From Chloroflexota bacterium (GTDB taxonomy: Bacteria > Chloroflexota > Anaerolineae > Anaerolineales > Villigracilaceae), in NCBI GenBank assembly GCA_016208355.1, contig JACQYE010000085.1:1-44643 (forward strand): 44,643 nucleotides of DNA, in the 5' to 3' direction. The translations under genes were made by a program, and so were the position numbers. The notes below the pieces were generated by a model. It made no database searches, was not told the DNA's origin, and was given only the letters and a program-made list of their open reading frames with translations. Positions 1 through 44,643 of the stretch are shown piece after piece; the stretch's first letter is position 1, and every line of letters starts with the position of its first letter.

Positions 1-272
1 GCGTCGGCGTTGTCTTCACCGGTGCGGTTGTGCCAGTACTTGCCCACCGGCTCGTGCGGAGCCAGTCCCTCCAGCCATTCCTCGTAATCGTGGTGCAGAC
101 CGGACTCGTCATCGTTGATGAAGACCGAGGCGGTGATGTGCATGGCGTTGACCAGGCACAATCCTTCGTGGATACCGCTTTCGAGCAGGGCTTTCTGCAC
201 ATCGGGCGTGATATTGACAAACCCACGCCGGGAGGGGAGATTGAACCAGAGTTCCTTGCGAAAGGATTTCAT
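1..272 (-). CDS. YjbQ/UPF0047 family protein, 3' end cut by the window edge
   Basis: The first 90 residues are visible. They begin [20 protein letters not shown] and continue with [17 protein letters not shown] and a [12 protein letters not shown] segment. This is the pattern of the YjbQ family (UPF0047), small trimeric proteins annotated as secondary thiamine-phosphate synthase because they can support thiamine phosphate formation; their true role is unsettled. The family is about 135-140 residues, so roughly the last third lies beyond base 1. The ATG is preceded by AAAGGTG and overlaps the TGA of the upstream membrane protein gene (ATGA), which suggests translational coupling. The family call rests on sequence pattern; its function here is inferred. 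Confidence 0.85.
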
Positions 273-1486
273 GGGTTCACCTTTTGTGAAATTGCCGGCC
301 GAAAGAACAACTTTGGCCACCAGAGAATCAGTACCAAAATGACCATCACGAGATACGGCATGTTATATTTTAACGCCATAACCAGATTGCCCAGCAGTAA
401 AACCAGCGAGACAGCCAGCGGCAGGAGCGCGGCGGTTTTCCTCTTCATCCATCCTGCGCGAACCACAAACAGCATGACACATGTCAACGGGATCAGGAGC
501 AGGGTCAGGTCATGGTAGTGCAAATGCGGGGCGAAGAAAACCGACAGGAGCACAGCCAGACCAAAATGACGCTCGCCCAGCGCCCGGCTGCGCGCCCAGA
601 TTATGCACAGGACAATGATAGCCGCCAGATACACTCCCCAGCCGACCCAGCGGATGAGATGCGCCTCCAGGCCGGGGGCAAGGCGGGTCAGCAGGCCAAC
701 CAGGTTGACCATGGCTGATTCGTGCATCCCGTAGAATTCCCCTCCCGCGCTGACCAGCAGCAGGTCCAGGAAACCGCGCGCCCCTGCCCACCCCAACAGG
801 AGCAGGCTGAACAGTCCCAGCACCGCTGTCCCGACACAGAACCAGCCGAACACCTTTTGCCGCCGGAACAGGAAAGGAACAGCCAGCAGCACGGCGATGT
901 GCGGGCGGACGGTCGCCAGCGCCAAGCCGAGGCCTGCCAACCATTCCCGCCCGGTCAGCAAGCCGAACACCCCTAGACACAGGCCAAGCATGGTGAAAGC
1001 CGTGTCCTGCCCATTCAACAGGCTGACAAACAAAGGAAAGAAGGTAAGCATCCCGGCCGCGGCCACCCAGGCCTCGCCCTTGCTCCACCCTTCCCGCCTC
1101 AGCAACCCGGTTAAAAGCACTGCCCCGATTGCAAAAAGCGCCGCCAATACCAGCGTCCAGCGCACGAAAGATGCCACGTAGTTCCCGTTTACCAACGCCA
1201 TTAGAATTGGGACAAGATAAGGCACATGATTATAGAGAAGCACCTGCCCCGGCGCCAGGTCAAAACCGACCACGCCCTCCTGGACTGCCTGCTGCAAATC
1301 CGGCTCATAGACACGCTCCAGCCCGTCCGTCTGCGCCACCCGCCCGGCAGTGTAAAATGCAATGAAATCCGAGCCGGTCCGCTCGGAAGGGCTGGTTATC
1401 ATGCGCGTCCACAACATGGCATCAATGATGGCCAATGCGATCAGCCCACCAGCAACCAGAATGCGACGGAAATCAACGCGTTTCAT
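269..1486 (-). CDS. GT87/DUF2029-like polytopic membrane protein (copy 2)
   Basis: This 405-residue protein has about ten hydrophobic segments. It follows the plan of the DUF2029/GT87 family of polyprenyl-phosphate-sugar-dependent mannosyltransferases: an N-terminal helix, an extracytoplasmic segment with a [12 protein letters not shown] motif, a [11 protein letters not shown] motif near residue 155 and [13 protein letters not shown] near residue 325. Acidic residues early in the first outer loop are typical of GT-C enzymes. It is a tandem paralogue of the upstream gene: both contain [12 protein letters not shown] and NLVGLL.RLAPGLE. Its start overlaps the end of that gene by 14 nt, and its stop overlaps the yjbQ start. 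Substrate and acceptor cannot be read from the sequence. Confidence 0.8.
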
Positions 1487-2657
1487 ACCACATCGTTGAC
1501 AATGGCAAGATGACCATCAACAAGTAGGGGACGGTAAACCGTGCCGGGTCCCAGAATTCGCTGAACAACATGACGGTCGAGGCTACCATCGGCAAGGCCG
1601 CGGCGCGCGTGACCGTCAACCTGCCGCGTCTGACGGCGGCGATTCCCAACCCGATAAGTGGGACGGCCAGCAGCGCCAGGTCGTGGTAGTGCAAATGTGG
1701 TGAGGCGAATAAGCCCAGGGTCACAGCCAGTGCGAGATGCCAGGTTTTGATCGTTTTCGAGAATCCCCACAGCGCACACAGACCGAGCAGCGCTCCAACG
1801 TAGAGTCCCCAGCCTATGGTGTGGACGAGTTCAAGGTCCAGGCCCGGGGCAAGACGCAGCAGCAGGCCCACCAGATTGAACATGGCTTCTTCCCCCATCC
1901 CATAACCCTGTCCGCCAGCGGATAAGGTCAGGATGTGAAAATAGTCCTGAACGCCCGCCCAACCCACCTGGACAAAACTATACAGGCCGAGGATAGCGGC
2001 TCCCAGGCAGAACCAGCCAAATACCTTTTGCCGCCGGAACAGGAATGGCAGGGCCAGCAAGAGCGCCACCTGTGGACGTATCAACGTCAGCGACAGGCCA
2101 AGGCCCCCCAGCCGGTCGTCTTCTCGGGCGAAGCCGGAGAACCATAACATCCCGCCGAGGAGCAGGAGGGCAGAGTCTTGACCTTTCAGAATGCTTATAA
2201 AAAGCGGCTCGAAAAACAACACGCCTGCTAGCGCAATAATAACTTGCGAACGCGTCCAGCCGTTTTGGGTAAGCGTCCTTCCCAGCGCAGGCAGACCGGA
2301 AACAACCAGCAGAGCGAGGAAAACAGCGAAGGATACGTAAGCCGGTCGGTAGTCCAGACCGGAGAAGAACAAGGCCACCGGATGCAAAAACGGAGGATGA
2401 TTGGGGAGGAAGATCTGTTGTGCGCCGACGGGCGAACCCGTCACTTCGGCTTGCGCAACAGCCTCGAGGTCCAAGTCGTAAACAGCATCCAGGCCATGGT
2501 CACGCGCCACGCGCCCAAGCGCATAGTAGAACAGGAAGTCTGCCCCTTCCAGTTTCCCATCCACCTGTATATAAGACGCCATCAGCAGTCCATACGTGAT
2601 GAGCAGGATGGAGAAAACAGCGATAAGCAGAAGCAGGCCGGGACGGACGCGTTTCAT
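1473..2657 (-). CDS. GT87/DUF2029-like polytopic membrane protein (copy 1)
   Basis: This is a 394-residue multi-pass membrane protein of the same family as its downstream neighbour. The motifs include GADFLFYYALGRVARDHGLD, SILKGQDSALLLLGG, LTLIRPQVALLLALPFLF and [12 protein letters not shown]. The ATG at 2657 (MKRVRPGLLLLIAV) is chosen because it gives a basic N-terminus followed at once by a membrane helix. A start 20 codons earlier would overlap the preceding DUF4342 gene by 50 nt with no better ribosome site. GAGAAAG lies upstream of the chosen ATG. The likely role is transfer of a sugar from a lipid-linked donor to an envelope glycan, known from the family only. Confidence 0.8.
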   Translation of the reverse strand: MKRVRPGLLLLIAVFSILLITYGLLMASYIQVDGKLEGADFLFYYALGRVARDHGLDAVYDLDLEAVAQAEVTGSPVGAQQIFLPNHPPFLHPVALFFSGLDYRPAYVSFAVFLALLVVSGLPALGRTLTQNGWTRSQVIIALAGVLFFEPLFISILKGQDSALLLLGGMLWFSGFAREDDRLGGLGLSLTLIRPQVALLLALPFLFRRQKVFGWFCLGAAILGLYSFVQVGWAGVQDYFHILTLSAGGQGYGMGEEAMFNLVGLLLRLAPGLDLELVHTIGWGLYVGALLGLCALWGFSKTIKTWHLALAVTLGLFASPHLHYHDLALLAVPLIGLGIAAVRRGRLTVTRAAALPMVASTVMLFSEFWDPARFTVPYLLMVILPLSTMWYETR

Positions 2658-2667
2658 GTTCGCTTTC

Positions 2668-2913
2668 TCAGGCCTCTTTTTCCACCACCACGGTTGCCTC
2701 GGTAATGAGCGCGGCAATCGCCCCTACTGCCGCCAGGGTGGGCGCCAGCACGAAGCCCACCACGCCGAACGTCAGCGGGAACTCGATCAGGACTTTACCA
2801 TCTTTATCTTTGATAATCACCCTGCGGATGTTGCCTTCGTGGATGATCTCTTTGACCTTGGCAAGCAATTCCTCGCCGTTGACGTGAAACTCTTCCGTAC
2901 GGGATTCAGACAT
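2668..2913 (-). CDS. DUF4342 domain protein
   Basis: This 81-residue protein begins MSESRTEEFHVNGEELLAKV. An alpha-helical first third carries the family-like stretch EGNIRRVIIKDKDGKVLIE, followed by a hydrophobic C-terminal segment (GVVGFVLAPTLAAVGAIAAL). This is the DUF4342 architecture, a small membrane-associated family of unknown function common in Firmicutes and Chloroflexi. The start at 2913 has AAGGAG eight nt upstream and is preferred to an in-frame ATG 12 codons earlier. It lies 10 nt upstream of the GT87 pair and probably begins that operon. Confidence 0.85.
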   Translation of the reverse strand: MSESRTEEFHVNGEELLAKVKEIIHEGNIRRVIIKDKDGKVLIEFPLTFGVVGFVLAPTLAAVGAIAALITEATVVVEKEA

Positions 2914-2992
2914 GGGAATCTCCTTCTTGAGCAATGTACCACTCACCAAACTTTGTTTTCAATTATCGCACAATTTACCCTGAATAGGTCAG

Positions 2993-3853
2993 TCAACCCG
3001 GCAGTCCGCACATCTGCGCCGAGATTTCCCACAAGCGGCGCGCCGCGTCCGGGTCGAGGGCATAAGGGTTGGGGGCTTTGACAACACCATGCTTCCAGTA
3101 GATTTCTTGAGAGCCCTGAATGGACGGCTCCACTGCCAGGAAAACTACACCCTGCGCAGATTCCTCCGGAGGGATGCCGCCGCGGCGGCGGCGCGCCCAG
3201 ACCCAACGCATCAGCAGCGGGTTACCTTTGAACCCCATGTCAGTGAAAACCAACCCCGGGTCTGCGGCAAAGGCGCGGACAGTCGAGTCCGACCCCAGCC
3301 TGCGGTTCAGTTCGGCAGTAAAAAGGACATTGCATAGTTTGGTCTGTTTGTAGGCCAGCAAACCGTTATAACCGCGGCGCAGTTGCAAGTCGTTCCAGCG
3401 CAGGTGGGTATGGTAATGCGACCCGGAACTAACGGTGACAACCCTGGCAAAAGGGGGAGCCTGCAAAAGCGGGAGCAATTCCCGAGTCAAGAGGAATGGA
3501 GCAAGATGGTTGACAGCCCACTGCATCTCAAAACCTTCCCGGGTCGCTGCGCGCCGGTAGGTAAAAGTCCCGGCATTGTTGACCAGCCCATCCAGCGCGG
3601 CCACACGCTCACGCACCATCCCAGCCAATTTACGAACTTCGGCCTGGACCGAGAGATCTGCCACACCCATCCAGACCTGGCCGCCTCCCTCTAGCGCCAC
3701 CAGGCGTCCTTCAGCCTCGGCGCAGCGTTCCGCCGAATGCCCCACCCCCAGTACATTGGCCCCGCGCCGGGCAAGTTCCTCCGCCGCTGCCAGCCCAATC
3801 CCGGAGGTTGCGCCGGTGATGAGGTAGGTTTTTCCAACGAGCGTTGATCCCAT
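2993..3853 (-). CDS. Short-chain dehydrogenase/reductase, retinol-dehydrogenase-like
   Basis: This is a 286-residue NAD(P)-dependent oxidoreductase with a Rossmann fold. Visible motifs are TGATSGIG (residues 13-20, cofactor binding), NNAG (92-95), the VSS catalytic serine region (141-143) and YKQTK (Tyr168, Lys172). The size and the FTDMGFKG region after the active site fit classical SDRs close to retinol dehydrogenase and WW-domain oxidoreductase homologues, but the substrate cannot be deduced. The ATG follows GAGG at a suitable distance. A strong hairpin terminator lies just upstream, so this gene starts a new transcription unit. Confidence 0.85.
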   Translation of the reverse strand: MGSTLVGKTYLITGATSGIGLAAAEELARRGANVLGVGHSAERCAEAEGRLVALEGGGQVWMGVADLSVQAEVRKLAGMVRERVAALDGLVNNAGTFTYRRAATREGFEMQWAVNHLAPFLLTRELLPLLQAPPFARVVTVSSGSHYHTHLRWNDLQLRRGYNGLLAYKQTKLCNVLFTAELNRRLGSDSTVRAFAADPGLVFTDMGFKGNPLLMRWVWARRRRGGIPPEESAQGVVFLAVEPSIQGSQEIYWKHGVVKAPNPYALDPDAARRLWEISAQMCGLPG

Positions 3854-3881
3854 AGAAATTCCTCATCTCATTTTACATGGT

Positions 3882-3919
3882 TAAAAACTGCCCCCGCAGG
3901 TGGAGCAACCCGCGGGGGC
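3882..3919 (-). terminator. Rho-independent terminator upstream of the SDR gene
   Basis: Read on the minus strand, GCCCCCGC pairs with GCGGGGGC around a short loop that can add three more pairs. The stem is followed by AGTTTTTAA. It would end transcripts of the 4067-6274 cluster before the dehydrogenase gene. Confidence 0.75.
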
Positions 3920-3942
3920 GTTCGCCAAAGGAGGAGACAGTG

Positions 3943-3966
3943 ATGAGCAAGTTGGAGGTGTCCTAG
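3943..3966 (+). other. Seven-codon mini-ORF with a perfect Shine-Dalgarno sequence
   Basis: The frame ATG to TAG encodes MSKLEVS. AAAGGAGG (3927-3934) lies eight nt upstream, the strongest ribosome site in the window. GGAGAC (3933-3938) and GTCTCC (3971-3976) could pair around it. No plus-strand gene follows for 15 kb, so it may be chance or part of a small RNA. It sits in the otherwise empty 213-nt interval between the SDR gene and the next minus-strand gene. Confidence 0.25.
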
Positions 3967-4066
3967 TCCCGTCTCCGCACATATAATAGCCTATCTGGCG
4001 TGCAGACAATAGAGCGTAAAGTCATCCATTAATAGTGACAAACTTCACAAGATACTTTTCGTCCGG

Positions 4067-4714
4067 TTATCTCTTTGCTTTGGAGATGCTCGAAAGTAAG
4101 GCCAGTCGCGGGTCTTTTTCGGGCTGGCGCTGTGACTCCATCCACGCACTACGGAAACTTTCCAGCTCGGTGCTGAATTTGATCCAGTCTGGCACGAGCA
4201 GGGCCAGGCGCGGGGTTTTATCGGGGAAGAAGAGCGGGGAAAGGAATAGACTCAGAGCCGTGCGAGAAAGAGGCAGCCCATTCAGGTCGAGGACGATGGC
4301 GGTGGATTTTATCAAAGGTCGAAGGATTGCCCGCTTGCGTTTGTATTGCACAAGGGGGAAAAGGCGCGCCATTTCCATACTGGAAGCCTGTCGGATGCGG
4401 CGATAGGAAATCTTAAGCCGCAGGAAAGGAGTCACCAGCCGCAGGTGGTTGTCGAACGGCTGAACATAGGCAGATTTCCGTATGGTGACGAGGAAAATAG
4501 CCAGTAAAACTGCAAACGCGCCCACACTGCCCACCATCCACACGGAGGATTCTGGCACATCATAAGCAATATTTTCCGCCAGGAAGCGTGGAAGATAGCC
4601 CAATCCGAGCGCAAGGGTAAGCATGATGGCCCCAATCCCAAATATAATGCGCCACCAGCGGTTGAGGATATGAATGTACAACACCAGCCGGTGACGGCCG
4701 CCAGAGTGGAGCAC
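4067..4714 (-). CDS. Unknown membrane protein with a C-terminal cytoplasmic domain
   Basis: This 215-residue protein was not recognised. It has two predicted membrane helices (about residues 20-42 and 60-80, the latter VWMVGSVGAFAVLLAIFLV). These are followed by a soluble region of about 130 residues with alternating beta-like segments (HLRLVTPFLRLKISYRRIRQ, TAIVLDLNGLPLS) and a basic C-terminus. Two helices followed by a beta-rich domain recall bacterial PH-domain membrane proteins, but this is only a shape resemblance. It starts 3 nt after the translin-family gene and is very probably cotranscribed with it. Confidence 0.7.
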   Translation of the reverse strand: MLHSGGRHRLVLYIHILNRWWRIIFGIGAIMLTLALGLGYLPRFLAENIAYDVPESSVWMVGSVGAFAVLLAIFLVTIRKSAYVQPFDNHLRLVTPFLRLKISYRRIRQASSMEMARLFPLVQYKRKRAILRPLIKSTAIVLDLNGLPLSRTALSLFLSPLFFPDKTPRLALLVPDWIKFSTELESFRSAWMESQRQPEKDPRLALLSSISKAKR

Positions 4715-4717
4715 GGG

Positions 4718-5401
4718 TTACTCCTCCTCCGGAGGCAGGGAAGGGTGAGAGCCACCGGGGAACGATTCGCCGCCAGGCATCTGCTGCACCAGTTTTGAGA
4801 TGGAACGCTCAAGATGTTCACCCCGCAGGCTGAAGGTCACATCGCCGCGTGTGCGTTCGATGATGGAGCGGGCAACGTCCGTCTGGCGACGCAAGCCGTA
4901 GGTGATGGCATCCGGGTAGTCCATTGTAACCAGCACAGAAAAGATGTCATCCATGTGGCCGAGCAGGAGTTCCACCTCCTCCGAATAGCCGTGGCGGAGG
5001 ATGTCGAGGATGCGGCGGCGCAGTTCGCCGACGGCTTCGGACAGCCCGTTCAGGTAGGTGTGGGGAACGATGCCCAGTTCCTGCGGGGTGGGCAGGGGCT
5101 GGCGGCGGATGAGGGCGCAGGTGATATTGGCTTCAGCGTATTCCTTGAGGGCATCCTGAGTGTAACCGGAGTGGTAGAGGTCAGGATAAGGTTCCAGGCC
5201 AGTGCGCAGCGCAGCAGCAAGACGGGCGGCTTCATCGAGATGGTTTTGCATCACATCCGTCTCCTCGCGGTGGACGGCGCGGATGGCAAGAGCGCATTCA
5301 CGCGTCAGGGCGCGCGCCTGTGTAAGGGCTTTATCGCGGGCGGAGGTCTGTTCGTCGAAGTCGCGGCGGATGGTTTCGGCTATTTGTTCGAGTTTTTTCA
5401 T
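4718..5401 (-). CDS. Translin-family protein
   Basis: This 227-residue, largely alpha-helical protein resembles translin (PF01997). It has an N-terminal helix MKKLEQIAETIRRDFDEQTS, a central YTQDALKEYAEANITCALI segment, then YLNGLSEAVGELRRRILDIL and a C-terminal YGLRRQTDVARSIIERTRGD. These match the translin spacing of an EY.EA helix, a YL.G..D..GELRR helix and an LRRK.D..R helix. Eukaryotic and archaeal translins form ring-shaped octamers that bind single-stranded DNA or RNA; bacterial members are little studied. The start at 5401 is chosen because the longer frame would run back through the terminator hairpin at 5421-5448. The C-terminus ends in a proline- and glutamate-rich tail. Confidence 0.7.
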   Translation of the reverse strand: MKKLEQIAETIRRDFDEQTSARDKALTQARALTRECALAIRAVHREETDVMQNHLDEAARLAAALRTGLEPYPDLYHSGYTQDALKEYAEANITCALIRRQPLPTPQELGIVPHTYLNGLSEAVGELRRRILDILRHGYSEEVELLLGHMDDIFSVLVTMDYPDAITYGLRRQTDVARSIIERTRGDVTFSLRGEHLERSISKLVQQMPGGESFPGGSHPSLPPEEE

Positions 5402-5420
5402 AATCGTCCATTCGAGGAAA

Positions 5421-5448
5421 GGGACACGGAAACTCGTTCCCGTGTCCC
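5421..5448 (-). terminator. Hairpin between DUF3467 and translin-family genes
   Basis: A 9-bp perfect stem (GGGACACGG / CCGTGTCCC) is followed on the minus strand only by TTTCC. It is either a weak terminator or attenuator after the ssb-DUF3467 unit, or one of the small palindromes scattered through the window. Confidence 0.45.
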
Positions 5449-5461
5449 TCAATTCAGGTGG

Positions 5462-5827
5462 TCAGGTGGTCTTGGGCGGCTCTTTAGGCGGTTCTTTGGG
5501 CGGTTCGCCGGGCGGCGGCTGGAAAGGCCGGAAGAGCGAATCGGCCAGGGTCGGCCCGCCGCTGGGAAGTTTGATCGGCCCAAAAGTGGTTTCAAAACGG
5601 GCAATATTTTCAGTCAGAGCCTGGGCAAACAATTTGATACCGATGGGTGTCATGATGACCCGCGAGGTAACCGTGGCTTTTCCTTCGCCGGGCAGGAGGC
5701 GGGCAAAATCAAGCACGAACTCGGCCGGGGCGTGGGCAATGAGCGCCAGGTTGGCGTAGGCGGGCTGGAGGTCCGGGGGCACTTCGATACCAATCTGCTG
5801 GGGTTGTTTGGGAGGGGGCAGGGCCAT
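5462..5827 (-). CDS. DUF3467 domain protein
   Basis: This 121-residue protein carries the DUF3467 signature: PAYANLALIAHAPAEFVLDF at about residues 22-41, a PGEGKATVTSRVIMTP segment and a helix with ALTENIARFETTFG. The last 20 residues are a low-complexity PPGEPPKEPPKEPPK tail. The function of the family is not established. It starts 12 nt after the ssb stop, so it is cotranscribed with the single-stranded DNA-binding protein. Confidence 0.85.
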   Translation of the reverse strand: MALPPPKQPQQIGIEVPPDLQPAYANLALIAHAPAEFVLDFARLLPGEGKATVTSRVIMTPIGIKLFAQALTENIARFETTFGPIKLPSGGPTLADSLFRPFQPPPGEPPKEPPKEPPKTT

Positions 5828-5839
5828 TGTGTCTGTATC

Positions 5840-6274
5840 CTAAAAGGGAATGTTCTCGTCGCCTTCGCCGCCGAAAGAGCCTTCTTCCGCTGGCGCAGCG
5901 CCACCCGCGCCGGGCTCACTGGCCTCGCCACGGGAGGAGAGGAAGCGCACGGTTTGGGCAGAGACTTCAAAGGAGGCACGCGGCTGGCCGTCCTGGCCGG
6001 TCCAAATACGCGGACCTCCAGAGTTGGCATCGGCGGTCAGGCGTCCTTCCACCAACACTTTGGAACCCTTTTTAAGGTACTGGTTGCAAGTCTCAGCCAT
6101 CTTGCCCCAGGCAGATACGCGGAACCAGATGGTCTCTTTGATGGTTTCGCCGTTGTTGTTGGTCCACTGCCGGTTGGTGGCAACGGAGAAAGAGGTAACC
6201 GCCTGGCCGGTGGGGGTGTAACGCATTTCAGGGTCGCGGCCAAGGTTACCAGCGAGGATAATGGTTTGGAACAT
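5840..6274 (-). CDS. ssb: Single-stranded DNA-binding protein
   Basis: This 144-residue SSB has an OB fold at about residues 1-108 (MFQTIILAGNLGRDPEMRYT, WFRVSAWGKMAETCNQYLKK, GSKVLVEGRLTAD). A glycine- and acid-rich linker follows, ending in DENIPF, the acidic tip that recruits replication and repair partners. AAAGGAG lies at normal distance before the ATG. Because it sits with DUF3467 and a translin-like gene and not with rpsF/rpsR, this is probably not the classical ribosomal-operon copy. Whether it is the only SSB cannot be told from the window. Confidence 0.93.
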   Translation of the reverse strand: MFQTIILAGNLGRDPEMRYTPTGQAVTSFSVATNRQWTNNNGETIKETIWFRVSAWGKMAETCNQYLKKGSKVLVEGRLTADANSGGPRIWTGQDGQPRASFEVSAQTVRFLSSRGEASEPGAGGAAPAEEGSFGGEGDENIPF

Positions 6275-6300
6275 GGGGAATCTCCTTTGGGGTTCAGGGT

Positions 6301-6341
6301 ACCGCCGTAACGCGGCGGTGCGAAAATAGTAAGGCTATTTT
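6301..6341 (-). terminator. Two small hairpins between the phosphodiesterase-like gene and ssb
   Basis: AAAATAG/CTATTTT (6323-6341) and ACCGCCG/CGGCGGT (6301-6319) form adjacent stems in the 70-nt gap. The first, met first on the minus strand, could end the upstream transcript. The second sits in the ssb leader. Confidence 0.4.
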
Positions 6342-6344
6342 ACA

Positions 6345-7541
6345 TCACATTTCCCACAGCAAAAGAGGAATTTCCATCTCCTGCGGGGTTAATCCCCCGT
6401 GGTGCCCGTAATATTTCTGAACGAATTTATCTTTCTCATACCACCAGACCGCCTCGCCGCGATACGGCAGGATGACCAGGTCGCCGACGCGGGAACGGAA
6501 GGCGGGTGAGACCTGAGGCCCGAACCAGCCATCCTCGATCATCCCAGCCACTTCACGGACTTCGGCCTTGCCTTCCAAGCGAGAAGCGAGGAACACCCGG
6601 GCCTCTTCCAGCCTCCCTTCCCGGATGTAGAGGAAAAAATCCCGGCAGGAGCCGCCAGGGATGATGGGATTCCCGGCGTGGTCGGTGCGCAGGAAATCCG
6701 TCACTCCGGCGAAGCGCGGGTCGGTGTTGATGTAGACGGTCGTCTGCGGGTCAACTTCCGCTTGCCCGTGGTCAGCAGTGAGCAGGAACAGGGTCTTACC
6801 CTTCGGGCGGACGGCGCTCCTGAAGATGTGTTCCATCGTCAGCAGCAAGGACTGGATTTCGGCAGTCGTCTGCGGGGCATCCGGGCCGTAGTCATGGCTG
6901 ACGGCATCTATTTTCTCGTAGTAGAGATAATAATATGCTGGCGGGGCAGTCTTGGCCAAGGCTTCCCCAAGATTGACCAGGCCTTCAGGGAGGGTCTTGT
7001 AGCCGAAGGCTTGCGCGCCCTTGAACATCGCGTTGGAGTAAGTGGAGGGAGTGTACTCACGGTGCTGGAAGATGGTTGACTTCACACCTTGATTGGAAAG
7101 AGAATTGTAAATTGTGTGCTTCGGGAAAATTACTTTCGGGCTGACATTCACTCTTTTCAGCGTGTCGCGTTCCACCGTCCCGGCGAAGGAGAACAACAGC
7201 GGCGCAATGACGGCGTCCAACGCAGGCTCGTAGTAGTTCCACTCGAAGACGCCATGCTCACCCACCGTCTGTCCGGTGTGGATGGTGGTGATGTGGGCAG
7301 CGGTAGTGGACGGGAACTGCGCGGTCAATTTTTCCACTGTTCCTGCGCTGGTAACCCATTTCAAAAAGGGGGCCTCTTGAAACTTCTCGAAGAAGCGCCA
7401 GCCGAATCCATCCACCAGGAAGAGCACCACCGCGTCATAACGGCGGGCAGTCAACAGGTCCGCGATGCGCTGCGGGAGGGAGGCGAAGCCACCAGAGTCG
7501 TAGCGGGGTTTCAGGAAAGGAGCAGCCGGGAATTTTTCCAA
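6345..7541 (-). CDS. Alkaline-phosphatase-superfamily phosphodiesterase/pyrophosphatase
   Basis: This 398-residue protein has the type I phosphodiesterase/nucleotide pyrophosphatase fold (PF01663). Metal and catalytic motifs are visible: FLVDGFGWRF (Asp44), FPSTTAAHITTIHTG with the likely nucleophile Thr79 or Thr80, IDAVSHDYG (Asp212, His216), TADHGQ (Asp257, His258) and GHHGG near the C-terminus. No signal peptide is seen, so it probably acts in the cytoplasm. It starts 4 nt after the FemAB-like gene, so the two are in one operon. This suggests a role in envelope or phospho-ester metabolism, but the substrate is unknown. Confidence 0.85.
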   Translation of the reverse strand: MEKFPAAPFLKPRYDSGGFASLPQRIADLLTARRYDAVVLFLVDGFGWRFFEKFQEAPFLKWVTSAGTVEKLTAQFPSTTAAHITTIHTGQTVGEHGVFEWNYYEPALDAVIAPLLFSFAGTVERDTLKRVNVSPKVIFPKHTIYNSLSNQGVKSTIFQHREYTPSTYSNAMFKGAQAFGYKTLPEGLVNLGEALAKTAPPAYYYLYYEKIDAVSHDYGPDAPQTTAEIQSLLLTMEHIFRSAVRPKGKTLFLLTADHGQAEVDPQTTVYINTDPRFAGVTDFLRTDHAGNPIIPGGSCRDFFLYIREGRLEEARVFLASRLEGKAEVREVAGMIEDGWFGPQVSPAFRSRVGDLVILPYRGEAVWWYEKDKFVQKYYGHHGGLTPQEMEIPLLLWEM

Positions 7542-7545
7542 CTCG

Positions 7546-8709
7546 TCAAGCCCCCAGAGACTGGCGGGTTTTGGCTTTGCCGCGAGCGCGCATCACATCC
7601 ATCACGCGCGGCAGGATGTCGGTATACATGCGGTAGAGCAGCGGGCTGGGGGTGAAGTCCCAGGCGCCGATGGTGCGGAGGACATAACCGCCCAGGCCTT
7701 CCTTGAAACGGTAGACTCCCCACAACCCATCGCTTTCGTTGAAGTCATCCGGCGCGCCCCACAGGTTGTAGGTTTTACAGCCGAGCGCTTTTGCCCGGCG
7801 CATGGCTTCCCACTGAAGCAGGGAATTGGGCATCTTCTCGCGATGGGCTTCGCGCGACATGCCGAAAAGGTAGATTGCCTGCCCGGCGAAGTAAAACATT
7901 GAGACTGCAGCCACCGGCTGGCCGTCTACTTCAGCGATAAGCGGCTCGGAAAGAGGCACTGACGATTGACGATTGACGATTGACGATTGACCAAAAATAC
8001 GCCATACGGTTTGATAGTAGTCTTCGCCCCTGATCAGGAAACCGTCCCGCACGGAGGTCTCGGCGTACATGCGATAGAGCAGGGGAAAATCTTCGGCCCT
8101 GCCTACTCGCACCGTGACCCCCTTCTTCTGCGCCAGGCGGACGTTGTAACGGGTCTTTTGTTTCATGCGCGCCAGCAATTCGTCTTCAGTGGGGGTCAAA
8201 TCAACCAGGACAGTGTTGCGGAATTGGATCTGGTCGCGTGAAAAGATCCACCCCCGCCGGAGCAGTTCGGACCGGACAGCCCGCCCGCCGCTATCCTCAA
8301 TTGCATCCTCGCTGCCAGGGACTCCCCTTCCAAGCGGCACATCGGGGTCGAGTTTGACAAAGATGGCCCCCTGACGGCGGGCGAAGGCCTGTAAATCGTC
8401 GAGCACTCGCGCCCGGAGCGGGGCGTCATTCCAGTCCAGGTTGGGCCCTTTTGGGATGTACAGCACGCACATTTTCCTGCCGAATCCCCCAACGGGGATA
8501 CCGCGCTTGAGTATCATCGCCGCGGCCGCAACTGAGCCTCCCGAAGGCTTGGAACCTTCGGGAGGTTTGCCAGACCAAACATACGGCATAGCCTGCCAGC
8601 CATATTTTGCCTTGACCTGCGACCATTCCCAGGTCTGCAGGAGGTGCGGCAAGGGCAGGGATGCGACAAGTTCGTTCCAGGATTGAGGAGAGCCGGTGAA
8701 GGGGTGCAT
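7546..8709 (-). CDS. FemAB-like peptidyltransferase carrying translated repeat inserts
   Basis: This 387-residue protein of the FemAB/GNAT family resembles enzymes that add amino acids to lipid II or to similar acceptors using aminoacyl-tRNA. Diagnostic stretches are HLLQTWEWSQVKAKYGW, MKQKTRYNVRLAQKKGVTVR, LQWEAMRRAKALGCKTYNLW and GVYRFKEGLGG, with two GNAT-like lobes. Compared with the next FemAB gene, it has two extra peptides made by DNA repeats: a PPEGSKPSGGS segment from an 11-bp palindrome (8537-8565) and QSSIVNRQSSV from a 7-bp tandem repeat (7960-7990). Both keep the frame and both lie between conserved motifs. Substrate specificity cannot be read. Confidence 0.85.
   Translation of the reverse strand: MHPFTGSPQSWNELVASLPLPHLLQTWEWSQVKAKYGWQAMPYVWSGKPPEGSKPSGGSVAAAAMILKRGIPVGGFGRKMCVLYIPKGPNLDWNDAPLRARVLDDLQAFARRQGAIFVKLDPDVPLGRGVPGSEDAIEDSGGRAVRSELLRRGWIFSRDQIQFRNTVLVDLTPTEDELLARMKQKTRYNVRLAQKKGVTVRVGRAEDFPLLYRMYAETSVRDGFLIRGEDYYQTVWRIFGQSSIVNRQSSVPLSEPLIAEVDGQPVAAVSMFYFAGQAIYLFGMSREAHREKMPNSLLQWEAMRRAKALGCKTYNLWGAPDDFNESDGLWGVYRFKEGLGGYVLRTIGAWDFTPSPLLYRMYTDILPRVMDVMRARGKAKTRQSLGA
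7960..7990. repeat. In-gene tandem repeat, 7-bp unit TGACGAT x 4.4
   Basis: Four exact copies of TGACGAT plus TGA lie inside the femAB-like gene. On the coding strand they give QSSIVNRQSSV, placed in a loop absent from the paralogue at 8782-9786. Confidence 0.9.
8537..8565. repeat. In-gene palindrome (11-bp arms) in the femAB-like gene
   Basis: CCTCCCGAAGG and CCTTCGGGAGG form a perfect 11-bp stem with a 7-nt loop. The element is translated in frame as PPEGSKPSGGS. Confidence 0.9.
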
Positions 8710-8730
8710 AACGGGTCAAAAGTCTAGTTG

Positions 8731-8773
8731 GAGATTGCTTCGCCGGGCAAAGAACGCCCGTCTCGCAATGACA
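8731..8773. repeat. Intergenic REP-like palindrome between the femAB-like genes
   Basis: GAGATTGCTTCGCCGGGC runs into GCCCGTCTCGCAATGACA with imperfect dyad symmetry (ATTGC/GCAAT and GGGC/GCCC). The pattern resembles a widespread bacterial repeat with an ATTGCTTCGC ... CGCAATGACA outline. It fills most of the 72-nt gap. Confidence 0.65.
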
Positions 8774-8781
8774 CTTGTATG

Positions 8782-9786
8782 TTAATCCGAGCCGGAGCCG
8801 GAGAAACGCCACAGGTAGAGTTTGTAGAGCAGCGGGTTATAAATACGGTCGAAGGCGCGAACTGCGCGCCTGACTGAACCGCCAAAGCCGCGTTTGAAAC
8901 GATAGACACCCCACAATCCGTCTTCACGCCCCTCGGCTTCGTCCTCGTCCACGCTGGCAGCTTCATCCGGGATGCCCCACATATCGTACTCGGTGCAGCC
9001 CTTCCGGTGCGCCCAGCGGATGGCTTCCCATTGCAGCGGATAGGTCGGCTTGCGGTTGCGCTCCTCGTCAGCCGAGGCGCCATAGAAGTAGTAGCCGGAC
9101 TTCCCGTAGGCAAAGGCCATCACAGCTGCCAAAGTGCGCTCCTGGTATTCGGCCACGAAGAGTTCGCACAGACCACGCGAGTGGAAGATATTATAGGCTC
9201 GGCGGTAATACTCCAGCGAATGAACGTGGAACGCTTCCCGGCGACTGGTCACGCTCATGAGACTATGGAAATTCCCAATATCGTCGGAGACGCGCACAGT
9301 CACTTCCTTGCGCCCCGCCAGGCGGATGTTGTAGCGCGTCTTGGGTTTCATGCGGTTGAATACTTCCTCTTCGCTCCCGTTCAGGTCAATAACCAGGGTA
9401 CCGCGCGGCTGGACGTGCTGCGGGCTGGAGACGAAGGAAGGCATGGGAAGACTATCGAGTGCAGAGTCCTCCTCCCATCCATCCTGTTCGACTTTCAGGA
9501 AAATGGCCTTGCGCGCTCGACAATGGGAATCCACTTCCTTCCAGAAGGCTTTATTTTCCGCTGGTGACACATTCTTGGTCACAGGTCCTTTGGGGATATA
9601 GCCAAACGTCAAGCCCAACGGCAGGCGGCGGAACAATATCTGCGCCCCGATGCCCTTGCCAGCCAGGCGCACCGCATCCCAGCCAAAAGCAGACTTGAGT
9701 TCGCCCCATTCACCGGTTTGCAATAGATGCGCAGTTTGGTGATTTTCGAGGAAGGTGTTCCATTCGGCCAGGGAAAGTTCAGGCAT
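8782..9786 (-). CDS. FemAB-like peptidyltransferase
   Basis: This 334-residue FemAB-family protein has LLQTGEWGELKSAFGW near the start, then MKPKTRYNIRLAGRKEVTVR, YPLQWEAIRWAHRKGCTEYD and LWGVYRFKRGFGGSVRRAV. It is a paralogue of the adjacent 387-residue protein, with the same order of motifs but without that protein's repeat-coded inserts. Family members extend peptidoglycan cross-bridges or aminoacylate other acceptors in the cytoplasm. A TAAAAT hexamer (9793-9798) lies only 6 nt before the ATG with no Shine-Dalgarno sequence, suggesting a leaderless transcript. The 148 nt upstream of the gene, up to the next stop codon, hold nothing else recognised. Confidence 0.85.
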   Translation of the reverse strand: MPELSLAEWNTFLENHQTAHLLQTGEWGELKSAFGWDAVRLAGKGIGAQILFRRLPLGLTFGYIPKGPVTKNVSPAENKAFWKEVDSHCRARKAIFLKVEQDGWEEDSALDSLPMPSFVSSPQHVQPRGTLVIDLNGSEEEVFNRMKPKTRYNIRLAGRKEVTVRVSDDIGNFHSLMSVTSRREAFHVHSLEYYRRAYNIFHSRGLCELFVAEYQERTLAAVMAFAYGKSGYYFYGASADEERNRKPTYPLQWEAIRWAHRKGCTEYDMWGIPDEAASVDEDEAEGREDGLWGVYRFKRGFGGSVRRAVRAFDRIYNPLLYKLYLWRFSGSGSD

Positions 9787-9792
9787 GGGATT

Positions 9793-9798
9793 ATTTTA
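9793..9798 (-). promoter_or_regulatory. -10 hexamer next to the femAB-like start
   Basis: TAAAAT on the minus strand ends 6 nt before the ATG at 9786, placing the expected transcription start at or beside the start codon. Confidence 0.4.
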
Positions 9799-9934
9799 TC
9801 CGCGAGAAGGCGATTGTCCCATCAATATTCGTAAACCCCCAAAATTTACTCTCCGGTAGAAATCGTTTTTTGAGGACATGAATTGCCTGTCTTTTCGCAA
9901 CGGGGATAGCGCAATCGCTGGGATTAATTAAAAA

Positions 9935-11536
9935 CTATCCCGGATCCTGCAAATAAGTGCCAATGGATTCCTCATTGAGTAGATCCAAGGCCCAGCTGCT
10001 TTCATTGTTGGTAAGCAGGTAGATGCCTTCTTCTTTAAGAAATTTAATATTGCTGTACTTGGCATCCCGATAGTCACTTATTTTCCCATTGCGAAGGGCT
10101 TCAAGCACTTGTTCAACGCCCCGCTCAACCGTCCATTCAGGCGCGAACCCAAATGTATGATCAATTTTATTGAAGTTCACCCAATAATTGCGCAAGTCCG
10201 TAACATCATCCTTTTGCACCAAAGCAGCATCAGGGACGAGCTGGTGAATAATCTCGCCAATCTGGCTTATCTTGTAGTTCTGTTTGTTCGAACCAACATT
10301 AAATACCTGGTTGCGCACAAGCCGGCGAGGCGCTTCGAGTGCAGACACAATCGCTCGAGCAGCGTCATCCACATGCAGGAATGGTCGCCACTGTTCGCCG
10401 CCAAAAATGGTGATTTCATGGTCCACAATCGCTTTCGCACTGAGCAGATTGACAACCAGGTCGAAACGAGGCCGGCCTGACAGTCCATAGATCGTGCTCA
10501 AGCGCAGGATGACTGGAGCAAAATGATCATCAGCCATTTTTAAAAGTACTTTTTCTGAAGCAATCTTGCTCCGGGCATATAAGGAGACGGGCTTGAGTTC
10601 CGAACGCTCATCCAGCATCTGGTCACTGGCGCCATACACCGAGCATGTGCTGGCAAAAATAAAGTGACCTACGCCACTGCCCTTGGCAACAGACGCAATC
10701 ATGCGCGTGGCCATCAGGTTGATTTCAAGAGTCAGTTCTTCGTTTAGAGCACAGGCCGAGTCGCCAACAAGCCCGCCCAGGTGAATAACTGCATCCATCC
10801 CATGCATCGCCTGGACAACTTTTTCGACCTGGCGAAAATCGGCTTTCAAAATCTCCAGGCGCGGGTGGTTGAGCCACTCATTGATCGGGTCAGTGCCGTA
10901 AAGCAGGAGGTCCAACAGGCGAACATGATAACCTTTCTCCAACAGTCTGGGCAACAGGGCCGAACCGATATATCCCGCCCCTCCAATCACCAACACGTTC
11001 TTGATGCTCTTTCCATCTGCGTGCTGAGGTCGTGAATTCTCGGATTTAACAACGTTTTTCCAGATGATGGACCAGACGCGGGCAAGTATCAGCATTGCAG
11101 CACTCAAAACCCAAGCCAGGACCAGCGTTCCGCGCGGGAAATTCAGGAGGCTCGTCAAAAATCCCAAAAGATTACTTTGAGCCAGATAGGTCAGGAAACC
11201 AAAGATTAGATAGGCCAGGCTGACAGCCTGGAGGACGATCAAAACTTTGTAACGACCACGATAGAAACGACCATACGTATAAAAACCGTTCAAAGAAAAA
11301 ATCAACAAACAAATCAGTGTCAACAACCAGGCATTATTCTCGTAAACACCCCAGTAATACCAGAAAGTTTCCCGATAATTGAGGGCGGCATCCGGCCTGC
11401 CATTGGCGACGATCCAAAGCAGACGAATTACTAGTGAAATCAAAATAGCCAGATTAATCAGAATCGCGTCGGCAAGCAGCCGAACGAATCCCTGAAAGGA
11501 AACAGATTTTTTAATCCACGCGCCTAAGGGTTTCAT
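9935..11536 (-). CDS. Membrane-anchored NAD-dependent epimerase/dehydratase
   Basis: This 533-residue protein has two parts. Residues 1-160 contain four or five membrane helices, as in the N-terminus of CapD/WbpM-type polysaccharide proteins. Residues 178-480 are an extended SDR with GGAGYIGS (185-192), FASTCSVYG and Tyr320/Lys324 in YARSK. The catalytic half looks like a RmlB/GalE-type sugar-nucleotide epimerase or dehydratase and not the usual FlaA1-like half of CapD proteins, so this is an uncommon combination. The C-terminal 50 residues (EGIYLLTNNESS) are unassigned. Its ATG overlaps the stop of the DegT gene (TAATG), so the two are coupled. It probably makes or modifies a nucleotide sugar at the membrane. 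Confidence 0.82.
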   Translation of the reverse strand: MKPLGAWIKKSVSFQGFVRLLADAILINLAILISLVIRLLWIVANGRPDAALNYRETFWYYWGVYENNAWLLTLICLLIFSLNGFYTYGRFYRGRYKVLIVLQAVSLAYLIFGFLTYLAQSNLLGFLTSLLNFPRGTLVLAWVLSAAMLILARVWSIIWKNVVKSENSRPQHADGKSIKNVLVIGGAGYIGSALLPRLLEKGYHVRLLDLLLYGTDPINEWLNHPRLEILKADFRQVEKVVQAMHGMDAVIHLGGLVGDSACALNEELTLEINLMATRMIASVAKGSGVGHFIFASTCSVYGASDQMLDERSELKPVSLYARSKIASEKVLLKMADDHFAPVILRLSTIYGLSGRPRFDLVVNLLSAKAIVDHEITIFGGEQWRPFLHVDDAARAIVSALEAPRRLVRNQVFNVGSNKQNYKISQIGEIIHQLVPDAALVQKDDVTDLRNYWVNFNKIDHTFGFAPEWTVERGVEQVLEALRNGKISDYRDAKYSNIKFLKEEGIYLLTNNESSWALDLLNEESIGTYLQDPG

Positions 11537-12717
11537 TACTGGATAACTTTTTTATGAATTAAAGGAGCATTTTCATGTAAGCGCTGAATAGTCTCGCAGA
11601 TCCCCAAAGATACGTCCGTACTCATGTTCGACCACATTGGGAGACTCAGGCTGTGAGACGACAACCAGTCTGTATTGGGCAACGGCCTGCCGTCATAGTA
11701 GGAACGGTAAGCAGTTTGCATGTGAATGGGAGGTTGATAATATTTACGAGTGTCAATATTCTCAGCAGCAAGAGCAAGTGCCAGTTCGTCTCGCGTCAGA
11801 CCGAACGAATCCGATTCGATTGTGATAGACAATTCCCGGTAGGAATGGCGGTCGCCCGCGCGCACTTGCTGGAAACCGATTCCGGGCAAGCGTCCCAAGA
11901 CCTCCTGGAAAAGCGCTACAGTTTCATTACGGTGCTGTGCTGCCGCCTCCAGGTTTTCCAGGCTGCGCATTCCAAGTAAAGCATTGAACTCAGGCATGCG
12001 CGCATTCAGCCCGGCGAAGGCGCTGTCATAGTTGCCGTCGTTGCCATATTCCCGTCCCATGCGGATTTTTGCGGCCAGATCATCACTGTTTGTAGCGACA
12101 ATTCCTCCTTCGCCGCTGATCAATAATTTTGTAGGACTCAAACTGAAGATTTGAGCCGTTCCTTGTTTTCCAACGGGGACCCCTTGATAGCACGCCCCAG
12201 CACCATGAGCAGCATCGAAAATCAGTTTCAAGCTGTGCCGGTTGGCTATTTCTTCCAGTGCAACGATATCGGCTGGATTACCGAACTGATGTACCGCGAT
12301 GATGGCGGTAGTCTGCGGAGTGATAGCCGCCTCGGCCGCGGCCGGGTCGAGGTTGTTCGTGGCCCGGTCTACATCCACGAAGATGGGACACAACCCTGCC
12401 CAGACCAGGGCGCTGACCGTCGCCATGAAGGTAAAACTGGGAACAATTACGTCACCGCTCAGTTCCAAGGCTTTATGGGTAAGCATCATTCCGGACGTGC
12501 AACTCGAAACTGCTACGGCGTGCTTCACACCCAGATGCACGGACAGCGCTTGCTCAAATTCCCGCATGAACCGGCCTTTCGTGACCATGCCGGTGCTGAG
12601 GATATTTTCGACGTCGCCCGCCATCTCAGAGAATGATGGCAGTACAGGGCGTACCATTTGTACCAGTTCTGGAAACGCGGGCTTTCCCCCCAGGATTGCA
12701 GGTAGGTTATTTTTCAT
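11536..12717 (-). CDS. DegT/DnrJ/EryC1/StrS family sugar aminotransferase
   Basis: This 393-residue PLP enzyme is of the type that aminates keto-sugars bound to nucleotides. The PLP lysine is Lys197 in SLSPTKLLISGEGG. The cofactor-binding aspartate is Asp168 in IFDAAHGAGA, and SSCTSGMMLTHKAL forms the phosphate-binding region. HQFGNPADI and MGREYGNDGNYDS are also family-typical. The gene is followed with a one-base overlap by the membrane epimerase, so the pair may make an amino sugar for the polysaccharide cluster. TATAAT (12727-12732) lies 9 nt before the ATG with no ribosome site, suggesting leaderless transcription. Confidence 0.88.
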   Translation of the reverse strand: MKNNLPAILGGKPAFPELVQMVRPVLPSFSEMAGDVENILSTGMVTKGRFMREFEQALSVHLGVKHAVAVSSCTSGMMLTHKALELSGDVIVPSFTFMATVSALVWAGLCPIFVDVDRATNNLDPAAAEAAITPQTTAIIAVHQFGNPADIVALEEIANRHSLKLIFDAAHGAGACYQGVPVGKQGTAQIFSLSPTKLLISGEGGIVATNSDDLAAKIRMGREYGNDGNYDSAFAGLNARMPEFNALLGMRSLENLEAAAQHRNETVALFQEVLGRLPGIGFQQVRAGDRHSYRELSITIESDSFGLTRDELALALAAENIDTRKYYQPPIHMQTAYRSYYDGRPLPNTDWLSSHSLSLPMWSNMSTDVSLGICETIQRLHENAPLIHKKVIQ

Positions 12718-12726
12718 AGGCGGAAA

Positions 12727-12732
12727 ATTATA
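12727..12732 (-). promoter_or_regulatory. Consensus -10 box TATAAT at the degT start
   Basis: On the minus strand TATAAT is separated from the ATG by nine bases (TTTCCGCCT). There is no purine-rich ribosome site. It lies in the 98-nt gap after the epimerase gene, so degT has its own promoter. Confidence 0.55.
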
Positions 12733-12815
12733 CCATACGTCCGATATGCACTAAATTTGTAGGATTTGAACAAGCAAGGATTACCTGTTGCTTTTGGGCG
12801 GTATTGCTTTTCTTG

Positions 12816-13739
12816 CTAACCTTTCATCCATTCCACCGACTGCGCCAGGCCATCAGCCAGGGATGTTTGCGCTCGGAACCCGAAAGCCTGCTCGGCCTTC
12901 GCCGGACTTCCCACCGAACGGTATATGTCGCCCGAACGCGGCGACTCAAAACGGACTTCGGGCAGGCGCGGTGCAATCTCACTCAATTCCTCCAGCAGGT
13001 CGAGCAGGGTGGTCTCGCGCCCGGAGCAGACGTTGTAGACCTCCCCGGCCGCCTCTGACTCGGCGGCCAGCAGGTTGGCGCGCACAACGTCTTTGACAAA
13101 GACGAAGTCCCGGCTTTGCCTGCCGTCGCCGTAGATGGCGATGGGTTGACCAGTAACCAGGCGGTCAATAAAAATTGGGATCGCGGCGGCGTAGGGTGAG
13201 TCCGGGCGCTGGCGCGGCCCGTAGACGTTGAAAAAACGCAGGGCTACAACCGGCAGGTTAAAGGTCTGCGTATAGAGTCGGGTATAGAGTTCGTTCACTT
13301 GCTTGGAGACTGCATAGGGAGAAAGTGGACGGAGCGGCGTCTCTTCCGTTGTCGGAAAAGTGTCCGTGTCGCCATATACAGCCGTACTGGAAGCCAGCAC
13401 CACCTTGCGGACACCTGCCCTCCGGGACGCCTCCAGCAGGCTGACCGTCCCACCCACATTGACCGCGAAACAGGTCTCCGGGTCGAGCATGGACTGCGGG
13501 ACAGAGATGAAAGCTGCCAAGTGGAAGACCCAATTCACTCCAGTCACAGCATCCTTCACCCGCGCCGCGTCGCGCAGGTCGGCCTCCACAATTTCCAGGT
13601 CGCCGTGGAAAGATTGCAGGTTTTCGCGCCTCCTGGTGGAAAAATTGTCCAGCACACGCACGGAGTCGCCGCGCCGGAGCAACTCCTCCACAAGATGGGA
13701 ACCGATAAAACCCGCCCCGCCGGTGACGAGGATGTGCAT
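12816..13739 (-). CDS. NAD-dependent epimerase, UDP-glucose/UDP-GlcNAc 4-epimerase type
   Basis: This 307-residue extended SDR has TGGAGFIGS at residues 6-14, the catalytic SST near Ser118 and YAVSK (Tyr142, Lys146). FFNVYGPRQRPDSPYAAAIP and GDGRQSRDFVFVKDVVRANL follow, as in WbpP- and GalE-like 4-epimerases. The likely reaction is interconversion of UDP-hexoses or UDP-N-acetylhexosamines, supplying the polysaccharide cluster. It starts only 2 nt after the stop of the sugar transferase gene and is in the same operon. Confidence 0.88.
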   Translation of the reverse strand: MHILVTGGAGFIGSHLVEELLRRGDSVRVLDNFSTRRRENLQSFHGDLEIVEADLRDAARVKDAVTGVNWVFHLAAFISVPQSMLDPETCFAVNVGGTVSLLEASRRAGVRKVVLASSTAVYGDTDTFPTTEETPLRPLSPYAVSKQVNELYTRLYTQTFNLPVVALRFFNVYGPRQRPDSPYAAAIPIFIDRLVTGQPIAIYGDGRQSRDFVFVKDVVRANLLAAESEAAGEVYNVCSGRETTLLDLLEELSEIAPRLPEVRFESPRSGDIYRSVGSPAKAEQAFGFRAQTSLADGLAQSVEWMKG

Positions 13740-13741
13740 GC

Positions 13742-15072
13742 CTACCTGCCTCGCAGCCCAAAAACCTGCCCGATGGTACGGAGAAGGATGGCGAGGTCCA
13801 TCAACAAGTTGCGATGCTTGATGTAATAGAGGTCATATTCCAGTTTGACAGCCATCTCTTCCACCGTTACGTAATAGGCATAATTGACCTGCGCCCAGCC
13901 GGTGACGCCCGGTCTGACCAGCAGGCGCGCCCGGTAGAAGGGGATCTGCTTCTCGAATTGCTCCACCCACTCCGGGCGTTCAGCGCGCGGCCCCACCAAA
14001 CTCATCTCGCCGCGCAAAACGTTCCAGAACTGAGGAAATTCGTCCAAGCGTCCTGGTGCATGGTGCGGAATTTCGATACCACGTAAGACCGCCCTCCCCT
14101 GCCAGAGCGCACCTGGCTATACAGGATGGGCAGGCCACTGTCGAGGGCCGTGCCCAGAGCGACAAACGGGAAAATGAAAACAAGGAACGCCAGCCCCAAC
14201 AACGCCCCAAAAATATCCACAAGCCGCTTGAGGAATTCATAGAACATTCCGGTGCGCGCCTCGATGACAAAGGAGCGGATCAGCCACTCCGACTCAAGAT
14301 GGTGCACCGGTACTCGTCCCAGCAGTTCCTCGTAAAGAACCGCCATGGGGATGATCTCCACGCCGTGCTCCTGAACATCCAGGACCGTCTGGAATGTCCG
14401 TCCCCGCATCTCACCGCTTACGGCAATCACGAGGTCGGACACATCCTCGCGCTCGACCACCTCGTTCAGGTGATCGCTGGCTGAAAGAATGGGGTAACCC
14501 CTGATCTGTTTCCCGGCTTTGCGCGGGTCATCGTCAATGAAGCCAACCAGCTGGAACGGGCGCGGGTTCAGGCTGTGGTAAGCATCCAACAGCGTCTCCC
14601 CGGCCTTCCCCGCCCCAAGGATCAAGACTCGGCGCTGGAGCGCCGGGGAAGAAAATATCCGAATGTAAACCAGCCGCCAGGCCAGCGTAAGGATGGAAGC
14701 CAGCGCCAGGAAAAATCCCACCCCGATGCGCGCCTGGTTGCCTTCCACCAGCAAATACACCACTGCATAGAGCAGCCCGCCCATCAACGCCGCTGCAACG
14801 ATTCCCCGGATGGTGACGCGCACGCTGTTGACCCGATGCGGGTCATATAAATTGAGCAGCAGGAGCAGCCAGGCAAATGGGATAACGTAATACCACCATT
14901 CCACGCGCTCGCGCCAGAAGGTCAGCGCCCAGTCGTCCCGCAGGCTCCAGAGATAAAGAGCCAAGCCCAGCGCCAGGAAGGCGACCAGCAGGTCGCCGGT
15001 GAACAGGATGGAACGCTTTTCGCGCGCCCGCACACGCCAGCCGGAGGTCCTTGCCTTGGTGTTCGATTGCAT
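13742..15072 (-). pseudogene. Initiating sugar-phosphate transferase (WcaJ/EpsL type) broken by an internal deletion
   Basis: The first frame (15072 to about 14050) encodes a normal polyprenyl-phosphate sugar-1-phosphate transferase N-terminus. It has four helices, a Rossmann-like CoA-binding-type domain (VLILGAGKAGETLLDAYHSL), a further membrane segment and SKFRTMHQDA. The reading frame then changes and stops at 14002. The true C-terminus continues in another frame from about 14050: RLDEFPQFWNVLRGEMSLVG, with the catalytic Asp-Glu pair, ending GQVFGLRGR at 13742. In intact homologues about 25 residues, including a DPRVT..GRFLR block, separate the two halves. Here they are directly joined, so about 75-80 nt, not a multiple of three, are missing. 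It is either a real null allele or an assembly error. It starts inside the stop of the GT2 gene (TAATG). Confidence 0.85.
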
Positions 15073-16088
15073 TATTTTTTCTCTGCCTTTTTGAAGGTGA
15101 CCAACCCCTTAATGATACTCCATAAAAAGCCACTTCCCCAGGAGATGTGCATGACTGAAACTGCCATCGGCAGGCCGAAAGCAAGGAACCCTTCCCGGCG
15201 CTTCCACGCGGACCGGATACCTGCCGCAGCCAATACTGACAGGTAGGCCAGCGCCTCCACAGCCAGCAGGATCCAGAAACCGCTCCAAAAAATCCCCAGC
15301 AATGCCAGCCCGACGAGGCTCAGCACGAAGAACGGCGGGAGTCCCTGCCGCCAGCGCAGGGTTTTCGGGTAACGCCGCAGCATCCGGTACTTCCAGAAGC
15401 CATAACGCCAGTATTGCCTTGCCAGGCTGCCAAAGGTGCCGCGGGCGAGGTAAACCGAACGGATGGCAGGGTCCAGCCAGACCTTCCCGCCGCGCGCCCG
15501 AATGCGGGCATTGAACTCATAATCTTCGTTGGACAGCAAGGATTCATCGAAAAAACCCACCAACGCCAGTACTTCGCGCTTGAAAGCCCCAAAGGGGACC
15601 GTATCCACGTAGGCAGGCTTCTCTGTGTGACGGTAGAGGGCGTCGCCCACACCCAAAGGATGGGCCGCGGCGGCGGCAATGGATTTCGCCGCCCAAGTCT
15701 CTGCGCCGGGGCGGATCTCCCAGACGCCGCCCACGTTCTCGCCGAGGCCGGTTTCCAGATCCGCGACGCAGCGTTCAACGTAATCAGGGTACGGCCAGGA
15801 GTGCGCGTCCTGGCGGATGATGATTTCGCCGTGCGCCTCGTTCAACGCCGCATTCAACGCGGCCGGGATGTGGCGTTTTGGATTGTCCACCACAGCGACC
15901 TGCAGGTCGGGGTGAGAACCGGAAAAGGCAGCAATTTCCTCCCGCGTCCGGTCGGTAGACATGCCGTCAGCAATCACGACTTCCATTTTCTCGCGCGCAT
16001 ATGTCTGCGCGTAGATGGCTTCGAGCAGAGGGTGGATGGTGGCTTGTTCGTTAAAACAGGGGATAATGATGGAGACAGTGGATGGCAT
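15072..16088 (-). CDS. Glycosyltransferase family 2, ExoA-like
   Basis: This 338-residue GT-A glycosyltransferase begins SIIIPCFNEQATIHPLLEAI. It has VIADGMSTDRTREEI (nucleotide-binding aspartates), IIIRQDAHSWPYPDYVE and LSNEDYEFNARIRARGGKVW (acceptor and base region). Three or four membrane helices follow in the last 90 residues. Soluble GT2 plus C-terminal membrane helices is the plan of ExoA-type enzymes that add sugars to a lipid-linked exopolysaccharide intermediate on the cytoplasmic face. It is the first gene of the polysaccharide operon and is coupled by a one-base overlap to the broken initiating transferase. Confidence 0.88.
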   Translation of the reverse strand: MPSTVSIIIPCFNEQATIHPLLEAIYAQTYAREKMEVVIADGMSTDRTREEIAAFSGSHPDLQVAVVDNPKRHIPAALNAALNEAHGEIIIRQDAHSWPYPDYVERCVADLETGLGENVGGVWEIRPGAETWAAKSIAAAAAHPLGVGDALYRHTEKPAYVDTVPFGAFKREVLALVGFFDESLLSNEDYEFNARIRARGGKVWLDPAIRSVYLARGTFGSLARQYWRYGFWKYRMLRRYPKTLRWRQGLPPFFVLSLVGLALLGIFWSGFWILLAVEALAYLSVLAAAGIRSAWKRREGFLAFGLPMAVSVMHISWGSGFLWSIIKGLVTFKKAEKK

Positions 16089-16097
16089 TTTACGTAT

Positions 16098-16124
16098 TGC
16101 GTACTACAGGATACGCAGTACGCA
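16098..16124. repeat. Short inverted repeat between HK and GT2 genes
   Basis: GCGTACT and AGTACGC flank an 11-nt loop, with further TACGCAGTACGCA-like periodicity. It fills the 39-nt gap and resembles the other small palindromes in the window. Confidence 0.55.
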
Positions 16125-16127
16125 GGC

Positions 16128-17540
16128 TCATTTCTTCCGTTTCGAGATGGCAGTTGTGTCGTCGGACCGGGTAATTGGCAGTGATACCGCAAATGTACTG
16201 CCCTCGCCCGGGTTACTGCGGACGCTAATTGTACCACCATGCGCCCGGACGATTTCCTGCACGATTGCCAGCCCCAGACCGGCTCCATGTTTCTTTCCGC
16301 CGGGGCGCGACGGATCAGCCTGGTAGAAACGCTCGAAGATGTACGGCTGGGCTTCGCGCGGGATGCCCTTGCCTGTATCAACCACTGCGACCTGGATCCT
16401 GGAGGCATCGGCAGAAGCGCTCAAAGTGATGCTCCCTCCAGTCGGGGAGTACTTCAAGGCATTGTCCACCAGGTTGGAAAATACCTGCGCCAGCCGGTCG
16501 CCGTCGCCAATGACAGACGGGAGAGGAGGGGTCACGACCTGGATACTTACCCCCGCCGTCCGCGCCTGTGGGGTGAATTTCTCAGCCACACTGTTCAACA
16601 GGGCGGGAACATCCACAGGGACGCGTTCCAGGTCAAGGGTCCCGGAGTCGAGCCGCGCCAGATCGAGCAGGTCGAGTACCATGCGATACATTCGTCCGGA
16701 TTCCTGCTGGATGACCGAGGCGGCCTGCTGGCGCGCTTCAGGCGTGTCGGCTGTACCGTCCTGCATGGCCTGGGCAAAACCCTGGATGGAGGTGATGGGC
16801 GTCTTGAGTTCGTGCGAGACATTGGCAACGAATTCCCGCTGCGCTTTCTGCGTGGCGTTGACGCGCGCTGACATCTCGTTGAACGCCCCGGTCAGTTCCT
16901 GGACCTCGCGCGGGCCGCGCAAGGCAAGCGGCCTGGTCTCCGGCATCTGCCGCGAGGCAGAGACCAGCGCCTGGAGTGGATTACCGATCCAGCGCGCCAG
17001 GCCAAATGCCACAAAGAGGGAGAGCGCCAGAGCCAGCGCCCCGGCGTAGACAAAGGGCAGGAACAGGTCGTTGCGCAGGATGGTCAAGAGAGGCAGGCGG
17101 GGACGCGGGGTGAGAAGAAGCAGGGTTCGCCCCTCTGGGAGCGCTTCAGCCACATACAGCCAGTTTTCCCCGCTCTCATCGCGCAGGCCAATTGTGGGTT
17201 GTAGAATCTGGAAACGACGCGGCGCAACGATGGGCGCCTCTGCCCCGATGCGCGAATCCGCCAGTACCTGCCGTTTATCTCCCAACAGCACAAGGCGCAC
17301 TCCCAGAGCCTGATCGTACGTCTTCAATGTGCTTTCGAGTTTGACCCCTGAGAGGCTGGAGAGGTCAGGCTGACTGGCAATCAGCACATTGCGGGCGGCC
17401 TCGAGTTCGAGTAAGGTGGACCGGTATGCGAGCGGGGAACGCAGCAGGTATAGCGCCAGGACTACCACCGTCAGCAACAGGGCAGCCACGATGACCAGGG
17501 CATAACTCAGCCAGAGACGGGCACGCAGGGAAGAGAACAT
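16128..17540 (-). CDS. Sensor histidine kinase
   Basis: This is a 470-residue membrane kinase. A first helix (residues 10-34) and a second (about 161-184) enclose an extracytoplasmic sensor of about 125 residues. A HAMP region follows, then HisKA with VSHELKTPIT (phospho-acceptor His243) and a HATPase domain with N, G1 (DTGKGIP) and G2 (GAGLGLAIVQEIV) boxes. It lies 17 nt after the response regulator gene, so the two form one two-component system. The signal is unknown. The C-terminus is strongly basic (ISKRKK). Confidence 0.92.
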   Translation of the reverse strand: MFSSLRARLWLSYALVIVAALLLTVVVLALYLLRSPLAYRSTLLELEAARNVLIASQPDLSSLSGVKLESTLKTYDQALGVRLVLLGDKRQVLADSRIGAEAPIVAPRRFQILQPTIGLRDESGENWLYVAEALPEGRTLLLLTPRPRLPLLTILRNDLFLPFVYAGALALALSLFVAFGLARWIGNPLQALVSASRQMPETRPLALRGPREVQELTGAFNEMSARVNATQKAQREFVANVSHELKTPITSIQGFAQAMQDGTADTPEARQQAASVIQQESGRMYRMVLDLLDLARLDSGTLDLERVPVDVPALLNSVAEKFTPQARTAGVSIQVVTPPLPSVIGDGDRLAQVFSNLVDNALKYSPTGGSITLSASADASRIQVAVVDTGKGIPREAQPYIFERFYQADPSRPGGKKHGAGLGLAIVQEIVRAHGGTISVRSNPGEGSTFAVSLPITRSDDTTAISKRKK

Positions 17541-17557
17541 AATCCTTGTGAATGCAG

Positions 17558-18244
17558 TTAAGAAACTGCCACCAGTTTGTACCCGATCCCGGTGACGGTT
17601 TCGATCTGGCAGGCGCTGCCTGAGAGCCGCTTGCGCAGGTGGGCAATGTGCACGTCCACCGTGCGCGTCTGACCGTAAAAGTCGAAACCCCAGGCCTGCT
17701 GAAGCAGCTGCTCGCGGGTGAAGACGCGCCCCGGCTGGCCAGCCAGGACGAGCAACAACTCGAATTCCTGGGTGCGCAGGTCAAGGCTCCGCTCGCCACA
17801 GCGGGCCTCGCGGCGGGAGGCGTCCACTGTCAGGTCGGCCAGTCGAATGACGTCCGCGCTAATCCCGGCGGCGCGCTCCGTCCGGCGCAGAATGGCTTTC
17901 ACCCGCGCCACCAATTCACGCGGGTTGAAAGGCTTGGTCAGATAGTCATCGGCGCCGAGTTCAAGACCGAGGATTTTATCTATATCTTCGTCCCGAGCGG
18001 TGAGCATGATGATGGCAACTGTATTGTCCGTAGCACGCAGGCGGCGGCAGACCTCGAATCCATCCAGTTTGGGGAGCATCACGTCCAGCACCACCAGAGC
18101 CGGTTTTAGGCGCTTCACTGCTTCGATGGCCGCCTCGCCGTCGGCAGCGGCCTCCACGCGGAAATTCTCGCGCTCCAGATACATGCGGGCAAGTGAAACA
18201 ATGGACGGCTCGTCATCCACGAGCAGGATCAATTCGGCGGTCAT
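17558..18244 (-). CDS. OmpR/PhoB-type response regulator
   Basis: This 228-residue protein has a receiver domain with Asp10/Asp11, phospho-acceptor Asp54 in VVLDVMLPKLDG and the lysine of DDYLTKPF. A winged-helix DNA-binding domain follows (LDLRTQEFELLLVLAGQPGR, REQLLQQAWG, TVDVHIAHLRKRL). All phosphorylation residues are intact. Its ATG overlaps the TGA of ridA (ATGA), and the cognate kinase follows after 17 nt. Confidence 0.93.
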   Translation of the reverse strand: MTAELILLVDDEPSIVSLARMYLERENFRVEAAADGEAAIEAVKRLKPALVVLDVMLPKLDGFEVCRRLRATDNTVAIIMLTARDEDIDKILGLELGADDYLTKPFNPRELVARVKAILRRTERAAGISADVIRLADLTVDASRREARCGERSLDLRTQEFELLLVLAGQPGRVFTREQLLQQAWGFDFYGQTRTVDVHIAHLRKRLSGSACQIETVTGIGYKLVAVS

Positions 18245-18624
18245 TTGACCAGGGCTACAACTTCGATTTCCACCGCCGCGCCCTTGGGCAAACCGGCCAC
18301 GGCAACGGTGGAACGGGCTGGCGGGTTTTCGGGGAAAAATCCCGCATAAACAGCATTCATGGCGGGGAAATCAGCCATATCTTTCAGGAAGACAATGGTT
18401 TTCACCGCTCGATCCAGCCCGGACCCAGCTTCTGCCAACACATGCTTGAGATTGGTCAATGCCTGACGGGTTTCCGCCTCCACCCCGCCGGTGACGATGG
18501 TCTGGGTGGCCGGGTCGAGGCCGATCTGTCCGGAGGTGAAGACCAGGTTCCCGGTCCGGATGGCGACGGAGTAAGGGCCAATGGCTATTGGGGCTTTATC
18601 GGTGGTGATCACGATTCTATCCAT
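18241..18624 (-). CDS. ridA: RidA family reactive-intermediate deaminase
   Basis: This 127-residue protein of the YjgF/YER057c/UK114 family contains KAPIAIGPYSVAIRTGNLVF, TSGQIGLDP and the C-terminal ENPPARSTVAVAGLPKGAAV with the arginine that binds the substrate carboxylate. RidA hydrolyses 2-aminoacrylate and related enamine or imine intermediates in the cytoplasm. The start at 18624 has a clear GGAGG. A start 28 codons earlier would read through the terminator hairpin. It is translationally coupled to the response regulator, an unusual partner. Confidence 0.93.
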   Translation of the reverse strand: MDRIVITTDKAPIAIGPYSVAIRTGNLVFTSGQIGLDPATQTIVTGGVEAETRQALTNLKHVLAEAGSGLDRAVKTIVFLKDMADFPAMNAVYAGFFPENPPARSTVAVAGLPKGAAVEIEVVALVK

Positions 18625-18660
18625 GGGTGCCTCCAGTGTGGTGTCCTTTGATTTTACTGC

Positions 18661-18697
18661 AAACTGGAGAGACGCGCTCTGCGCTGTCTCTCCAGTT
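18661..18697 (-). terminator. Hairpin terminator between the secreted protein gene and ridA
   Basis: AAACTGGAGAGAC and GTCTCTCCAGTTT form a 13-bp stem flanked by A and T runs on both strands, so it could act in either direction. The upstream minus-strand gene ends 23 nt before it. Confidence 0.75.
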
Positions 18698-18719
18698 TTT
18701 TCACACATGGAGGATCTGC

Positions 18720-19283
18720 TTATGGGGTAGGCGGGGTCTCAGCCGAGAACGGGCCGTTGGCCTCCCGGAAAGCGCGGATGGCATCCCTCAGGGCCTGACC
18801 GGTGCCGCCCATGGCAGCGCGGGTATCCTTGAGCACCTGGCGGAGCGCCTTGGCAGTATCAATCGCCGCAGCGAGGTCGGTGACGTTGCCATTTTCGTCG
18901 AATCCAGCATGACCGGCGATGATGGCTGCACCCGGCTCATGAGCAGCCTGCGCGGCCGGGATGGCAGCAGCGAACGCATTCAGTGCGGCTTGGACAGCGG
19001 AGGTGTCGTAGCCCATGGCGTTGGCTTTATCAATCAGGGCCTGGACTCTGGCAATGAATTCATCCGCCTTACCCAGGCGCTCGTCCTGACGGGCATACGC
19101 TTCCTGGAGGCGTGCCCAAGCCTGCTCAAGACGCTCGGTAGCGACAGACTCCACGGCCGGCGGGTCAGTTTCTTCATACAATTCTGCAGCCGAAGCGCTG
19201 GCAGCAGGAAGGGCGGCCAACCCAATACCGAGAATGAGAAAGGCCAGGGCAGTTTTCTTGAAAAGTGGGGTGATTTTGAACAT
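18720..19283 (-). CDS. Small secreted helical protein of unknown function
   Basis: This 187-residue protein starts at MFKITPLFKKTALAFLILGI, a typical signal peptide cleaved near ASASAA (about residue 33). The ATG has AAGGAG 9 nt upstream, which rules out the longer frame that begins 43 codons earlier. The mature part is alanine- and glutamate-rich and predicted helical (ERLEQAWARLQEAYARQDER, KADEFIARVQALIDKA), ending in a proline/threonine tail. It was not recognised. Similar helical exported proteins are often simply called hypothetical. It stands alone, with a terminator after it. Confidence 0.75.
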   Translation of the reverse strand: MFKITPLFKKTALAFLILGIGLAALPAASASAAELYEETDPPAVESVATERLEQAWARLQEAYARQDERLGKADEFIARVQALIDKANAMGYDTSAVQAALNAFAAAIPAAQAAHEPGAAIIAGHAGFDENGNVTDLAAAIDTAKALRQVLKDTRAAMGGTGQALRDAIRAFREANGPFSAETPPTP

Positions 19284-19380
19284 TTTGTTTTCTCCTTTCG
19301 ATGTCCGTATTGTAGGATTGTCAAGTAACCGGCATATGGCTGCGGTGTAAAATGCCTGTAAAAACTTCACACCCCCCTGC

Positions 19381-19409
19381 TTGACAATCTCCATCTCTGC
19401 GTGTAAAAT
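19381..19409 (+). promoter_or_regulatory. Sigma-A-type promoter of the tRNA operon
   Basis: A perfect -35 TTGACA (19381-19386), a 17-nt spacer and -10 TAAAAT (19404-19409) lie 25 nt before the first tRNA. This is the best housekeeping promoter in the window. Confidence 0.88.
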
Positions 19410-19434
19410 CACCCCCGCTCAATAAGGAATGCAG

Positions 19435-19507
19435 GCCGAGATAGCTCAGCTGGTAGAGCACGCGACTGAAAATTGCGGTGTCCCCAGTTCGATCCTGGGT
19501 CTCGGCA
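19435..19507 (+). tRNA. tRNA-Phe (GAA)
   Basis: A 73-nt cloverleaf: acceptor GCCGAGA/TCTCGGC, D-arm GCTC/GAGC, anticodon stem CGCGA/TTGCG with loop CTGAAAA, T-arm CCCAG TTCGATC CTGGG. The anticodon is GAA. CCA is not encoded. Confidence 0.95.
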
Positions 19508-19534
19508 CTCTCGGCCAGCAGGAACGGCCAAGTT

Positions 19535-19606
<72 letters not shown>

Positions 19607-19610
19607 CAGG

Positions 19611-19647
19611 ATTGAGGATTGCGGATTGTCAATCCGCAATCCTCAAT
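19611..19647. repeat. Perfect 17-bp palindrome between tRNA-Gly and tRNA-Cys
   Basis: The arms at 19611-19627 and 19631-19647 are exact reverse complements with a 3-nt loop (GTC). Their units ATTGAGGATT and GCGGATT echo the ATTG-rich repeats elsewhere. The hairpin would lie inside the tRNA precursor and could guide processing or simply be a mobile repeat. Confidence 0.9.
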
Positions 19648-19664
19648 TTATAATCTAATGGAAT

Positions 19665-19735
19665 GGCGTCGTGGCCAAGTGGCAAGGCAAGGGTCTGCAA
19701 AACCCTCATCACGGGTTCAAATCCCGTCGACGCCT
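19665..19735 (+). tRNA. tRNA-Cys (GCA)
   Basis: A 71-nt cloverleaf: acceptor GGCGTCG/CGACGCC, anticodon stem AGGGT/ACCCT with loop CTGCAAA, T-arm ACGGG TTCAAAT CCCGT. The anticodon is GCA. CCA is not encoded. Confidence 0.95.
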
Positions 19736-19740
19736 CTGAC

Positions 19741-19774
19741 AAAAAAGCGAGTCGCGCTGGCTCGCTTTTTATTT
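19741..19774 (+). terminator. Rho-independent terminator of the tRNA operon
   Basis: AAAAAGCGAG and CTCGCTTTTT pair around a 9-nt loop, immediately followed by ATTT. It lies 6 nt after tRNA-Cys. Confidence 0.88.
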
Positions 19775-19849
19775 GTGGGTTCCCCCTGCGGGGGTGCTAC
19801 GCGATACTGTCGCCGTATAATCCCTAGTTAGGCGGCTTGAGGAAAATGC

Positions 19850-20104
19850 ATGAGCATCGTGATTGAGTCCTATTTGACCGAACAGAGGCTTAAAGACGCA
19901 CTCCAGCAACTCTTCAGTAATGGCTGGCTCGGCGGGCAAGTCGCTCTACCAGATTCTCGCCGCCGGTTCGATATGGCCTTCCGCTCAAACGGGCTGTTAC
20001 TACCGATAAGCGAACTGGCCAGGAGGGCCGGAAGAAAAGCGGGGCACGCTTATCAAAAGGGGAATTATTGCCGTTCAGCCCAGATGAAACTTTCCGTACG
20101 CTGA
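19850..20104 (+). CDS. Short ORF, probable N-terminal fragment of an unknown gene
   Basis: This 84-codon frame has a GAGG ribosome site before its ATG. Residues 1-48 (MSIVIESYLTEQRLKDALQQ, LFSNGWLGGQVALPDSRRRF, DMAFRSNG) look like a folded domain start. After SNG the composition changes to a basic, low-information tail (RRAGRKAGHAYQKG) that overlaps the start of the next gene by 37 nt. It may be a remnant of a longer gene truncated by deletion, or a small gene translationally coupled to the regulator. It was not recognised. Confidence 0.4.
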   Translation: MSIVIESYLTEQRLKDALQQLFSNGWLGGQVALPDSRRRFDMAFRSNGLLLPISELARRAGRKAGHAYQKGNYCRSAQMKLSVR

Positions 20105-23100
20105 TTGAAAATTTATACGAAGTTGTCTTTACACTTGATGTTCAAGGGAAATTCATCTATATCAGCCCGATGATTGAGCAGGTTTCCGGCTATCAGGTCG
20201 AGGAGGTCATTGGTAAGTCTTTTGATCACTTTGTCCACCCAGACGACCTGCCCGGGCTGCGGGAAAGTTTCAAACACACCCTGACCGGGGCGCGCCAGCC
20301 GGCAGAATTCCGCATCCTGGACAAGCACGGGGAAATTCATTACGTACACACATCCAGCCGGGCCTTGATGCGGAACGGGGAAATTATCAGTGTAACAGGC
20401 GTCCTGTCAGACATGACCGAGAGCAAACACTCTGAGGACGCCTTGCGCCAGGCGGAAGAAAAATATCGGAACATGGTGGAGTGGATTCCGGCAGCAGTCT
20501 ACACCGATGCTGTAGACGAATTCAGCAGCACCCTCTTCATTAGCCCGCAAATCGAAAAATTGACCGGCTATCCGCAAGAAAAGTGGATAGGAGATCCTAA
20601 TTTCTGGCTCAGCATTGTCCACCCAAAGGACCGCTCAGCCGCAAAGAAGGAAAACGACCGGACAAACCGGACGGGGGATCCCTTCCAGATGGAGTACCGC
20701 ATCATTGCGCGTGACGGGCGTGAGGTCTGGATACGGGACGAATCGGCATTGTTACGGGATGCCAATGGAAAGCCGTTGTGCTGGCAAGGCGTCATGCTGG
20801 ATATAACCGAGAGGAAAAAAGCCGAGCAGTCGCGCCTGGATGCTGAGAACGAGCTGCGCGAGAGTGAGGAAAGATACCGCCGGATGGTCGAGTTATCTCC
20901 GGAGGCGATTGCCATTCATAGCGAGGGCAGGCTGGTCTTTGCCAACCCGGCCGCGATGAAATTGATTGGCGCTCAAAGCGCTGAGGATGTCATTGGGATG
21001 CCAATCGCCAATTTCGTTCATCCCGATTCGCGTGAACTGGCTGCCAGACGTATTAAGGAGGCTCTCGCCCAGCAGAAAGCCTTGCCAGCCGCGGAAGAAA
21101 AATTTATCAAACTGGATGGCAGCGTAATAGACGTTGAAGTGGCGACCATGCCATTCCCATATCAAGGAAAAGCTGCTCTCCAGGTGTTAATCAGGGAGAT
21201 TACAGAACGCAAGCAGTCAGATGCGCTTCAGGAGGCAGTGTACCAGATTGCCATTGCAACCGAGACCACCAAATCCTTGAATGACCTTTTCCCGCGCATT
21301 CACCAAATTATCTCTTCGGTGATGCCCGCTGAAAATTTCTATATTACTCTTTACGATGAAACAGGGAACTTCCTGCTCTTTCCTTATTTCAAAGATGCTG
21401 TGGACGAGCCTTATCTGGGCAAACTCCAACCCGGGAAGGGACTGACTGCATATGTCCTGAGAACTGGCAGATCCCTGCTCTGTACGCAGGCAGTCCATGA
21501 TGAACTGGAGCGACAGGGTGCAGTGGAACTGCTGGGCGTCCCTTCCGCGATTTGGTTGGGGGTTCCGTTGATAATCGAGGGGAAGACCATCGGCGCAATG
21601 GTCGTTCAACACTATTCCGACCCAAAGGCATACGGCGAACGGGAACAGCACATGCTGGAATTCGTCTCGTCGCAAGTAGCCACTGCGATTACCCGCAAGC
21701 AGGCAGAAGAAGCACTCGCAAACAGCGAAGCCAGTTATCGCGGCCTTTTTAACAGTGTGATGGAAGCCATCTACATCCAAGATCGGGATGGTCGTTTCCT
21801 GGATGTCAATGACGGCGCAGTCAAGATGTACGGCTATCCGCGTGAAGAACTCGTTGGGAAAACTCCCGTGGACGTGAGCGCGCCGGGCAAAAATGACCTG
21901 GCAGCCGTCAAGAAAATGGTCGAACAGGCCTTCCAGGGAAAGCCACAGCGGTTCGAGTTCTGGGGTAAACGAAGCAATGGCGAGATATTCCCAAAGGATG
22001 TGCGCGTTAGCAAGGGCAAATATTTTGGGCAGGATGTCGTTATCGCAGTCGCGCAAGATATCACCGAGCGCAAAAAGGCCGAGGATGCGCTCCAAAGACA
22101 ACTAAAGGAATTGACCATCCTGCAAGCCGTAGCCCTGGCTGGGACTGAAGCCATTCTGATAGACAGCCTGCTTGAGCGTGTGACAAAGGTGATTGTTGAT
22201 AATTTCTCTCTGGAAAGTTTTGGCGTTATGCTTTATGACAACCGGAAGAAAGTGCTGCGTACCCACTCCTCCTACTATGGGAAACAAAAAGATCAAGCCC
22301 CCGATTTTATCCCGCTTGGCCAGGGCGTGACCGGGCATGTCGCCGCGACCGGGATCCCGTACAGGGTTGGCGATGTCCGCAAGGAAAAACGATATATTGC
22401 CATAACGCCGGGGATGAGGTCGGAAGTCTGTGTGCCAATCAAGGCAGGGGATGATTTGCTTGGAATCATCAATGCGGAAAGCCGTTCCCTGAATTCTTTC
22501 AGCGCAGAAGACGAACGATTGTTCGTGACCATTGCCGGGTCTCTGGCTACCACCATCCAAAAATTGCGCTTGTTCGAGGCGGAACATTCCCGCCGCCAGG
22601 AAGCCGAGACATTGCGACAGGCCGTCGCAACTGTTTCCTCTTCGCTGGAATTAAATGATGTTTTGGACACTATTCTGGCTTCCTTGAGCAAAGTGGTGGC
22701 CTACGATAGTGCTTCCGTGATCCTTGAGCGAGAAAGCACGGGCGAACTGGAAATTGTTGCCGGGCGCGGCTTGCCTGAAGGGCATGACATCATCGGGAAA
22801 CGTTTCACGAAAACTGAAAAATGGCAGCAACTGGTTGATACCCACAGATCGCTTATTATGGGGGATGCCCAGGCTGACCCGCGCTTCGAAATGTGGGAAG
22901 GGACGCAATATATCCGCGGCTGGATGGCAGTTCCGTTAGTCGTCCGCGATAATGTGATTGGCTATATTTCATTGGACAGCCGCCGACCCAACACTTATAC
23001 CGAAGAAACGGCTGCTCTTGCGCAAACATTCGCGTACCCGGCTGCTATTGCCGTTGAGAACGCCCGCCTGTATGAATCCGAGCAGCGCCGCCGCCAGGAA

Positions 23101-26100
23101 GCCGAGACGTTACGCCAGGCAGCCACAGCCGTTTCTTCTTCACTTGATCTCCGTCAGGTGCTCGATACCATTCTCATCTCTCTGAAACGGGTGGTTCCTT
23201 ACGACAGCGCCAGTGTCATGCTGCTGGAAGGCGAGCGTTTGCGTGTGGTCGCTGTGCAGGGCTTTGCCGACCCGGAACAGGTTATCAATCAAACTTTCCC
23301 CGCCAAAGATAAACTGTTCAGTGAAACCCAGCGAATGAAGGGACCCATCATCCTGGAGGATGCCAGGGAGGATCGGCGTTTCCAGCGCTGGGCCGGAACT
23401 GATTTTGTGCGCGGTTGGATGGGCGTCCCTTTGATCGCACGTGGTACCGTCATCGGTTACATCACGCTCGATAATCATGAACCCGTCACGTATGATGACG
23501 AGAGCGCTGCCTTGGTGCAAGCCTTCGCGAACCAGGCTGCGACCGCGATTGATAATGCCCGTCTCTATGAGGCTGAACAGCGCCGCCGAAAGGAAGCCGA
23601 GACCCTGCGCCAGGTGGCCCAGGTGGTAAGCGCAAGCCTGGATGTTGATGAGGTGTTCAGGTTGATGCTGGAACAACTCAAGCATGTATTGACCTTCGAT
23701 ACCGCCTCAGTACTCCTGCTGGGGGAAACCGGACAACCGGACCTTGTCACCGGTATGGATTACGCAGATGAAAAAACGACCATCCGGGCGGCTCATGAAC
23801 TACTGCAAGACAGCCCGATTCTGAAGCAGATGGCAGAAGACCTCAAACCGCTGACCATTGCCGACGTACGCGAACACCCTGGGTGGATCTGGGTGCCTGG
23901 CGCCGAACATGTGCGCTCATTCCTCGCGGTACCAATCATTGCCCGCCAGAAGATGATTGGCGCGCTCATGGCCGATAGTGTCTCCACCGGCTTCTTCACC
24001 GACGATGAAGTGCGCGTGGCTCAGTCACTGGCGCAGCACATGGCAATCGCCGTCGAAAACGCCCGCCTGTTCGAATCGGAGCAGCGCCGCCGCCAGGAGG
24101 CAGAAACCCTGCGGGAAGCGGTCTCCGCAGTCGCTTCCACCTTGGATCCCAAACAATCCATACAACTCATCCTCGAACAACTGGAGCGGGTTGTGGCCTA
24201 TGATAGTGCCTCCGTCCAAATCTATCGGGATGGTTACCTGGAAATCGTTGGCGGGAGAGGCTGGCCCCACCCGGAAAGTGTCCTGCAGACGCGTTTCCCT
24301 GTGCCAGGGAAGAACCCCAATTCGGTTGTCATCCAGAAACGGAAACCTCTGATTTTAGGGAACGCGCCCGAACAATACCCTCCTTTCAAGGAAGAACCGC
24401 ACCAGCACATCAAATCCTGGTTGGGCGTACCGTTAATTGCCAAGAACGAGGTGATTGGGATGCTGGCAGTAGACAGCATCCATGAAAACCATTTCAACGA
24501 GGAAAGCGCCCGTCTTGCAGTCTTGTTTGCCAGCCAGGTTGCGTCCACATTGGAAAACACACGGCTTTATGAACAAGCCCTGCAAGCCGCCGAAAGGCGT
24601 GCTGTCCTGCACCATGCAAGCCAGGAAATTGCGCGTACCACCCTCAACCCGGAACAAGTCTATGAGGCTGTTCACCGGGCCGCCGAACGTTTGATGCCCG
24701 CAGAAGCATTCGTGATTTCACTGCTGGATGAAACAAGTAATGAAATCCTTGCCGCCTATTTGTACGATAAAGGCGGACGCTGGCCGGCTACCCGTTCCCC
24801 GGCAAATGTCGGTTTATCAGGTGAAGTAATCGCGAGTGGAAAGGCAATCATTGTTCGCGATTTGTCTAGCGAACCATTGTCCAACAGCATCCATTTTGGG
24901 GAGCAGGAGGAAGTCAGGTCAATCCTGGCAGTCCCCATGCGGTTGGGGGATAAAGTCATCGGCATGTTATCCGCCCAATCCTACCAGCCTCATACCTATA
25001 CCGAAGAAGATCAGTCACTGCTCGAAATGCTCTCCGCCCACGCCGCAGTAGCGATTGAAAATGCACGCCTGTACAACGAGACCCGCCAGCGATTGACAGA
25101 ACTGGAAATGGTCAACCGCATTTCCACCACCCTGCGGGAAGCGCAGACTGTTTCGGAGATGCTCCCCAAACTTCTGGACGAGACTCTCAGCGTTCTTCTA
25201 TCGGACGCAGGTGCAATCTGGCTGTACGATTCATCCAGGCATGTTTTGAAAGAAGCAATCTCACGCGGTTGGTTTGCCGGAATCAATGAGTGGCCCATCG
25301 CGCCGGGCGAGGGGATTGCCGGCACAGTTTTCCAGTCCGGGCAGGTTTTCATCTCGAAAGAATTTGCCGCTGATCCGGCGACGCGCGCCAGCGCGCGCGA
25401 CCTGATCCCTGCCGGTTGGGGAGGCGCGTGTGTGCCCATCCGCACCCTCCAGGAGACCATTGGCGTACTGTTCTTTGCCGTCCAATTACCGCGCCAGATA
25501 CTACCCGAAGAAGTCCATCTGCTCACCACACTCAGTGAGATTGCTGGCAACGCCATCCGCCGCGCCGACCTTTATCACCAGACTCAGCGCCAGGTTCAGC
25601 GCCTGGCCTCCCTGCGCGCCATTGACTTGGCCATTAACACCATCCTTGATCTGCGCGTCACCCTGGGTATTTTGATTGATCATATCCTTTCCCAACTAAA
25701 AGTGGATGCCGTTGACGTGCTCCTTCTCAACCCCCGCACGCAGACCCTCTATCACGGGGCCAGTTCCGGCTTCCGCACTGACGCGGTCAATTACTGGCAG
25801 GTACACATCGGCGACGATATTGCCGGGAAATCGGTGCGGACGCGGAACACAATTTTCATCCAAAACATCCGGGAAAACACCCAGTCCAAGCGATTGTTTG
25901 GACTGACAAACGAACATTTCGAATCTTATTTCTGCGTCCCTCTGATTGCCAAGGGTCAGGTAAAAGGTGTGATGGAAATCTTCCACCGCTCTGCCCTGGA
26001 CCCGGACGCAGACTGGAAAGGCTTCCTGGAAACCCTGGCCGGGCAGGCCGCCATTGCCATTGATAATTCTGTATTGTTCGAGGATCTTCAAAAGAGCAAC

Positions 26101-26676
26101 GTGGACCTGGCCCTCGCCTACGATGCCACCATCGAGGGCTGGTCGAAAGCGCTCGACCTGCGCGACCGTGAAACGGAAGGCCACACACAGCGGGTGACTG
26201 AACTGACCCTTCAATTAGCACATCTAATGGGCGTCAGCGACCCCGACCAGGTCCACATCCGGCGCGGGGCGCTCCTGCACGATATCGGCAAGATGGGAGT
26301 CCCCGACAATATCCTGCACAAGGCCGGGGCATTGACCGAAAAAGAATGGCAGGTGATGCACCGTCACCCGGTCTTCGCGTATGAAATGCTCTACCCAATC
26401 GCCTACCTGCGTCCGGCCGTGGATATTCCTTATAGCCATCACGAACGCTGGAACGGCAAGGGCTATCCACGCGGATTGCACGGGGAGGAGATTCCCCTGG
26501 CGGCCCGACTGTTCGCCGTGGTGGATGTATGGGACGCGCTGATATCCGACCGCCCCTACCGCAAGGCATGGACAAAAAAGGCAGCGACAAAATTCATTCG
26601 GGATAACAGCGGCATCCTGTTCGATCCCGCCATCGCAGAAGTATTCCTGACCCTGCTCAAGGGAGAGGAAAAGTAA
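20068..26676 (+). CDS. Giant multi-PAS/multi-GAF HD-GYP signalling protein
   Basis: This 2202-residue cytoplasmic protein has no membrane segment. Domains in order (approximate residues): PAS 5-125, PAS 130-255, PAS 270-385, GAF 389-550, PAS 551-671, then eight GAF domains of about 165 residues each (677-836, 836-1001, 1002-1166, 1167-1333, 1335-1501, 1501-1669, 1669-1836, 1836-2004), and a C-terminal HD-GYP domain from about 2011. The HD-GYP is complete: EGHTQRVTEL, LLHDIGKMGVPD (His2071, Asp2072) and HHERWNGKGYP (from His2124), so cyclic-di-GMP hydrolysis is plausible. Several GAF units are joined by near-identical helical linkers (EQRRRQEAETLR). The start is a TTG at 20068 after AAAAGGGGA; no suitable ATG lies nearby. 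Ligands of the GAF domains are unknown. Confidence 0.9.
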   Translation: MPFSPDETFRTLIENLYEVVFTLDVQGKFIYISPMIEQVSGYQVEEVIGKSFDHFVHPDDLPGLRESFKHTLTGARQPAEFRILDKHGEIHYVHTSSRALMRNGEIISVTGVLSDMTESKHSEDALRQAEEKYRNMVEWIPAAVYTDAVDEFSSTLFISPQIEKLTGYPQEKWIGDPNFWLSIVHPKDRSAAKKENDRTNRTGDPFQMEYRIIARDGREVWIRDESALLRDANGKPLCWQGVMLDITERKKAEQSRLDAENELRESEERYRRMVELSPEAIAIHSEGRLVFANPAAMKLIGAQSAEDVIGMPIANFVHPDSRELAARRIKEALAQQKALPAAEEKFIKLDGSVIDVEVATMPFPYQGKAALQVLIREITERKQSDALQEAVYQIAIATETTKSLNDLFPRIHQIISSVMPAENFYITLYDETGNFLLFPYFKDAVDEPYLGKLQPGKGLTAYVLRTGRSLLCTQAVHDELERQGAVELLGVPSAIWLGVPLIIEGKTIGAMVVQHYSDPKAYGEREQHMLEFVSSQVATAITRKQAEEALANSEASYRGLFNSVMEAIYIQDRDGRFLDVNDGAVKMYGYPREELVGKTPVDVSAPGKNDLAAVKKMVEQAFQGKPQRFEFWGKRSNGEIFPKDVRVSKGKYFGQDVVIAVAQDITERKKAEDALQRQLKELTILQAVALAGTEAILIDSLLERVTKVIVDNFSLESFGVMLYDNRKKVLRTHSSYYGKQKDQAPDFIPLGQGVTGHVAATGIPYRVGDVRKEKRYIAITPGMRSEVCVPIKAGDDLLGIINAESRSLNSFSAEDERLFVTIAGSLATTIQKLRLFEAEHSRRQEAETLRQAVATVSSSLELNDVLDTILASLSKVVAYDSASVILERESTGELEIVAGRGLPEGHDIIGKRFTKTEKWQQLVDTHRSLIMGDAQADPRFEMWEGTQYIRGWMAVPLVVRDNVIGYISLDSRRPNTYTEETAALAQTFAYPAAIAVENARLYESEQRRRQEAETLRQAATAVSSSLDLRQVLDTILISLKRVVPYDSASVMLLEGERLRVVAVQGFADPEQVINQTFPAKDKLFSETQRMKGPIILEDAREDRRFQRWAGTDFVRGWMGVPLIARGTVIGYITLDNHEPVTYDDESAALVQAFANQAATAIDNARLYEAEQRRRKEAETLRQVAQVVSASLDVDEVFRLMLEQLKHVLTFDTASVLLLGETGQPDLVTGMDYADEKTTIRAAHELLQDSPILKQMAEDLKPLTIADVREHPGWIWVPGAEHVRSFLAVPIIARQKMIGALMADSVSTGFFTDDEVRVAQSLAQHMAIAVENARLFESEQRRRQEAETLREAVSAVASTLDPKQSIQLILEQLERVVAYDSASVQIYRDGYLEIVGGRGWPHPESVLQTRFPVPGKNPNSVVIQKRKPLILGNAPEQYPPFKEEPHQHIKSWLGVPLIAKNEVIGMLAVDSIHENHFNEESARLAVLFASQVASTLENTRLYEQALQAAERRAVLHHASQEIARTTLNPEQVYEAVHRAAERLMPAEAFVISLLDETSNEILAAYLYDKGGRWPATRSPANVGLSGEVIASGKAIIVRDLSSEPLSNSIHFGEQEEVRSILAVPMRLGDKVIGMLSAQSYQPHTYTEEDQSLLEMLSAHAAVAIENARLYNETRQRLTELEMVNRISTTLREAQTVSEMLPKLLDETLSVLLSDAGAIWLYDSSRHVLKEAISRGWFAGINEWPIAPGEGIAGTVFQSGQVFISKEFAADPATRASARDLIPAGWGGACVPIRTLQETIGVLFFAVQLPRQILPEEVHLLTTLSEIAGNAIRRADLYHQTQRQVQRLASLRAIDLAINTILDLRVTLGILIDHILSQLKVDAVDVLLLNPRTQTLYHGASSGFRTDAVNYWQVHIGDDIAGKSVRTRNTIFIQNIRENTQSKRLFGLTNEHFESYFCVPLIAKGQVKGVMEIFHRSALDPDADWKGFLETLAGQAAIAIDNSVLFEDLQKSNVDLALAYDATIEGWSKALDLRDRETEGHTQRVTELTLQLAHLMGVSDPDQVHIRRGALLHDIGKMGVPDNILHKAGALTEKEWQVMHRHPVFAYEMLYPIAYLRPAVDIPYSHHERWNGKGYPRGLHGEEIPLAARLFAVVDVWDALISDRPYRKAWTKKAATKFIRDNSGILFDPAIAEVFLTLLKGEEK

Positions 26677-26681
26677 CCAAA

Positions 26682-26717
26682 AACAGAACGGGCCGCCTGC
26701 CAGCAGCCCGTTCTGTT
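26682..26717. terminator. Convergent terminator between the HD-GYP gene and the polyprenyl synthase gene
   Basis: AACAGAACGGGC and GCCCGTTCTGTT form a perfect 12-bp stem with a 12-nt loop, 6 nt after the plus-strand stop codon and overlapping the minus-strand stop. The plus side continues ATATT and the minus side TTTTGG, so it may serve both. Confidence 0.8.
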
Positions 26718-27717
26718 ATATTCTCCGGTTCACAATATAGTGCGCCAGGTCTTCCAACGCCTGGCGTTCTGCGCGTTTCGGTATGGAAGATAAATGCTGG
26801 AGCGCCCGGTCAATGTAATCCTGCGCTTCACCCAGCGCCAGTCGGGTGGCATCGCTTTCCCGGATGGCCTGCACCAGGGTCTCCATCTTCCCGCGTTCCA
26901 GTAAATACCGCCCAGCCAACAGCGCCTGGACACCCGGGGCTTCAGGATGCTCGTCCACGTAATACAACGTCGGGAGCGTCACCAGCCCCTGCAACAGGTC
27001 CGAACCGACCGGCTTGCCCACCTCGGCTTGTTCGCCGGTGAAATCCAACACGTCATCCACGATTTGGAAAGCCATCCCCAGGTGATAACCGAAGAGCCGC
27101 ATCGCTTCCACCACCGCCTCATCCATCGGGGAAATCATCGCCGCGGCGCGGGTGGTCATCTCAATCAGCGAGGCGGTCTTGGCATAGATGCGCTTGTAAT
27201 AGTTTTCCCGGCTGGCAACCCCGCGCGCCGCAAACAACTGCGTCAACTCCCCGTTGACGATAACCGCCAGTGTTTCGGCGAACAGTTTCATCAGCGGCAG
27301 GTGGTCGGTCTCGGCGGCCAGTTTGGCCGCCCGGGCGAAGACGAAATCCCCGGTCAGCACGGTGGCGGGGGGCGACCACTGCGCGTTCAGGGTCTGGATG
27401 CCGCGCCGCAGCAGGGCGCCATCTATCAGGTCATCGTGGACGAGGGTGGCAGTATGCAGGAGTTCCACCGCCGCCGCCAGGGTGATAAGCCGCTCATGCG
27501 GCGCGCCCAGCATCCGGCCGGTAAGCAAGCCCAGGGTCGGGCGGATGCGCTTGCCGCCAGCCTCCAGGAGGTGCTCCAGCGCGGCGCGCAGGTCCGGGTG
27601 GCAGTCCGCCCCCTGGCAGCGCATCAGGACTTCCACCTGCTGCATGTCGTCTTGAACGTAGGAAAAGAAAAGTGGTGTGCTCAAATCAATCTTCCCAGCC
27701 GAAGAGCCGTATGGCAT
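26716..27717 (-). CDS. Trans-type polyprenyl diphosphate synthase
   Basis: This 333-residue enzyme condenses isopentenyl diphosphate with allylic diphosphates to make quinone or carrier-lipid side chains. The motifs are all present: GGKRIRP (54-60), the first aspartate-rich motif DDLID (95-99), LLRRG and the second motif DDVLD (221-225). The annotated ATG overlaps the tatD end by 32 nt. A TTG at 27684 (LSTPLFFSYVQDD), right after the tatD stop, is an equally good start and fits the family N-terminus better. The product chain length cannot be read. The gene is in an operon with tatD. Confidence 0.9.
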   Translation of the reverse strand: MPYGSSAGKIDLSTPLFFSYVQDDMQQVEVLMRCQGADCHPDLRAALEHLLEAGGKRIRPTLGLLTGRMLGAPHERLITLAAAVELLHTATLVHDDLIDGALLRRGIQTLNAQWSPPATVLTGDFVFARAAKLAAETDHLPLMKLFAETLAVIVNGELTQLFAARGVASRENYYKRIYAKTASLIEMTTRAAAMISPMDEAVVEAMRLFGYHLGMAFQIVDDVLDFTGEQAEVGKPVGSDLLQGLVTLPTLYYVDEHPEAPGVQALLAGRYLLERGKMETLVQAIRESDATRLALGEAQDYIDRALQHLSSIPKRAERQALEDLAHYIVNRRI

Positions 27718-28525
27718 TGGCAGTGGTGACCGCCGCGGCTTCCTCCCGGTTGCAAGCGTGCAACGCCGCTATTTTATCAGCAATCAGGGCAACAAAGGCA
27801 GGTTCGTTGCGCTTGCCGCGCTGCGGGGCGGGCGACAGGAACGGGGCGTCGGTCTCGATCAGCAAGCGTTCCAATGGCAGGTTGGCGACAAGTTCCTGGC
27901 GAAGTTTGCTGTATGTGGCCGGACCGGTGACGCCGAGGTAAAAATTGAGACCGATTGCCCGTTCCGCCGTAGGTCGTGACCCTGAAAACGAGTGCAGCAC
28001 CCCGGGCCGTTCTGCGAGCGGACTCTTTCCCCGCCCGAGCCTGCCCACCCATTCCTCCAGGATTCCCAGCAAGTCTGAGGCGCAGGGGCCGTCCGGGGCG
28101 TTGCCTTTTTCCCGGAAGTGGAGCACGACCGGGAGTCCGAGTTCAGCGGCCAGGTCAAGTTGTTCTTTCAGCACACGTTGCTGGAGGTCGTGCGGGGCAG
28201 TGTCCCAGTAATAATCCAGCCCAATTTCGCCGATGGCAACGACCTTGGGGTGTTGCGCCAGTTTTCGGAAGGCGTCGAACGTCGAAGGTCGAAAGTCTGA
28301 CGTTTGACCTTCAACGTTCGACAGTTCCGTCGGGTGGATGCCGACCGCCGCGAAAAGCATTGGGTGGCTCTCCGCCATTTTAACGACAGACCGGCTCGAG
28401 GTCAGGTTGAGACCCGGAATTAAAATGCGTTCGACCCCGGCCTGGGCGGCGCGTTCCAAAACGGCTTCCCGGTCGGAGTCGAATTTGTTGAAGTCCAGAT
28501 GGCAGTGGGTGTCTACGAGTGTCAC
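27686..28525 (-). CDS. TatD family metal-dependent hydrolase with a repeat-coded insert
   Basis: This 279-residue TIM-barrel DNase/deoxyribonuclease-like protein has DTHCHLD with His7 and His9, GEIGLDYYWD (metal-bridging Glu), LHFREKGN, LHSFSG and IETDAPFLSP. All metal ligands are present. Between GIHPTELS and AFRKLAQHP an extra peptide (NVEGQTSDFRPSTFD) is encoded by a 49-nt palindrome. The start codon is GTG at 28525, lying inside another repeat block, with no Shine-Dalgarno sequence. Bacterial TatD proteins act in DNA repair or turnover. Confidence 0.88.
   Translation of the reverse strand: MTLVDTHCHLDFNKFDSDREAVLERAAQAGVERILIPGLNLTSSRSVVKMAESHPMLFAAVGIHPTELSNVEGQTSDFRPSTFDAFRKLAQHPKVVAIGEIGLDYYWDTAPHDLQQRVLKEQLDLAAELGLPVVLHFREKGNAPDGPCASDLLGILEEWVGRLGRGKSPLAERPGVLHSFSGSRPTAERAIGLNFYLGVTGPATYSKLRQELVANLPLERLLIETDAPFLSPAPQRGKRNEPAFVALIADKIAALHACNREEAAAVTTANAIRLFGWED
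28274..28322. repeat. In-gene palindrome (24-nt arms) within tatD
   Basis: The arms 28274-28297 and 28299-28322 match as reverse complements at 21 of 24 positions with a 1-nt centre. The unit GTCGAACGTCGAAGGTC is also related to the sequence at 29577-29604 in the phosphohexomutase gene. It is translated as part of the tatD loop. Confidence 0.88.
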
Positions 28526-28590
28526 GTGTCACGTTACCCGGTGTCAGGTGTGCCAGTGCCACGTGACACCTGACACAGGAACACTTGACA
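28519..28590. repeat. Repeat block at the tatD start
   Basis: Multiple copies of GTGTCA(C/G)G and its complement fill the gap between tatD and the phosphohexomutase gene. They include an 11-bp inverted pair, GTGTCAGGTGT (28541-28551) and ACACCTGACAC (28566-28576). The tatD GTG start codon is part of this block. Confidence 0.75.
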
Positions 28591-28595
28591 CGCCT

Positions 28596-30020
28596 TTATT
28601 TCAATCCCGCAACCTTAAGCCCATCCTGCAAAATGGCCTGCACTTTATCCTTGTGGGTGGTCTCGCAGTAGACGCGCATGATGGGTTCGGTGCCGGAGAA
28701 GCGGATGAGCATCCAGCCGCCGTCTTCGAGTTTGAATTGGAAGCCGTCCACGGTGACGAGTTCGGTGACTTTCAGCCCACCGATGGCGACAGGGTTGGCG
28801 CGCAGGATGGCGGCTTCGCGGTCCTTGCGGTCGCCGCGGAAGGGGGTGTCAATGCGGTCGTAGAAGTATTCACTGCCCAGTTTGTCAAAGAGCATCTTGA
28901 GCAGTTCGGTCGGCTTTTTGCCGGTTCGCACCATAAAGTCGAGCATGTACAGCCCGGCCAGGATGCCGTCCCGTTCGGGGACGTTGCCGCGGAAGGCGTA
29001 GCCGCCGCTCTCTTCGCCGCCGATGAGGGCATCCGTCTCGGTCATCTTGGGAGCCACGTACTTGAAGCCCACCCCGGTCTCGTGCACCGGGACGCCGTAC
29101 ATTTGGCCGAGTTTGTTCAACATGCCGGTGGTGGAGAGCGTCTTGACGATGTCGCCGCGCTCGCCGCGGATTTCGAGCAGGTAATAGGCCAGCAGGGCGT
29201 AGACGCGCAACTGGTTGATGAACTCGCCTTTCTCGTCGCCAATGCCGCAGCGGTCGGCGTCGCCGTCCAGGATGAGCAGGACGTCGGCGCGGTTATCCAC
29301 GGTGGCCTTGAGACCCACATTGATGTTCGGCGGGATGGGTTCGGGGCGCTTCATCTCCGGGAAGGACGGGTTGCGTTCGTTGTGGATTTCGACGACTCTG
29401 GTTTTGCCTCCGTTCAGGAGGCGGGGAAAATAGCCTGCGCCGTTGCCCCACATGCAGTCCACCAGCACGGTGAGACCGGCGTCCTTGATCGGTTGGAGGT
29501 CAATCAGTTTATTGATGTGTGAGCGATAGGGGGCGTGGGCGTCAACTATGATAATCTCGCCGCGCTTGGCGGCGGCGTCGAAGGCCGAACGTCGAACGTC
29601 GGCGATGTCCTCGGGGATTAAACTTTCGATGCGCTTTAAACCATCCGGGTCTATGGCCCCGCCGGTTTCATTGCGGACCTTGAAGCCGTTGTCGGTGGGA
29701 GGGTTGTGGCTGGCCGTGATGTTGACCGCGCCGCACGCGCCTTTATTGACGACGGCAAAAGCGATGACCGGGGTGGGCGTGGCCCCGTCGGTCAGATAGA
29801 CCTTGAAGCCGTTGCCCGCCAGCACTTCGGCCACGGCGGCGGCGAAGTGTTCACTGTCGAAGCGCTTGTCGTACCCGACGACGATCCACTTCCCGGTGTT
29901 GCCTTTTTCGAGCATGTATGAAGCGTAGCCTTGCGCGCAGCGCCGGACGTTATCGAAGGTGTATTCCTCGGCGATGACCCCGCGCCAGCCGTCGGTGCCA
30001 AAGGTGATTTTGAAGGACAT
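28596..30020 (-). CDS. Phosphoglucomutase/phosphomannomutase family protein
   Basis: This 474-residue alpha-D-phosphohexomutase has its four signature regions intact: TASHNP with the phosphoserine Ser104, the metal loop DGDADR (Asp252, 254, 256), the sugar-binding GGEESGG and the phosphate-binding RFSGTEP. It interconverts hexose 1- and 6-phosphates in the cytoplasm and would supply nucleotide-sugar synthesis, for instance for the polysaccharide cluster. Glucose, mannose or glucosamine specificity is not resolvable by eye. AGGAG precedes the ATG at 30020. A GTCGAA-type repeat falls inside the gene near residues 140-150. Confidence 0.93.
29577..29604. repeat. GTCGAA-type repeat inside the phosphohexomutase gene
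   Basis: GTCGAAGG CCGAACGTCGAACGTCGG shares its unit with the tatD palindrome and has partial dyad symmetry (GCCGA/TCGGC). It is translated as ADVRRSAFD. Confidence 0.6.
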
Positions 30021-30164
30021 GAAGGAACTCCTGTGAGAAATGATGACGGGGGGATTATATCAGGTAGGGGAAGGAGGGGAAAGAAAAAGACCTGTCATCT
30101 GTGGGAATACAGGATTATTCTCTTACAAAGACGAAGGCGTCGGGACGATGTGGTAGCTAGACAA

Positions 30165-30194
30165 CAAAAAAGCGGCGCAGGAGCGTCGCTTTTT
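30165..30194 (-). terminator. Terminator of the brnT-brnA operon
   Basis: On the minus strand AAAAAGCGACG pairs with CGCCGCTTTTT (one G-U) around a short loop and is followed by a T-run, 16 nt after the brnA stop. The rest of the 189-nt gap to the phosphohexomutase start holds no other feature seen. Confidence 0.8.
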
Positions 30195-30209
30195 CTGTGA
30201 ATATTTTTT

Positions 30210-30524
30210 TTACTTTTGTTTCCCGGCGCGATATCCTGCTTTCCTTTCCGCGACAACCGGAGAGCGATACTCCTGGTCTATCCGTTCGCGCAGGAATACC
30301 TTGATGAGCGACTGGTAGGGCACGTCGCGCTGGTTCGCCATCTGGCGCAGTTCTTCCAGCATGGATTCCGGCAGGCGCAGGGAAATGGCGCGCGTGGTCG
30401 GCTTCAGGTTGGGGAAAACGGCGCGCCGGGCTTGCGTCCAGTCCACGTAATCGGTGGAGTCGTGAGTCGCCCAAAATTCGCGCTCTTCGTCTTCGTTTTG
30501 GAAGTCAGGAACCGGATTGGTCAT
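30210..30524 (-). CDS. brnA: BrnA family antitoxin
   Basis: This 104-residue protein has an N-terminal region EREFWATHDSTDYVDWTQAR, the partner-binding part typical of BrnA. A ribbon-helix-helix DNA-binding domain follows (AISLRLPESMLEELRQMANQ, VPYQSLIKVFLRERIDQEY) and the tail is basic. BrnA neutralises BrnT and represses the operon. The gene overlaps the toxin gene by 20 nt and lies downstream of it, the usual brnT-brnA order. Confidence 0.88.
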   Translation of the reverse strand: MTNPVPDFQNEDEEREFWATHDSTDYVDWTQARRAVFPNLKPTTRAISLRLPESMLEELRQMANQRDVPYQSLIKVFLRERIDQEYRSPVVAERKAGYRAGKQK

Positions 30525-30804
30525 AAAAGCCTCGTTCTTTCTCGCTCATGTCACGCGCCGAGATGACACGGATTTTCTCATCTCTGACAGTAAAAGCGAT
30601 GAAGATCAACCTGCCTGCATTGGTCTGCCCCAATGCGAAATAACGCTTTTCGTTTGCAGACCGACCGGGAGAATCGCCAAACAGCAGGGGCAGGTTGAAG
30701 AACACTTCCTCGCACTCGCCGGTCGAAACCTGGTGTTTTTGCCAGTTCTTGTCGCGGTTGCCCGCACCCCAATCAAAGCCGGTGAGTTGACCCAGGTCAA
30801 TCAT
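30505..30804 (-). CDS. brnT: BrnT family ribonuclease toxin
   Basis: This 99-residue RelE-fold toxin has the BrnT pattern: FDWGAGNRDKNWQKHQVSTG near the start, EEVFFNLPLLFGDSPGRSAN, RYFALGQTNAGRLIFIAFTV and a C-terminal KIRVISARDMSEKERGFYDQ. BrnT cleaves RNA and arrests growth until it is bound by BrnA. The family's conserved N..KH, RY..G and ISAR residues are present, so the toxin looks intact. A -10-like TAATAT lies 6 nt before the ATG, inside the operator palindrome. Confidence 0.88.
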   Translation of the reverse strand: MIDLGQLTGFDWGAGNRDKNWQKHQVSTGECEEVFFNLPLLFGDSPGRSANEKRYFALGQTNAGRLIFIAFTVRDEKIRVISARDMSEKERGFYDQSGS

Positions 30805-30808
30805 TTTT

Positions 30809-30827
30809 GTATATTACTACAATATAC
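30809..30827. promoter_or_regulatory. Palindromic operator and -10 box of brnT-brnA
   Basis: GTATATT, five bases, AATATAC form a perfect 7-bp dyad directly before brnT. It includes the TAATAT -10 box (30811-30816). Ribbon-helix-helix antitoxins bind such sites, so BrnA autorepression here is a strong inference. Confidence 0.7.
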
Positions 30828-30891
30828 ACGGAAATACAAGTACCATTTCCCCCGCTACCTTACCACTGCCCAACCCCGCCCCTTTCCGCGC

Positions 30892-32340
30892 TTATTTCTG
30901 CTCCGCCCCCAGCGGCAGGACAACGGTGAACGTCGTCCCCTGTCCCACCACCGACTCGACCCAGATGCGCCCGCGGTGGTTGTCCACGATGGATTTGACG
31001 ATCGCCAGTCCCAGCCCGGAGCCGCCCACCCCCTTGGGAACATTGCTGGCGCGGTAGAACTTCTCGAAGATGTGCGGCTGGTCGGCAGGGGGGATGCCCG
31101 GTCCGGAATCCTCCACCCGCAGGATCACCTGTTCGTTCTGCTGTTCCACCTCGATGCGCACCTTGCCGCCATCGGGCGTGTACTTGATGGCATTGCCCAC
31201 CAGGTTGTCCAGCAGTTGGCGCAGGCGGATGGGGTTGCCGCGCAGGGGCGGCACATTTTCCGGCAGGTCCATCGCCACATCCAGCCGTTTCTCGACAATC
31301 TGGCCAGAGGCATTCTCAAGGGTATAGCGGATGATGCCCTCCAGCGGCACCAGTTCCCTCTGGGTGTCCAACCCGGCTTCGATGCGCCCCAGTTCCAGCA
31401 GGTCGTTCACCAGCGAGGTGATGCTCTGCACGCTCACCTGCACCCGCTTGACAAACTCCCGCTGCTGGTCATTGATCGGCCCCACCCGTTCCAGCAAGTC
31501 CACGTACCCCAGGATGGCCGTCAGCGGGGAGCGCAGGTCGTGCGAAACCGTGCTCACGAATTCGTTTTTCAAGCGGTCAATCTGCTTGAGATAGGTGATG
31601 TCCTGCATGGTGATCGCCGCGCCCACTTTCGGGATGAGCGTATATTGCGCCGACAGAGCGCGTCCATCCTCGAACATGATTTCATGGTGCGGGGAGACTT
31701 TGCTCAGCCCGCCGGTCACCAGGGCGCGCAACTCCGGGTGGGTGATGATCTCCAGCACCGGTTTCCCAACCAGCGACTCATCCTTCCAGATGCCGAAGGC
31801 GCGCCGCGCCGCCGGGTTAATGAGCAGGATGTCCATCTGCTCGTCCACGATGATGACCCCGTCTTCGATGTGGTTCAGGATGGTATCGAACTTCTGCAAC
31901 TCGTCCACGCGCTGCTGCAGCGAGGCGGTCGTGCGCCGGACCTCGCGCCGGGTCCAATCACCCAGGCGGTTGGCGCGCCGGATGCTGTTCTCCACCGCCT
32001 GCATGATATCGTCAACTTTCAAGGGAGAGAAAAGGCAGTCGCTGATCCCAGCGTGCAATGCTTTTCGTACGACTTCAGGAGAATCCTGGGGAAGGAATAA
32101 GAGCACCGGCAGGGTCGGGAAACGTTCCAGCAGGCCAGCGGCAACCGTAACCCCGTCAGCGCCGCTAAAATCCTGGCTGAGAATGACCAGCGCCGGGGTC
32201 GCCTCCTGGAGCACCCGGTCGAGAGCGCTGCTGTCACTCGCAATTGCCACCCGGTAGTCGGCGGCTGCCAGCGCCCGTTCGAACAGGCGTTGTATCTGCT
32301 CATCTGCAAGTGCAAGGAGGACCAAATCTTCTTTAGGCAT
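30892..32340 (-). CDS. Histidine kinase with an N-terminal pseudo-receiver and a PAS domain
   Basis: This 482-residue soluble protein has three parts. Residues 5-120 have the length and pattern of a receiver domain, but the phospho-acceptor position holds Ser55 (LVILSQDFSGADG) and the conserved lysine is replaced in CLFSPL (Ser105). It is therefore probably not phosphorylated there. A PAS domain follows (DTILNHIEDGVIIVDEQMDI, about 152-250). The kinase core has VSHDLRSPLT (His267), NLVGNAIKYTPDGG, DSGPGIPP and GGSGLGLAIVKSIV. It is cotranscribed with the receiver-GAF protein, whose stop is 8 nt upstream. A direct signalling partnership is likely. Confidence 0.88.
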   Translation of the reverse strand: MPKEDLVLLALADEQIQRLFERALAAADYRVAIASDSSALDRVLQEATPALVILSQDFSGADGVTVAAGLLERFPTLPVLLFLPQDSPEVVRKALHAGISDCLFSPLKVDDIMQAVENSIRRANRLGDWTRREVRRTTASLQQRVDELQKFDTILNHIEDGVIIVDEQMDILLINPAARRAFGIWKDESLVGKPVLEIITHPELRALVTGGLSKVSPHHEIMFEDGRALSAQYTLIPKVGAAITMQDITYLKQIDRLKNEFVSTVSHDLRSPLTAILGYVDLLERVGPINDQQREFVKRVQVSVQSITSLVNDLLELGRIEAGLDTQRELVPLEGIIRYTLENASGQIVEKRLDVAMDLPENVPPLRGNPIRLRQLLDNLVGNAIKYTPDGGKVRIEVEQQNEQVILRVEDSGPGIPPADQPHIFEKFYRASNVPKGVGGSGLGLAIVKSIVDNHRGRIWVESVVGQGTTFTVVLPLGAEQK

Positions 32341-32348
32341 TCGAACCG

Positions 32349-33515
32349 CTAATTTTTCCCAACAGGTCTCGACAGTTGTTCCGAGGTCACGAGTGTCACG
32401 GCGCGCTGCAAGGCATCCTGTACCGTCTTGAGCGCCTGCTTTTGGCCATGCGAAAGCGTCCCCATTTTACCAGTCAGCAGTAATTCCAAGGGATACGTCA
32501 CCGGCTGCAAGACGGTGTGGATTTCAGCGCGCATCGCCTGGAGTTGCTCACGCTTGTACTGTTCGCCCGATTTTGCCGCCTCGGCCGTCTCCTGGATGGC
32601 GCGGAAAAGACGGGTGTTCACCAGCGAAACAGAAGCGTAGTCTGCCACGGCCTCCAACAGCGACTGCATGTTCTTGTCGAATGGCCGGTCAGCTTTGCGA
32701 ACGACAACCAGCAGGCCGATCACTTCCTGCTGAATTTTGACCGGCACGACCACGGCCGATTTTCCCAGCGAGGCCACCTTGAACCGTTCGAGCGGTTCGC
32801 CGTTGATGGCCAGCGTCTCGCCGGAAAGGGCCACCAGTGAACTGATGCCGTCATCCAGGGGCTGGCCCATCTTTTTCGCCCAGGCCGGGGGCAGGTTGCG
32901 GTGGGCTGCAAGGAGGAAGGTCCGGCTGCGGTCTTCACGCTGCAATAGCCAGCCGAAGTCAGCCTCAGCCACGTAGACCATCCCCTCGACGACTTTGTCG
33001 AACAGGACGCGCTGGTCGGTAATCGAAATGACCGCCTTGCCAACGGCAAAAATGGTGGTCAGTTCGCGCACCCGGCTCTGGAGTTCCTGGTTGGTGTCTT
33101 TCAACTGCTGGTCGAGGTGCTGGCGGGCGCGGCGTTCACGCACCTGCTTGAGGGCGCGCTCGACCACTGCTACTACTTCTGCCTCGCGCACCGGCCACAG
33201 CAGGTAATCCCCGGCGCCCAAACGGAAGGCCTGGATGACTTTCTGCTCCTCGCCTTTGCGGGCAATCACGATCACCGGGATCTGCACGCCCTGGGAATTC
33301 AACGCCACCAGCAGGTCCTTGCCGCTCAACCCGGGCAGGTTCAGATCGGCAATCACCAGGTCAGGTGCAAAACGGGCCGCTTCCAGGATGGCCGAATTGA
33401 CATCCGCAGCCTTCTGGACCTGGTACCCCAGCGGCTGGAGTGCCTGGCGCGCAACCAGATCGTCAATCTCGGGATCGTTCTCCACCAAAAGAATACGTTC
33501 AGAGGTTGCATTCAT
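32349..33515 (-). CDS. Response regulator with a GAF domain, no output kinase
   Basis: In this 388-residue protein residues 5-125 form a receiver with phospho-acceptor Asp57 in LVIADLNLPGLSG. The acidic pair is Glu12-Asn13 and the usual lysine is a tryptophan (GDYLLWPV, Trp107). A helical linker leads to a GAF domain at about residues 150-310 (TTIFAVGKAVISITDQRVLF, VVVPVKIQQEVIGLLVVVRK). The C-terminal 75 residues are helical and unassigned (YPLELLLTGKMGTLSHGQKQ resembles a degenerate dimerisation helix of a kinase without an ATPase domain). It precedes the pseudo-receiver kinase by 8 nt. TATCAT lies 8 nt before its ATG, suggesting a leaderless mRNA. Confidence 0.83.
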   Translation of the reverse strand: MNATSERILLVENDPEIDDLVARQALQPLGYQVQKAADVNSAILEAARFAPDLVIADLNLPGLSGKDLLVALNSQGVQIPVIVIARKGEEQKVIQAFRLGAGDYLLWPVREAEVVAVVERALKQVRERRARQHLDQQLKDTNQELQSRVRELTTIFAVGKAVISITDQRVLFDKVVEGMVYVAEADFGWLLQREDRSRTFLLAAHRNLPPAWAKKMGQPLDDGISSLVALSGETLAINGEPLERFKVASLGKSAVVVPVKIQQEVIGLLVVVRKADRPFDKNMQSLLEAVADYASVSLVNTRLFRAIQETAEAAKSGEQYKREQLQAMRAEIHTVLQPVTYPLELLLTGKMGTLSHGQKQALKTVQDALQRAVTLVTSEQLSRPVGKN

Positions 33516-33523
33516 GCAGGCTT

Positions 33524-33529
33524 ATGATA
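33524..33529 (-). promoter_or_regulatory. -10 box at the receiver-GAF gene start
   Basis: TATCAT on the minus strand is separated by 8 nt from the ATG at 33515, with no ribosome-binding site between. Confidence 0.35.
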
Positions 33530-33575
33530 GCACAATTGTCTAAATCCCGTGAAAGAAATTTTGGGTTTGCAGCTC

Positions 33576-33605
33576 TTAACACATGTTGAAATAAATGGGT
33601 AGAAT
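33576..33605 (+). promoter_or_regulatory. Probable promoter of the GH13 gene
   Basis: TTAACA (33576-33581), an 18-nt spacer and TAGAAT (33600-33605) lie in the divergent gap. The gene itself has a GAGGAG ribosome site, so this one is leadered. Confidence 0.45.
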
Positions 33606-33633
33606 TACGGTATTCCATTCTTGAGGAGAAAAC

Positions 33634-35262
33634 ATGGAGCCCTATCTCTGGTGGCGCGACGGCATCATCTATCAAATCTATCCGCGTTCCTTTGCAGACA
33701 GCAACAGCGACGGCCTCGGCGACCTGCCCGGCATCGTCTCCAAACTCGATTACCTGGCAGGGCTGGGAATAGATGCCATCTGGCTCTCTCCATTCTATCC
33801 AACCCCCGACAAAGACTCCGGCTACGTCGGCACCCTGGCCGACTTCGACCGGCTGGTGGCGGAAGCCCACCGGCGCGGTATCCGCATCGTGCTGGATATG
33901 GTCATGAACCACACCTCCGACCAACATCCGTGGTTCATCGAATCCCGCTCCAGCCGCCAGAATCCCAAAAGAGATTGGTACATTTGGAAGCCCCCTACCC
34001 CCCTGCCCCCTCCGTCCCTCCGGGACACCTCCCCCATTTCTGAAATCGGAAATGGGGGAGGCCGGGAGGGGGTCCCCAACAACTGGCAAGCCTCCTTCGG
34101 CGGAAAGGCCTGGGAGTACGACCCTGCCACGGGCGAGTATTACCTCCACCTTTTCACCCGGGAACAGCCTGATGTCAACTGGCGCAACCCCGAGGTCCGC
34201 CGGGCGCAGTTGGACGCCTTCCGTTTCTGGCTGAAGCGCGGTGTGGACGGCTTCCGCCTGGACGTGTTCAATGCCTACTTCAAGCACGCTGATTTCCCAA
34301 ACAACCCCCCGAAACTCGGCTTGCGCGCCTTCGACCGCCAAAAACATATCTTTGATATTGACCAGCCGGAAATGATGCCCCTGCTGAATGAACTGCGCCT
34401 CCTGCTGGATTCCTACCCGGAGCGCTACGCTGTCGGAGAGACTTATTTCGCCACCCCGGAGAAAACCGTTTCGTATTGCGGACCCGATAAACTGCATGCC
34501 GCATTCAGCTTCGATTTCACCTCGGCCAATCTTATCTACCCATGGTCGCCCCGCTACATATTGGCGCGCATCGCCGAGAGGGAACGTATCTTCAACGCCG
34601 CCAGCGTCTGGCCGACGACAGTGATGAGCAACCACGATCTCCCCAGGGCCGTCTCCCGTTACATCCCGGGGGAAGACGACCGGATGGCAAAGATCATCAT
34701 GACCCTCCTGCTGACCCTGCGCGGCACGCCTTTTCTGTACCAGGGCGAGGAAATCGGGATGCGCGACATCCCGCTCAAGCGCAGCGAGCTCCTCGACCCA
34801 CCGGGGAAAAAATACTGGCCGATCTACAAAGGCCGCGACGGGTGCCGCTCCCCGATGCAGTGGGACGATAGTCCCAATGCGGGTTTCTCGACGGCACGGA
34901 CCTGGCTGAAGGTGCATCCTGATTTTTGCCACCGCAACGTCGCCGCCCAGCAGGCCGACCCGGATTCGCTCCTGCACTTCACCAAAGCCCTGATCGCCCT
35001 GCGCAAGTCCCATCCTGCCCTGCGCCGCGGGGAATATGTCCCCGTCGCAGCCACCCGGCATGTGCTGGCTTTCCTGCGGAAAAGCGGCGCGGAGACCATC
35101 CTGGTTGCCTTGAATTTCAGCAAAAACGAGAAAATGTTCTCCTTGCCTGCCGAAATCCACCTGGCAGGACGCTTGCTCTCCAGCGAGAAAAATTCCGCCT
35201 CCAACTCGCCGCAGGAAATCCTCCTTGCGCCTTATGAGGCCAGTCTCTGGAAAATAAGGTAG
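33634..35262 (+). CDS. GH13 alpha-glucosidase with a deletion and a repeat insert
   Basis: This 542-residue GH13 enzyme is of the oligo-1,6-/alpha-glucosidase group and hydrolyses short alpha-glucans in the cytoplasm (no signal peptide). The start WWRDGIIYQIYPRSFADSNS, DMVMNHTSD, nucleophile Asp210 (GFRLDVFN), acid/base Glu269 (VGETY) and transition-state Asp335 (SNHDLPR) are all present. Two oddities stand out. At residue 65 the text reads SGYVGTLADF where homologues have about 11 more residues of a GYD..DY.....FGT block, including substrate-contacting Asp and Tyr. Residues 120-147 are an extra proline/glycine-rich stretch encoded by a palindrome at 33990-34077. The gene stays open throughout. 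Whether the enzyme is active is uncertain. Confidence 0.88.
   Translation: MEPYLWWRDGIIYQIYPRSFADSNSDGLGDLPGIVSKLDYLAGLGIDAIWLSPFYPTPDKDSGYVGTLADFDRLVAEAHRRGIRIVLDMVMNHTSDQHPWFIESRSSRQNPKRDWYIWKPPTPLPPPSLRDTSPISEIGNGGGREGVPNNWQASFGGKAWEYDPATGEYYLHLFTREQPDVNWRNPEVRRAQLDAFRFWLKRGVDGFRLDVFNAYFKHADFPNNPPKLGLRAFDRQKHIFDIDQPEMMPLLNELRLLLDSYPERYAVGETYFATPEKTVSYCGPDKLHAAFSFDFTSANLIYPWSPRYILARIAERERIFNAASVWPTTVMSNHDLPRAVSRYIPGEDDRMAKIIMTLLLTLRGTPFLYQGEEIGMRDIPLKRSELLDPPGKKYWPIYKGRDGCRSPMQWDDSPNAGFSTARTWLKVHPDFCHRNVAAQQADPDSLLHFTKALIALRKSHPALRRGEYVPVAATRHVLAFLRKSGAETILVALNFSKNEKMFSLPAEIHLAGRLLSSEKNSASNSPQEILLAPYEASLWKIR
33990..34077. repeat. In-gene palindromic element within the GH13 gene
   Basis: The core arms CTCCCCCATTTC (34029-34040) and GAAATGGGGGAG (34049-34060) are perfect reverse complements with an 8-nt loop. 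Imperfect C-rich and G-rich flanks extend the dyad on both sides. It replaces the usual short W..PNNW loop by about 24 extra residues, in frame. Confidence 0.88.
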
Positions 35263-35379
35263 GCGAATTTATTTCGACATCCCTTTTTGGGACTACCTCA
35301 TATAAGGGTGAAATTTCTAACCGCTGTTTGCTACCGACATCAATTTCGATGAGTTTTTTATCGCGATGGTATTTTATTT

Positions 35380-35526
35380 TCTACCGTACATTACTCTTGA
35401 CGTTCACAAATCGCACGCGGATGACGCTGATTCAAATGATTTCCGCAGATAAAACCCCCAAAAAATCTGCGCTCATCCGCCCGATCCACGTTGATCCGCG
35501 TGCTATTTTCTCGGATGTACGGTAGA
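35380..35526. mobile_element. MITE-like element with 12-bp inverted ends
   Basis: TCTACCGTACAT (35380-35391) and ATGTACGGTAGA (35515-35526) are perfect 12-bp inverted ends of a 147-bp AT-varied block. Nested inside are GCACGCGGAT/ATCCGCGTGC (35413-35422, 35494-35503) and CGCAGAT/ATCTGCG (35444-35450, 35465-35471). No ORF is inside, and no clear target-site duplication was found by eye. It lies in the 395-nt gap between the GH13 and methyltransferase-like genes. Confidence 0.6.
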
Positions 35527-35542
35527 GAAGTATTTTATAAAT

Positions 35543-35575
35543 ATTCGTGTAATTCGTCCATTCGTGCTATTCGTG
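35543..35575. repeat. ATTCGTG repeats after the MITE-like element
   Basis: Four copies of ATTCGT(G/C) are spaced 8-9 nt apart. No coding potential. Confidence 0.7.
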
Positions 35576-35621
35576 ATTGAAAATGTACATCAAAGGCTGT
35601 ATGTAGCGATAACAAGATGGC

Positions 35622-35649
35622 TTGTTTTTTCCCCCCGAATCGTTATACT
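35622..35649 (+). promoter_or_regulatory. Promoter of the methyltransferase-like gene
   Basis: TTGTTT (35622-35627), a 16-nt spacer and TATACT (35644-35649). The start codon follows the -10 box by 8 nt, so the transcript is probably leaderless. Confidence 0.55.
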
Positions 35650-35657
35650 AGCAATTG

Positions 35658-37895
35658 ATGGACTCCTTCGCTTTCCTCCCGGGGGACGAAACCGGAGACT
35701 CCCGCCCTTTGGCGCGCTTCCTGCCGCCGATACCGGGAGGCGTCGGCGCGGCCTTCCTGACCCGCCACGCGGTCTCCGGCGAATGGGTGCTCGACCCCTT
35801 CGGGGCCGCGCCGTCCCTGGCTGTGGAGATGGCGCGCTTTGGGAAGAACGTGCTGGTGGCGGTCAACAACCCTGTCACCCGCTTCCTGCTCGAACTGGCC
35901 GCCACGCCGCCCTCGGTGGAGGAGTTACGCGCCGCGCTTTCGGACCTGGCCGCCACCCGGAAAGGGGAGGAGCGGCTGGAGACCCATCTCCAGTCCCTCT
36001 ACCTGACCGATTGCGCCAAATGCCAGCGCCAGATCCCGGCGGAGGCCTTCATCTGGGAAAAGGGCGCCTCGGTCCCATCTGGCCGCCTGTATCAATGCCC
36101 CTGCGGCGAAAGCGGCGAATTCCCCGCCTCCGAAGCCGACCAGGCGCGCGCCCTCCGCATCGCAGCCACCGACAGCCTGCACCGCGCCCGCGCCCTCGAA
36201 CGCGTCGCCGCGCCTGACGACCCCGACCGCCCCTACGCCGAACAAGCCCTGGAATGTTACCTGCCGCGCGCCGTCTATGCCCTGATCGCCATCGTCAACA
36301 AACTGGACAGTTTCAGCCTCGACCTGCCGAAGGAGCGCCGCCGCGCCCTGCTGGCGCTCGTCCTGGCCGCCTGCGACGAGGCCAGCGCCCTCTGGCCGCA
36401 TCCCACCGAACGGCCCCGGCCAAAGCAATTGGCCGTCCCGCCGCGCTTCCTGGAGAAAAACGTCTGGCTGGCGCTGGAGCGCGCAGTGGAACGCTGGGGC
36501 AGCGAAACGCCCATCCAAACGTCAGATTGGGCAGCCGCTTTCCCGGCCGGGGGCAGTCAGCCGGTCCAGAGTGGAACGGGTGGCGTGTACGTCTTCGAGG
36601 GGCCGGTTCGGCTGCTCGTTCCCGCCCTCAAAGCCATCCCGCCCGCGGCCGTCGTCTCCGCCCTGCCGCGTCCCAATCAGGCTTTCTGGAGCCTCTCGGC
36701 ATTGTGGGCCGGCTGGTTGTGGGGACGCGCGGCCACCGCCCAGTTTAAGTCGGTCCTGCGCCGCCGCCGCTACGACTGGAACTGGCACACCGCCGCCCTG
36801 TACGCCGCACTGAAAAACATCTCTCCGCACCTGCCGCTCAATACCCCGCTCTTCGCCCTGCTCCCCGAACCGGAACCGGCGTTCCTTTCCGCCGCCTTGC
36901 TGGCCGCTGCCGGGGCCGGGTTCGACCTGGACGGGCTGGCCCTGCGCACGCGCGGCGACGCGGTACAAATCGCCTGGCGGCGGCGCGCTTTCCTGCGGGA
37001 CGAAAAAGAACCGCCCGAGATTGACCCGCAGGCAGTGAAGGACGCTCTCGAAGCCTGCCTGGGCTCCCGCGGTGAACCTGTCCCTTACTTGTACCTGCAT
37101 GCCGCCGGTCTCGCGGCCATGGCCGCCGACCGCTCCCTGCGCTGGCGGGAGGAGGCCGTCTCAGCCCTGAATGCCCCGCTCCAGGCCGCCCTGGCCGGCC
37201 CCGGATTCTTCCACCACTCGGAAAGCGACAACGCCGAGACCGGCCTGTGGGGACTTTCCGACTGGGACGCCATCGAGACCCTGCCCGACAAGGTGGAAAT
37301 TGCCCTCATCCACTACCTGCAAAAGAATCCCGGCGCGGCTTTCCGCGACCTGGAAATTGCCCTGAACGCCGAGTTTCCCGGGCTGCTTACCCCTTCGCTG
37401 GGAATGTTGCGCGCCGTCCTGGCCTCCTATGCCGAGGAAAATGACGGAGGCTGGACCCTGCGTCCGGAGGACGCTCCCAATGCCCGCCGCGCCGACCTGG
37501 ACTCTGCAGTGCAAACCCTGACCACTCTCGCCCCGCAACTGGGATATGCCGCAGCCAGTGAGCAAAAACCCTGGCGCATCCTGCGCTGGCTGGAAGCAGG
37601 TCAAACTGCGTACGCATTCCATATTGTTGCCTCGGCGGTGGCGGGAAAAATCCTGCGCGCGGCTTCCGAGCCACCCGAGCGCTGCGTGCTCGTCCTGCCT
37701 GGCGGGCGCGCCGGACTGCTGGCTTACAAACTGGACCGGGACCCCGATCTCAGGCTTCGCGCCGAACGTTGGCGGGTGCTGAAATTCCGCCAGTTGCGCC
37801 GCATTGCAGGATTGCCCGGCCTGACGCGCGAGCGTTGGGAGAAGGAACTCTCCAGCGACCCACTGGAGCCACCGGAGCAGATGAAACTGTTCTAG
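35658..37895 (+). CDS. Methyltransferase-like orphan protein with a zinc-ribbon-like motif
   Basis: This 745-residue protein opens with a Rossmann-type SAM-binding pattern: PGGVGAAFLTRHAVSGEWVL then DPFGAAPSLAVEMARFGKNV, like motif I (DPF.G) of DNA amino-methyltransferases. A possible zinc ribbon follows at about residues 118-152 (DCAKCQRQIP and YQCPCG). The position expected for the catalytic DPPY has ALPRPNQAFWSLSALWAGWL instead, so methylation may be lost or changed. The last 300 residues are not assigned. They include EIALIHYLQKNPGAAFRDLE, possibly a winged helix, and CVLVLPGGRAGLLAYKLDRD near the end, possibly nuclease-like. The start could be the ATG used here or a TTG one codon earlier. 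No partner gene is obvious. Confidence 0.7.
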   Translation: MDSFAFLPGDETGDSRPLARFLPPIPGGVGAAFLTRHAVSGEWVLDPFGAAPSLAVEMARFGKNVLVAVNNPVTRFLLELAATPPSVEELRAALSDLAATRKGEERLETHLQSLYLTDCAKCQRQIPAEAFIWEKGASVPSGRLYQCPCGESGEFPASEADQARALRIAATDSLHRARALERVAAPDDPDRPYAEQALECYLPRAVYALIAIVNKLDSFSLDLPKERRRALLALVLAACDEASALWPHPTERPRPKQLAVPPRFLEKNVWLALERAVERWGSETPIQTSDWAAAFPAGGSQPVQSGTGGVYVFEGPVRLLVPALKAIPPAAVVSALPRPNQAFWSLSALWAGWLWGRAATAQFKSVLRRRRYDWNWHTAALYAALKNISPHLPLNTPLFALLPEPEPAFLSAALLAAAGAGFDLDGLALRTRGDAVQIAWRRRAFLRDEKEPPEIDPQAVKDALEACLGSRGEPVPYLYLHAAGLAAMAADRSLRWREEAVSALNAPLQAALAGPGFFHHSESDNAETGLWGLSDWDAIETLPDKVEIALIHYLQKNPGAAFRDLEIALNAEFPGLLTPSLGMLRAVLASYAEENDGGWTLRPEDAPNARRADLDSAVQTLTTLAPQLGYAAASEQKPWRILRWLEAGQTAYAFHIVASAVAGKILRAASEPPERCVLVLPGGRAGLLAYKLDRDPDLRLRAERWRVLKFRQLRRIAGLPGLTRERWEKELSSDPLEPPEQMKLF

Positions 37896-37959
37896 CACAG
37901 CGGCGTATACACCGTTGTATGAATGTTCGGTGATTTCGTCAAATTTAGGGCAGATACCT

Positions 37960-37965
37960 TATAAT
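37960..37965 (+). promoter_or_regulatory. TATAAT -10 box at the DUF2085 start
   Basis: A consensus TATAAT lies 9 nt before the ATG at 37975 with no ribosome site. The -35 region is weak. Confidence 0.5.
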
Positions 37966-37974
37966 GGCTGCATT

Positions 37975-38808
37975 ATGGCAAACCCCACCCTCAAACGCAT
38001 TGCATCTTACGCACGTTACCTTATGATCCCGGCAGCGCTGATTGTTATCACCTATTGGCTCTTTACTACTCCTCCCGGCCTGCTGGGCAAAGCCGACGGC
38101 ATCGGGTACGCTGTCTGTCACCGTATCAGCGAACGCTCCTTCCACATCGGCGACCGTCAACTGCCGTTATGCGCCCGCTGCTCCGGTATGTACCTGGGAG
38201 CGATGACCGGCCTGGTCTTCCAGGCGATTGCCGGGCGAAAGCGGCAAAAATTCCCACCCTGGAGCGTTGGGATCCCGTTGATTTTATTCGTCCTCGCTTT
38301 TGGCATAGACGGGAGTAATTCCTACTTGTATCTTGTAAAATCAGTCGCCCCCGGCGCGCTGGCGAACATCCCGAACCTGTACATCCCCAACAATATCCTG
38401 CGCATCTTCACCGGCTCGGGTATGGGCCTGGGGCTGGCGGCCATTGTCTACCCGGCCTTCAACCAGACTGTCTGGGTGGAGGCGGAAGAGAAACCGCCTC
38501 TGGGCTGGAAGGGATTCCTTCTTCTGCTTGGCGTCACAATCGTTATTGACCTGCTGGTGCTGACGGAAAGCCCCATTGTGCTCTACCCGGCGGCCTTCAT
38601 CAGCGCCGGAGGGGTGATCGTCCTGCTGACAATGGTCTACACCATTGTTTGGACGATGCTGACCGGCCAGGAAAACAAATTCACCCGCCTGAGGCAGATG
38701 TGGCTCCCGCTGCTCGCCGGGCTGACGATTGCCGTCCTCCAAATCCTGGCCGTTGACCTGCTGCGACTCTGGCTCACGGGGACCTGGGGACCCATTCCCC
38801 TGGGTTAG
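37975..38808 (+). CDS. DUF2085 membrane protein
   Basis: This is a 277-residue protein with about seven membrane helices. The DUF2085 signature is clear: GYAVCHRISERSFHIGDRQL then PLCARCSGMYLGA, with a CH and a CARC motif that look suited to metal binding or a disulfide. The function is unknown. The ATG at 37975 (MANPTLKRIASYARY) is chosen because a TATAAT box ends 9 nt before it, which excludes the frame that begins 20 codons earlier. It leads a run of small membrane protein genes on the same strand. Confidence 0.85.
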   Translation: MANPTLKRIASYARYLMIPAALIVITYWLFTTPPGLLGKADGIGYAVCHRISERSFHIGDRQLPLCARCSGMYLGAMTGLVFQAIAGRKRQKFPPWSVGIPLILFVLAFGIDGSNSYLYLVKSVAPGALANIPNLYIPNNILRIFTGSGMGLGLAAIVYPAFNQTVWVEAEEKPPLGWKGFLLLLGVTIVIDLLVLTESPIVLYPAAFISAGGVIVLLTMVYTIVWTMLTGQENKFTRLRQMWLPLLAGLTIAVLQILAVDLLRLWLTGTWGPIPLG

Positions 38809-38830
38809 AACAAGAAAGGAGATTATTCGT

Positions 38831-39406
38831 ATGGAAGCGCTATTTGGAATCCTTACAGCCTTCGGCCTCTCGGCCAGCGCCGGGTTGAACGCCTACATCC
38901 CCTTGTTAATTGTGGGCGTGATTGCCCATTACACGGACTGGATCAAACTCAACCCGCCCTTCGACCTGCTGGCAAACCCCTGGGTGCTGATCGTCGTCGG
39001 AATCCTGCTCATCATCGAGATGCTGGCCGATAAATTTCCGGCTGTGAATCACGTCAACGACGCCATCCAGACTGTGATCCGCCCCGCGGCGGGAGCCATC
39101 GTCTTCGCCGCCAGCGCCAACGTTATCACCGACCTGAACCCGGTCATCGCCATCATTTGCGGCCTGTTGGTGGCCGGGAGCGTCCATACGGTCAAAGCGG
39201 CTGCCATCCGTCCGGCAGTCACGGCCACCACCGGCGGGGCGGGCAACGTTCCGGTCAGCATTGCCGAAGATGTCGTTGCCACAGTGCTTTCCATCCTCGC
39301 AATTATCCTGCCAATCCTGGTGGCAGTTTTCGTCATCCTGTTCGTCATCCTCATCGTCTGGTGGCTGCGACGGCGCGCCATCCGTAAACACCAGGCAAAT
39401 TCATAA
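38831..39406 (+). CDS. DUF4126 membrane protein
   Basis: This 191-residue protein has about five helices and matches the DUF4126 pattern: GILTAFGLSASAGLNAYIPL at the start, then LANPWVLIVVGILLIIEMLA, DKFPAVNHVNDAIQTVIRPA, AGAIVFAASA and KAAAIRPAVTATTGGAGNVP. The function is unknown. AAGGAG precedes the ATG at 38831. A frame starting 34 codons earlier is ruled out because it overlaps the DUF2085 gene. It ends with a basic tail (RRRAIRKHQ). Confidence 0.87.
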   Translation: MEALFGILTAFGLSASAGLNAYIPLLIVGVIAHYTDWIKLNPPFDLLANPWVLIVVGILLIIEMLADKFPAVNHVNDAIQTVIRPAAGAIVFAASANVITDLNPVIAIICGLLVAGSVHTVKAAAIRPAVTATTGGAGNVPVSIAEDVVATVLSILAIILPILVAVFVILFVILIVWWLRRRAIRKHQANS

Positions 39407-39423
39407 TTTCTCAAGGAGTCAAT

Positions 39424-39834
39424 ATGGCATATCCTTATCTTCCATCAGATGACAGCCGTGTTGTCCGGGAATTAAGCGTTCCCATCTACCAGGCCAGAGG
39501 CTGGCTGAAATTCCTGGGCATCTTGTCCATCATCAGCGGCATTGGCCAGGCGTTGTCCATCGTGGGTATCCTCTTCGCCTGGCTGCCCATCTGGATGGGC
39601 GTGTTGATGTATCAGGCCGGGTCGAATATCGAGTCAGCCGCGCAGGTTGGGGATAAATTCGGCTTCCTGCGCTCGATGAGCAGCCTGAAAACCTACTTCG
39701 TGCTCCAAGGTGTGCTGACTTTGCTTGCCATTCTCATCATGCTCGCCATGCTTTGCATCATGTTCGTGCTTCCCCTGCTCGGAATTACTCTCATCCCCTG
39801 GCAGGATTTGTACTATAATACCTATTATTACTAA
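39424..39834 (+). CDS. DUF5362-like small membrane protein
   Basis: This 136-residue protein has a soluble N-terminus and two helical hairpins: WLKFLGILSIISGIGQALSI, VGILFAWLPIWMGVLMYQAG and YFVLQGVLTLLAILIMLAML. The AGSNIESAAQVGDKFGFLRS linker resembles DUF5362 proteins. The C-terminus is unusually aromatic (DLYYNTYYY). AAGGAG precedes the ATG. It is cotranscribed with the next two genes, and its function is unknown. Confidence 0.65.
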   Translation: MAYPYLPSDDSRVVRELSVPIYQARGWLKFLGILSIISGIGQALSIVGILFAWLPIWMGVLMYQAGSNIESAAQVGDKFGFLRSMSSLKTYFVLQGVLTLLAILIMLAMLCIMFVLPLLGITLIPWQDLYYNTYYY

Positions 39835-39863
39835 ATCCATCCAAATTCCAAAGGAGAAATATT

Positions 39864-40178
39864 ATGTCGGACTATAACCCCTCCCCCGTCCCGGCCGCCC
39901 GCAGCAGTGTCACGGCTATGGTCAGCCTGATTGCAGGCATCGCCGGCTGGACGGTCCTGCCCTTCCTCGGCTCGATTGTCGCCATCATCACCGGGCACAT
40001 CGCCCAGGGTGAAATCAAAAAAGGCGGCGGCATGGTCACCGGTAAGGGCATGGCTACGGCTGGTCTTATTCTTGGCTACCTCGCCATCGTCCTCGGCATT
40101 TGCGCCATCTGTGTTCTCTTCATTCTGCCTCTCTTCGGCTTTGCGCTGATCCCCTGGGATACTGTCACGTACTACTAA
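39864..40178 (+). CDS. DUF4190 small membrane protein
   Basis: This 104-residue protein has two helices in the DUF4190 pattern: SSVTAMVSLIAGIAGWTVLP, LGSIVAIITGHIAQGEIKKG and GKGMATAGLILGYLAIVLGI. The GH.A..EI..... GKG.A.AGLI.GY core is typical. AAAGGAG precedes the ATG. Like its neighbour it ends with an aromatic TVTYY tail. The function is unknown. Confidence 0.85.
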   Translation: MSDYNPSPVPAARSSVTAMVSLIAGIAGWTVLPFLGSIVAIITGHIAQGEIKKGGGMVTGKGMATAGLILGYLAIVLGICAICVLFILPLFGFALIPWDTVTYY

Positions 40179-40187
40179 ATCATTAAC

Positions 40188-40352
40188 ATGGATGAACCAG
40201 TTGTAACTCCCCCGGCCCCGCCGCAACCTTCGAAACCCGCCACCTGGGTAATCGTGCTGGTCGTGGTGCTCGTGCTATGCTGTTGCTTGTTCGGGATAGC
40301 AGGCTTGTTATTTGCCTTCGGGCCGGAAATCCTGAGTGCGCTTGGTTTCTAA
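40188..40352 (+). CDS. 54-residue single-pass membrane protein
   Basis: This small frame starts 9 nt after the DUF4190 stop and encodes a proline-rich cytoplasmic segment (MDEPVVTPPAPPQPSKPATW). One strong membrane helix with three adjacent cysteines (VLCCCLFGIAGLLFAF) and a short tail ending ALGF follow. The proline-rich start followed by a helix resembles the N-terminal design of the DUF4190 neighbour. There is no good ribosome site, so it is probably translated by coupling. It was not recognised as a named family. Confidence 0.65.
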   Translation: MDEPVVTPPAPPQPSKPATWVIVLVVVLVLCCCLFGIAGLLFAFGPEILSALGF

Positions 40353-40390
40353 TTCCTTCTGCCGGCGCTCGCAGGAAGGCCATAAAACAA

Positions 40391-40423
40391 ATCTCCCGCA
40401 TGGTTCCACAACCTGCGGGAGAT
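40391..40423 (-). terminator. Terminator between the converging membrane-protein and DUF402 genes
   Basis: ATCTCCCGCA and TGCGGGAGAT form a perfect 10-bp stem with a 13-nt loop. On the minus strand it is followed by TTGTTTTATGG, so it best serves the DUF402/ABC operon. Confidence 0.7.
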
Positions 40424-40425
40424 GG

Positions 40426-40872
40426 CTATCTGGCAAAATTCGCCTGCAATTCCTCCAGCGCGGAAAGCGCCCGGTCACGCGTGGCCGGGTCGAGGTTCAG
40501 CGCCGCAAACTCTTCCTCGTCTAATATTGTCTGGGCGCCATCAACAGCCACCCACAGGTCGAGTGCCAGGTCAACATACGAGAGCACATTATCGGCTTCC
40601 ATCACTGCCGGCTTTCCGATATTGCAATACCAGCCCTTAAGCGCGTTATTCTCCCGGTCGTGGATCTCGAAAATATTGTACCAGCGGTCAGTGTAATATG
40701 TTTCAATGAACGGATCGCCACGTTTGATGGTCACGCCCATGAATTCGACATCCTCTCCGTTGAAGGGGGCTTCCAGGTGAATGGTATTCCCGTCCCGGCG
40801 CGTTAGCGTGCCAGTGTAACGCCCGAGTTCAGCGCCTTGCAGGCTGCGTTTGATGACAGTAATGGGAGTCAT
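40426..40872 (-). CDS. DUF402 domain protein
   Basis: This 148-residue beta-rich protein has the DUF402/FomD pattern: RWYNIFEIHDRENNALKGWY, CNIGKPAVMEADNVLSYVDL and ALDLWVAVDGAQTILDEEEF. Family members with known structure hydrolyse nucleotides or nucleotide conjugates using acidic metal ligands of the kind seen in YVDLALDLW and DEEEF. The start at 40872 is chosen because it overlaps the ABC ATPase stop as ATGA; an ATG three codons upstream is also possible. It is the last gene of the transporter operon, and its link to transport is unclear. Confidence 0.83.
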   Translation of the reverse strand: MTPITVIKRSLQGAELGRYTGTLTRRDGNTIHLEAPFNGEDVEFMGVTIKRGDPFIETYYTDRWYNIFEIHDRENNALKGWYCNIGKPAVMEADNVLSYVDLALDLWVAVDGAQTILDEEEFAALNLDPATRDRALSALEELQANFAR

Positions 40873-41873
40873 GGTAGGCATTGTACCGCAGCGGAAGGAA
40901 CGTGAAAGCGGATCTCCTCGCCGGACTTTGGGGCTTTGGGCAGGTGGAAAACGAGGCCGTTCGAAAGGGTGACCTTGAATCCGTCCTGCTGGAAGACGAC
41001 ATCCGCCACCACCCCGCGTAGTTCGCCGTCCGGCGCTTCCCGGACCTGATGCCTGCTGACCATTAAATTGACTTTCTCCCCGTCCCGATGGGCATGAGCA
41101 CAGGACAGGCGGAAATTACCCACGGATGTTTCGACGTTCCCGGCTCGCACCACCCCCGTAATTATGTTCCCCACTCCCAGGAACTGCGCCACCCACGCTG
41201 AGGCCGGGTGGGCATACACTTCCGCCGGAGCCCCTTCCTGGACGATGCGCCCTTCGTGCAGGAGCAGGATGCGGTCAGCGATGGCAAAAGCCTCCTCCTG
41301 GTCGTGGGTGACGTAGATTGCCGGGACACCCGTCTCGTGCAGGATACGGCGCAGTTCGGCGAGCAGGTTGTCTTTGAGAGAGCGGTCAAGGGCGCCAAGG
41401 GGTTCATCAAACATTAGCAGGCGCGGACCAGTGGCCAGCGCCCGCGCCAGGGCCACCCGCTGCTGTTCACCGCCTGACAGGTCAGTGACGCGGCGGTTCT
41501 CAAATCCGGCCAGATTGACCTTTTCCAGCATAGTGGCTACACGCTGTCTTATCTCATCCGCCGGGAGATTTTGCATCTTTAATCCAAAAGCAACATTCCC
41601 GGTCACATCCAGGTGCGGGAAGAGGGCGTAGTCCTGGAAAACCAGGCCAAAATTACGCCGGTGGGCGGGGATGGGAGCCATATCCTCCCCCTCCCAACGG
41701 ACTTCGCCGCGTTCCGGTTCTTCAAGCCCGGCAACCAGGCGCAGGAGAGTGGATTTTCCACTGCCGGAAGGACCCAGCAGGCAGACGCTCTCACCTTCAG
41801 CAACAGTGAAGGAAATGCCCGTGAGGAGCGGCTGATTTTCGTATGATTTGTGGATATCGGTAAGTTCGAGCAT
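40869..41873 (-). CDS. ABC transporter ATPase, thiamine/iron/spermidine type
   Basis: This 334-residue ATPase has Walker A GPSGSGKST, Q-loop FQDYALFPHL, signature LSGGEQQRV, Walker B LLMFDEPLGALDRS and switch VTHDQEEAF. A C-terminal TOBE-like beta domain begins at about residue 230 (VGNIITGVVRAGNVETSVGN). This is the plan of importer ATPases of the thiamine, ferric-iron and polyamine groups. The start MLELTDIHKSYEN is favoured by GGAG upstream. It is encoded after the permease and before DUF402. Confidence 0.92.
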   Translation of the reverse strand: MLELTDIHKSYENQPLLTGISFTVAEGESVCLLGPSGSGKSTLLRLVAGLEEPERGEVRWEGEDMAPIPAHRRNFGLVFQDYALFPHLDVTGNVAFGLKMQNLPADEIRQRVATMLEKVNLAGFENRRVTDLSGGEQQRVALARALATGPRLLMFDEPLGALDRSLKDNLLAELRRILHETGVPAIYVTHDQEEAFAIADRILLLHEGRIVQEGAPAEVYAHPASAWVAQFLGVGNIITGVVRAGNVETSVGNFRLSCAHAHRDGEKVNLMVSRHQVREAPDGELRGVVADVVFQQDGFKVTLSNGLVFHLPKAPKSGEEIRFHVPSAAVQCLP

Positions 41874-41882
41874 AAGACTCCG

Positions 41883-41910
41883 GAAGAAAAACAAAATGAT
41901 TTTGTTTTTC
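41883..41910. repeat. AT-rich palindrome between permease and ATPase genes
   Basis: GAAAAACAAAAT and ATTTTGTTTTTC meet almost directly, followed by GTTTTTGC. It resembles the A-rich repeats inside the permease gene. Confidence 0.6.
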
Positions 41911-41920
41911 GTTTTTGCTT

Positions 41921-43573
41921 TTAGAATTCTCCCGCTCCGGGGAGGCGAAGTTTCTCTATTGCCAGGATTCCCGCGCCCGCAACCAGCATCAGGATGGTCG
42001 CCATGGCCATAGCCTGGCCGTAGTTCAACCCGCCCGGCTGGGAGAGGAAACGGTAGATCGCCACCGGCAGGGTCGGGTATTCGGGGCGGTAGACCAGGGC
42101 CGTCGCGCCGAATTCCCCCAGCGAGACAGTGAAAGCGAAGACCGCCGCCGAAAGGACCGCCCGCCGGACGATGGGCCAGTCCACTTCACGCCAGACGCGA
42201 GGCGGGGAAGCGCCCAGGGTGACCGCCGCCTGCCGCAGCCGGTCGGGGATGGAAGCCAGGGCAGGCTGCAGGGCGCGGATGACGAAAGGGAGGGCAATGA
42301 TGGTGTGCGCCAGGGGGACCAGCCAGGGAAAAGATAGCAGCCTTCCAAATGCAACGATAAAGCCCAGACCGAGGGTCACGGCGGAGGCGCCGAGGGGCAA
42401 TAGCAGGATCGGGTCGAGGAAACGCTCCAGACGACCAGGGCGGGCCAGGGCTGAGGCGGCGGGAAAACCGAGGGCGAGAGACAGGAGCACGGTCAGGGAA
42501 GCGTAGGCAAGCGAGTTCCCGAGGGCTGTGACAGGAGGCACGTAGAATATCGAGCCGCGCCGGTTGACGAAGAGTTCGGTGTAGTAGTCCATCGTCAGGC
42601 CGTACTGGGCCTGCGCCCGGTCGCCGCGGTCGGCTTCGAGGCGGGTAAGGGAGCGAAACGGGAGTGAGAAAAGCGGGAAAACGAAAAAAACAAAAAGCAA
42701 AAGACTGAAAATGGCGACGAAGGCACGTTGCCGCCAGATACGCGGGCGGATGGGCAGGTTCAGCCGGGGATTGACAGTCATAGCGGCGCGGGTCACGAGG
42801 CGGCTGTATACGATGGAAAAAGCCAGGGTGCAGAGGAGTTGGATGAGGGAGAGCCAGGCGGCCAGCGGGAGATTGAAGAAGGTGAGCGCCTGGTAGTATA
42901 TCTCCACTTCCAGGGTGGCGAATTGCGGCCCGCCGAGCAGGAGGATGACGCCGAAACTGGTGAAGTCGAAGAGGAAGACAAGCATGGAGGCAGCCAGCAG
43001 GGACGGGCACAGTATGGGCAGGGTGACGCGCCAGAAGATTTGATGCGGACTTGCCCCAAGTGAACATGCGGCCTGGTCGAGGCGCGGGTCGAGACGGCTA
43101 AGGGTATTGCCGACGATGCGGATGACGATAGTGGCGTTATAGAAGACGTGCGCGGCAAGGATGGCGCCCAGCGTGCCAACAAATATAATCGGCGGCGAGT
43201 CGAGGTGAAACAGGTTTTGCAAAGCCAAGTTGAGCCAGCCGCGTGGTCCCAGCCAGGCGTTGAACCCGGCGGCAACGACCACGGTCGGCAGCATGAACGG
43301 GATGGCCGTCAGCGTACGCAGGAGACTTTTGCCGCGGAAGTTAAAACGGGCAAAGAGGAAGGCGGCCGGGAGGCCAAGGCACAGGGTGAGGAGGGTGGAG
43401 AGCAGCGCCTGGTAAAACGTAAAACAAAAAACAAAAAATGTAAGCCGGAAATCACCAACGGATAGAATGGCGAAATCCAGGCTTAAGCCGAGGATGCGCG
43501 CCAGCGGGTAGAAAAAGAACAGGCCGAGGAAGAGGAAAACTCCCAGCCAGGGAAGGATACGGCGGAAAAGCAT
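41921..43573 (-). CDS. ABC transporter permease, fused two-half type (ThiP/FbpB-like)
   Basis: This 550-residue protein has about 12 membrane helices in two homologous halves. Each carries an EAA-type ATPase-coupling loop: QAACSLGASPHQIFWRVTLP and QAAVTLGASPPRVWREVDWP. A single-chain permease is typical of thiamine (ThiP) and ferric-iron importers. With the binding protein upstream and the ATPase downstream, the three form a complete importer. The first half includes an unusually aromatic stretch (LTFFVFCFTFYQ) encoded by an A-rich repeat. The 47 nt between its stop and the ATPase start hold an AT-rich palindrome. Confidence 0.9.
   Translation of the reverse strand: MLFRRILPWLGVFLFLGLFFFYPLARILGLSLDFAILSVGDFRLTFFVFCFTFYQALLSTLLTLCLGLPAAFLFARFNFRGKSLLRTLTAIPFMLPTVVVAAGFNAWLGPRGWLNLALQNLFHLDSPPIIFVGTLGAILAAHVFYNATIVIRIVGNTLSRLDPRLDQAACSLGASPHQIFWRVTLPILCPSLLAASMLVFLFDFTSFGVILLLGGPQFATLEVEIYYQALTFFNLPLAAWLSLIQLLCTLAFSIVYSRLVTRAAMTVNPRLNLPIRPRIWRQRAFVAIFSLLLFVFFVFPLFSLPFRSLTRLEADRGDRAQAQYGLTMDYYTELFVNRRGSIFYVPPVTALGNSLAYASLTVLLSLALGFPAASALARPGRLERFLDPILLLPLGASAVTLGLGFIVAFGRLLSFPWLVPLAHTIIALPFVIRALQPALASIPDRLRQAAVTLGASPPRVWREVDWPIVRRAVLSAAVFAFTVSLGEFGATALVYRPEYPTLPVAIYRFLSQPGGLNYGQAMAMATILMLVAGAGILAIEKLRLPGAGEF
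43415..43441. repeat. A-rich repeat inside the permease gene
   Basis: GTAAAACGTAAAACAAAAAA runs on with further AACAAAAAA units. On the coding strand it gives the aromatic run FFVFCFTF. Confidence 0.6.
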
Positions 43574-43600
43574 CAGGGTATTTTCTCAGTCACTTAGTTG

Positions 43601-43627
43601 TGACAGTCACTTCTAAAGTGACTGTCA
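43601..43627. repeat. Palindrome between binding-protein and permease genes
   Basis: TGACAGTCACTT (43601-43612) and AAGTGACTGTCA (43616-43627) form a perfect 12-bp stem with a 3-nt loop, preceded by a further AGTCACTTAG copy. With no T-run it is more likely a REP-type element or an mRNA-stability hairpin than a terminator. Confidence 0.75.
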
Positions 43628-43637
43628 TGACACTACA

Positions 43638-44643
43638 CTAACGCAGAACCGTCTCGGTCCAGGCGGTGATCCAGGCGTCGCGGTTGGCGGCGATGAGCGC
43701 CGGGTCGAGGGACGCCGGCTGTTCTGCCACCTGCGCCCACTGGACGAACTCGGGCGGCAATTGCGCGGCAGGGTTGACCGGGTACATGAACATCTGCAGG
43801 GGTATATCCTGTTGGAACTGCACATCAAGCATAAAGTCTACGAATCTCTGGGCGAGGTCGCGGTGCTTCGTCCCTGCCAGGATGCCGACGAACTCGACCT
43901 GGCGGTAACAGGTCTCGGGTCCGAGAATGGAGGCGGTGGGAGCCTCGTCCACAGGCGGGTCGGCGTAAATGACTTCCGCCGCCGGGCTGGACACGTATGA
44001 AACGACCATCGGCTGGGGGCCGTTACCGGAGGAACCGGAGAAATTGGTATAGTATGCGGTTTCCCAGCCATCCACCACCGCCAGGCCGTTGCCGCGCAGG
44101 GCAGACCAGTACTCCAGGTAGCCGTCTTCCCCGAAATGCGCGATGGTTGCCAGCAGGAATGCCAGGCCGGGCGAGGAAGTGCCCGGGTTCTCGACCACCA
44201 GCAGGCCGCTGTATTCAGGCTCGAGCAAATCCTCGAGCGTAGCCGGGACCTGGAGGCTGCGCGCCGCAAACCAGGCTTTATCGTAATTGATGCACACGTC
44301 GCCGAAGTCTACTGGCAGGGCTTGGTGCTCCGGGTCGAGTTCGAACTCGTCCGGGACCTCGGCGAGCAGGGGAGAGGCATATGGCTCGAAGATGCCTTCG
44401 TCAAGGGCGCGGGAAAGGAAGGTGTTGTCCACACCGTAGAAGACATCGGCGAACGGCGCGTTTTTACTCAAGATGGCTTTATTGAGCGCCGCGCCGCTGT
44501 CGCCGCTGGCAAGGAAAACCACTTCCACATTGTTGGCCTGCTCGAAGGCGGCCAGCACCGTTTCACTGATGGCAAACGAGTTGTGCGTCATCACGGTCAA
44601 TCGCACGGGTTCGCCCGACGAGAGCGGCGCCTGCGCCTGCGTG
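43638..44643 (-). CDS. ABC substrate-binding protein, thiamine-type, start beyond the window
   Basis: The frame is open to the right edge, so the N-terminus (signal or lipoprotein peptide) is missing. The visible 335 residues begin in a TQAQAPLSSGEPVRLTVMTH linker. They continue with SFAISETVLAAFEQANNVEV, LNKAILSKNAPFADVFYGVD, the CINYDKAWFA segment and ENPGTSSPGLAFLLATIAHF, which closely follow ThiB/TbpA-type thiamine-binding proteins. FPOMFMYPVN-like aromatic residues at the C-terminus (QMFMYPVNPAAQLPPEF) also fit that group. It would capture thiamine or a phosphate ester outside the membrane. Iron or another ligand is a less likely alternative. Confidence 0.83.
   Translation of the reverse strand, partial: TQAQAPLSSGEPVRLTVMTHNSFAISETVLAAFEQANNVEVVFLASGDSGAALNKAILSKNAPFADVFYGVDNTFLSRALDEGIFEPYASPLLAEVPDEFELDPEHQALPVDFGDVCINYDKAWFAARSLQVPATLEDLLEPEYSGLLVVENPGTSSPGLAFLLATIAHFGEDGYLEYWSALRGNGLAVVDGWETAYYTNFSGSSGNGPQPMVVSYVSSPAAEVIYADPPVDEAPTASILGPETCYRQVEFVGILAGTKHRDLAQRFVDFMLDVQFQQDIPLQMFMYPVNPAAQLPPEFVQWAQVAEQPASLDPALIAANRDAWITAWTETVLR

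Follow-up and report, generated by a model that had tools for sequence, protein, structure and literature searches.

What does a protein do that starts like a DNA methyltransferase, carries ALPR where the catalytic motif is expected, and then continues for several hundred residues? The question is raised by one gene in a 44,643-nucleotide stretch of Chloroflexota DNA (hereafter, the window). The open frame runs over 35655-37895 (+), and translation from the in-frame ATG at 35658 gives a protein of 745 aa, whose M1 is kept in orthologues. The original prediction, read from the letters alone, had described a DPFGA start, a CxxC...CxC ribbon and ALPR in place of the catalytic motif, and all three were confirmed, at residues 45-50 (LDPFGA in the window translation), 119-149 and 335-338, respectively. 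The gene and the features of its methyltransferase-like half are as follows.

35658..37895 (+), complete coding sequence from the ATG, 745 aa; full-length orthologues share both ends
35673..36992 (+), Rossmann methyltransferase-like domain, residues 6-445 (AF2, VIA, hhalign)
35787..35828 (+), degenerate motif I, residues 44-57 (column counts in 102 orthologues; active relatives)
35847..35873 (+), motif II, residues 64-72, with the acid after strand 2 replaced
35907..36557 (+), insert after strand 2, residues 84-300, at the position of a target-recognition domain (model secondary structure; position in BrxXI, PMC12839542)
36012..36104 (+), four-cysteine zinc ribbon, residues 119-149 (orthologue cysteine counts)
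36654..36785 (+), pseudo-active-site block PRPNQAFWxLSALWxGWLWG ... RRRYDWxW, residues 333-376 (column identity)
36660..36671 (+), ALPR at the motif IV position, residues 335-338 (hhalign; orthologue columns)

Profile and sequence libraries revealed little when searched with the window protein. Pfam gave no match up to E 5, DUF1156 (PF06634) included, the NCBIfam and PDB sequence searches with this protein alone gave nothing usable, and all that PADLOC returned was weak likeness to Type II methyltransferases at residues 21-109 (E 0.003). Weak ClpXP/SspB matches at residues 565-611 were read as chance. No account of the 745-aa protein family was found in the literature on Chloroflexota pseudo-methyltransferases, and neither of the two family libraries searched, Pfam and NCBIfam, offered a model for the conserved core family that the protein represents.

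Structure was more informative. The AF2 model of the window protein, built on an alignment of 30 homologues, reached a pLDDT of 89.8, and VIA matched residues 6-444 to SAM-dependent methyltransferases, i.e., Trm14 with Z 13.6, 177 aligned residues and an rmsd of 2.9. These matches came from VIA-align; Foldseek against the PDB gave no match below 0.001 for this model or for that of the sister protein L144. The single match below 0.001 in the viral BFVD collection, a Pandoravirus N4-cytosine methyltransferase (E 9e-5), was put down to general methyltransferase likeness. Comparison by hhalign with a profile of methyltransferases that keep DPPY or DPPH covered residues 15-430 (Prob 98.6, E 1.4e-15) and placed the ALPRPN of the window lineage on the catalytic motif (VVSALPRPNQAFWSLSALWAGWLWG vs YIFTDPPHGNRIPYLELSLMWNSWL). 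Sister lineages point the same way, as their profile A3 matches RsrI and TTHA0409 (E about 1e-5) and a match to the PglXI profile spanning residues 157-426 was obtained with the sister protein L133 (E 1.2e-8). The window protein has both the Rossmann fold and the order of the alpha-class amino DNA methyltransferases, i.e., motif I, insert at the target-recognition position, motif IV. Judged by model and profile alignment, residues 1-445 are a methyltransferase fold.

The insert also has a counterpart among known enzymes. In Type-3 BREX BrxXI, a large insert with a four-cysteine zinc motif lies between strands 2 and 3 (PMC12839542), and the window protein has such a zinc motif in its own post-strand-2 insert. 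Its cysteines, C119xxC122 and C147xC149, are kept in 101-102/102 orthologues; many of these have CPxC at the second pair, of which the CxC of the window protein is a one-residue contraction.

The residues required for catalysis are gone, and in a consistent way. In motif I, LDPFGAAPSL replaces DPFxGxGTT, with both later glycines changed to A/F and P across the 102 orthologues. The motif II acid position is V69 in the window protein and A/V/S/T in orthologues, and the D is present in the comparison sequences L113, L114, L132 and L133; the alpha-class combination of FxGxG and a motif II acid is thus absent from the window protein. Motif IV of that class, [DNS]PP[YFW], is likewise missing, since ALPR stands there with P337-R338 fixed. 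The consensus over the 102 orthologues is [SA][LVI]PRPN, and an acid at position 335 occurs in only one of them (L131, DPPRPDGVFW, an early branch). With P337 in 102/102 and R338 in 101/102, ALPR instead of DPPY is no chance event. The intact adenine-methylation motifs of BrxXI/PglXI are not found in the window protein, and the pattern of replacements strongly suggests that SAM binding and methyl transfer were lost in its lineage.

The surroundings of the lost motif are nonetheless the most conserved main region of the protein. Over residues 305-380, 30% of columns reach at least 97% identity, vs 6-25% in other main segments, and W344, W353, R369, W374 and W376 are each invariant (102/102). 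Because this region is the most conserved despite the motif loss, the pseudo-active site appears, from the alignment, to have been rebuilt rather than merely abandoned. The catalytically altered modification enzyme that had been proposed is borne out to this extent: the fold is that of a methyltransferase, with motifs I, II and IV degenerate and fixed in that state in the lineage.

The C-terminal residues, described earlier as unassigned, proved assignable, partly by homology to sister proteins.

36993..37262 (+), helical region, residues 446-535 (model secondary structure)
37281..37460 (+), probable winged helix, residues 542-601, helix-helix-helix-strand-strand (model secondary structure)
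37476..37808 (+), probable degenerate PD-(D/E)XK-like domain, residues 607-717 (homology to the sister domain; element order)
37578..37628 (+), positions of the sister D..E-x-E, residues 641, 655 and 657 (alignments, column counts)

When the whole phylum was searched, other Chloroflexota classes turned out to have longer homologues, of about 730-1020 aa. The profiles of the window lineage and of these sisters align over their full length (Prob 100, E 2e-74), and the Anaerolineae copies form one clade (support 100/100). The window C-terminus matches the sister-lineage domain by hhalign with Prob 99 and E 5.6e-18, and in the AF2 model residues 607-717 run helix-strand-strand-strand-helix-strand, as in that domain. 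In the last 190 residues of the sister lineages a D is invariant and an E-x-E nearly constant. The model of the C-terminal domain of L144 (pLDDT 85.5) matched the BspD6I small subunit first, with a modest Z of 8.2 over 144 aligned residues (rmsd 4.0), and then Nt.BspD6I, FokI, HindIII, EcoT38I, Can2 and Hjc, so that most matches belong to one superfamily, the PD-(D/E)XK nucleases. The corresponding positions in the window protein are I641, H655 and V657; the commonest residues in orthologues are L, Y and L, with no acids among the common ones, and the catalytic pattern of the superfamily, D...(D/E)xK or ExE, is absent from the window protein. The probable make-up of its C-terminal part is a winged helix and, after it, a nuclease-like domain of degenerate PD-(D/E)XK type; sister-lineage homology and the order of modeled secondary structure elements are the grounds for this fold assignment. 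A link between the winged-helix region and the C-terminus of the active methyltransferase L114, seen weakly in one BLASTP comparison (E 1e-4), was not recovered by hhalign and was set aside.

To establish how widespread the gene is, the protein was searched for in 61 whole genomes, every one from the order of the window gene, Anaerolineales. A homologue was present in 52/61 (40/48 of the genomes of good quality), mostly as one full-length copy, colinear along the chain and with 37-73% identity. A scan of GTDB contigs yielded 269 loci, and the MAG titles of the best 80 of these name Chloroflexota, mostly Anaerolineales or Anaerolineae. In other orders of the same class, the gene was found in 1/9 sampled genomes, which leaves it uncertain how long it has been a core gene beyond the Anaerolineales. 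Within the genus, dN/dS values of 0.14-0.27 indicate purifying selection. No relative of the 745-aa protein was found in the phage records and viral contigs searched, and the plasmid search returned only generic DNA methyltransferases (E about 1e-3). The patchy, mobile distribution and the partner genes of anti-phage and R-M systems were not observed. On these comparisons, the gene is best described as a vertically inherited, non-mobile part of the chromosomal core of the order. The label orphan, given to it at the outset, holds in that no partner gene adjoins it, but the gene is a conserved core component and not an oddity. This vertical inheritance and the probable C-terminal nuclease-like domain are additions to what had been read from the sequence earlier.

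By Pfam, the window gene has an alpha-amylase upstream and DUF2085 and DUF4126 membrane proteins downstream, and its other neighbors are DUF5362 and DUF4190 proteins and two-component genes; no R-M or specificity gene was found beside it, in keeping with the original prediction, which had noted the lack of a neighboring nuclease or specificity gene. BREX, R-M and DUF499 genes were likewise not seen next to the gene, either in the window or in the 80 loci, and the neighbors do not include the PglZ and BrxC partners of BrxXI/PglXI. Across the 80 loci, the recurrent neighbors, named by sequence reading, were a divergent histidine kinase family, a glycosyltransferase, a CAP-domain lipoprotein directly downstream (54/80) and SSB several genes upstream, and were read as housekeeping proteins. 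In other classes, the gene directly upstream encodes a TPR-like protein, and a PolX-like gene is found a few positions beyond it, again named by sequence reading. Neighbors common to all classes were sought and rejected, as there is almost no overlap with the Anaerolineales block. Since the two sets share hardly any neighbors, the context names no single process.

Several further observations were made in the window and in related genomes. The alpha-amylase frame (33634-35262) contains an in-frame, C-rich palindromic insert of ~27 codons at 33994-34073 (+), with an inverted repeat at 34028-34061; at least four further contigs of the window's own genome hold related copies, and this dispersed element inside a coding frame recalls the palindromic elements of Rickettsia. 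A 2202-codon open frame (20068-26676, +) lies directly downstream of three tRNA genes. Two ~1000-aa frames in related genomes, L111:844-3981 (-) and L112:242-3247 (-), combine a domain like that of DNA methyltransferases, its motif IV altered (TEPPF, SSAPS), with a PyrK-like domain, i.e., the dihydroorotate-dehydrogenase-B iron-sulfur domain (PF10418). In most Anaerolineales genomes searched the best PF01555 match is an N6_N4 methyltransferase of ~360-400 aa, located at G000:C80:2476-3141 in the genome of the window, and this is possibly a conserved active orphan methyltransferase of the order.

We consider it probable that the 745-aa protein is a pseudoenzyme that descends from a single-chain R-M-like fusion and has been retained, chromosomally encoded, to bind nucleic acids as a scaffold or regulator. 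Homology, motif loss, conservation and vertical core status are supported by sequence and structure comparison. The ancestor would have carried, after a BrxXI/PglXI-like methyltransferase, a helical part, a probable winged helix and a nuclease-like domain of the PD-(D/E)XK type, and was presumably catalytically active. The window lineage has lost the residues needed to bind SAM, transfer the methyl group and cleave DNA, with the fold, the zinc ribbon and the rebuilt pocket PRPNQAFW...RRRYDWxW held under strong selection. The present protein would then neither methylate nor cut. The domain types suggest that it binds DNA via the zinc ribbon and the winged helix, and its role in the cell may be a housekeeping one. 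A DNA-binding sensor, as the original prediction offered, is possible and close to this reading.

Other explanations give the same features a different weight. The rebuilt pocket might serve an altered but working enzyme, with another reaction or another cofactor, and the pseudo-active site with P337, W344, W353, R369, W374 and W376 in 102/102 orthologues is what such an enzyme would show; however, a conserved pocket is equally expected of a binding site, the 102 orthologues have lost the glycines of the SAM site and the acid of motif II, and the motif IV D has no acidic substitute, which makes this explanation unlikely. The pocket could also be non-catalytic in the manner of METTL14, a precedent for an inactive partner subunit (PMC5023411), with the protein binding substrate for a separate active methyltransferase in the same cell. 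N6_N4 methyltransferases are indeed found in 41/41 genomes searched, with the one of ~360-400 aa the best match in most, but active methyltransferases also occur in genomes where the gene was not found (G005, G018, G045, G046 and G050). A partner next door was considered and rejected, as no active methyltransferase adjoins the gene in the window or the 80 loci, and we regard a partnership of this kind as quite unlikely.

The self-contained defence protein suggested earlier found no support, because the gene is conserved, mostly single-copy and without a match in the phage records and viral contigs searched. In its more specific form, an anti-phage reader or decoy of methylation built from BREX or R-M parts, it draws on the nearest profile families, which are defence methyltransferases (PglXI, MTase_II), and on the inactive REase domains of BREX-type helicases (PMC12839542). 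A gene that is colinear and near-universal in its order, within a conserved, housekeeping-like context, argues against it, as do plasmid matches that are generic; given this distribution, a defence role is very unlikely.

R-M parts are usually viewed as mobile, quickly lost defence genes, and here they are apparently vertical across an order. The steps of decay may still be visible. Sister motif IV is varied (RPPY in L133, SPPG in L132, and SPPP, QPP, EAP or QAP elsewhere), and together with the DPPR of L131 the first two are possible intermediates, by alignment, on the way to LPRPN, as E-x-E went to none. With this family, the conversion of a defence enzyme into a housekeeping protein, kept under strong selection after loss of both catalytic sites, would become open to experiment. 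A more tentative proposal, which we would put forward as possible only, is that the whole order relies, for a chromosomal core protein, on a domesticated and doubly inactivated R-M fusion, whose former base-flipping pocket, PRPNQAFW...RRRYDWxW, is a new specific binding or catalytic site. The protein would in that case be a housekeeping factor of a novel type, acting on DNA or RNA and known to date from Chloroflexota alone.

Type IIG/IIC restriction enzymes have methyltransferase and PD-(D/E)XK-like domains in a single chain. The window protein would likewise unite both domain types in one chain, but with the methyltransferase at the N-terminal end and the nuclease-like domain at the C-terminal end, and its lineage has lost both catalytic sites. 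BrxXI (PglXI) of Type-3 BREX is similar in its Rossmann methyltransferase and its insert with a zinc motif, and it has HTH-like domains after the methyltransferase part (PMC12839542); where BrxXI/PglXI has three of these, the model of the window protein shows the helices of residues 446-535 and the probable winged helix of 542-601. It differs from BrxXI/PglXI in the absence of DPPY, in its degenerate SAM motifs, in its probable extra C-terminal PD-(D/E)XK-like domain and in its setting, i.e., a core gene with no BREX/DUF499 neighbors seen, not a defence-island gene. The BREX-related DUF1156 methyltransferases are set apart by their N-terminal domain (PF06634), which has no match in the window protein and a weak one in L113, a relative with active motifs.

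For each half of the protein, retention without catalysis has a parallel. METTL14 has EPPL for DPPW, does not bind SAM and plays a structural and substrate-binding role (PMC5023411); it resembles the window protein in its degenerate motif IV and in a conserved non-catalytic role, putative in our case, but is of a different lineage and acts as a heterodimer partner. The nuclease-like domain of RecC and the N-terminal domain of RPB5 have the PD-(D/E)XK fold in inactivated form and retain it to handle DNA or make protein contacts (PMC1185551). Those domains reside in other host proteins; here, a dead methyltransferase and a probable nuclease-like domain, equally dead, would share one chain. By analogy, METTL14 on the one hand and RecC and RPB5 on the other are precedents for keeping each half without catalysis.
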